From: Phycisphaerales bacterium | Lineage (GTDB): Bacteria; Planctomycetota; Phycisphaerae; UBA1845; PWPN01 | Assembly: GCA_012729595.1 (NCBI GenBank) | Contig: JAAYCU010000242.1 | Location: 1 to 34,893, forward strand | Direction of reading: 5' to 3' | DNA length: 34,893 bases | Shown: positions 1-34,893 of the stretch, in pieces | Layout of the letters: each line of letters opens with the position of its first letter | Numbering within the stretch: the stretch's first letter is position 1 | Notes under the pieces: generated by a model | Seen by the model: only the letters and a program-made list of their open reading frames with translations | Databases searched by the model: none | What the model was told of the DNA's origin: nothing | Position numbers and translations under genes: made by a program

Positions 1-966
1 GACCTGTGTGGTTCTGGCAGGCAGGTTATGTCCACCGAGATAATCGGCCAGGACGGCCGCATCCATCTGCAGGTTCCTCTGCAATTCCTCGAAATCCAGA
101 TAAACACTGATGGAGTCGATATCGTAAACCCCGGTGCGCACGTCATCGACATATCGGAAGGTACGTGTGTGCGCACTCAGATCGCTGATGCGGCCGGTAT
201 CACTGAAGGGAACAAACGTTACCGAGACCTCCTCGCCCCGGTAATAGAAACGTTGATAATTCCCGCTTGCATCTCGGCTGGCACACAGATCGCTGCCAAG
301 AATCACGCCGTCGAGGGCCGGTCCCACCCACGCCGGATCGAAAGACCCCAGTTTCGTACTCTCTGCCAATGGAATCGGACGGTAATTGCCGGGACGCCTG
401 TAAAGCGAGTTCTCGCTGACGGCGGCCTTGCCCCGCTCCTTGGGAGTGGCGTTTTCCCACCATTGTTGCCAACGGGCCTCCAGGTCCGGTGGCAGAACGC
501 TGTTACCCTGAGCGTCCCGGCCGTAACAAGGCATCTCGAATTTCCCCAAAGTCGTAGAACCGGGATAATACTTTTCGTAGAACAGACCATGCCCAAACTC
601 ATTGACGCGATTGGTCTCCTCCAACCGAATCCCCACCAGTTGGGCCATGTTGGTCCGGCCGGTATGCGGAAAGCGAATAACCCCATAACTGATGATTACC
701 GGGGTGGCTTCCTCGATGACCTCAGGCATCTCCTCTTTAATTGTGTCAATAAACTCCTGGTAGTAACCGAATCCCTGCAGGGTTCCGTTCTCCATCACCA
801 AATCGCCCAGCATACCGCGTGAGCGGTCCTTGACCATCTGGAGGAAACCGTCCATCACGCTGACCACAATAAGCACCATGGCAACGCATAGGCAGACGGC
901 CGCCATGGCGAAAAAGGCAATTCGCCTTTTGAAGAGATATCGCAGACAAAGAAAAAGCTTATACAT
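1..966 (-). CDS. LolC/LolE-type ABC transporter permease, N-terminal part (cut by window edge)
   Basis: The frame is open from the ATG at 966 down to base 1, giving 322 residues with no stop, so the 3' part lies outside the window. The first 20 residues are basic (MYKLFLCLRYLFKRR) and are followed by one hydrophobic segment at about residues 16-38 that ends in SVMDGF. A long soluble region then follows, with acidic and aromatic stretches. This is the layout of the LolC/LolE/FtsX permeases: TM1, then a MacB-like periplasmic domain, then three C-terminal TM helices, which would lie outside the window. In that family the protein pairs with a LolD-type ATPase and moves lipoproteins or other substrates out of the inner membrane. 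The gene starts 42 bp after the lysS stop on the same strand, so it is probably co-transcribed. A GAGGAGG stretch lies about 30 nt before the ATG, too far for an ordinary ribosome site. Substrate is unknown. Confidence 0.8.
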   Translation of the reverse strand, partial: MYKLFLCLRYLFKRRIAFFAMAAVCLCVAMVLIVVSVMDGFLQMVKDRSRGMLGDLVMENGTLQGFGYYQEFIDTIKEEMPEVIEEATPVIISYGVIRFPHTGRTNMAQLVGIRLEETNRVNEFGHGLFYEKYYPGSTTLGKFEMPCYGRDAQGNSVLPPDLEARWQQWWENATPKERGKAAVSENSLYRRPGNYRPIPLAESTKLGSFDPAWVGPALDGVILGSDLCASRDASGNYQRFYYRGEEVSVTFVPFSDTGRISDLSAHTRTFRYVDDVRTGVYDIDSISVYLDFEELQRNLQMDAAVLADYLGGHNLPARTTQV

Positions 967-1008
967 GCGGGACTGTCACCGTGCGGGGCGAGGCTTATGC
1001 CCTCCTCG

Positions 1009-2529
1009 CTATACCGATTCCTCGTTGTCCAGTTCGTTATCTTGGGCTTCCGCTTCCGCGGGGCTGAGCGGACGTTGCAGGGGGAACAGGATCACGTCGC
1101 GGATACTCGGTGAGTCGGTCAGCAACATTACCAACCGATCCACCCCGATACCCAACCCCCCCGCCGGCGGCATGCCGTACTCCAAGGCCCGTACGAAATC
1201 CTCGTCCATCACGGCCATGGTCTCGTCGCGTTTCTCGCCGGCCAACTGCTGCTGGAAATTCTCCTGCTGAATCCGCGGATCGTTCAATTCCGTATAAGCG
1301 TTACCGACCTCCGTGCCGGCCACGAAAGCCTCGAAACGCAAAGCTATGTCCGGATCGTCGCTCTTGCGTCGAGTTAGTGGGCATAAAGGAGCCGGATAAT
1401 CCAAAACGAAAGTGGGTTGAATAAGCTTCGGCTCCACCAGGGCCTCGAAAACTTCGTTAATAACAATGACATCCGCAAGCTTGGACTGGTCGATGCCCAA
1501 TTCCGCGGCCTTGGCCCGAACGGAAGCGATATCGCCCGGCTTGACCCCGGCGTATTCCTCTAGCAAGTCCGCGTAATAACGTCTTGGCCAAGGCGGGGTA
1601 TAGTCAATCATCAGGTCGCCGAAGGGGCGTTTGTACCCGCCTCCGATCCGCTCGATCGCCGATGATACCATCGCCTCGGTAATATCCATCATGTCGTTAT
1701 AATCACCGTAAGCCTGATACAACTCCAACAGGGTGAACTCCGGATTATGCGAGGTATCGATCCCCTCGTTGCGGAAGACGCGGGAGAACTCGAACACCCG
1801 CTCCATCCCCCCTACCAGCAGTCGTTTGAGATACAGCTCCGGACTGATCCGCAAGAATAGCTTCATATCCAGTGTGTTATGATGGGTGACGAATGGACGA
1901 GCCGCCGCCCCGCCGTAGATCGGTTGCAGGACCGGCGTTTCCACCTCGAAAAAGCGGTGGTCCACCAGACAGCGGCGGATGGAATCGATGATCGCGCTGC
2001 GCTGCTTGAAGGTTTCCTGGACCGCCGGGTTGGAAAACAGGTCAACATAGCGCCGACGATAACGCAGGTCGATATCCTTCAGCCCGTGCCATTTTTCAGG
2101 CGGCGGCTGCACAGCCTTGCATAGCATGGTTACCGCATCGGCCCAGACGGTCAGTTCACCGGTCTTAGTACGACCGAGTACACCGTCAACCCCGATCATA
2201 TCTCCGAGATTCAACAGCTTAGCGGCCAGGGTGAACTCCTGTTCCGTCACCGCCGACTTGCTGACCCCGACCTGGATTACCCCGCCGCTGTCGCGTAGCT
2301 GCATGAATATCAGCTTGCCCGTTGGACGATACAACACCAAGCGCCCGGCAACCCGCACACGGACACCCTCGGCGTGCTGGCCCGGTTCGATATTCCGGGC
2401 CTCGCCATCCCGACGAACCTCGGCGATCGCCTCCACGTTTTCAAAACGCTGGCCGTAGGGGTCTATCCCTAATTCGCGGATCCGCTCTAGCTTGGTTATG
2501 CGATCTTCAACCTGCTGCTGAATACTCAT
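1009..2529 (-). CDS. lysS: Lysine--tRNA ligase (class II)
   Basis: Charges tRNA-Lys with lysine in the cytoplasm. The 506-residue product has the usual bacterial LysRS length. An N-terminal OB-fold anticodon-binding domain spans about residues 55-145 and the class II catalytic core fills the rest. Motif 2 is visible at about 250-272 (FRNEGIDTSHNPEF), and motif 3 at about 458-484 (GIGVDRLVMLL, then RDVILFP). The reading frame runs upstream to a TTG at 2601, but the ATG at 2529 (MSIQQQVEDR) gives the family's normal start and length, so I chose it. The extra 24 residues look like leader DNA. The ABC permease gene follows after 42 bp. Upstream lies a structured leader or small RNA with its own promoter and a terminator (2697-2890), so lysS may be attenuated. 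I see no T-box sequence. Confidence 0.96.
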   Translation of the reverse strand: MSIQQQVEDRITKLERIRELGIDPYGQRFENVEAIAEVRRDGEARNIEPGQHAEGVRVRVAGRLVLYRPTGKLIFMQLRDSGGVIQVGVSKSAVTEQEFTLAAKLLNLGDMIGVDGVLGRTKTGELTVWADAVTMLCKAVQPPPEKWHGLKDIDLRYRRRYVDLFSNPAVQETFKQRSAIIDSIRRCLVDHRFFEVETPVLQPIYGGAAARPFVTHHNTLDMKLFLRISPELYLKRLLVGGMERVFEFSRVFRNEGIDTSHNPEFTLLELYQAYGDYNDMMDITEAMVSSAIERIGGGYKRPFGDLMIDYTPPWPRRYYADLLEEYAGVKPGDIASVRAKAAELGIDQSKLADVIVINEVFEALVEPKLIQPTFVLDYPAPLCPLTRRKSDDPDIALRFEAFVAGTEVGNAYTELNDPRIQQENFQQQLAGEKRDETMAVMDEDFVRALEYGMPPAGGLGIGVDRLVMLLTDSPSIRDVILFPLQRPLSPAEAEAQDNELDNEESV

Positions 2530-2692
2530 GTTCTTTAATACCGTTCTCTCTGTAGCGTGGACCCCTGCCAGGGATCGAAAACATTGCCGTATTGCGGACA
2601 ACCGTCATCGCGCTATTGCTGACGGCTGGGCATTGTCGCCGATTTTCTCCGGAATTGCCAATCGCCCCCCATCTCATGCCATAGTCCCGCGC

Positions 2693-2731
2693 AGCCAAAA
2701 ACCCCCACGCAAGCGTGAGGGTTTCTCGGCT
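2693..2731 (-). terminator. Rho-independent terminator reading toward lysS
   Basis: On the minus strand an almost perfect 12-bp stem (AAACCCTCACGC, loop TT, GCGTGGGGGTTT) runs into five T residues at 2701-2697. AGCC and GGCT at the outer edges could extend the pairing. On the plus strand the tract after the stem is GTTTCTC, so termination should be stronger in the minus direction. It lies 168 bp upstream of the lysS ATG. It therefore either ends a short upstream RNA or attenuates lysS. Confidence 0.65.
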
Positions 2732-2855
2732 GGGACGACAGAAAAAAGGCCGCCCCTAAGGAAACACTGAACGACGGGAGCCCGGGATCGATCCGGGAAT
2801 ACTGACAGGGAGACCGGTTCTCCCACACCCGCTAACATCTTTTCATCACGATCAG
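2697..2855 (-). ncRNA. Candidate structured small RNA or lysS leader
   Basis: A sigma70-like promoter (2862-2890) would start minus-strand RNA near 2855, and the terminator at 2697-2723 would end it, giving about 160 nt. The span contains two strong hairpins. One has a GGGAG/CTCCC stem around AACCGGT, near 2809-2825. The other has a CCCGG/CCGGG stem around ATCGATC, near 2781-2797. A six-T run lies at 2747-2742. A second CTCCC lies just after the second hairpin and could compete for the first GGGAG, so two folds are possible. I see no SRP core, 6S, T-box or tRNA signature and no convincing ORF. The 482-bp gap 2530-3012 holds this candidate, the larE promoter and the larE leader hairpin, and no protein gene. 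Confidence 0.3.
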
Positions 2856-2861
2856 GAACAA

Positions 2862-2890
2862 AACATATCGGCTTGGCAACCAGTTGGCAA
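2862..2890 (-). promoter_or_regulatory. Sigma70-like promoter toward lysS / small RNA
   Basis: On the minus strand TTGCCA (2890-2885) and TATGTT (2867-2862) are separated by exactly 17 bp. It fires toward the structured leader and lysS. Confidence 0.45.
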
Positions 2891-2909
2891 ATCATGACCG
2901 CATATCCGC

Positions 2910-2938
2910 CTGTCGGCTGAAAGTTAATACGCTATAAT
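2910..2938 (+). promoter_or_regulatory. Sigma70-like promoter toward larE
   Basis: A perfect -10 TATAAT (2933-2938) lies 17 bp after a weak -35 CTGTCG (2910-2915). Transcription would begin near 2945, about 68 bp before the larE start. Confidence 0.45.
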
Positions 2939-2955
2939 ATCCTATTAACGTCCAT

Positions 2956-2980
2956 GGCCGACCTTATCGTCGGCCTTTTT
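2956..2980 (+). terminator. Intrinsic terminator-like hairpin in the larE leader
   Basis: A perfect 7-bp GC-rich stem (GGCCGAC, loop CTTATC, GTCGGCC) is followed at once by TTTTT (2976-2980). It lies between the larE promoter and its GTG start, only about 11 nt after the predicted transcription start. It therefore cannot end an upstream plus-strand gene in this window, because there is none. It looks like an attenuator or the end of a very short RNA. Confidence 0.6.
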
Positions 2981-3012
2981 GATGAGCCCGGACTGCTCGG
3001 GAGGGCCGCCTT

Positions 3013-3855
3013 GTGCAAGAAACCGCGCTGGAAACCAAACTGGAGAAGATGAAAAGTGGCCTGCGGGCCCTGGAGAGCGTGGCCGTCGCGTTTTCGGCCG
3101 GCGTGGACTCGACCTTTCTGCTCAAGGTGGCCGTCGATACGCTCGGCCCGGACAAGGTGATCGCGGTTACCGCCGACAGCGACAGCCTGGCCCGGGCGGA
3201 ATTCGAGGAGGCGGTCAAGCTGGCCGAGGGCATGGGGGCGCGGCATGCGGTAATCAAGACCGGCGAGTTCGACGATCCGAATTATCTGGCCAACCCGGCC
3301 AACCGCTGCTACTACTGCAAGAACGAGTTGTTCGGCAAACTCGGCGAGTTTATCGCCGAGCACGGGTTGAAGGCCGTCGTGGCCGGGGTGAACGCAGACG
3401 ATTACGCCGACTGGCGGCCCGGTATCCAGGCTGGACGCGAACACCATGTGTATACGCCCTGCGCCGATGCGGGGCTGACCAAGCAGGATATCCGAGCGTT
3501 AAGCAGGCGGATGGGCCTGCCCACGTACGACAAGCCGGCCATGCCTTGTCTGGCCAGTCGAATACCATACGGCGAGGCCATCACCCCGGAGAAGCTCAAG
3601 ATGATCGAACGCGGCGAGGCCCTGCTGCGGGAGATGGGCTTTCCCGAGTGCCGGGTACGTCATCATCAAAACCTGGCCCGTATCGAGGTGCCGGCCGGAC
3701 AGATCGAAATCCTCTGCCGCCCCGAGACCCGCCAACAAGTCGAATCCGCCTTTCGCGATATCGGCTACGCCTACGTGGCCGTGGACCTGCGCGGGTTCCG
3801 TAGCGGGAGCATGAACGAAGTGATCGCCTTCGGGCAGAAAACGCCCGCCGAATAA
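3013..3855 (+). CDS. larE: LarE-type ATP-dependent sulfur transferase
   Basis: LarE supplies sulfur to pyridinium-3,5-bisdicarboxylate mononucleotide during synthesis of the nickel-pincer cofactor of LarA-type racemases. The 280-residue protein has the PP-loop SAGVDS at residues 28-33, an N-terminal ATP pyrophosphatase domain and the C-terminal LarE part (VRHHQNLARIEV, then DLRGFRSGSMNE). Cys179 in MPCLASRIPYG sits where the sacrificial cysteine lies in Lactobacillus LarE. A CxxC (RCYYCK, Cys99 and Cys102) is also present. Three such cysteines are the pattern of LarE proteins that bind a [4Fe-4S] cluster, so this may be the catalytic iron-sulfur type (inference). The start is GTG with GGGAGG 8 nt upstream. 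No larA, larB or larC is in the window. A 133-bp gap separates it from the oxidoreductase downstream. Confidence 0.88.
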   Translation: MQETALETKLEKMKSGLRALESVAVAFSAGVDSTFLLKVAVDTLGPDKVIAVTADSDSLARAEFEEAVKLAEGMGARHAVIKTGEFDDPNYLANPANRCYYCKNELFGKLGEFIAEHGLKAVVAGVNADDYADWRPGIQAGREHHVYTPCADAGLTKQDIRALSRRMGLPTYDKPAMPCLASRIPYGEAITPEKLKMIERGEALLREMGFPECRVRHHQNLARIEVPAGQIEILCRPETRQQVESAFRDIGYAYVAVDLRGFRSGSMNEVIAFGQKTPAE

Positions 3856-3915
3856 ACGCATTCATGATTTCGCGGGTCTGTCCTTCTCGACCGGGAATAG
3901 GGAAATCTTCGACAC

Positions 3916-3931
3916 TCGACGCATGCGTCGA
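3916..3931. promoter_or_regulatory. 16-bp perfect palindrome, possible operator
   Basis: TCGACGCATGCGTCGA is a perfect palindrome in the 133-bp gap between larE and the oxidoreductase, 58 bp before the latter's ATG. Its size and place fit a dimeric repressor site. No regulator gene lies next to it, so the role is inferred. Confidence 0.35.
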
Positions 3932-3988
3932 CAAGCATTATTCTACCAGTACCATTAAGCTATTCCGTTGATCGAGGAACAATAATCC

Positions 3989-5062
3989 ATGAGCAATCCG
4001 GAACGTATCCTTCAGGTTGGTATCGTCGGGTTGGGCCATCTGCATCCGCGTCTGTATATGCCCTTGTTCGAATCCTGCCCATTGACCAAGGTCGTGGCCG
4101 TCACCGAATCGAACCCCGACTTGCGCCACGTCTTCTGCGGCGACTACGGAACGGCCGGCTACGCGGGCGTGGAGGAAATGCTCCACGCGCACCAGTTGGA
4201 CGTGGCCGCTGTGTTCCTGCCACACGCCGATTGCCCGGCGGCGGCGGAGGCGTGCGCCCAGGCAGGCGTGCATCTCATGGTGGAAAAGCCGATGGCCGCC
4301 GACGTGGGAGGCGCGCAACGCATCGTGCAAGCCGCCCAGCGGCACCGGGTCAAGCTGACCACCGGCTACTGCTGGCGGATGCACCCGGCCGCCCGCGAGT
4401 TCAAGGCCCTGATCCAGGAAGGCATCATCGGCCAGCCGGTCGGGGCCGAGGGGCGCTGCGCCGCCGGCCGACTCAGCCGCTACATCGTCGGGCATTCGCC
4501 CTGGATGCTCCAGAAGAGCCGATCCGGCGGCGGGCCGATGTATAACCTCGGCGTACATTGGATCGACCTGTTCCGCTGGATGCTCGACGACGAGGTCATC
4601 GAGGCCGAGGGGCGAAACGTCAAGGTCAATACGGAGTACGACATCGAGGACAATTCCTTCGCCCATCTACGTTTTTCCCGAGGGACCATCGCCGCCTTGG
4701 ATATCAGCTATACCGTGCCGGATTCGTTCCCTTACGGGCGCGATCTATACCTTTCCGTGCGCGGTACGCAAGGGGTGATTTCCTGGTCGCCGGCGTATGA
4801 GGGTGAAAAGGACATTCTGTTCGTGTGCAGCGATCACGAGGCCTTCGCCGGCTCACCGCGGCGCAGCCTTTCTTTTGAGTTGACCACGATCAAGGGTTAT
4901 TCCGGCGTGATGGGGATGGATTATGTGCGCGACTTCGCCGAGGCGGTGTTGTACGACCGCCCGCCGGCCATTTCCGGCGAGGACGGGGTGGCCGCCCTCA
5001 AGGTGGTCGAGGCCGTCTATCGCGCCGCCGAGGAGAAACGGTGGGTTCCCATCACGGGTTGA
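3989..5062 (+). CDS. Gfo/Idh/MocA family NAD(P)-dependent oxidoreductase
   Basis: This 357-residue protein begins with an N-terminal Rossmann fold (VGIVGLGHLHPRLY at about residues 10-23). The family signature EKPMAAD follows near residue 98, where the lysine helps catalysis, and a GGGPMYNLGVHWIDL stretch near 180-194 matches the substrate-side region with its conserved histidine. The C-terminal part has the usual beta-sheet dimer domain. Members oxidise or reduce hydroxyl groups of sugars, inositols and related polyols in the cytoplasm; the substrate cannot be read from sequence. The start ATG follows GAGGAAC by about 13 nt. The photolyase gene follows after 39 bp and may share the transcript. 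Confidence 0.88.
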   Translation: MSNPERILQVGIVGLGHLHPRLYMPLFESCPLTKVVAVTESNPDLRHVFCGDYGTAGYAGVEEMLHAHQLDVAAVFLPHADCPAAAEACAQAGVHLMVEKPMAADVGGAQRIVQAAQRHRVKLTTGYCWRMHPAAREFKALIQEGIIGQPVGAEGRCAAGRLSRYIVGHSPWMLQKSRSGGGPMYNLGVHWIDLFRWMLDDEVIEAEGRNVKVNTEYDIEDNSFAHLRFSRGTIAALDISYTVPDSFPYGRDLYLSVRGTQGVISWSPAYEGEKDILFVCSDHEAFAGSPRRSLSFELTTIKGYSGVMGMDYVRDFAEAVLYDRPPAISGEDGVAALKVVEAVYRAAEEKRWVPITG

Positions 5063-5101
5063 GAACCCTGCATCGTTGATGCTCTATTCGAGCGTTTGCC
5101 C

Positions 5102-6520
5102 ATGTCGTCCACGATTGTATGGTTTCGACAGGATCTGCGTCTGGCGGATAATCCGGCGTTGGCGGCGGCCGGGCGGCGGGGCACGCCGATCATTCCTGTA
5201 TTTATTTTCGACCCCGAGTCGGAAGGCCGCTGGGCGCCGGGCGGCGCCGCCCGCTGGTGGATGCACCATTCGCTGTATGAATTGGACAATCAACTGCGCG
5301 GTCGCGGCTCGCGTCTGATTATCCGCCAGGGTCAAACACTCGATACACTTGATGAACTTGTCCGGCAAAGCGGGGCGGACGCCGTCTTCTGGAACCGCCG
5401 GTACGAGCCGGCGGCCAGGCGACAAGATGAAACAATCGCCCGTAACCTGAAAAAACGCGGGCTGACCGTGGAAACCTTCAATGCAACCCTGCTGTTCGAG
5501 CCCGATGAGGTGATGAACAAACAGGGCGAACCGTATCGGGTATTCACGCCTTATTATCACGCCTGCCTCGCCCGCGGCGAGCCCACTGCCCCGTTGCCTC
5601 CGCCGCACCGTCTGCCGAGTCCCCAGCGCTGGCCCGACACGTTGAAACTTGCGGAGCTGCAACTGCGCCCGACCATCGACTGGGCCGGCGGGCTGGCGGA
5701 AGCTTGGAAGCCCGGCGAAACAGCAGCCCAACAATGTCTGAAGCGATTCGTGACCCGGGCCTTGAACGACTACAACGAACAACGCGAGCGTCCCGATCTG
5801 GAAGGCACCTCGCGTTTATCGCCTTATCTGCACTGGGGTGAAATCAGTTCGCGACAGGTATGGTCGGCGATCAGGGCGGAGAGCGGGCGGGACGCGGAGG
5901 CGTTTTGTCGCCAACTGATCTGGCGTGAATTCGCCCATCACCTTCTCTATCATTTTCCGCGTACACCGACCAAGCCGTTACGACCGGAGTTCGAACGGTT
6001 CCCGTGGACGAGGCAACGCAAGCTGCTATCCGCCTGGCAGCGCGGCCGTACCGGCTACCCGCTGGTCGACGCGGGGATGCGGCAATTATGGCATACCGGC
6101 TGGATGCATAACCGGGTACGCATGGTTGTCGCTTCCTTCCTGGTTAAACATCTGCTGATCCCCTGGACGGCCGGGGCGGACTGGTTCTGGGATACCCTGG
6201 TCGACGCCGATCTGGCGAATAATACGTTCGGCTGGCAGTGGACCGCCGGTTGCGGGGCCGACGCCGCCCCCTATTTCCGCATTTTCAATCCGGTTGGTCA
6301 GGCGGAACGTTTCGATCCGGACGGCGAATACGTCCGCCGCTGGGTGCCGGAACTGGCCCGGCTGCCGGTACCATGGATTCACCGGCCGTGGGAGGCTGCG
6401 ACCGCTCTACTCGAAAAATCCGGCGTCCGCCTCGGCCATACCTATCCCGAACCGATCGTCGAGCACTCCGAGGCCCGCCGTCTGGCATTGGCCGCCTACC
6501 AGCAAATGCGTAACACCTGA
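5102..6520 (+). CDS. phrB: Deoxyribodipyrimidine photolyase (class I, cryptochrome/photolyase family)
   Basis: Repairs UV-induced pyrimidine dimers in DNA using light and FAD. The 472-residue product opens with TIVWFRQDLRLADNPAL, the typical start of the antenna-binding alpha/beta domain. The C-terminal FAD domain shows TGYPLVDAGMRQLWHTGWMH, RVRMVVASFLVKHLL and WQWTAGCGADAAPYFRIFNP, all class I photolyase signatures. The C-terminus (YPEPIVEHSEAR) is also typical, so the gene looks complete. The frame extends to a TTG at 5096; the ATG at 5102 is preferred. The gap to the upstream oxidoreductase is 39 bp. Confidence 0.95.
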   Translation: MSSTIVWFRQDLRLADNPALAAAGRRGTPIIPVFIFDPESEGRWAPGGAARWWMHHSLYELDNQLRGRGSRLIIRQGQTLDTLDELVRQSGADAVFWNRRYEPAARRQDETIARNLKKRGLTVETFNATLLFEPDEVMNKQGEPYRVFTPYYHACLARGEPTAPLPPPHRLPSPQRWPDTLKLAELQLRPTIDWAGGLAEAWKPGETAAQQCLKRFVTRALNDYNEQRERPDLEGTSRLSPYLHWGEISSRQVWSAIRAESGRDAEAFCRQLIWREFAHHLLYHFPRTPTKPLRPEFERFPWTRQRKLLSAWQRGRTGYPLVDAGMRQLWHTGWMHNRVRMVVASFLVKHLLIPWTAGADWFWDTLVDADLANNTFGWQWTAGCGADAAPYFRIFNPVGQAERFDPDGEYVRRWVPELARLPVPWIHRPWEAATALLEKSGVRLGHTYPEPIVEHSEARRLALAAYQQMRNT

Positions 6521-6540
6521 CAATCATTCGCTCATGATTG
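6521..6540 (+). terminator. Weak hairpin directly after phrB
   Basis: CAATCAT and ATGATTG form a perfect 7-bp stem around TCGCTC, starting at the base after the phrB stop. No T tract follows, so it may be a Rho-dependent or RNA-stabilising element rather than an intrinsic terminator. Confidence 0.3.
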
Positions 6541-6729
6541 CCGGCATTGTCTACACGTAACACCAGATATCCCCTAATCCATTATAGAATCAGAAGATAC
6601 GGCTGCTCGCCACTACTGATCAGGAGTGATTAAGCGTGTACCCCGGCAGTAGACCGACACCCCAACCAACCCAATCCCAACGCGGTTCTTCACTATCGAT
6701 CACTCTACCCCTGGTATATACCGAATTAT

Positions 6730-6786
6730 CTGGTTATCGGACGCAATCTAGCCTGATGTGGAGCGGTCACACAACCGATAAACCAG
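6730..6786 (+). promoter_or_regulatory. Inverted repeat ending at the ribosome site of the HEAT-repeat gene
   Basis: CTGGTTATCGG (6730-6740) and CCGATAAACCAG (6775-6786) are an inverted repeat with one bulged base and 34 nt between the arms. The 3' arm ends directly before GGTGGGAG, the likely ribosome site of the gene at 6804. In RNA it would form a long-looped stem beside the start. The 283-bp gap 6521-6803 contains nothing else I can name. Confidence 0.3.
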
Positions 6787-6803
6787 GTGGGAGTATTGCG
6801 CGC

Positions 6804-8750
6804 ATGCCCGCAAAACAAACTATTTTCCGCCTGCTATTGAAGGACACGGATCCTTCAGCCGACGAGGCCCTTGCTCTGGCCATACCCGGAGCAGACATCA
6901 CCACCATGCGGGCGATCATGGAAACCTTATTACTTCGTAAAACACCGCAGGGGCTATTCTCGACTGTGGCCCACTTCCACCTGCTCGACGAACCATGCAA
7001 GCAACTCGTACTGGAGCAAATCGACATCCTGTACAGCGCACTGCGTCAGGCAATGGGAACCAACGATGAACAGGCCCGCATAAACACCCTGGAAATCATT
7101 CATCGAGGCCATGCTTATCGCGCCGCGTATCTGTTCGATCAGGCCTTGCACGACCGATCCGCCCGGGTACGTCAGGTCGCAACCGAAGCTATTTACGGCA
7201 TGGTCGATGAGCTATACAAAGCCGGTGAATTAATCGCCACCCGCAATCTTGAACCTAACCCCGATCCGGAAACGCTTTGTTCGCGAATGCAGGAACTCGC
7301 GGATTTGGCCGAGGACCGCCTTCAGGTTGTCAGCGCCCTTCAAAGCGGATTGGCCTGCTTCAATATGCATTTGCAACCGCGGATTGTCGAGGCGTCCATG
7401 TGGTTCATCGACGCCATTGGGCCGCGCTTCTGGGCCATGTTAACCGTGCCGGGCAGCCGAGCAGGTCATGCGGCCATTACCATTTTTAACGGATTGAAAT
7501 CCCCGCGACTGGTACCCTTCGCCATGGGTGGGTTGAAACACAACGAATTTCGTGCATCGATCGTCAAAGCTCTTACACATTGCGTAGAACCGGAATTCTG
7601 GTCGGAATGGCTCCGCCAGGGCTGGCGCATCGCCCAACCGAAAACCAGCCGGTCGATGGCCGCAATTAAGGAGCTGCATGCTATGAGCAAAGGCGGAGAT
7701 TTGTTTTTCCAATTACCCGCCGTACAGCAGCCCATGCTGGCTTCCTGGCTGAAGGCCGTCGGCATGCCGGAAACCACCAAATTAGGAGCTCTTAGGGAGT
7801 TGCAGAGACGAGGGACGCCAACGGCCCGTCGGGCGGCTGTTTGGGCTTTGGTCAGAATGCAAGAACCGATGGCTAACACCTTGTTGCACAGTATTGCACA
7901 CGATGAGGATCCGGAACTGGCCCGCATGGCCCGACTGGAACTGGCCCGGCGTAACCCGAGTGCTTTTCCGCTGGCCGACGTGACAACACCAACCACCGGA
8001 TCGTGGACGCCACATGAATCCGCATGGGACGCCGGCTTGGATTCCATGACTTTTGAGGAATATTGGTCACTTTTCGATATGCTCAAGCCAGAGCAGCGCA
8101 TTCGGCAAGGAACACGTCTGCTTTCTGACAGGACGGCCATCCGAACGGTCTTGAATCGTCGGCTGATAGAATCAGATACGGTCAGCCAGATACGGGCTCT
8201 GCGAATCATAGTATTGTTACATCTTGCCGGAGAATTCCCCGAACACCTGTATCGTCTTAGCCAGAATGCCCATGCCGAAGTGCGGGCAGCGGCGGTCACG
8301 GCTCTTGGAGGAGTGGTCACGGAAACCAGCCGACATCTCCTTCGCACGGCGATGCACGATGAAGACCAGCGCGTCCAAGCCAACGCCGTTGAAGCCCTCG
8401 CCGAGGTCGGGGCGGAAAATGTTATCGAGGAACTCAAACCCAAGCTGCACTCCCCGGATAACCGCGTGCGAATCAATGCTGTTCGGGCCCTGTTGAAACT
8501 CGGGGTCCGCGAGGCCGCGGAAACTCTGCTTGGAATGCTGGAAGAGGATAATAGGGCCCAGAGGATCAGTGCTCTGTGGCTGATTGAACAGATGGGATTG
8601 TCTTCAGTGGCCAACCGGATTATGAAGATGGTCGAGGCCGATCAGGACGAAGAAGTCAGCCGGCGTGCCGACCGTCTCCTGCACAAGCTGTCGGAACAAA
8701 TCCCGACCCGGCCGGCCGTACGAGCCACCCTGAAGGAGGTTCCCACATGA
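6804..8750 (+). CDS. HEAT-repeat domain protein
   Basis: This 648-residue protein has no signal peptide or membrane segment. From about residue 460 on, helical HEAT/PBS-lyase-type repeats are clear: HAEVRAAAVTALGG, DQRVQANAVEALAEVG and DNRVRINAVRALLKLG, at about 30-residue spacing. Earlier parts contain similar but degenerate repeats (ARVRQVATEAIYG, TPTARRAAVWALV), so most of the protein is probably an alpha-solenoid. Such proteins bind other proteins; no catalytic motif is visible. The frame extends to a GTG at 6636, but the ATG at 6804 has GGTGGGAG 10 nt upstream and removes a composition-poor stretch. The stop overlaps the start of the next gene by 4 bp, so the two are translationally coupled. 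Confidence 0.75.
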   Translation: MPAKQTIFRLLLKDTDPSADEALALAIPGADITTMRAIMETLLLRKTPQGLFSTVAHFHLLDEPCKQLVLEQIDILYSALRQAMGTNDEQARINTLEIIHRGHAYRAAYLFDQALHDRSARVRQVATEAIYGMVDELYKAGELIATRNLEPNPDPETLCSRMQELADLAEDRLQVVSALQSGLACFNMHLQPRIVEASMWFIDAIGPRFWAMLTVPGSRAGHAAITIFNGLKSPRLVPFAMGGLKHNEFRASIVKALTHCVEPEFWSEWLRQGWRIAQPKTSRSMAAIKELHAMSKGGDLFFQLPAVQQPMLASWLKAVGMPETTKLGALRELQRRGTPTARRAAVWALVRMQEPMANTLLHSIAHDEDPELARMARLELARRNPSAFPLADVTTPTTGSWTPHESAWDAGLDSMTFEEYWSLFDMLKPEQRIRQGTRLLSDRTAIRTVLNRRLIESDTVSQIRALRIIVLLHLAGEFPEHLYRLSQNAHAEVRAAAVTALGGVVTETSRHLLRTAMHDEDQRVQANAVEALAEVGAENVIEELKPKLHSPDNRVRINAVRALLKLGVREAAETLLGMLEEDNRAQRISALWLIEQMGLSSVANRIMKMVEADQDEEVSRRADRLLHKLSEQIPTRPAVRATLKEVPT

Positions 8751-9199
8751 TCTCCCTGCTCCTGGGCCAAGCCATCGAAAACCCATATGACCGCATACGC
8801 TCCATCAGCGAACGGTTCAGCGAACCGGAACCGGAGACGGGTGCCAAGATTGCGGCCTTTCTGGTCTGCCTGATTTGCGTATTTTTGTTGTTTGGTCTTA
8901 TTTATCGTATCCAGCAGCGCAAATCGAATCCCAAGAAAGCCCGGCCGCTAGGCCTCTTCCTGCGAATGCAGTCCGGTCTGAATCTGCCCCTGCTGGATCG
9001 CTGGCATCTGTGGCGATTAGCCCGCACCGCCAATATCCTTCAGCCGGCCGCCTTGCTGATTTCGGAAACGCTTTTCGATAAGGCCGTCACCGCCTATTGT
9101 GGTACAACCGAATCCTCGTCTGGACCAGCCGCCGTTCGCTATCAGCGTATCCGACAAAGGCTGTTCGATTCGACGACGGATGACCACCCGGTCAACTGA
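8747..9199 (+). CDS. Small single-pass membrane protein coupled to the HEAT-repeat protein
   Basis: I do not recognise the family. The 150-residue product has one hydrophobic segment at about residues 34-54 (IAAFLVCLICVFLLFGLIY), followed by a basic stretch (RIQQRKSNPKKARP) that suggests a cytoplasmic C-terminal domain of about 95 residues. A strong AAGGAGG precedes the ATG, which overlaps the upstream TGA as ATGA. The arrangement suggests that it anchors or partners the HEAT-repeat solenoid at the membrane (inference). A perfect hairpin without a T tract (ATAAGGCT/AGCCTTAT, 9237-9254) follows the gene. Confidence 0.65.
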   Translation: MISLLLGQAIENPYDRIRSISERFSEPEPETGAKIAAFLVCLICVFLLFGLIYRIQQRKSNPKKARPLGLFLRMQSGLNLPLLDRWHLWRLARTANILQPAALLISETLFDKAVTAYCGTTESSSGPAAVRYQRIRQRLFDSTTDDHPVN

Positions 9200-9314
9200 G
9201 GAACATCTGAAACGCCCCCCAAGACCATGACATACGATAAGGCTCCAGCCTTATAGTACACGCCCCATTATTTCGCAGGAGAGGCATGAACCGGCAAACC
9301 TATCGAAACTATGG

Positions 9315-9965
9315 TTATACTCCGATTTTCATTAAGGCAATCTGATAGATTGGACGCCCTTCGCGAAGATATTTAACCTCGAAATTGGTAGCGACCCGCC
9401 CGGCGATCACCCCCGACTCGGGGCAATCGAAAGGGATTTCAACCAAGCCCTGGTACTCGGCTACGACCCGGCGGATCCATGAGAAATACTCGGCATGGTC
9501 GGTCTGTATGGCGAGCCGCCCGCCGGGTAACAGGATCCTTGCGGCCGCGGCGACAAATTCCGGCTGAAACAGCCGCCTTTTGTGATGACGCTTTTTCGGC
9601 CAGGGGTCGGGATGGTAAATATGCAGAATCCGAACCGATTCCGGGGGCAGTTGATGGATAACCAGATGCCGGGCATCCGTGCGCATCAGCCGGATATTAC
9701 TCAAACCCCAACGCACCACACGAGCGGCAGCGTAGAGATAATATTGATTGGCCCACTCCAACCCGAAAAAATTCCGCTCGGGCATGGCCTTGGCTCGATT
9801 TAACAAAAAGGTGCCCTTGCCCGTGCCGATCTCAATCTCCAATGGGGCCGCACAGCCGAACAGAGCGGTTAAATCCAATACCTCCCCTGCCGCCGGCGGG
9901 GATACGATGACCTCCTCCAGTGTTAACATAGGCAATATCTTGCCCGCGGATTCGTTTTCAATCAA
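9315..9965 (-). CDS. trmB: tRNA (guanine-N7-)-methyltransferase
   Basis: Methylates G46 in the tRNA variable loop using S-adenosylmethionine. The SAM-binding motif EIGTGKGTFL lies at about residues 45-54, FFGLEWANQY at about 66-75 is the second conserved block, and PDPWPKKRHHKRR at about 119-131 is the TrmB signature. The C-terminus contains VATNFEVKYLREGRPIY, matching the conserved T-x-F-E-x-K segment. Length (216 residues) is normal. The frame starts at a TTG (9965). The ATG at 9929 (MLTLEEV) is an alternative giving 204 residues. Neither has an ideal ribosome site, although AGGAG lies about 16 nt before the TTG. It diverges from yggS across about 125 bp. Confidence 0.93.
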   Translation of the reverse strand: MIENESAGKILPMLTLEEVIVSPPAAGEVLDLTALFGCAAPLEIEIGTGKGTFLLNRAKAMPERNFFGLEWANQYYLYAAARVVRWGLSNIRLMRTDARHLVIHQLPPESVRILHIYHPDPWPKKRHHKRRLFQPEFVAAAARILLPGGRLAIQTDHAEYFSWIRRVVAEYQGLVEIPFDCPESGVIAGRVATNFEVKYLREGRPIYQIALMKIGV

Positions 9966-10038
9966 TATGTCGGCGTATAGAACTCCTATTTTCCGTATGA
10001 TAGCTCCGGAAACTGTCTAAATTGGCGGGGTCGCGGCC

Positions 10039-10066
10039 GTTACAAATACTCATCGGCGCATATAAT
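10039..10066 (+). promoter_or_regulatory. Sigma70-like promoter of yggS
   Basis: GTTACA (10039-10044) and a perfect TATAAT (10061-10066) are 16 bp apart, 26 bp before the yggS ATG. Confidence 0.5.
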
Positions 10067-10091
10067 ATCCCGTCTATCGAGAGTACCCGAT

Positions 10092-10829
10092 ATGCGACGC
10101 AAACTTAGCGACAACATCAAACGCATACGCGACCGGATGCAGCAGGCCTGCGCCCGCAGCGGTCGACAATTGCAGGATATCAAACTGATAGCCGTCACCA
10201 AGACCGTCGAGGTCGATATTATCCGTAACGTCATGGAAAGCGGACTGCTCGATTTGGGTGAAAGCCGGGTACAAACCCTGATCAAGCGGGCGGGGATGAT
10301 CTGCGAGCACCTTTCCCGACGGCGGAAGCTGGAACCGGAAAACGCCCCACCCGACCCGAACTGGCACATGATCGGGCACCTGCAGCGGAATAAGGTGCGG
10401 ATGCTGCTGCCTTGGGTGCATACCATCCATTCCCTGGACAGCCTGCGCCTGGCCGAGGAAATCAGCAACGAAGCCCAAAAGCTCAACCGTATCGTTCCGG
10501 CCCTGATCGAGGTTAACATCGCCAACGAAAAGAACAAATACGGTATTGCCGTCGGCGCGGCGGTGCATTTCGCCCGCTCGATCGAGAACCTGCCTGGCCT
10601 GAAAGTCGTCGGCCTGATGGCCATGGCCCCATGGGCGGAAGACGCCGAGAAAGCCCGCCCTTATTTTGTCCGGTTGCGCGAGGTTTTCGAGGACATGATA
10701 TACGAAAAGGTGGTCGGCCCCGCGTTCCGTGAGCTGAGCATGGGCATGAGCAACGATTTCGAGGTGGCTATCGAGGAGGGGGCAACCATGGTACGCGTCG
10801 GCACGGCCCTGTTCGAGGGCCTTTCTTAA
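10092..10829 (+). CDS. yggS: PLP homeostasis protein, YggS/PLPBP family
   Basis: Binds pyridoxal 5'-phosphate and helps keep free PLP and amino-acid pools balanced; family members have no proven enzyme activity. The 245-residue TIM-barrel protein has the PLP lysine at residue 37 (LIAVTKT). It also has GESRVQTL (usually GEN in the family), WHMIGHLQRNK, LSMGMSNDFEVAIEEG and the C-terminal TMVRVGTALFEG that binds the phosphate. An insertion rich in R, K and E near residues 72-85 makes it slightly longer than E. coli YggS. GAGAG precedes the ATG. carA follows after 94 bp with its own promoter. Confidence 0.93.
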   Translation: MRRKLSDNIKRIRDRMQQACARSGRQLQDIKLIAVTKTVEVDIIRNVMESGLLDLGESRVQTLIKRAGMICEHLSRRRKLEPENAPPDPNWHMIGHLQRNKVRMLLPWVHTIHSLDSLRLAEEISNEAQKLNRIVPALIEVNIANEKNKYGIAVGAAVHFARSIENLPGLKVVGLMAMAPWAEDAEKARPYFVRLREVFEDMIYEKVVGPAFRELSMGMSNDFEVAIEEGATMVRVGTALFEGLS

Positions 10830-10834
10830 TAGCC

Positions 10835-10863
10835 CTGCCAAAAACCACGCCCGATGATATAAT
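10835..10863 (+). promoter_or_regulatory. Sigma70-like promoter of carA
   Basis: CTGCCA (10835-10840) and a perfect TATAAT (10858-10863) are 17 bp apart. The start would lie near 10870, leaving a leader of about 54 nt before carA. Confidence 0.5.
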
Positions 10864-10923
10864 ACCCCCAGTTGCCCGGATGGCTGGATCGGAAATAGTG
10901 GATTATCAATGAGAACCTGACTG

Positions 10924-12105
10924 ATGCCTAATCGCCCATGCAAACTGGCCCTGGAGGACGGGACGATCTTTACCGGCGAGGCCTTCGGAGCGGACGGCAC
11001 CCACGACGGGGAAGTCTGTTTCAACACCTCGATGGCCGGCTACCAGGAAATCCTCACCGACCCTTCCTATACCGGCCAGATCGTGACCATGACCTACCCG
11101 CTCATCGGCAATTACGGCGTGAATATCGAGGACATGGAGTCGCGCGGACCACAAGTCGAGGGCTTCGTCATCAAGGAACTCGCCCGGAGGCGCAGCAACT
11201 TCCGAGCGACGGCCGCCCTGGAGGATTACCTCCAACAGCATGGGGTGGTAGCCATCGAAGGCGTCGACACGCGGGCCATCACCCGAAAGCTGCGTATCCA
11301 GGGCGCCCTCCGCGGGTCGATCTCCACGGAAATACTCGATGACGCCGCCCTGGTCGCCCGGGCCCAGGCTTGGCCGGGCCTGGTCGGACAAGACATGGTC
11401 CAGCGCGTGGCCCCCGAGCAGATTGTTCAGTGGAACGATGGGTTTGAAAGCCCCTTCGCCATGCCTCATAGGCAAGGCGGCGGGCGCGGCCGTCACGTAT
11501 TGGCCATCGACTGCGGCATCAAGCGAAACATCCTGCGTAACCTGGTGGAGACGGGGTGCAAAGTCACCGTGGTTCCGCCAAACACCTCGGCCGAGGCCAT
11601 GCTGGAACAGAAACCGGATGGGATCTTCGTCAGCAATGGGCCGGGCGATCCGGAACCGTTGGATTACGCCGTTGGGGCCTTACGCGGATTGCTCGGCAAG
11701 GTTCCGGTTTTCGGCATCTGCCTGGGGCACCAGTTGCTGAGCCTGGCACTGGGAGCCAAAACGTACAAGCTCAAGTTCGGCCACCGCGGCGGCAACCAGC
11801 CGGTGATGAACCTGGCGACCCGACGGGTGGAAATCACCAGCCAGAATCACGGGTTTGCCGTCGAGACCGAATCGTTGCGCAAGGCCGGCGGCGTCCCCAC
11901 GCACGAGAACCTCAACGACCGGACATTGGAAGGGTTCATGCACCGCGATATGCCCATCTTCTCCGTACAGTACCATCCGGAGGCCAGCCCCGGCCCGCAC
12001 GACGCCACTTACCTGTTCGACTGTTTCATCGACATGATGAACTCCGGCCGGGCCCCGACCGCCGAGGAAATGGCCGCCGCCCAGGCTCGGCTTGAAGGGA
12101 AATAG
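10924..12105 (+). CDS. carA: Carbamoyl-phosphate synthase small (glutaminase) subunit
   Basis: Hydrolyses glutamine and channels ammonia to CarB, which makes carbamoyl phosphate for arginine and pyrimidine synthesis. The 393-residue product has the N-terminal CarA domain (ALEDGTIFTGEAFG, then NTSMAGYQEILTDPSYTGQI) and a class I glutamine amidotransferase domain. Its catalytic triad is Cys266 in FGICLGHQ, His351 and Glu353 in VQYHPEASPGP. The SNGPGDPEP loop is also present. Length is normal. carB is not in the window. A four-codon mini-ORF (ATG AGA ACC TGA, 10909-10920) ends 3 bp before the start. Confidence 0.97.
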   Translation: MPNRPCKLALEDGTIFTGEAFGADGTHDGEVCFNTSMAGYQEILTDPSYTGQIVTMTYPLIGNYGVNIEDMESRGPQVEGFVIKELARRRSNFRATAALEDYLQQHGVVAIEGVDTRAITRKLRIQGALRGSISTEILDDAALVARAQAWPGLVGQDMVQRVAPEQIVQWNDGFESPFAMPHRQGGGRGRHVLAIDCGIKRNILRNLVETGCKVTVVPPNTSAEAMLEQKPDGIFVSNGPGDPEPLDYAVGALRGLLGKVPVFGICLGHQLLSLALGAKTYKLKFGHRGGNQPVMNLATRRVEITSQNHGFAVETESLRKAGGVPTHENLNDRTLEGFMHRDMPIFSVQYHPEASPGPHDATYLFDCFIDMMNSGRAPTAEEMAAAQARLEGK

Positions 12106-12152
12106 CCGGCCCCGCACAAGGAAAATTATTCTTCTGGTCCCGCCCGGATAAC

Positions 12153-12183
12153 AAAAAAAGGGAGACACCTGGCGGTGTCTCCC
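12153..12183 (-). terminator. Rho-independent terminator of the Xer recombinase gene
   Basis: On the minus strand a perfect 10-bp stem (GGGAGACACC, loop GCCA, GGTGTCTCCC) runs into seven T residues (12159-12153). It lies 30 bp past the recombinase stop. The plus-strand side has no T tract, so carA is not served well by it. Confidence 0.85.
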
Positions 12184-12212
12184 GGTATCGTAACACGATA
12201 ATGATTCCGTTC

Positions 12213-13226
12213 TCAGGCTCGCGGATGGGCCTGATCGTAGACCTGCTTCATGCGGTCGGTGGTCAGGTGCGTGTAAATCTGCGTCGTCGAGAGGGACTGG
12301 TGTCCGAGCAACTCCTGGACGCTGCGCAGATCGGCCCCGCGGTTGAGCATATGGGTCGCGAAGCTGTGCCGCAAAGTATGCGGTGAAACATCCGGCGGCA
12401 AACCGGCGATGGCCAGATACTTGTCCAGCTTACGGCGTACGCTACGGGTGCTGAGCCGCTGGCCATGTTTATTGACGAAGACGGCCTGCTGATCGAAGGC
12501 GGCGGCCCGGGCGTCGGCCCGGCGCATTTCCATGTATCGTTTGATCCAGGCCAGGGCGGTCGGAGAAATCGGTGTTACCCGTTCTTTCTTACCCTTACCG
12601 CGGATATGCAGGGCCTCGCCGACAAAATCCACGTCCTCGATATTCAAATCCACCAGTTCACTGACCCGTACGCCGGTGGAGTACATAGTTTCGAGCATGG
12701 CCCGGTCGCGCGCGCCCAGAAGCGTGTTCACTTCCGGGGTTTCGAGAAGCTTGCGGACCTCTTCCTCACCGAGGAACTTCGGCAGGCGCTTGTCCTGCTT
12801 AGGCGTGCGAATGGGGGCCAGCGGATTACTGGGCACGTAGCCGCGTTTCAGACAGAACTTGAAGAAACTGCGGAGCGTGGCCAGCTTGCGGGCCGTAGTG
12901 CTCTTGGAGTATTCCTGATCGCGCAGGAAGGCCAGAAAGCGGCGCACGTCCTCGGTCTCGATGCCCAGCATCAGTTCCCGGGAGATCACGGGCATCGTCG
13001 AGGTACCCGTTGAGGGCGGCGCAACCGCGACTGCCGTACCTCCGCCGTCGGACATACCGTACCCACCCGACGAACCAGGCATCTCGACCGACCCGCCACC
13101 ATGGTCCGCGATGAACTCGCAGAACTGATTCAGGTCGGCCGCGTAACACTTGGCCGTATGCGGCGAGAAATGCCGCTCGAATCGGAGGTAATTCAGAAAT
13201 TCGTCAATCAATTTATTTTCGTTCAT
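12213..13226 (-). CDS. xerC: Xer-type tyrosine recombinase (XerC/XerD)
   Basis: Site-specific recombinase that resolves chromosome dimers. The 337-residue product has an N-terminal SAM-like core-binding domain and a C-terminal catalytic domain. The catalytic residues are all visible: Arg187 (STGVRVSEL), Lys211 (RGKGKKERV), His283 and Arg286 (PHTLRH), His309 (LLGHQ) and the nucleophile Tyr318 (TTQIYTH). The C-terminus is intact. The protein is about 40 residues longer than E. coli XerC/D because of a Gly/Ser/Thr-rich low-complexity insertion at about residues 43-83, between helices of the DNA-clamp domain. The frame runs back to a TTG at 13265; the ATG at 13226 (MNENKLID) is preferred. XerC versus XerD cannot be decided from sequence alone. 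Confidence 0.92.
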   Translation of the reverse strand: MNENKLIDEFLNYLRFERHFSPHTAKCYAADLNQFCEFIADHGGGSVEMPGSSGGYGMSDGGGTAVAVAPPSTGTSTMPVISRELMLGIETEDVRRFLAFLRDQEYSKSTTARKLATLRSFFKFCLKRGYVPSNPLAPIRTPKQDKRLPKFLGEEEVRKLLETPEVNTLLGARDRAMLETMYSTGVRVSELVDLNIEDVDFVGEALHIRGKGKKERVTPISPTALAWIKRYMEMRRADARAAAFDQQAVFVNKHGQRLSTRSVRRKLDKYLAIAGLPPDVSPHTLRHSFATHMLNRGADLRSVQELLGHQSLSTTQIYTHLTTDRMKQVYDQAHPRA

Positions 13227-13317
13227 AATACTACCAGCAACAGCGGCGAAGGTTTTCGTTTCCAACCTGGCTCGAGACCGAAAGACCTCAGGTGCTTATC
13301 CCCGATCCTTCAATCCC

Positions 13318-13524
13318 TTAGGCTTTAACTTCCTCGAGGTCCATCTCGAGACGACGACCCATTTGATAACTTAAAACCGCGGCATCGAACCAATCGAATC
13401 CCTGGTCGACATCAGCGGCCAAATCCGCGAAAGCGGCCACCACATCCGCTTCCCGCCCCGCGGGGTAGCGGAACACATACCGGTGTTCCCCCTTAACCAA
13501 CGAGAGCTGTCGAAGCAAAGTCAT
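13318..13524 (-). CDS. Small acidic protein of unknown function
   Basis: I do not recognise the family. The 68-residue product has an N-terminal strand-like part (QLSLVKGEHRYVFRYPAG), then an acidic, alanine-rich helix (VVAAFADLAADVDQGFDWFDAA) and ends in LEMDLEEVKA. No signal peptide or membrane segment is visible. AAGGAG lies 8 nt before the ATG at 13524; a GTG one codon earlier is possible. It begins 12 bp after the lipoprotein gene, and the upstream stop codon runs into its ribosome site, so the two are probably co-translated. The length and coupling support a real gene. Confidence 0.6.
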   Translation of the reverse strand: MTLLRQLSLVKGEHRYVFRYPAGREADVVAAFADLAADVDQGFDWFDAAVLSYQMGRRLEMDLEEVKA

Positions 13525-13536
13525 CACCTATACTCC

Positions 13537-14274
13537 TTATTGATCAGCGGTGGCCTGGGCCAAGGCCGTAACCCCGTCCCGTTCCAACTGCACCATCAAC
13601 TCTCGGGCAGCGGCGTAACAACAATACCGCACATAGAGTTCCTGGCTGGCCAGATATTTGTGCCAGCGATACGGTCCCTGATCCGCTCCATGAGTTTTTG
13701 CATAATCCTTAACTTCATCGCGAACCGCCTCATGGGCGGCATTGAACGTGCGTTGTACCTGACCCCACGGCCGAGTCGCCTCCTGCCTTGGATCGACCGG
13801 CAAGGGGCGGGCCATTCTGGAGGTGGCCACGGGATCCAACATCGGGGCTCTGGAGCGGGGGCCGAACAACTGGACGGCCATACCCACCACCGGCGTGTAC
13901 GCGTCATACTCGGTAATGGCAAAGACCAGAACGACATCAGCGCCAAGCCTTTCGCAGATAGCCAAGGCATGTTCGGCGGACTGAACTTGGTCGACTCCTT
14001 GATCCGCAAGGACCGCCAGAACCCGGTTGACTCCGATGACACGGAGCCCGCGGACACTGCCTAACTCACTGGCCATCAGGTCCGCGATTTTTACTTCGTC
14101 GAATGCCGAGCTCCCGCTATGATTCAGGGCCGGGGCCACGGCTATCGTGATCGGCCGAGTCACATACAACGCGCCACGTGTTGTATTATTCGCGTCTCCA
14201 TGCGAGCAGCCGAACCAACCACAACCAAGCAGGCTCGCGATGCAAACGGCAATATGTCTTTTCGCTACGATCAT
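13537..14274 (-). CDS. Putative lipoprotein with a periplasmic alpha/beta domain
   Basis: The 245-residue product opens with a signal peptide (MIVAKRHIAVCIASLLGCGW) and a lipobox WFGC, so it is probably lipid-anchored. The mature part starts with a strand (ITIAVAPALNHSGSSAFDE) and continues with KIADLMASELGSVRGLRVIG, VLAVLADQGV and LGADVVLVFAITEYDAY. This pattern resembles CsgG/TolB-N-like domains of outer-membrane lipoproteins that assemble or sense envelope structures (inference, not a firm match). The C-terminal third is helical and rich in Tyr and Arg. The frame extends to 14304, but the ATG at 14274 places the signal peptide correctly. It lies between a PD40 lipoprotein gene and the small acidic protein, all on the minus strand. 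Confidence 0.7.
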   Translation of the reverse strand: MIVAKRHIAVCIASLLGCGWFGCSHGDANNTTRGALYVTRPITIAVAPALNHSGSSAFDEVKIADLMASELGSVRGLRVIGVNRVLAVLADQGVDQVQSAEHALAICERLGADVVLVFAITEYDAYTPVVGMAVQLFGPRSRAPMLDPVATSRMARPLPVDPRQEATRPWGQVQRTFNAAHEAVRDEVKDYAKTHGADQGPYRWHKYLASQELYVRYCCYAAARELMVQLERDGVTALAQATADQ

Positions 14275-14427
14275 CCGTGATCGATGCCCCATCCCATTTT
14301 TCAACCCGCCGGCGGCTTCACTCCGCCACAGGATCGCTCTCTCGATATTTCGGGCAACAGAGCGACAGAAATAACTTCGTCTACTTTCAGGACCACCTTG
14401 AACCCGAAGTTCCGAATTTCATGTTGC

Positions 14428-15618
14428 TTACCCACCCTGTCCGCTCTCCTCGAACCGGACACCAACCCCACGGTTGGGCATATGGGCAGCACTATCCTTC
14501 GTCGGTTGATGCACTTGCAAACCGTCTTGCAACGCAGGTCTTACGGACCAGACATTTTCGACCCCACCTTGCAGGCTCGTAAAATAAACTCGATTATCGG
14601 AACTCCATGCCGGTCCGAAGTGTGCACCTCCCCCATCGGTCAAACACATGTTCATCGTGCCGTCGGCGCGCATGATCCATATGTCGCCGCGCGAGGCCAC
14701 CGGATTAAGCGTTTCTTCCGGGGGCTGACCGGGGCTCCCCAGCATGGCCGTCCCGTAGGAAACCCACGCCCCGTCCGGGCTCCAACCCGGCTGGATCAGG
14801 GCCATCTCGGCGCTGGCCGCCAGTTCGATGGGGAAACGCGGCTCGCCCATGACCAAGTCCATGCGCCAGATGCTGAACCAGCGTCCGCCGCGTTGCCGCG
14901 CTTTTTGATAAACGATGCTGTCTTCGACCGGGGACCATTTGGGAAACAATCCGATCCCAATCGTTTTCTGGGAGCCGGGCTGGTCTAATTGCAGCACGCA
15001 TATCTCCCACTGGTCGGCCCGCTGATTGAACAGGCAAAAGACCATCCGCCGCCCGTCCGGGGCGAATGATGGGTGGATTTCATGATGTGGAGAAAAGGTA
15101 ACCTGGGTCGCCTGCCCGCCGTCGAGGCCGATCATCCAGATATCCCAATTACCCGCGCGGTAACTGGCGAAGGCGATGCTCTTGCCATCGGGGCTGAAAC
15201 AGGGTTGGACATCGGCGGCAGGGTCCGAAGTCAACTGGGTCACCGCCCGGCCGTCCACGGACTTCAGGTAGATATTCGGCTGCGTGGTGTGCCTAGTGGA
15301 GGCGTAAACCATCCACTTTCCGTCAGGCGAGAGATTAACGTCGAAGTCCGCCCCTTCCGTGGTGAAAGAATGCTGGGTCATGGGCGCGGATGCCTGGGGA
15401 TGGAAGGGGATGCGCGAACGTTCCGGCAACTCGCCGAACAGGGTCAGGTGCGCATCGGCGGTGACGTTCATGCTCGGCTCTGGCGGCGGGGCCTGAACCG
15501 TCACCGGCTCGGCAATGGTTTCCGGTGGGCTCTGGCAACCTCCTGTCCCGAGTACGATCGCCATCACCGCTAATACAGAAGTTATTCCGCCTATACTTGT
15601 AAAGCTATTGCGTATCAT
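14428..15618 (-). CDS. TolB-like PD40 beta-propeller lipoprotein
   Basis: This 396-residue protein has a signal peptide with lipobox (AIVLGTGGC), so the mature protein starts at about Cys28. PD40/TolB propeller blades follow: DFDVNLSPDGKWMVYAS, DVQPCFSPDGKSIAFAS, IHPSFAPDGRRMVFC, LFPKWSPVEDSIVY, IQPGWSPDGAWVSYG and FGPAWSSDNRVYFTS. These six blades of the S-P-D-G type make a complete propeller. In E. coli TolB such a propeller joins Pal and the Tol complex in the periplasm; here no tolA, tolQ or pal is adjacent, and the N-terminal TolB domain is missing. It is therefore TolB-like rather than TolB. The two small genes downstream on the same strand may be partners. Confidence 0.85.
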   Translation of the reverse strand: MIRNSFTSIGGITSVLAVMAIVLGTGGCQSPPETIAEPVTVQAPPPEPSMNVTADAHLTLFGELPERSRIPFHPQASAPMTQHSFTTEGADFDVNLSPDGKWMVYASTRHTTQPNIYLKSVDGRAVTQLTSDPAADVQPCFSPDGKSIAFASYRAGNWDIWMIGLDGGQATQVTFSPHHEIHPSFAPDGRRMVFCLFNQRADQWEICVLQLDQPGSQKTIGIGLFPKWSPVEDSIVYQKARQRGGRWFSIWRMDLVMGEPRFPIELAASAEMALIQPGWSPDGAWVSYGTAMLGSPGQPPEETLNPVASRGDIWIMRADGTMNMCLTDGGGAHFGPAWSSDNRVYFTSLQGGVENVWSVRPALQDGLQVHQPTKDSAAHMPNRGVGVRFEESGQGG

Positions 15619-16066
15619 AAGTTTTTCCCGGTTTGACCTGTTTGTGCATTTTCACAACACAACCGGGACTCATATCGGTTTCTTGCACCGCCCATTCGAC
15701 CTAAAAACAATTTCCTGTCCGATAATCCCCTCGTATCTATCGACGCGGGATAGGCCACTCCTGTAGGGGTTTCCGGCTTTCCTGAAAGGTCCAATAAAGA
15801 TGTGCAATTTTTGCCGATCGACGGGCAAAATGGGTTATCTGTAGCGATTGTTCGAGTGGATAATCGCCAGGGCAGCGAGAACGATCTTTCAGTTCAGAAC
15901 CTGGCCGGGCAACAAGGGGGGAACAGGGCAGCCCAGGGCATCCGCCCAAGCCCGGAACAACTCGGCTTCGGCGTCGGTGATGCGTTTACCTGCACTGTAT
16001 ATTATAAACAAAAAGAGCTGCGTCCCCTTTCTTATCTTATCCCCCCCTTATCCCCTCTGAGGTGCT
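15619..16066. other. Intergenic region, no protein gene; contains a repeat copy
   Basis: This 448-bp gap separates the PD40 gene from the PemK operon. A perfect inverted repeat TTTTGCC/GGCAAAA (15809-15830) could be a weak bidirectional terminator. The half nearest PemK (15889-16057) is copy A of the dispersed repeat. The remaining ~200 bp before the PD40 start presumably hold its promoter, but I see no convincing -35/-10 pair. Confidence 0.5.
15889..16057 (-). repeat. Dispersed repeat, copy A (M48-tail repeat)
   Basis: On the minus strand this copy starts with a purine-rich GATAAG/GGGGATAAG tract, then AAAGGGGACGCAGCTCTTTT. About 20 AT-rich bp follow that the other copies lack. It then reads in one frame GKRITDAEAELFRAWADALG, then CPVPPLL, to a stop at 15889. 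The peptide matches the C-terminus of the M48 protease 6.4 kb away. There is no start codon, so it is a coding relic or structured DNA rather than a gene. It begins directly after the PemK gene stop at 16067. Confidence 0.75.
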
Positions 16067-16408
16067 TTACTGAAACATCCGCTGGATCATTGAGCGGACT
16101 GTCTGTAATTGTTCTGAAGGCATAACGCCGAGCGTGCTTTTAACGACCTGCTGACTAATGGTCATCAGTATGGACCAGCGAATAGTCTTAGATTGAGCGC
16201 GTAATCCTGTCTGCTTAAACCAATCCGCCCCTGCATCGAGAGGAAAAATGTTCATATCGTTCGGAAATTCCTGAGCACTGATTGGAACGGCAACGAAATC
16301 TTCCCTACTATTGAACACATCGCTGGACACAATCAAAGCAGGGCGCACTTTGCATCCCGATCCATCCGTGAAGGGGTATTCCAACAATATGATCTGCCCA
16401 CATTTCAT
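16067..16408 (-). CDS. PemK/MazF-family toxin
   Basis: This 113-residue protein matches the PemK/MazF fold. It has an N-terminal GQIILLEYPFTDGSGCKVRP strand-loop with the conserved RPALIVSS, then FVAVPISAQ, a loop carrying KTIRWSILMT, and a C-terminal helix. Family members cut mRNA and are neutralised by an upstream partner. The gene overlaps the upstream small ORF by 4 bp (ATGA), the usual toxin-antitoxin coupling. Repeat copy A follows at once. All conserved segments are present, so the toxin is probably intact. Confidence 0.85.
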   Translation of the reverse strand: MKCGQIILLEYPFTDGSGCKVRPALIVSSDVFNSREDFVAVPISAQEFPNDMNIFPLDAGADWFKQTGLRAQSKTIRWSILMTISQQVVKSTLGVMPSEQLQTVRSMIQRMFQ

Positions 16409-16620
16409 AAAGGCCCGCCGTCACCCGGCGAATAAATATCCTCACATGGATCATTCCAAAAATCCAAACATCCGGCAGATTCTATCAGACGCATTTGCTG
16501 CAATTGCGTAGGGTCGGACACTTGGCCATCCACTACCTGAATGGGGTTCGGGCAAACGACGAAAGAGGGCTCATCTTCATTCATATCTAACGGCGGCAAG
16601 TCCAAGATTGTAGTTGTCAT
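16405..16620 (-). CDS. Probable antitoxin partner of the PemK/MazF toxin
   Basis: The 71-residue acidic product (MTTTILDLPPLDMNEDEPSF) is not a family I can name. Its C-terminal half (AGCLDFWNDPCEDIYSPGDG) resembles the toxin-wrapping tails of small antitoxins that end in LDFWxNPxDD-like segments (inference). It lies directly upstream of the toxin with a 4-bp overlap, and overlaps the DUF6941 gene upstream by 4 bp. GGGAG precedes its ATG. No DNA-binding domain is obvious in so short a protein. Confidence 0.65.
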   Translation of the reverse strand: MTTTILDLPPLDMNEDEPSFVVCPNPIQVVDGQVSDPTQLQQMRLIESAGCLDFWNDPCEDIYSPGDGGPL

Positions 16621-17015
16621 GGTTTTTCTCCCGGTTGAACCAAGACCACCTCAAATGGCCGTTGGAGCAAGAGTTCCTCACTCCACAACTCTATATAATG
16701 TCTCCCCGGTTCCTTGAAGCGTACATTTTTTATAAAAAAGTGCATATCGCATATTGTCCCAGGATTTACTTGTGGTGGAAAATCTAATTTCGCCTCGGCG
16801 ACTTGTTCATCTGTTTCAGAATGAACGATTTTGACCTTGATGGATGTTCCAGCGTGCACATCTGTAACCGCCGCATATACACAAAGATTGGGATGCACAC
16901 ATGGAAACTTATGGGACCTTACAGTGTTAAATATACCTACCAAGGCTGTTTTTTTACTTGGATCGACATAAATCGATTCACATACGACCAAAGCTATGGG
17001 ACGTGGGTTGATCAT
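16617..17015 (-). CDS. DUF6941-like beta-sandwich protein
   Basis: This 132-residue protein begins PRPIALVVCESIYVDPSKKT followed by ALVGIFNTV, which matches the small family of proteins annotated DUF6941. The rest is strand-rich, alternating hydrophobic segments (IKVKIVHSETDEQVAEAKLD, MHFFIKNVRF, HYIELWSEELL), as in a C2-like or Ig-like sandwich that ligands or oligomers could use. No catalytic motif is visible and the function is unknown. It is the first gene of a three-gene operon, overlapping the antitoxin-like gene by 4 bp, and has its own sigma70-like promoter. Confidence 0.7.
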   Translation of the reverse strand: MINPRPIALVVCESIYVDPSKKTALVGIFNTVRSHKFPCVHPNLCVYAAVTDVHAGTSIKVKIVHSETDEQVAEAKLDFPPQVNPGTICDMHFFIKNVRFKEPGRHYIELWSEELLLQRPFEVVLVQPGEKP

Positions 17016-17052
17016 GGTTTTACACAGCTAATAACGGTTTTTCCCCTCAATA

Positions 17053-17081
17053 ATTTTAGCTAGCCAGGGAAAGAATAACAA
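17053..17081 (-). promoter_or_regulatory. Sigma70-like promoter of the DUF6941/antitoxin/PemK operon
   Basis: On the minus strand TTGTTA (17081-17076) and TAAAAT (17058-17053) are separated by 17 bp. The -10 ends 38 bp before the DUF6941 ATG. Confidence 0.55.
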
Positions 17082-17125
17082 CCAAGGCCATGAAACGCAA
17101 GGCTGTTTGGCAATATCTTCTTATC

Positions 17126-17149
17126 AAATCGGGGGACTTCCCGATTTTT
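17126..17149 (+). terminator. Terminator-like hairpin between the giant lipoprotein and PemK operons
   Basis: AAATCGGG and CCCGATTT form a perfect 8-bp stem around GGACTT, followed on the plus strand by a short T run (17145-17149). On the minus strand the tract after the stem is GATAAG, so strength there is doubtful. It lies upstream of the PemK operon promoter and downstream of the giant gene. The 312-bp gap 17016-17327 holds this hairpin, the promoter, a purine tract and repeat copy B. Confidence 0.45.
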
Positions 17150-17175
17150 GGGGAGATAGGGGAGATAGGGAAGAT

Positions 17176-17307
17176 AAAGGGGACGCAGCTCTTTTATTTG
17201 ACGATTCATTGTTCATGCGTTACCCCTGTTCCAGGCCTCGGCATCGGCGATGCGTTTATCGGCATTGATGCAGGCAGCGCCGGCCTTGAGGCCGAAAAGA
17301 GCTGCCC
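17176..17307. mobile_element. Dispersed repeat, copy B: 132-bp MITE-like element with terminal inverted repeats
   Basis: The left end is AAAGGGGACGCAGCTCTTTT (17176-17195). The right end is AAAAGAGCTGCCC (17295-17307), the inverse of the left end with two bases missing. On the minus strand the interior reads ALFGLKAGAACINADKRI, then a stop after NRGNA, which is the first part of the M48 tail peptide. Next to the left end is a tandem of GGGGAGATA-like 9-mers (17150-17178). The segment from AGCTC inward matches copy C at 64 of 70 bases. The element begins about 20 bp after the giant gene stop. No transposase is encoded, so it would need one in trans; the end sequence reminds me of RAYT/IS200-associated repeats (inference). 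Confidence 0.6.
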
Positions 17308-17327
17308 TTATGCCACCGAAGCGGCGT

Positions 17328-20300
17328 TCACGGGCACGCCGGGCAATCGCTGTTGCAGTTGGTCGGGCTGTTCCCGTGAACCGTCATGCCGCTGACCACC
17401 GTACCGCCGGCGCAGGCGATCCCGCCACCGCCGGTTGACGCGGAATCCGTCAGCGTGTTGTCGGTCACCACGCAGTCCAAAATCGAGCAGCCCATGCCGG
17501 TCCAGATCCCACCGCCGCCGGTGGTCGCGGTGTTGTCGTTGACCGTACACTGGCTGGCCGTACTCTTGAACAGGCTGAGCCCGCCGCCCCATTGCGAGGC
17601 AACGTTGCCGGTGATCGTGGAGGCCATGATGTCGCCTTCGGCGATGTGGGCACCGCCGCCCTGCGGCGCCGAGTTGTTCTCGATTTGGCACAAGCTGACA
17701 AGAGGGTACCACCGCTCCGCCTGGCCGATCGCGTAGATTCCGCCGCCGCGATAGGACGCCTCGTTGTCCATGAACGATGAACTGAGCACGTAGACATCCT
17801 TGTCGCTGCCGAGCCCGCCACCGTTCCTGGCCGTATTGTAAGCCGCGTACACGTCGGCGATCACCGACGTGACGGCGATATCCGACAGGCTGCCCTGAAC
17901 GAAAATGCCGCCACCGTCGCCCTCGATCGCCTCGTTGCTTGTCAACTGGCAATTCGTGACGTTGGACTGTTCGAGGTAGATGCCGCCGCCCTGGCTGTAG
18001 AAGGCGTTTCCGGCGGTCCCGGCCCGGTTGCGCAGAAGGAAGCCCGAATGGATCCGGCTGTAGCTCGCGCGGATTCCGCCGCCGCGCTGGCCTGCGGTGT
18101 TGTCGATCAATTCGACCTGCGAGACCTCCGTCCCGTCGCACCAGATGCCCCCGCCGTCCTTACCGGCCGAGTTCTCGGTAAACACGCAGCCAACGATGAA
18201 GAGCGGCTTGCCCTCGGAAACGATGTTCGCATGAATGCCCCCGCCATCCTCGCCGGCCTGATTGGCGTCCAGGACACAGTTCTGGATCGACACCCCGTTG
18301 GCCGCCTTGATGCCGCCGCCGTCGCGTTCGGCGATGTTGCGGGCGAAGACGCAGCCGGTGATCGTGGAATACTCGCGGGCCGATACGCCGGCTCCGTTCT
18401 GGGCCGTATTGTCGGTAAAGACACAGTCGGTCAGGATGGCATTGGCAGCGAACGCCCCGCCCCCGCCGGTGAACGCACTGTTTTGCGCAAAGGTGCAATC
18501 GATCAACCGGCATTGGTTCGCCGCGATGCCGCCGCCGGAGGAACCCGCGGTATTGCCGACGAACGTGCAGTTCGTCAGGATCGGCACGTGGTCCTCATCC
18601 TTCGGTACGTTCGCCAGGTTGACCGCTCCGCCGGACGAGGTCGCGTGGTTGGACTCGAAGCGGCAATTCGTGAAGGACACGAGCGTTCCACCGTCCGAGA
18701 CATGGACGGCCCCGCCGTCGCGGGCCTGACAGGCGCGGAAGGTGCAGTTGTTAAAGGCGACGTTGGCGTTGCCGCTCAGCCGCAGGGCCCCGCCAAAGTT
18801 GCCCGAGCCGCGGTAGATCTGCAGATTCCGGAAGGTGACATGCGTGCCGTGCAGCCAACCCAGCCGGGCGGCGTCGGCCAGATCGATGATCGTCGTGTCC
18901 GGGCCGGCCCCTTCGATCACCACGTGGTCGCGCGGGATGATGATTTCGTGGAATCCGTCTCCGGAGTGCGTACCGGCCTCGACATGGATGATGTCGTTGT
19001 AGGTCGCCGCGTTCAACGCGGCCTGGAGCGTGGGGTACTGGCTGGGTACATAGAGCGTCCGCGGCGGGTTGGAGGCGAAGATCGCCCGGACGCTTCTGTT
19101 GGTGGTCATCTCCAACACGCCGGTCAGCTCGTCACCGGTGAGAGAACCCTCCCAATGATGGAACTCGAAACCGGCGGCCGGCTGGGCCGCGACCAGGACG
19201 TTGATCCCCCACGGGTACGGGCCGGTGCCGGGGAACAACTGAATCTCGCCGGCGCCGGGCGGGAAAACCTCGGTGGTAACGGTGTAGGTGGGCAGGCCCG
19301 TTCCCGTCCCCGCCCCGGTCCAACTGTCGCCCATGCCTTCGGGCACGATGCCCGCGATGAACAGCTTGGATGCGTCGACGGGCTGGCCGGACAGGGTGGC
19401 CGCGTGCAGCGTCTGACTGCTGCCGCTCATCAGGTTGCGAACGGTCCAACCGGCCACCTCGTAGCCGGTATTCGGCTGAGCGGTCATATTGAGCGACTGG
19501 TTGAACAGATAGAGATCCCAAATCAGATCTTTCGGCGAAATGGCCGCCGTGCCCAGTCCGGCCGGATCCACATCGGCCAGCATCCGCGCGAGCAAGACCT
19601 GACGGGCCTTGAACAGGTTGTGCGAGTAGGTGTAGCTCGGTAAGCCGTCGATAATCGCGAACTTCAGGTTGAAATCACACTTGCTACCCCGGCCCAGCTC
19701 GGCGCCGAGCACGCCGTCCCTGTAGGTGCCTGCCAGTTCGAGGTACTCCTTCCAGGACAGCGACGGGCCGACGACGCCAAAGAAGGTCATCCCGAACTTC
19801 GGCTTGACGTAGATGCGGGCGGTAATCGGCGTGATGCCCCACTCCGGCGTGTGCGGCGTGACCGTAAGCGTCCTCTCGGCAATGGGGATCCAGCCCTCGC
19901 CCTTTGTGTATTCGGCACCGAGCGTGGCACCGGCGTTGAAGTCCATACCGGCAGTGATGGTGCCCATGTCCCCGAAGACCACCTCCGCGCCGATCGCGAC
20001 CTCGAGGAAGGCCTGGTATATGATGGGCGGCCCGCCGACGATGTAAATGAAGCCGAAGGGATTAGGCCACTTGGCCTTGGCGATCGTCGTTTCCTTGCTG
20101 ATAAGTTCCGAGACCTTGTACGCCTCGACGGAAACCCCCAGCCCGAGATGGAAGTCGGTGCCGGCCGTGAGGCGCAGGTGCTTGAGGCTGCTATCCTCGA
20201 TCTCGGCCGTGAAGTCGAAGTCCGGACTGAAGTCGATCGTCAACTGATCGAGAGTAACCTTACCCCATCCGTCCAACGAGATCGAGTGGTCGGTGAAGGT

Positions 20301-21044
20301 CAGCGAGGCCATGCCCCGGTTGCCGCGCGTCAGGCGGACTTGCTTCATGTTATCCGGCAACGCCATGCCTGCCGTCTCGAGAACCACATCGTCGGGATCG
20401 AATGGAACGCTGAACTCAAGGGTGCCGTTTTGGATCAGGTCGGTCAGGGCCGCCTGCTCGGTCGCGACGGTCGTCTGCTCGCCGTTGCTTATCGCCGGGG
20501 AGATCACGCGGAGCAACCGGCCTTCGCCGCGCGTGGACAGCAGTAACGTACCGGGAGCGATCGAAGCCGGAACCTCGCTGCCGGTCAGCGTGGCTTGTCC
20601 GTCAGCATCGACGATGATCTCAACGGTGTCCGGCAGAACGCGAAGGTTCTTGTTGATCGTAATGTCTCCCGTCCCCTCGTCGATGGCGACGAAGACGGCC
20701 TGGATCTGGACGTTCGCGTTGATCGTGAGCGGCAGTGGGTTGGTGGCGCCGGCGGCGTCGCCTTCCCATCGCTCGAACCGGAAGCCGGCGGCGGGCGTGG
20801 CGGCAAGCGTGACCGGCGCGCCGGCGGCATAGGTGTCCTGGGCGGGATCGAGCGCAACGATACCCCCGCCCTCGGGCATAACCGTCACCGTGATGGTATA
20901 CCCGTCCTCCGGCTCCAGGCCATCCGGAGGCACACAGCTCCCGACCAAGACCGCCAGCGCGCCGGCCAACACGAAGGCTGTTGCCTCGAAGGCAGAAGAC
21001 CGACGGACCCGTGTCACGAGTGGATTACATGCTTGTCGGCTCAT
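17328..21044 (-). CDS. Large surface lipoprotein with InlB-type repeats and a right-handed beta-helix
   Basis: This 1238-residue protein has a signal peptide with lipobox LVGSC (Cys37). An InlB/divergent beta-sandwich repeat lies at about 48-118 (TVTVMPEGGGIVALDP, ATPAAGFRFERWEGD) and a second at about 585-655 (VTTEVFPPGAGEI, AAGFEFHHWEGS). The region between is strand-rich and not recognised. From about 660 to the end there is a right-handed parallel beta-helix. It opens with LYVPSQYPTLQAALNAATYN and has over a dozen Pmp-type turns with GG and N-C-x-F motifs (FNNCTFRACQARDGGAVHV, CTFVGNTAGSSGGGIAAN). The protein ends abruptly in NSDCPACP, without the dockerin-like or autotransporter end often seen. 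The frame extends to 21119; the ATG at 21044 fits the signal peptide and has GAAAGGCG upstream. Likely role: adhesion or polysaccharide contact on the cell surface (inference). Confidence 0.88.
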   Translation of the reverse strand: MSRQACNPLVTRVRRSSAFEATAFVLAGALAVLVGSCVPPDGLEPEDGYTITVTVMPEGGGIVALDPAQDTYAAGAPVTLAATPAAGFRFERWEGDAAGATNPLPLTINANVQIQAVFVAIDEGTGDITINKNLRVLPDTVEIIVDADGQATLTGSEVPASIAPGTLLLSTRGEGRLLRVISPAISNGEQTTVATEQAALTDLIQNGTLEFSVPFDPDDVVLETAGMALPDNMKQVRLTRGNRGMASLTFTDHSISLDGWGKVTLDQLTIDFSPDFDFTAEIEDSSLKHLRLTAGTDFHLGLGVSVEAYKVSELISKETTIAKAKWPNPFGFIYIVGGPPIIYQAFLEVAIGAEVVFGDMGTITAGMDFNAGATLGAEYTKGEGWIPIAERTLTVTPHTPEWGITPITARIYVKPKFGMTFFGVVGPSLSWKEYLELAGTYRDGVLGAELGRGSKCDFNLKFAIIDGLPSYTYSHNLFKARQVLLARMLADVDPAGLGTAAISPKDLIWDLYLFNQSLNMTAQPNTGYEVAGWTVRNLMSGSSQTLHAATLSGQPVDASKLFIAGIVPEGMGDSWTGAGTGTGLPTYTVTTEVFPPGAGEIQLFPGTGPYPWGINVLVAAQPAAGFEFHHWEGSLTGDELTGVLEMTTNRSVRAIFASNPPRTLYVPSQYPTLQAALNAATYNDIIHVEAGTHSGDGFHEIIIPRDHVVIEGAGPDTTIIDLADAARLGWLHGTHVTFRNLQIYRGSGNFGGALRLSGNANVAFNNCTFRACQARDGGAVHVSDGGTLVSFTNCRFESNHATSSGGAVNLANVPKDEDHVPILTNCTFVGNTAGSSGGGIAANQCRLIDCTFAQNSAFTGGGGAFAANAILTDCVFTDNTAQNGAGVSAREYSTITGCVFARNIAERDGGGIKAANGVSIQNCVLDANQAGEDGGGIHANIVSEGKPLFIVGCVFTENSAGKDGGGIWCDGTEVSQVELIDNTAGQRGGGIRASYSRIHSGFLLRNRAGTAGNAFYSQGGGIYLEQSNVTNCQLTSNEAIEGDGGGIFVQGSLSDIAVTSVIADVYAAYNTARNGGGLGSDKDVYVLSSSFMDNEASYRGGGIYAIGQAERWYPLVSLCQIENNSAPQGGGAHIAEGDIMASTITGNVASQWGGGLSLFKSTASQCTVNDNTATTGGGGIWTGMGCSILDCVVTDNTLTDSASTGGGGIACAGGTVVSGMTVHGNSPTNCNSDCPACP

Positions 21045-21124
21045 TGTTTTCGCCTTTCTGATATGAGGGCGAGTGGAATTGTCGTACCGGTTCAAGATCG
21101 TTCGGCGACCCAGCCTCACCGCCT

Positions 21125-21151
21125 ATTATCATACCAGCGCGGCGCGGTCAA
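21125..21151 (-). promoter_or_regulatory. Possible promoter of the giant lipoprotein gene
   Basis: On the minus strand TTGACC (21151-21146) precedes GATAAT (21130-21125) with a short 15-bp spacer; TAATAG in the same stretch would give 17 bp. The 398-bp gap 21045-21442 also holds repeat copy C and otherwise nothing I can name. Confidence 0.3.
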
Positions 21152-21312
21152 ATACAGCACTGGGACCGTCTTTCCCAAGAGCCATCCCCCACACCCGGCA
21201 GGTCGCCGGCGATTCCGGCCGCTAGGCCCTCCCCGTCGATGCCGCCGTGTGCTGCTGCTCTCGATCCGTATCTTAAATAATGATTCCCGTCACGCCGTTA
21301 CGGCATGAGCCG

Positions 21313-21457
21313 ACCCGGATGAGTAAGGGGAGGGACGGGCAACCAAGGGCGTCGGCCGCGGTATGGAACAACTCGGCCTCGGCGTTGGTGATACGTTTAT
21401 CGGCATTGATACAGGCCGCGCCGGCCTTGAGGCCGAAAAGAGCTACACCCCCTTATC
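21313..21457 (-). repeat. Dispersed repeat, copy C (M48-tail repeat)
   Basis: On the minus strand it begins GATAAGGGGGTGTAGCTCTTTT, a variant of the terminal motif. It then reads in one frame ALFGLKAGAACINADKRI, TNAEAELFHTAADALGCP, and runs on past the repeat to a distant stop. This copy has nearly the full tail peptide seen in the M48 protease. The DUF5615 gene ends inside it: that gene's last codons (ADKGV) and TAG stop (21443-21445) are made of the repeat's end motif. Confidence 0.75.
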
Positions 21458-21817
21458 CGCCCGGTACAACCGGATGGTCCCTGGGGTAACGACAACGATC
21501 GCACCGATCGCCGATTCTATGTCCATGCCTGCCAGGAGAGACTCGGTGAGATGAATGTAACCGGCTCGACTCTCGCGCGGCAACCGCAGTAGAACGATGC
21601 CCGCATGAGCGCCCGGTGAAAAAAGCCGTGCGTTTGAAAACCCTTTGTCCGCGGTGAACAGACACCGCCGCTCCTGTTGCACTACTTTCCAAAGTTTCTC
21701 GTCGGGAGTTCCGGTCAATCCCTCTTGGATGACCGTTTGCGCATCGTGGCCCGCTCTGCGCAAAATATCAGCAACCTCGACTGGCAAGTCCTCATCAACC
21801 TTTACCGCAATGGACAT
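21443..21817 (-). CDS. DUF5615-family PIN-like toxin
   Basis: The 124-residue product opens with VDEDLPVEVADILRRAGHDA, the start of the DUF5615 (Mut7-C-like, PIN-fold) family with its conserved acidic pair. FTADKGFSNARLF carries the second acidic site (ADKGF), and IVLLRLP is the central strand. Such proteins are predicted RNA-cutting toxins paired with DUF433 antitoxins. It starts 9 bp after the DUF433 gene, the normal gene order. The 3' end lies in repeat copy C, so the last few residues (ADKGV) are probably not native, but the core domain is complete. Confidence 0.85.
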   Translation of the reverse strand: MSIAVKVDEDLPVEVADILRRAGHDAQTVIQEGLTGTPDEKLWKVVQQERRCLFTADKGFSNARLFSPGAHAGIVLLRLPRESRAGYIHLTESLLAGMDIESAIGAIVVVTPGTIRLYRADKGV

Positions 21818-21826
21818 GATGTGTAT

Positions 21827-22069
21827 CTACTTCGAGATCGGAACAAGGTCGAAGCGGTTGACCGCTTCCGCGGCGTAGAGCAAGGCCGCCTGGATATCTT
21901 CCCGGGCCAATTGTGGATAACTTCTCATAATCTGTTCGAAGGTGTCACCGTCGGCCACGCTCCCGACAATGACGCTCACGGGTACACGCGTGCCGCCGAC
22001 ACATGGATCGCCATGGTGAACGGCGGGATCACTGCGAATGCGCTCACGCCAATCGGTAGCTGTATCCAT
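21827..22069 (-). CDS. DUF433-family antitoxin
   Basis: This 80-residue protein has the DUF433 signature: RIRSDPAVHHGDPCVGGTRV, then PVSVIVGSVADG and SYPQLAREDIQAALLYAAE. The fold is a winged or ribbon DNA-binding domain; the family is the usual upstream partner of DUF5615 toxins and is likely to repress its own promoter. The frame begins at a GTG (22081), but the ATG at 22069 (MDTATDW) has GAGG 6 nt upstream. The toxin follows after 9 bp. Confidence 0.88.
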   Translation of the reverse strand: MDTATDWRERIRSDPAVHHGDPCVGGTRVPVSVIVGSVADGDTFEQIMRSYPQLAREDIQAALLYAAEAVNRFDLVPISK

Positions 22070-22107
22070 AAAGCACCTCACAGTAGAACCTCGAATTTGC
22101 CAAGTTC

Positions 22108-22136
22108 ATCATAACAGTATTTCCTCTTTTGGCCAA
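22108..22136 (-). promoter_or_regulatory. Sigma70-like promoter of the DUF433/DUF5615 pair
   Basis: On the minus strand TTGGCC (22136-22131) and TATGAT (22113-22108) are separated by 17 bp, 39 bp before the antitoxin ATG. Confidence 0.55.
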
Positions 22137-22194
22137 GACCGGGGGGAAATACGAGGGCGCGGCTCGTTTATTAGACTGGCCCCGCGAGGATGGC

Positions 22195-22231
22195 GAGTTG
22201 ACGATCAACTCAAAGAGCTGCGTCCCTTTCG
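22195..22231. repeat. Hairpin next to a solitary repeat end
   Basis: GAGTTGA/TCAACTC form a 7-bp stem around CGA (22195-22211). It abuts AAAGAGCTGCGTCCCTTT (22212-22229), which is the repeat family's terminal motif. On the minus strand it has the same orientation as the left ends of copies A and C. Together with copy C it brackets the DUF433/DUF5615 pair. Confidence 0.55.
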
Positions 22232-22275
22232 AGTGCGTCCGGAAACTTATTGTATCGGTCTTTCATGGCCGAAGT

Positions 22276-22296
22276 GCACAGGCGAGACGCCTGTGC
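22276..22296. repeat. Short palindromic hairpin downstream of the M48 gene
   Basis: GCACAGGCG and CGCCTGTGC form a perfect 9-bp stem with loop AGA, starting 11 bp after the M48 stop. No T tract follows on either side. The sequence looks like a REP-type intergenic palindrome and may stabilise or end the M48 transcript. Confidence 0.5.
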
Positions 22297-22306
22297 CACA
22301 CCGGTT

Positions 22307-24220
22307 TCAGGATGCATTCTTGATCAGGGGAGGGACAGGGCAGCCTAAGGCGTCGGCCGCAGCGCGGAACAGCTCGGCCTCGGTGATACTTATATCGGCA
22401 CCGATGCAGGCGGCGCCGGCCTTGAGCACCTTTTCCTTCAGCGGCGGGGACAGGCGAGCAAGTTCATCCAAGGCCGCGTCGAGGGTCTTCAAACCGCATC
22501 GGTCCAAAGGACACAGGGTCATATCCTTCAATTGGAGGGTTTGGGCACCGGCCTCGAAGGCAACCCGCACTTTGTCCATCTCTTTTTGTCCCGCATACGC
22601 CAGGGTGGACAGAAACACCTCAAGATGGCCGCGGAGTCGCGGTAAGCCATAGTACATGGATCGGGGAGGGGCGGCCCCGCGCGTAAAATGGGCCTCGAGA
22701 CTATGCAGGACAAGCCTTTGGAGCATCCACTCGAACAGCTCGATCTTCCGGTCGGCCTCGACCAGGGCGACAAAATTACGCTTGAACGTCTGGTACTGGC
22801 TCGGCGAGAGCTGTTTCAAGGCCGGCAAGGTCAGATCGATCAAGGGCAGTCGTTCGCGGGTTTTCAGCCGCTCGGCCGACGGCAGCAGCTTCAAGGTGAT
22901 CTGAAACACGTCCGGATCGGCGTACTGGGCCAGCCATTCGATCTGATTCTTGCGGACATCGCCCTCACGTTGAATCAGGAGAGCATAAATGACCGCCCGC
23001 GCTCCGAAAGGATCATGGGCGGCGCTCACCAGCGGTTCCGGAAGGTCATGGAGTACCTGGCCAGCATACTGAATATGTTCCTCGGTCGGCTCCGCGATCT
23101 GGGCGACCACCGGTTTAGCTTGCCCCACGAAGGCCGCCGGGGCCATTCCCCGAGCCGTGGTTTCCCGGGCGGAACTGGCCGCCGGCCGCCCCTTGGCAAA
23201 ACCACCATCCCAGTCCGGCTCGATCCGACGGATGCGCTCGGTCAGCGGCGGGTGGGTGGCAAAAACACCTCCGAACCAGGTGGAAAACCCCTGACTGAAA
23301 AACATGTGGCTGGCCTGCGCGGCGTTGGGATTTTCCAGCCGCGACCCAAGGGAGAATCCGCCGATCCGCTTCAAGGCCCCGGCTATCCCGGAAGGGTTGC
23401 GGGTGAACTGCACGGCCGAGGCGTCGGCGAGATATTCACGTTGGCGGCTGACGGCGGCCTTGATCAATTTGCCGAAAAAGGTGCCCGTATAACCGATGAT
23501 TATGAGGGCAATCCCCAAGGCCAGGAGAATGAACACGCCCCCATCGCCCTTGCCGCGGCTGGAACGCCGCGTACGATGAGTCGAACCGCCTATCGAACGA
23601 AGCAAGATATACCCGATCATCCCGATGATCAGGATCCCGTGCAAAAAGCCCATAAGACGGATATTCAAACGCATGTCGCCGTTGAACACGTGACTGAACT
23701 CGTGAGCGATGACGCCCTGCAATTCGTCGCGGGAGAGTTGCTCGGCACATCCGCGGGTGACGGCCACCACCGCGTCGGCGGGCGAATAGCCGGCGGCGAA
23801 GGCATTGATGCCTGCTTCCTCCAGGATGTAGACCGGGGGGACCGGCGTTCCCGAGGCGATGGCCATTTCCTCGACCACGTTGAACAGCCGGCGTTCGGTG
23901 TGGTCCGTGGTATTGGGCGGGACGAGTCGGCCACCCAACGCCTCCGCAACCGCCTTGCCGCCACCGGCTCGCAACTCAACAATTTTATACAGACTGCCCA
24001 GCCCCACGACGGCCAAGGTTCCCAAGCCGACCGCGAGCAAGAGGGTAGGATGAAAAAGATCCACACTCGGCTGGCCCATATCCTGTTCGATAAAACCAAC
24101 CAACAGGAAGGCCACCACCATATAAACCATGAACATGATGGCCAGAACGGCCAGCGTGAATAACACGATGAGTCGGCCGGTCTTTTTTCGAGCTATCTCC
24201 TGGCTCTCGAAGAAGTTCAT
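22307..24220 (-). CDS. M48-family membrane metalloprotease (HtpX-like)
   Basis: A zinc protease of the inner membrane, of the HtpX/Ste24 group that degrades damaged membrane proteins. TM segments lie at about residues 18-44, 59-80, 190-210 and 228-249. The zinc motif HEFSH is at 173-177, and the third ligand is Glu262 in REYLADASAV. FATHPPLTERIRRI at about 323 is the conserved end of the protease domain. After it come about 300 further residues, mostly helical, including a TerB-like tail: VLKAGAACIGADISITEAEL and FRAAADALGCPVPP. That tail (bases about 22327-22426) is the same sequence as the dispersed repeat copies, here in frame with the gene. Length is 637 residues, much longer than E. coli HtpX. 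purD lies 86 bp upstream on the same strand. Confidence 0.9.
   Translation of the reverse strand: MNFFESQEIARKKTGRLIVLFTLAVLAIMFMVYMVVAFLLVGFIEQDMGQPSVDLFHPTLLLAVGLGTLAVVGLGSLYKIVELRAGGGKAVAEALGGRLVPPNTTDHTERRLFNVVEEMAIASGTPVPPVYILEEAGINAFAAGYSPADAVVAVTRGCAEQLSRDELQGVIAHEFSHVFNGDMRLNIRLMGFLHGILIIGMIGYILLRSIGGSTHRTRRSSRGKGDGGVFILLALGIALIIIGYTGTFFGKLIKAAVSRQREYLADASAVQFTRNPSGIAGALKRIGGFSLGSRLENPNAAQASHMFFSQGFSTWFGGVFATHPPLTERIRRIEPDWDGGFAKGRPAASSARETTARGMAPAAFVGQAKPVVAQIAEPTEEHIQYAGQVLHDLPEPLVSAAHDPFGARAVIYALLIQREGDVRKNQIEWLAQYADPDVFQITLKLLPSAERLKTRERLPLIDLTLPALKQLSPSQYQTFKRNFVALVEADRKIELFEWMLQRLVLHSLEAHFTRGAAPPRSMYYGLPRLRGHLEVFLSTLAYAGQKEMDKVRVAFEAGAQTLQLKDMTLCPLDRCGLKTLDAALDELARLSPPLKEKVLKAGAACIGADISITEAELFRAAADALGCPVPPLIKNAS
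22327..22426 (-). repeat. Dispersed repeat, copy D (inside the M48 coding sequence)
   Basis: On the minus strand the segment from CTCAAGGCC to the proline-rich end (CPVPPL) matches copy C closely, apart from a two-codon deletion around the ITEAELF segment. Here it is translated as the protease C-terminus. It is either the source of the other copies or an insertion that the gene has taken on as its end. Confidence 0.7.
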
Positions 24221-24306
24221 GAGCTATCTCGTATTTCTGCTGGGTACCGGTTCAGGTTTTCCGACGACGCGTTCAGCCGAAGACGAGCCGCGGCCTACTC
24301 CGGGGT

Positions 24307-25578
24307 TCACGGCTTCATGGCCTTGGCTCCGATGTCGCGACGACAATAAGCTCCCTCGAAATGAATCTTGTCCACCGCGGCGTAGCAGCGTCGGGCGGCG
24401 TCCTCCAGCGTATCGCCCAAGGCCGTCACGCCCAGAACCCGTCCACCGGCCGTGACCACCTGATGACCGCGCGACTGGGTTCCCGCGTGAAAAACGACGA
24501 CATCTTCCATCGCGCCGGCCTCGGCTAATCCGGTAATCGGTTTGCCTGGCTGATAATCGCCCGGATAACCGCCCGAGGACATCACCACGCAGATCGCCGG
24601 CCGCGGATCCCATTCGAGCGATACCGAATCGAGCTTGCCCTCGACCACGGCCATGCAGACTTCCAGCAGGTCGGTTTTCAGGCGCATCAACAAAGGCTGG
24701 ATTTCCGGATCGCCGAATCGACAATTAAACTCGAGCACCTTGGGACCGGCGGCGGTCAGCATCAGCCCGGCATAGAGGACGCCTTTGTAACTCACCCCCT
24801 CGGAACGCAGGGCGTCCATGATAGGCACCAGTATCTCCGATTCGATCTGGCGCATGGAGCGATCATTTACCAGCCGAGTCGGCGAATAGGCGCCCATCCC
24901 CCCGGTATTAGGTCCGGTGTCTCCCTCGCCGATGGGTTTATGGTCCTGGGCGCTGTCCATCACATAAATCGTGTTTCCATCGACCAGGGCCAGAATACTC
25001 ACTTCCGGGCCGACAAGCTTCTCCTCGACCACGACCTTGTCCCCGGCCGCTCCGTAGATGCGATTGACCATGATGTTCTCGAGGGCCAGAATCGCATCGG
25101 CAGGATCGTCGCAGACCGCCACGCCCTTACCTTTGGCCAAGCCGGCGGCCTTGACCACCACGCCACCCTCGCGACTGGCCACATAAACCTTGGCGTCTCG
25201 AAACGTGGTAAATATGCGGGCCTCGCCGGTTGGCACCGAACGTTGGCGCATCATCTCCTTGGCAAAGGCCTTATCCCCCTCCAAGCGGGCAGCGGCTTGT
25301 GAAGGCCCGAACGCCCGGATGCCGGCGGCCTGCAATGCATCCACCATCCCCGCGCACAGCGGATCCTCCGGGCCGACAATCACCAAGTCGATTTTTTCCT
25401 GTCGGGCAAAACCAACAACCCCGGCAATGTCCTCAGCCTGGACCGGCACGCAATCGCCCAAATCGTCCAGCCCGGCATTCCCCGGCGCAAAATACATCCG
25501 GGTGAGGCCCGGGGAACGAGCCAGCTTCCAAGCTAATGCGTGTTCGCGACCGCCACCACCAACCAACAATACTTTCAT
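24307..25578 (-). CDS. purD: Phosphoribosylamine--glycine ligase
   Basis: Second step of purine synthesis: joins glycine to phosphoribosylamine with ATP. The 423-residue product has the N-terminal GGGGREHALAW loop, the central ATP-grasp domain (GVVVKAAGLAKGKGVAVC, VVVEEKLVGPEVSILALVDG), DTGPNTGGMGAYSP and EFNCRFGDPEIQPLL, all PurD signatures. Two ATGs are adjacent (25581 and 25578); the second sits 5 nt after GGGGAG and gives the usual MKVLLVG start. A promoter and a structured leader of about 95 nt precede it. The M48 gene follows after 86 bp. Confidence 0.96.
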   Translation of the reverse strand: MKVLLVGGGGREHALAWKLARSPGLTRMYFAPGNAGLDDLGDCVPVQAEDIAGVVGFARQEKIDLVIVGPEDPLCAGMVDALQAAGIRAFGPSQAAARLEGDKAFAKEMMRQRSVPTGEARIFTTFRDAKVYVASREGGVVVKAAGLAKGKGVAVCDDPADAILALENIMVNRIYGAAGDKVVVEEKLVGPEVSILALVDGNTIYVMDSAQDHKPIGEGDTGPNTGGMGAYSPTRLVNDRSMRQIESEILVPIMDALRSEGVSYKGVLYAGLMLTAAGPKVLEFNCRFGDPEIQPLLMRLKTDLLEVCMAVVEGKLDSVSLEWDPRPAICVVMSSGGYPGDYQPGKPITGLAEAGAMEDVVVFHAGTQSRGHQVVTAGGRVLGVTALGDTLEDAARRCYAAVDKIHFEGAYCRRDIGAKAMKP

Positions 25579-25603
25579 CATGTCTCCCCAACTAAAAGCC
25601 CTC

Positions 25604-25665
25604 GGCGGGGGTTTGCCGACTTAGCTCATTACCCCGCCTTTGGCCTGGACCATATCTGGCCAAAG
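25604..25665 (-). promoter_or_regulatory. Structured purD leader with competing hairpins
   Basis: On the minus strand the leader contains CTTTGGCC/GGCCAAAG, a perfect 8-bp stem with a 12-nt loop (25665-25638). Next is GGCGGGG (25638-25632), which can pair with CCCCGCC (25610-25604). TCGGC just inside that span can instead pair with the GCCGA that overlaps it and is followed by GGGCTTTTAG. The last two pairings are mutually exclusive, as in an attenuator. I do not recognise a named riboswitch class. Confidence 0.35.
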
Positions 25666-25677
25666 AGTAATCGGATT

Positions 25678-25707
25678 GTTATATAACCCGACCAACAAGT
25701 AAAGCAA
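25678..25707 (-). promoter_or_regulatory. Possible purD promoter
   Basis: On the minus strand TTGCTT (25707-25702) and TATAAC (25683-25678) are 18 bp apart, about 100 bp before the purD start. The rest of the 389-bp gap up to 25967 shows no gene and no other clear signal. Confidence 0.4.
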
Positions 25708-25967
25708 ACAACCCTACGCCAGATGAGCGGTCGCCTACTCAAGCAATAGGCCGAAGAGGCGCGGACCTCCGATCACGAACCGATTGCGTATCCGCAAGAA
25801 AATATCAATATTCGCCACATTCCACAAGTGATTGAATCAGAGGCGCACCAATAACGCGAGGGTGTACAAGCCTGCATCAAAGAGATATCGTATCACTCAA
25901 ATATGTGTTTGCGGGCACGGGCCGGCCACACTCTCCAACGACTCCTTTCGCGAGGTTAAGACGCACT

Positions 25968-28900
25968 ATGTTCAATCGTGTCAAGAAAACCGTTTCAGAT
26001 GTCATCCTGATTACATTGTTATTCATCGCGACCTCGACGTGTCGATGCACGAGTTCAGGATCAAAAATGGAACAAGGTTTCCAGGCACCGCCAGAAAGCA
26101 CCAAACCCTGGGTCTATTGGTACTGGGTCAGCGGCCATATCTCAAAGGAAGGGATTACCCGCGACCTTGAAGCCATGGCCCGGGTCGGGATCGGCGAAGC
26201 CTTTATCGGGAATGTGGACGTTAACGAGGACCATCGCGGCCCGATTCAGATCCTGTCGGAAGAGTGGTGGGACATGATCGAGCACGCCATTCGCGAGGGT
26301 GGGCGACTGGGCGTACGGGTGGGCATGTTTAACTGTCCAGGCTGGAGCCAGTCCGGCGGGCCCTGGGTCAAGCCCGATCAGACCATGCGATACTTGGCCA
26401 TCTCGGAGACCCGAATCAGCGGCCCCATCAAATTCGAGGGGGTTCTGCCCGCGCCCAACGAGGAGTTCCAGGATATCGCCGTACTGGCCTTCCCCGCGCC
26501 GGCGTCCGATACCGATTCCGTGTCCATGCGCGGACCGCGCATCACGGCCAGCCCGGAAACCCCGGATGTCGCAAACCTCTTTGACGGCGACATGGGAACG
26601 GTATGCACTATCCCGGAAAACACGACAAGCGATGCCCCCTTTGTAATCGATCTGGAAATGGAAGAGCCATTCACTGCCCGAAGTCTCGTATTTCATCCGG
26701 CCACGACACCCTTTATCGTGCAATGCGAATTACAGGCGGCCGATGAGAACGGCGCTTTCAAAACGGTACGCACCCTGACGATCGATCGATCCAACCCCAA
26801 TATCCATGTCGGCTTCATGCCTTTTGGGCCGGTCGCAGTGGCCTTTCCGTCGGCAACCTCGCAACACTTCCGGCTGGTATTAACCGAACTACAGCCACGT
26901 GGAGTCTTGGCCGAGATCGAACTGACCGGCGGCGCCCGTCTCGAACGATTTGTCGAAAAACAACTGGGAAAAATGTTCCAATTACCAATGCCCCAATGGG
27001 ACAGCTATCTCTGGCCTACGCAAGCGGAGCCGGACGGGGCCAACCTGGCGGTTGAGTCCGAGCAGGTTATTGATCTTTCCGCAAACCTGACGGCCGAAGG
27101 AGCGTTTTCCTGGGAAGTCCCGGAAGGCGAATGGATCGTGTTACGCACGGGGATGTCCCCCACCGGTGTCCAGAACGCGCCCGCGGCACCGGAAGCAACG
27201 GGTTACGAAATAGACAAGATGAATCGGCAACTGATCGCAATACACTTCGATGCCTTCATCGGGCAGGTTCTAAGACGAATGCCCCCCGCTGACCGCACCG
27301 CCTTTTTGCGAGTTGTGGCCGACAGTTACGAGATGGGCTCGCTGAACTGGACGGACGGATTTGCCGAAAGATTCCAGCAACGCTATGGATACGACCCGCT
27401 GCATTGGCTACCAGTGTTAACCGGCCGAATTGTCGAGAGCGCGGAACAGTCTGACCGTTTCCTGTGGGACATGCGACGGCTGATCGCCGATCGGGTCGCT
27501 TATGACTACGTCGGCGGGTTGCGTGAAGAATGTGAAAAACACGGCCTGCGTCTGTGGTTGGAGAATTACGGTCACTGGGGCTTCCCGGCCGAGTTCCTGC
27601 AGTACGGCGGCCAGTCACACGACCTCGGTGGTGAATTCTGGGCGGACCACGACCTGGGCAAAATCGAACGACGAGCCGCGGCCTCCGCTGCCCACATCTA
27701 TGGCAAACCAGTGGTATCCGCCGAAGCGTTCACATCCTCCAGTGGGCTTTGGACAATGAATCCGTGGACGATCAAAAAGCGGGGCGACAGCACCAGCACC
27801 GAGGGGATAAACCATTTCGTACTCCACGTGTACGTCCACCAGCCGCATGAGGACCGGATTCCCGGCATTAACACCTGGTTCGGACTGGAATTCAACCGTC
27901 ATAACACATGGTTCGATCAGACCGAAGAGTGGATCAAATACCTGCGACGCAAACATTTTCTCCTGCAACAAGGTCACTTTGCCGCTGACATCGCCTACTT
28001 CATTGGCGAGGACACTCCCAAAATGACCGGAATTCTCGAACCGGAGCTACCCCCCGGCTATTCCTTCGACTGGATTAACGCCGAGGTCATCGAACAGCGT
28101 TTACAGGTCAAGGACGGAAAATTCGTTCTGCCGGACGGGATGTCCTACCGCCTCTTGATACTGCCCGAAGGCGCATCGATGCGGCCGTCATTACTGCGCA
28201 AGATACGCGACTTGGTCAAAGCCGGTGGAGCCATTCTCGGTACACCGCCGACACAGTCGCCCAGCCTGGAAAACTACCCGGCCTGCGACGACGAGGTACG
28301 CCGACTGGCCGACGAAATCTGGGCCGGATGCAACGATAACCATGCCACCATGACCCGCCTCGGCAAGGGCCTTGTGTTTCGGAAAACGTGCGTACAGAAG
28401 GCCCTGGACGAACTGAAGGTGCCCCCGGATGTCACCGGGCTCGACACAAAGATGTCCCCCTGGATTCACCGGACGACTTCGGAAGGCGAGATTTATTTCA
28501 TCGCGTACCAAGGTGACGAACCAACAAGCATTGCCCCCTCTTTTCGCGTCACCGGTCGTCAACCCGAGCTGTGGGACGCAGTGACCGGGCGATTCCGTGA
28601 TCTTCCGGCTTTCACGCAGGACAATAACCATACTTCCGTGCCGCTGGAAATCGCGCCCCGCCAATCGCTGTTCATCGTCTTCCGTAAACCGGCGGAAAGC
28701 GCCCCACGAGCGGCGACAAACTTCCCGCCGCTGACCACAGTCGAAGAATTAAGCGGCGACTGGAGAGTGCGATTCGATCCCCAATGGGGTGGACCACAAT
28801 CCGTCGTATTCGACGGACTGCTGGATTGGAGCCAGCACCCCGATGATGGGATCAAATACTATAGCGGAACGGCCACGTACAAGAAGGTTTTCGATCTGCC

Positions 28901-29213
28901 GGACGCGGCCGTGCAAAAACGGGTTTATCTCGACCTGGGAGAGGTTAAAGACATGGGGCGCGTACGGCTGAACGGCACCGATCTAGGCCTTATATGGTGC
29001 GCCCCCTGGCATGTGGATATCACGGACGTAGCACAAGCTAAGGATAATGTGCTGGAAATCGACGTGGTGAACACCTGGGCAAACCGGATTATCGGTGACT
29101 GCAAGCTGCCTGCGGATCAACGGCTGACTTGGACAATTCATCCCCACTTCGGCCCGGATTCGCCACTGCTGCCCGCCGGTCTGCTCGGACCGGTCACGCT
29201 CCGCGTGGAGTAG
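25968..29213 (+). CDS. GH106-like alpha-L-rhamnosidase, predicted lipoprotein
   Basis: The 1081-residue product opens with a basic and then hydrophobic signal (VSDVILITLLFIATSTC), where Cys22 may be lipidated. The sequence PESTKPWVYWYWVSGHISKE, then GITRDLEAMARVGIGEAFIG, is the typical N-terminal block of the GH106 family, which removes L-rhamnose from plant, algal or bacterial glycans. Further blocks are RVGMFNCPGWSQSGGPWV, DSYEMGSLNWTDGFAERF and LWLENYGHWGFPAEFLQYGG. The last ~150 residues (GTATYKKVFDLPD, VYLDLGEVKDMGRVRLNGTD) form a galactose-binding-like sandwich. The frame extends to 25905; the ATG at 25968 has GAGGTTAAG upstream. The glycan operon 107 bp downstream suggests a polysaccharide-use region. 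Confidence 0.85.
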   Translation: MFNRVKKTVSDVILITLLFIATSTCRCTSSGSKMEQGFQAPPESTKPWVYWYWVSGHISKEGITRDLEAMARVGIGEAFIGNVDVNEDHRGPIQILSEEWWDMIEHAIREGGRLGVRVGMFNCPGWSQSGGPWVKPDQTMRYLAISETRISGPIKFEGVLPAPNEEFQDIAVLAFPAPASDTDSVSMRGPRITASPETPDVANLFDGDMGTVCTIPENTTSDAPFVIDLEMEEPFTARSLVFHPATTPFIVQCELQAADENGAFKTVRTLTIDRSNPNIHVGFMPFGPVAVAFPSATSQHFRLVLTELQPRGVLAEIELTGGARLERFVEKQLGKMFQLPMPQWDSYLWPTQAEPDGANLAVESEQVIDLSANLTAEGAFSWEVPEGEWIVLRTGMSPTGVQNAPAAPEATGYEIDKMNRQLIAIHFDAFIGQVLRRMPPADRTAFLRVVADSYEMGSLNWTDGFAERFQQRYGYDPLHWLPVLTGRIVESAEQSDRFLWDMRRLIADRVAYDYVGGLREECEKHGLRLWLENYGHWGFPAEFLQYGGQSHDLGGEFWADHDLGKIERRAAASAAHIYGKPVVSAEAFTSSSGLWTMNPWTIKKRGDSTSTEGINHFVLHVYVHQPHEDRIPGINTWFGLEFNRHNTWFDQTEEWIKYLRRKHFLLQQGHFAADIAYFIGEDTPKMTGILEPELPPGYSFDWINAEVIEQRLQVKDGKFVLPDGMSYRLLILPEGASMRPSLLRKIRDLVKAGGAILGTPPTQSPSLENYPACDDEVRRLADEIWAGCNDNHATMTRLGKGLVFRKTCVQKALDELKVPPDVTGLDTKMSPWIHRTTSEGEIYFIAYQGDEPTSIAPSFRVTGRQPELWDAVTGRFRDLPAFTQDNNHTSVPLEIAPRQSLFIVFRKPAESAPRAATNFPPLTTVEELSGDWRVRFDPQWGGPQSVVFDGLLDWSQHPDDGIKYYSGTATYKKVFDLPDAAVQKRVYLDLGEVKDMGRVRLNGTDLGLIWCAPWHVDITDVAQAKDNVLEIDVVNTWANRIIGDCKLPADQRLTWTIHPHFGPDSPLLPAGLLGPVTLRVE

Positions 29214-29319
29214 AAATCGGAATACGGCGCGAACGTCCCGAGACAATGCGGTCTTATCGGTCTGCGTTTGGCGGATAAAGCCCGACGTTTCTGGACAAAC
29301 ACAAAGGCCACAATTACAG

Positions 29320-29988
29320 GTGCATGCATCTGATCCATATCCGTTGTCAGCGGTTATCGTAGTCGCCCACCCCGACGACGAGACCCTCTGGGCCGGTGGC
29401 GAGATACTGGCCCATCCGGATTGGGAATGGTTTATCATCAGCCTTTGCCGGGCCTCGGATGTGGATCGCTCGGTCCGCTTTCGGCGGGCCTTGGAACAAC
29501 TCAACGCCACGGGATGCATGGCCGACCTGGACGACGGCCCGGAACAAGCCCCCCTGCCCTCGGAACTGATCCGCCAAACGATCCTGTCCCTGCTGCCCGA
29601 ACGGCCGTTGAATTGTATCTATACCCACGGTCCCGAAGGCGAGTACACCCGCCACCGCCGTCACGAGGAAGTCAGCCGGGCAGTCCACGAAGCTTGGACG
29701 GGCGGGCAAATCATCACCGAACAACTGCGGATGTTCGCCTACGAGGACGGGCAACGGAGCTATTATCCGCGGGCGATCGAATCGGCGCATATCCAGCGGT
29801 CATTGCCCGAGGCGTTATGGCAACGCAAGCATGCGATCATCGTTGACGTTTATGGGTTTTCGCCAGGAAGCTGGGAAGCCCAAACCACTCCCCGCGAGGA
29901 GGCGTTCTGGAGTTTCGATTCGCCGGCAGGTTGCGCGGAATGGATAAGACGGAAAGGAAACTCAAATGAAAGTGCTCGTGCTGTATGA
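29320..29988 (+). CDS. PIG-L/LmbE-family deacetylase
   Basis: A zinc-dependent hydrolase that removes acetyl groups from N-acetylglucosamine-type sugars. Motif AHPDDE lies at residues 16-21 and supplies two zinc ligands and the catalytic Asp. HRRHEEVSRAV near residue 110 gives the third ligand. The 222-residue size fits MshB/BshB-like enzymes. The start is a GTG; AAAGG lies about 15 nt upstream, so the exact start is uncertain. The last 23 bp overlap the glycosyltransferase gene, so the two are coupled. The product may deacetylate the sugar joined by that enzyme (inference). Confidence 0.85.
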   Translation: MHASDPYPLSAVIVVAHPDDETLWAGGEILAHPDWEWFIISLCRASDVDRSVRFRRALEQLNATGCMADLDDGPEQAPLPSELIRQTILSLLPERPLNCIYTHGPEGEYTRHRRHEEVSRAVHEAWTGGQIITEQLRMFAYEDGQRSYYPRAIESAHIQRSLPEALWQRKHAIIVDVYGFSPGSWEAQTTPREEAFWSFDSPAGCAEWIRRKGNSNESARAV

Positions 29989-31108
29989 TTACCCGCCCTC
30001 GCCCGGCGGGTTGGCTACTCAGGGCGATCTGCTTTACAAGGGGCTTCTACAATCGGGCATCGAAGCCCAGGCGGTGCATTTCGAGTCCGCTCAGGAGAAG
30101 GAATGGTATTACCGGTGGTTCAAGCCGGACGTTGTCGTCGGCATTGGCTACTGGGGGCATACACCGCATCTGATCCTGCACCCGCAGCGCTATGGCGTTC
30201 AAGCCGTCCCCTGGCTGGTGGCCGACGGTTACATCGCCAACTACCATGAAGTCCTCAACGCCCTGCCGCTGATTCTGGTCACCTCGAACTGGGTGAAGGA
30301 CGTATATATCCGCGACGGCATCAAGGGCGACAACATTCAGGTGCTGCCCGTCGGCTGCGACACGGACAGCTTTCTTCCGCGCGATCCCTCCGATCCCAAA
30401 GTCGCGGTTGTTCGTGAAGCCCTGGGCGTCGGGACCGATGAACTGATGATCCTCACCATCGGCGGAGACGCCGCCTCGAAAGGCGCTCAGGAAGTCATGC
30501 AGGCCCTGGCCTTGCTCGGCCGGGAGGTGCCGCCCTGGAAATACGTCTGCAAGGTCTGGCCGCAGCCGCGAACCGAGGCCCAGACCCTCATGGACATGAA
30601 ACTCGCCACCCAACTGGGGATCGAAAAGCACGTGGTATTCACGTCCAACGTCGTCTCGCGCAACTTCACCCCATACTTGCTGGATGCCTGCGATATCTAC
30701 GCCGCCCCCTCGCGTCTGGAGGGCTTCGGTATGCCTCAGGTCGAGGCCAACGCCTGTGGGAAACCGGTCATCGGCATCAAGGCCATGGCCATGCTGGACA
30801 CCCTCGTGCATGGCGAAACGGCGTTCCTGGCCGACGTGGCCACGGAAGTGCGAATCGGAGAAACCATCCTGGGCCGTGAGTCCGGATTCGAGGAGGGCCA
30901 TCGGGTGGTGTTCCAGAATTTTCGCACGGCCGACTATCGGGCCAGCGTGTACGATATCGCCGACCACCTGCGCAGGTTGATGGCGGAGCCCGACCTGAGG
31001 CGGCGGATGGGCGAGGCCGGTCGAGCCCGGGTCAAGGCAATGTACGATTATCGGGTAGTGGCCCAACAGTTCGTGCAGTATGTCCAGGAACATCTGGGGA
31101 TATCCTGA
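29966..31108 (+). CDS. GT4-family glycosyltransferase
   Basis: This 380-residue protein has the GT-B fold. An N-terminal Rossmann-like part has VLVLYDYPPSPGGLATQGDL for acceptor binding. The C-terminal nucleotide-sugar domain has PVGCDTDSFLPRD and LTIGGDAASKGAQEVMQAL. It also carries the donor-site block YAAPSRLEGFGMPQVEANAC with GKPVIGI, where the E-x7-E motif is visible. Retaining GT4 enzymes move glucose, mannose, GlcNAc and similar residues. GGAAAGGAAA precedes the ATG. It overlaps the LmbE gene by 23 bp and is followed by a GH100-like gene after 1 bp, so the three form one operon. Acceptor and donor are not known. Confidence 0.88.
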   Translation: MKVLVLYDYPPSPGGLATQGDLLYKGLLQSGIEAQAVHFESAQEKEWYYRWFKPDVVVGIGYWGHTPHLILHPQRYGVQAVPWLVADGYIANYHEVLNALPLILVTSNWVKDVYIRDGIKGDNIQVLPVGCDTDSFLPRDPSDPKVAVVREALGVGTDELMILTIGGDAASKGAQEVMQALALLGREVPPWKYVCKVWPQPRTEAQTLMDMKLATQLGIEKHVVFTSNVVSRNFTPYLLDACDIYAAPSRLEGFGMPQVEANACGKPVIGIKAMAMLDTLVHGETAFLADVATEVRIGETILGRESGFEEGHRVVFQNFRTADYRASVYDIADHLRRLMAEPDLRRRMGEAGRARVKAMYDYRVVAQQFVQYVQEHLGIS

Positions 31109-31109
31109 A

Positions 31110-32303
31110 ATGAAAACATCTCTAAACGATGATGTGGAACAGGCTCGGCAGGCGGCGGTGGAGGTTTTACTCCACAATCTGAACGGGCCGTGCCGCGGGC
31201 TACCGCGGACCGCGGGGTGGGGCTACCCTGAGCCGTATACCCGCGATCTGATGATTTCCTCGCTGGGTTTTCTGGTCAGCGGCAACCGTGAGTTGATCGA
31301 CGCCCATCGCCGGGTGCTGGAGAACCTGGCCGAGAATCAAACGCCCCTCGGTCATATTCCCTCGCTGGCCCATGATCCCTCGGATGTGGGGGCCTCCGAC
31401 ACGACCCCGTTGTTCCTGTTCGGTCTGGGGCTGTACCGACGATTTACCGGGAAAAACAGTTTTCTGTCCGCCGCCGCGAAAAAGGCCCTGCAATGGATGC
31501 GCTACCAGAGCCCGGACGACATGATCATGGTCGCGCAGCAGCCCACCACCGACTGGCGCGACGAACAATGGGTGCTCGGTTACGGCCTGTACGTCAACAC
31601 CATCGTCCATGCCTATCTGCAACTGTTAGGCCAGGATGAGGACGCCGCACTCCTGAAAAAGCTGATGAACCGCCTGGACGTGCGCGGCTCGAAACGTCAA
31701 CGTCACGTTCATGAGGGATTCGTGGTCCCCTTCAAGCCCTATTACGCCCTGTGGTCTTTCAAAATCTTCAACAGCGAGCGATTCGATCTGCTGGGCAACA
31801 GCCTGGCCATTTTGTGCGGTATCGCCAGTACCTCCCGGGCCCGGGAACTGGTCAGTTGGATTGAAATGGAATGCGCAGCCCTGCGCGAGCGTGGACATCT
31901 GATCAGCCGCCTGCCGCCCTGCTTCTTCCCGTACATCCAGCCGGGCGAGCCGGACTGGCGGCCCCGCTATGAACAATACAACCGGCCGGGCGACTACCAT
32001 AACGGCGGGATATGGCCTTTTATTTGCGGGTTCTATGTGGCCGCCTGCGTCGCCGCCGGCCGGCAGCGTCTGGCCGAGGAAAAACTGATCGATCTGACCC
32101 GTCTGGTCCGGCCGGCCCGCAAGGCGACAGTGGCCTTCGGTTTCAACGAATGGATCAAGGCCCAGAACGACGCCCCGAGCGGACAGGACTGGCAGACCTG
32201 GTCGGCGGCCATGTACCTCTACGCCGTCGAATGCGTGCGGAGTAAACGCACCCCATTTTTCGATGAAATCCGGGGCACGGACAAGGGCGTTGAAACACCG
32301 TGA
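31110..32303 (+). CDS. GH100-like alkaline/neutral invertase-type hydrolase
   Basis: The 397-residue product is an all-helical (alpha/alpha)6 barrel type. WGYPEPYTRDLMISSLGFLV contains Asp46 at the place of the catalytic acid of GH100 invertases. FNEWIKAQNDAPSGQDWQTW, followed by SAAMYLYA, carries Glu347 at the place of the catalytic base. The GGIWPFICGFYVAAC block is also typical. GH100 enzymes split sucrose into glucose and fructose, but distant relatives act on other disaccharides, so sucrose is not certain. The frame extends into the upstream gene; the ATG at 31110, 1 bp after its stop, fits best, with GGGGATATCC upstream. Third gene of the LmbE/GT4 operon. Confidence 0.8.
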   Translation: MKTSLNDDVEQARQAAVEVLLHNLNGPCRGLPRTAGWGYPEPYTRDLMISSLGFLVSGNRELIDAHRRVLENLAENQTPLGHIPSLAHDPSDVGASDTTPLFLFGLGLYRRFTGKNSFLSAAAKKALQWMRYQSPDDMIMVAQQPTTDWRDEQWVLGYGLYVNTIVHAYLQLLGQDEDAALLKKLMNRLDVRGSKRQRHVHEGFVVPFKPYYALWSFKIFNSERFDLLGNSLAILCGIASTSRARELVSWIEMECAALRERGHLISRLPPCFFPYIQPGEPDWRPRYEQYNRPGDYHNGGIWPFICGFYVAACVAAGRQRLAEEKLIDLTRLVRPARKATVAFGFNEWIKAQNDAPSGQDWQTWSAAMYLYAVECVRSKRTPFFDEIRGTDKGVETP

Positions 32304-32495
32304 ATATCAAGATTTAATACCCGCTTGACCACGGCTGTAGCCTTGCCTCAAAGGCACGCTGTTCAAACATACTGGGATGCCCAACCAACTGAGTGTCCGG
32401 CCGCTATCCAACCCTACCCCTCTCCTCAGGGCGTTTGATAGCACCCATCGATAGATATAACTGCTGAATACATGAAACCATGATCTGGTTCGCGT

Positions 32496-34121
32496 TTACT
32501 CCACCGCCGCCCCCTTCAGGGCAGCGCGGGCCGATTCGACCGCTTCCAGGATTTCCGGCAGAAATTCCTCCGCCGCCTTGGCCCGCGCGAAGCGTTCGAA
32601 TGCATCGAGCATCATTTCCGCCTCGCGAATGGAAGAGGCCACTCTCGGACCGCGTCCATCGACGGTGATATAGATCGGGCTGGTATGGGCGAACCGCAAT
32701 CGGCACGGCGCATTTCCATGCCTCGATTCCAGACGATAGCCAGCCAATTCTTCATCGGGAAGCAGCAGGTCTTCCTCGGTGCAGCGTGCTGCCACCCAGG
32801 AGCCTTCCTCAATGGCCTGAGTAACGGTCAGTTCGGCCGAGCGTGCGTCCGGACCGACGGGCGTGCTGCCGACCACCCGGCCGTTCACCACGATCTCCAG
32901 TGAACGCAGCGGCTGTTCCGAAATGGCTTGAACATTGATCTTCAGCTTGCCGCCCGTTTGGGGCAAATCGACGGTATCACCCGGCCGTAAGGGCTCGCCC
33001 ACCCCGCTCGCCGGATCGACCGTAAGAAAGACCATCGGCCCGTTGGTGACAAAATTCCTTCCCTGTCGCCAGGCCTCGTAGAAATCAGCCAAGGTCGGAC
33101 GTTCTCCTGCCCGCACATAGGCGCGATTATAACCGACCGGCGCATCCTTCGCCCCGGTGGCCGTCCCCGCGCCGGCGGCCAGCCTCAACCCGCAGTTCAG
33201 CAGCCTGTAATACGTCTCCGTGTTCAGCCGCATCATGCCTTCCGGGGTGTCAGGATATTGGGGAAAACCCTCGACTTGCAGAAGATTCGAATACCGACTG
33301 CGCGGTTGAAACTTATGGCGATGAAAGTTGTTATTACAGACATTAACCACATCGACGAGTCCATTCAGGGCGTTGACCAGTACCTCGCGTGACCAACCGC
33401 CCTGATAGCAGATCAGCGCGCCATGGTCACGACCTTCCTTCACGTAGGCCAGGTTCGCCCTCCGCTGCTCGGCCTTCAGGGACAATGGTTGTCGGGGACC
33501 GATGATGTATACCGCACCCCAGACATGTTCAACTTCCGCGTCGAATACACTAAACGGGGTTGTCACGCCCCCGAACGACAGATCGACCGCCCATTTCCAA
33601 TCGGCAGGCAATTCTTCCCGCGGTCCGTTCCACCAGCTCAATATGGTGCCATAAGTCAGATTTTCGCCAGCCGGCATGACCGGAGCCTCGGCGGGCGTCA
33701 CGTGCAGGTGGTTCTCACCGCTGACGTAACCCCGGGCCCGCATGTCGATCCACCGCTCGAGCCCGGCCTCAAAACGTACCGTCCCCGTATCCGGAATAAC
33801 AATAGTGGTCTTGATCGGCCGATATTCCGTCCCCCGCTCGACGCGTATGATTACCTCGCCGGCCGGCAAGTCGATTTGTTCCACGCCGGCGGTATAAAAC
33901 CACCGGTCCTGAACGATCTGCAAGGTTACCGCATCCGGCGGAACATGGTCTTCCCCCCGAGCGTCTCGCACCCGCACCCGGGCGGGTACCGGTTGACCGG
34001 TCGCCGCGTCGATAACCGCCAGATCGAGGGTTCCGGCCATCCCGATCGACGTAATCAACCCCGTACTCGTCAGCACCAGCCACAGCCCGGCCCATCTTGA
34101 TTGCACCTTTGATCTGCGCAT
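32496..34121 (-). CDS. CehA/McbA-family metallohydrolase-like secreted protein
   Basis: The 541-residue product has a signal peptide (RWAGLWLVLTSTGLITSIGMAG) and a Transthyretin/CNA-B-like strand domain at about 30-120 (DAATGQPVPARVRVRD). The central region is PHP/CehA-like: GYVSGENHLHVTPAE (metal-binding H-x-H), DHGALICYQGGWSRE, VNVCNNNFHRHKF and CGLRLAAGAGTATGAK. A C-terminal beta-sandwich (NVQAISEQPLRSLEIVVNGR) and a helical tail follow. In the family these proteins hydrolyse or bind esters and carbamates, but most environmental members have no known substrate. The ATG at 34121 has AAGGA upstream and fits the signal peptide; the frame extends to 34157. The dtd stop at 34154 is 32 bp upstream, on the same strand. 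Confidence 0.78.
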   Translation of the reverse strand: MRRSKVQSRWAGLWLVLTSTGLITSIGMAGTLDLAVIDAATGQPVPARVRVRDARGEDHVPPDAVTLQIVQDRWFYTAGVEQIDLPAGEVIIRVERGTEYRPIKTTIVIPDTGTVRFEAGLERWIDMRARGYVSGENHLHVTPAEAPVMPAGENLTYGTILSWWNGPREELPADWKWAVDLSFGGVTTPFSVFDAEVEHVWGAVYIIGPRQPLSLKAEQRRANLAYVKEGRDHGALICYQGGWSREVLVNALNGLVDVVNVCNNNFHRHKFQPRSRYSNLLQVEGFPQYPDTPEGMMRLNTETYYRLLNCGLRLAAGAGTATGAKDAPVGYNRAYVRAGERPTLADFYEAWRQGRNFVTNGPMVFLTVDPASGVGEPLRPGDTVDLPQTGGKLKINVQAISEQPLRSLEIVVNGRVVGSTPVGPDARSAELTVTQAIEEGSWVAARCTEEDLLLPDEELAGYRLESRHGNAPCRLRFAHTSPIYITVDGRGPRVASSIREAEMMLDAFERFARAKAAEEFLPEILEAVESARAALKGAAVE

Positions 34122-34153
34122 GGTCGTGATCCTTATATTAATCCCTTCAATCC

Positions 34154-34603
34154 TCAAAAAGTCCGCTCTGAATCCAACAGGATACTTACAGGGCCGTCGT
34201 TGAGGCAGTGTACATGCATGTGCGCGCGGAAAACACCACGAGCCACCTGTAACCCGGCGTGTTCAAGCTCCATGCAGAGCTGGTTATAAAACGACTCCGC
34301 CATTTCCGGCCCGGCGGCCGGATCGAACGACGGCCGACGACCCTTGCGGGCGTCGGCCTGGAGGGCGAAGGCGCTGATGACCAGTACACCCCCGCCGATA
34401 TCGGCGACGCTGAGATTCATTTTGCCCTGGTCATCGTTGAATATGCGCAGGTTGGCGATTTTATCAGCCAGATAGGCCACGTCCGCGGTATCGTCGTTCC
34501 GCCCCACGCCAACGTATACCAACAGCCCCGCCCCGATTGCCCCAACCACTTCCCCATCGACGCTGACCGACGCTTCATCAACCCGTTGCACGATCGCCCG
34601 CAT
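34154..34603 (-). CDS. dtd: D-aminoacyl-tRNA deacylase
   Basis: Removes D-amino acids and glycine wrongly attached to tRNA. The 149-residue protein starts MRAIVQRVDEASVSVDGEVV, the typical Dtd N-terminus. It has ISAFALQADARKGRRPSF (the S-x-F catalytic loop region) and NDGPVSILLDSERTF, with the Gly-Pro dipeptide of the chirality-sensing motif. Length is normal. The ATG at 34603 has GGGAG 7 nt upstream; a TTG one codon earlier is possible. The CehA-like gene follows 32 bp downstream. Confidence 0.95.
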   Translation of the reverse strand: MRAIVQRVDEASVSVDGEVVGAIGAGLLVYVGVGRNDDTADVAYLADKIANLRIFNDDQGKMNLSVADIGGGVLVISAFALQADARKGRRPSFDPAAGPEMAESFYNQLCMELEHAGLQVARGVFRAHMHVHCLNDGPVSILLDSERTF

Positions 34604-34893
34604 CAATTACTCCCGTACGCCCGCCCTGACTTATGGTCCCGTACCGCATGCAACCAACGGAAGCAGCGGCACGGGAAAGCCTACGCAATACCCATGAGAT
34701 AAACAACCTCCACAATCACAAAGCCTACCGGCACACCAATACCAAGCGCCGGCGGGCTACACAAACGGGTGTGGCCATTTACTTGGGCGGCACTGACGAA
34801 TCGTAGCCAGGCTTTACAGAAAGAACGCTCCCCCGAGGCATCAATTCGTCGTCTCGCGGCCCTGTATATGGAAAATCCCAAAGCATTATTGCA
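34604..34893. other. Window-end region without a supported gene
   Basis: This 290-bp stretch shows several short open frames on both strands. One minus-strand frame runs from the window edge and stops at 34681-34683 (ending VVYLMGIA). Another (ending KPGYDSSVPPK) stops nearby. A plus-strand frame is open to the window edge (ending MENPKALL). None has a clear ribosome site and a recognisable domain, so I assign none. Confidence 0.3.

Follow-up and report, generated by a model that had tools for sequence, protein, structure and literature searches.

Three adjacent genes of a Phycisphaerales bacterium, encoding a PIG-L/LmbE-type de-N-acetylase, a GT4 glycosyltransferase and a GH100-like hydrolase, are a genuine unit, and their arrangement is maintained far beyond chance. 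The proteins belong to recognizable families and folds and have intact active-site motifs, and the genes co-occur almost obligately in a fixed order. We give an even chance to the proposal that these genes are a self-contained cassette that moves horizontally and serves to make and reclaim a small intracellular alpha-glucosaminide.

Organization of the locus

The window (the whole stretch of DNA analysed, 34,893 nt) contains the following features around the trio:

25905..29213, plus strand: GH106 alpha-L-rhamnosidase (Pfam Glyco_hydro_106, 728 bits); context, outside the conserved unit
29320..29988, plus strand: PIG-L/LmbE-type de-N-acetylase; GTG start, 222 aa, with AHPDDE (residues 16-21) and GEYTRHRRH (residues 107-115)
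29966..31108, plus strand: GT4 glycosyltransferase; 380 aa, GT-B fold, E252-x7-E260 motif
31110..32303, plus strand: GH100-like (alpha/alpha)6 hydrolase; 397 aa from the conserved ATG (the ORF opens at 31080)
32496..34157, minus strand: CehA/McbA-family metallohydrolase (NCBIfam NF038032, 105.8 bits versus a cut-off of 80); context

The LmbE, GT4 and hydrolase ORFs were all confirmed on the plus strand as a tight operon (ORF listing, Pfam). Each product scores above its Pfam cut-off: 35.3 bits for PIG-L (cut-off 28.2), 76.8 bits for Glycos_transf_1 (cut-off 26.4) and, for the hydrolase, 43.7 bits for Glyco_hydro_100 (cut-off 23.6; C-terminal half only) and 33.5 bits for GDE_C (cut-off 21). The operon of a deacetylase, a GT4 enzyme and a GH100-like hydrolase described in the first-pass annotation is thus confirmed, as is the overlap reported there between its first two genes: the 23 nt shared by LmbE and GT4 look real because relatives preserve the GT4 start (MKVLVLYDYP) and show a median spacing of −4 nt. 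The 29-nt overlap between GT4 and the hydrolase is a start-codon artefact, since relatives and the family profile begin at the ATG at 31110 (hydrolase residue M11), which stands 1 nt past the GT4 stop.

The GH106 gene lies upstream of LmbE on the same strand, across a gap of 106 nt, and was excluded from the unit: a homologue is absent from the loci of eight relatives. The N-terminus of its product is lipoprotein-like. Downstream, the CehA/McbA-family gene is convergent with the trio and bounds the operon. The window gave no matches in Rfam or tRNA scans, a promoter scan found none and the matches of a terminator scan were near chance level.

Conservation and distribution of the trio

Two sets were searched, one of 101 genomes at the level of the order and one of 392 planctomycete genomes. 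Of the 101 order-level genomes, 10 have close homologues of GT4; these 10 and one further genome have LmbE homologues, and 9 of these 10 have the hydrolase; the order LmbE-GT4-hydrolase is kept in all order-level relatives that have the hydrolase (8/8). Genome G006, a candidate counterexample lacking the hydrolase, was rejected as such: its GT4 is interrupted just past residue 303 by a run of N, a scaffold gap. Across the phylum, GT4 and the hydrolase are confined to the identical 4 of 392 genomes and are adjacent every time.

When 84,980 genomes, one for each species, were scanned for the hydrolase, 416 stretches encoding it were confirmed, of which the best 80 were kept. Among these, the trio is colinear in 59 of the 61 loci with enough upstream DNA, with median spacings of −4 nt (LmbE/GT4) and 2 nt (GT4/hydrolase). 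LmbE is missing next to GT4 in four of the best 80 loci (L062, L101, L076 and L092), and in two of their four genomes (MAGs) no trio-family LmbE was found. Over 60 loci from the same 80, mean identity is 73% for GT4, 66% for the hydrolase and 52% for LmbE, and the distances of the three proteins co-vary (Mantel r = 0.76-0.85). The neighbourhood survey suggested in the first-pass annotation thus found the trio not to be scattered, and a chance neighbourhood is ruled out by the 8/8 relatives, the 59/61 loci and the co-occurrence in 4/392 genomes.

Among the best 80 of the 416 stretches, the hydrolase occurs patchily in about ten phyla: Planctomycetota, Bacteroidota, Acidobacteriota, Thermodesulfobacteriota, Chloroflexota, Spirochaetota, Myxococcota, Aminicenantes, one Pseudomonadota MAG and one ANME-2 MAG. 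The hydrolase tree built from them has 12 phylum changes versus a minimum of 8, and its Bacteroidota group includes an Anaerolineales complete chromosome, a Syntrophales and an ANME-2 record. Spread by horizontal transfer is the simplest reading of this tree, with the proviso that MAG binning errors can mimic it for single records. No description of this gene combination was found in open-access PMC text.

Active sites and folds of the three enzymes

NCBIfam has no model for either LmbE or the hydrolase. The metal motif of LmbE (HxDD + H) is present as H17-x-D19-D20 and H115; over 32 loci H17, D19 and D20 are near-invariant, and H112 and H115 invariant. The HxDD and the second histidine pair correspond to His13/Asp15/Asp16 and His144/His147 of MshB (PMC4101496), H112 being the counterpart of His144. 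The D20-H115 spacing of 95 is slightly under the reported 97-148, and the position of MshB Asp146 is occupied by Arg114, which may have a bearing on substrate. Two side observations concern this family. An orphan LmbE homologue in G001 (L138:2099-2764, contig C632; 43% identity), accompanied by neither GT4 nor hydrolase, has lost both metal motifs (ACPIEE, GEYTESLRSEE) and is likely a decayed relic of the trio. Cultivated Maribellus maritimus 5E3 (L118, genome G105) has two trio-family LmbE genes and possibly two copies of the trio.

In GT4, E252 and E260 are invariant, and the motif EGFGM..[VI]E is found in 72/72 loci (among the best 80 of 416). Many NCBIfam GT4 models are matched, none of them near its cut-off. 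A fold search with the GT4 model ranks GT4 structures first; the neighbours include sucrose-phosphate synthase, GlgM, TreT, MshA and BshA, and several different sugar nucleotides are used among them.

The hydrolase carries DWRDE in 79/79 loci and FNEW in 77/79 (among the best 80 of 416). With its AF2 model (pLDDT 84.8), the top 28 PDB matches are all GH100 (TM ~0.6-0.7), and GH100 invertases rank ahead of GDE-type amylo-1,6-glucosidase, which is followed by glucosylglycerate and mannosylglycerate hydrolases. The alkaline/neutral invertases of GH100 (InvA, InvB, CINV) are thus its best PDB matches by profile and fold; however, the trio enzyme is ~50 residues shorter and shares 17-20% identity with them in the fold alignment, at a TM of ~0.65. 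The earlier description of the third gene as invertase-like therefore holds for its GH100-like family, above the Pfam cut-off, and not for activity: the relationship is distant and cleavage of sucrose should not be assumed. The glucosylglycerate hydrolase MhGgH and mannosylglycerate hydrolase, inverting enzymes acting on small intracellular solutes, share the (alpha/alpha)6 fold (match E ~1e-7) but only 13-15% identity. The partner synthases in glucosylglycerate and mannosylglycerate systems are of the GpgS/GpgP type, with no deacetylase. Glucosylglycerate hydrolase is a small-solute enzyme with an Asp/Glu inverting pair (PMC6608630). In profile alignments, D158/D161 of the trio hydrolase align with SDW.D of a sister hydrolase family and E357 with the C-terminal Glu region of GH100; D161 (or D158) would be the acid and E357 the base. 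No signal peptide is apparent in the sequences, nor an export signal in the hydrolase. The trio defines a GH100-related subfamily for which the labels invertase and glycogen debranching enzyme are unsuitable.

A proposed cassette for making and reclaiming a glycoside

The nearest non-trio homologues of the hydrolase in the order (L039-L044) adjoin an SPS-like GT4 and a sucrose-phosphatase-type (S6PP) HAD protein, in most cases with a PfkB fructokinase. Judged by family content, these would be cassettes for sucrose synthesis and cleavage. The sister hydrolases lack a good NCBIfam match; in an alignment, DWRDE and FNEW of the trio enzyme fall on their motifs SDW.D and F.EW. Both kinds of cassette combine a GT4 with a homologous (alpha/alpha)6 hydrolase, and hence synthesis with cleavage, in one operon. 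They differ in that the hydrolases share only ~25-30% identity, that LmbE occupies the place of the phosphatase (no sucrose-phosphate phosphatase was found next to the trio GT4) and that the sugar-salvage neighbour of the trio at L107 is NagB rather than fructokinase.

At L107 this NagB gene overlaps the end of the hydrolase gene (TIGR00502, 320.7 bits versus a cut-off of 236.9). In L082 and L093 (Desulfobacterota) LmbE is preceded by a SIS protein with matches to NagB-II and to the isomerase domain of GlmS, and a glucokinase follows the hydrolase. Such neighbours, which act on glucosamine or hexose phosphates, occur in three of the best 80 of 416 loci, the source window not being among them, and count as two independent cases since L082 and L093 are near-identical relatives. 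They suggest glucosamine as the sugar handled.

Together, the sister sucrose cassettes and the glucosamine-handling neighbours suggest a glucosaminide that is made and then cleaved. The original idea of an operon which makes and then trims a small glycoside fits best. GT4, a retaining enzyme, would move a sugar, most likely GlcNAc from UDP-GlcNAc, onto a small acceptor; LmbE would strip the N-acetyl group to leave an alpha-GlcN glycoside; and the GH100-like enzyme, by family an inverting alpha-glycosidase, would later cleave this product to glucosamine and the acceptor. The freed glucosamine would re-enter metabolism via a kinase and NagB or a NagB-II-like SIS enzyme. The donor, the order of the steps, glucosamine as the released sugar and a role as compatible solute or reserve are what we infer. 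Several points count against the glucosaminide model: its support from neighbours comes from three of the best 80 of 416 loci and no acceptor gene is linked; without regulation, synthase and hydrolase in one operon risk a futile cycle; LmbE-like enzymes also deacylate other substrates; and four of the 80 loci have no LmbE beside GT4.

Other genes recur near the trio. In 33 of the best 80 of 416 loci there is a joint cluster of GH130 phosphorylases, further GT4s and a GT4 fusion protein. The fusions (L058:5804-8101, L089:11227-13518, L120:2176-4689 and others) are 750-830 aa long; GT4 forms their N-terminal part, and the C-terminal part, to which Pfam assigns nothing, is helical-barrel-like by eye. 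They frequently adjoin GH130 phosphorylases and the trio. The genome studied here has its GH130 genes on other contigs than the trio; one of them (L134:155-1618, minus strand, contig C107, 487 aa) is 51% identical to trio-linked GH130s of other phyla. Stress genes are also found near the trio, Usp and DnaJ in Bacteroidota and Hsp20 in other phyla. In L078, L102 and L104 (Bacteroidota), SDR, DnaJ-like and VIT1-family genes, not all three everywhere, stand between GT4 and the hydrolase, and Usp or CheB genes nearby give a stress-island context.

Alternative explanations

The sister family in sucrose cassettes, and GT4 fold neighbours such as sucrose-phosphate synthase, GlgM and TreT, would suit a sucrose- or trehalose-like solute cassette in which GT4 makes a neutral alpha-glycoside, the hydrolase cleaves it and LmbE removes another acyl group or acts separately. 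We regard this as unlikely: GT4 has its tightest linkage with LmbE (median −4 nt, best 80 of 416), which keeps its metal motif, the trio has no phosphatase, its neighbours include NagB, SIS and glucokinase genes, and the source genome already has an SPS/sucrose-synthase-like locus elsewhere (L136, recognized by eye).

Some GT4 enzymes, TreT and sucrose synthase among them, work in both directions. This property, together with the GH130 and extra GT4 genes near the trio in many loci, speaks for a module that breaks down or remodels scavenged amino-sugar oligosaccharides, with LmbE deacetylating, the hydrolase cleaving and GT4 either running in reverse or, together with the linked GH130 phosphorylases and other GT4s, building a reserve. 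Such a module appears quite improbable, as GH130 is missing at the window locus and in most of the best 80 of 416 loci, and neither a transporter nor a secreted hydrolase is conserved with the trio among those 80.

The pairing of a retaining GT4 with a PIG-L/LmbE deacetylase bearing HxDD + H is that of BshA/BshB and MshA/MshB, whose GT-B folds are similar (TM mostly 0.7-0.77). The trio differs in having a glycosidase as third gene and no cysteine ligase, and in a GT4 far under the NCBIfam equivalog cut-offs for BshA (34.6 bits versus 273.7) and MshA (62.7 bits versus 462.5). No match to BshC (PF10079) was found in the source genome, which is 97% complete (B. subtilis and two other controls were detected), and the best MshC match there, at a single locus, reaches 233.8 versus a cut-off of 485.1 and is CysS-like by this score. 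The suggestion of a thiol precursor was not borne out for the known bacillithiol and mycothiol routes, which were rejected on these scores and the ligases not found. We attach very little credence to an unknown thiol pathway, in which GT4 and LmbE would make a GlcN-aglycone, an unrecognized ligase encoded elsewhere would add cysteine and the hydrolase would recycle the product. The enzyme logic and the fold matches to MshA and BshA favour it, as do hosts among the Planctomycetes and Spirochaetes, in which a thiol is neither documented nor predicted (PMC6282198); against it stand the ligase and equivalog results above, and a presence in 10/101 relatives and 4/392 phylum members that is too patchy for a main redox buffer.

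Envelope clusters commonly hold GT4 and PIG-L enzymes, but a role in envelope or exopolysaccharide biosynthesis can scarcely be entertained, given that the trio has no conserved polymerase, flippase or membrane gene beside it (best 80 of 416 loci), that GT4 is 73% identical on average across phyla, unlike typical envelope glycosyltransferases, and that the hydrolase has no export signal.

Implications

With slightly less than even confidence, we suggest that the trio makes and recycles an undescribed alpha-glucosaminyl metabolite (a solute, a reserve or a thiol precursor) and is mobile across about ten phyla. If true, an alpha-glucosaminyl cassette reaches lineages with no known low-molecular-weight thiol. 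A compact trio kept across distant phyla offers a promising route to a new intracellular metabolite, and its product is directly testable in a cultivated host, Maribellus maritimus 5E3.
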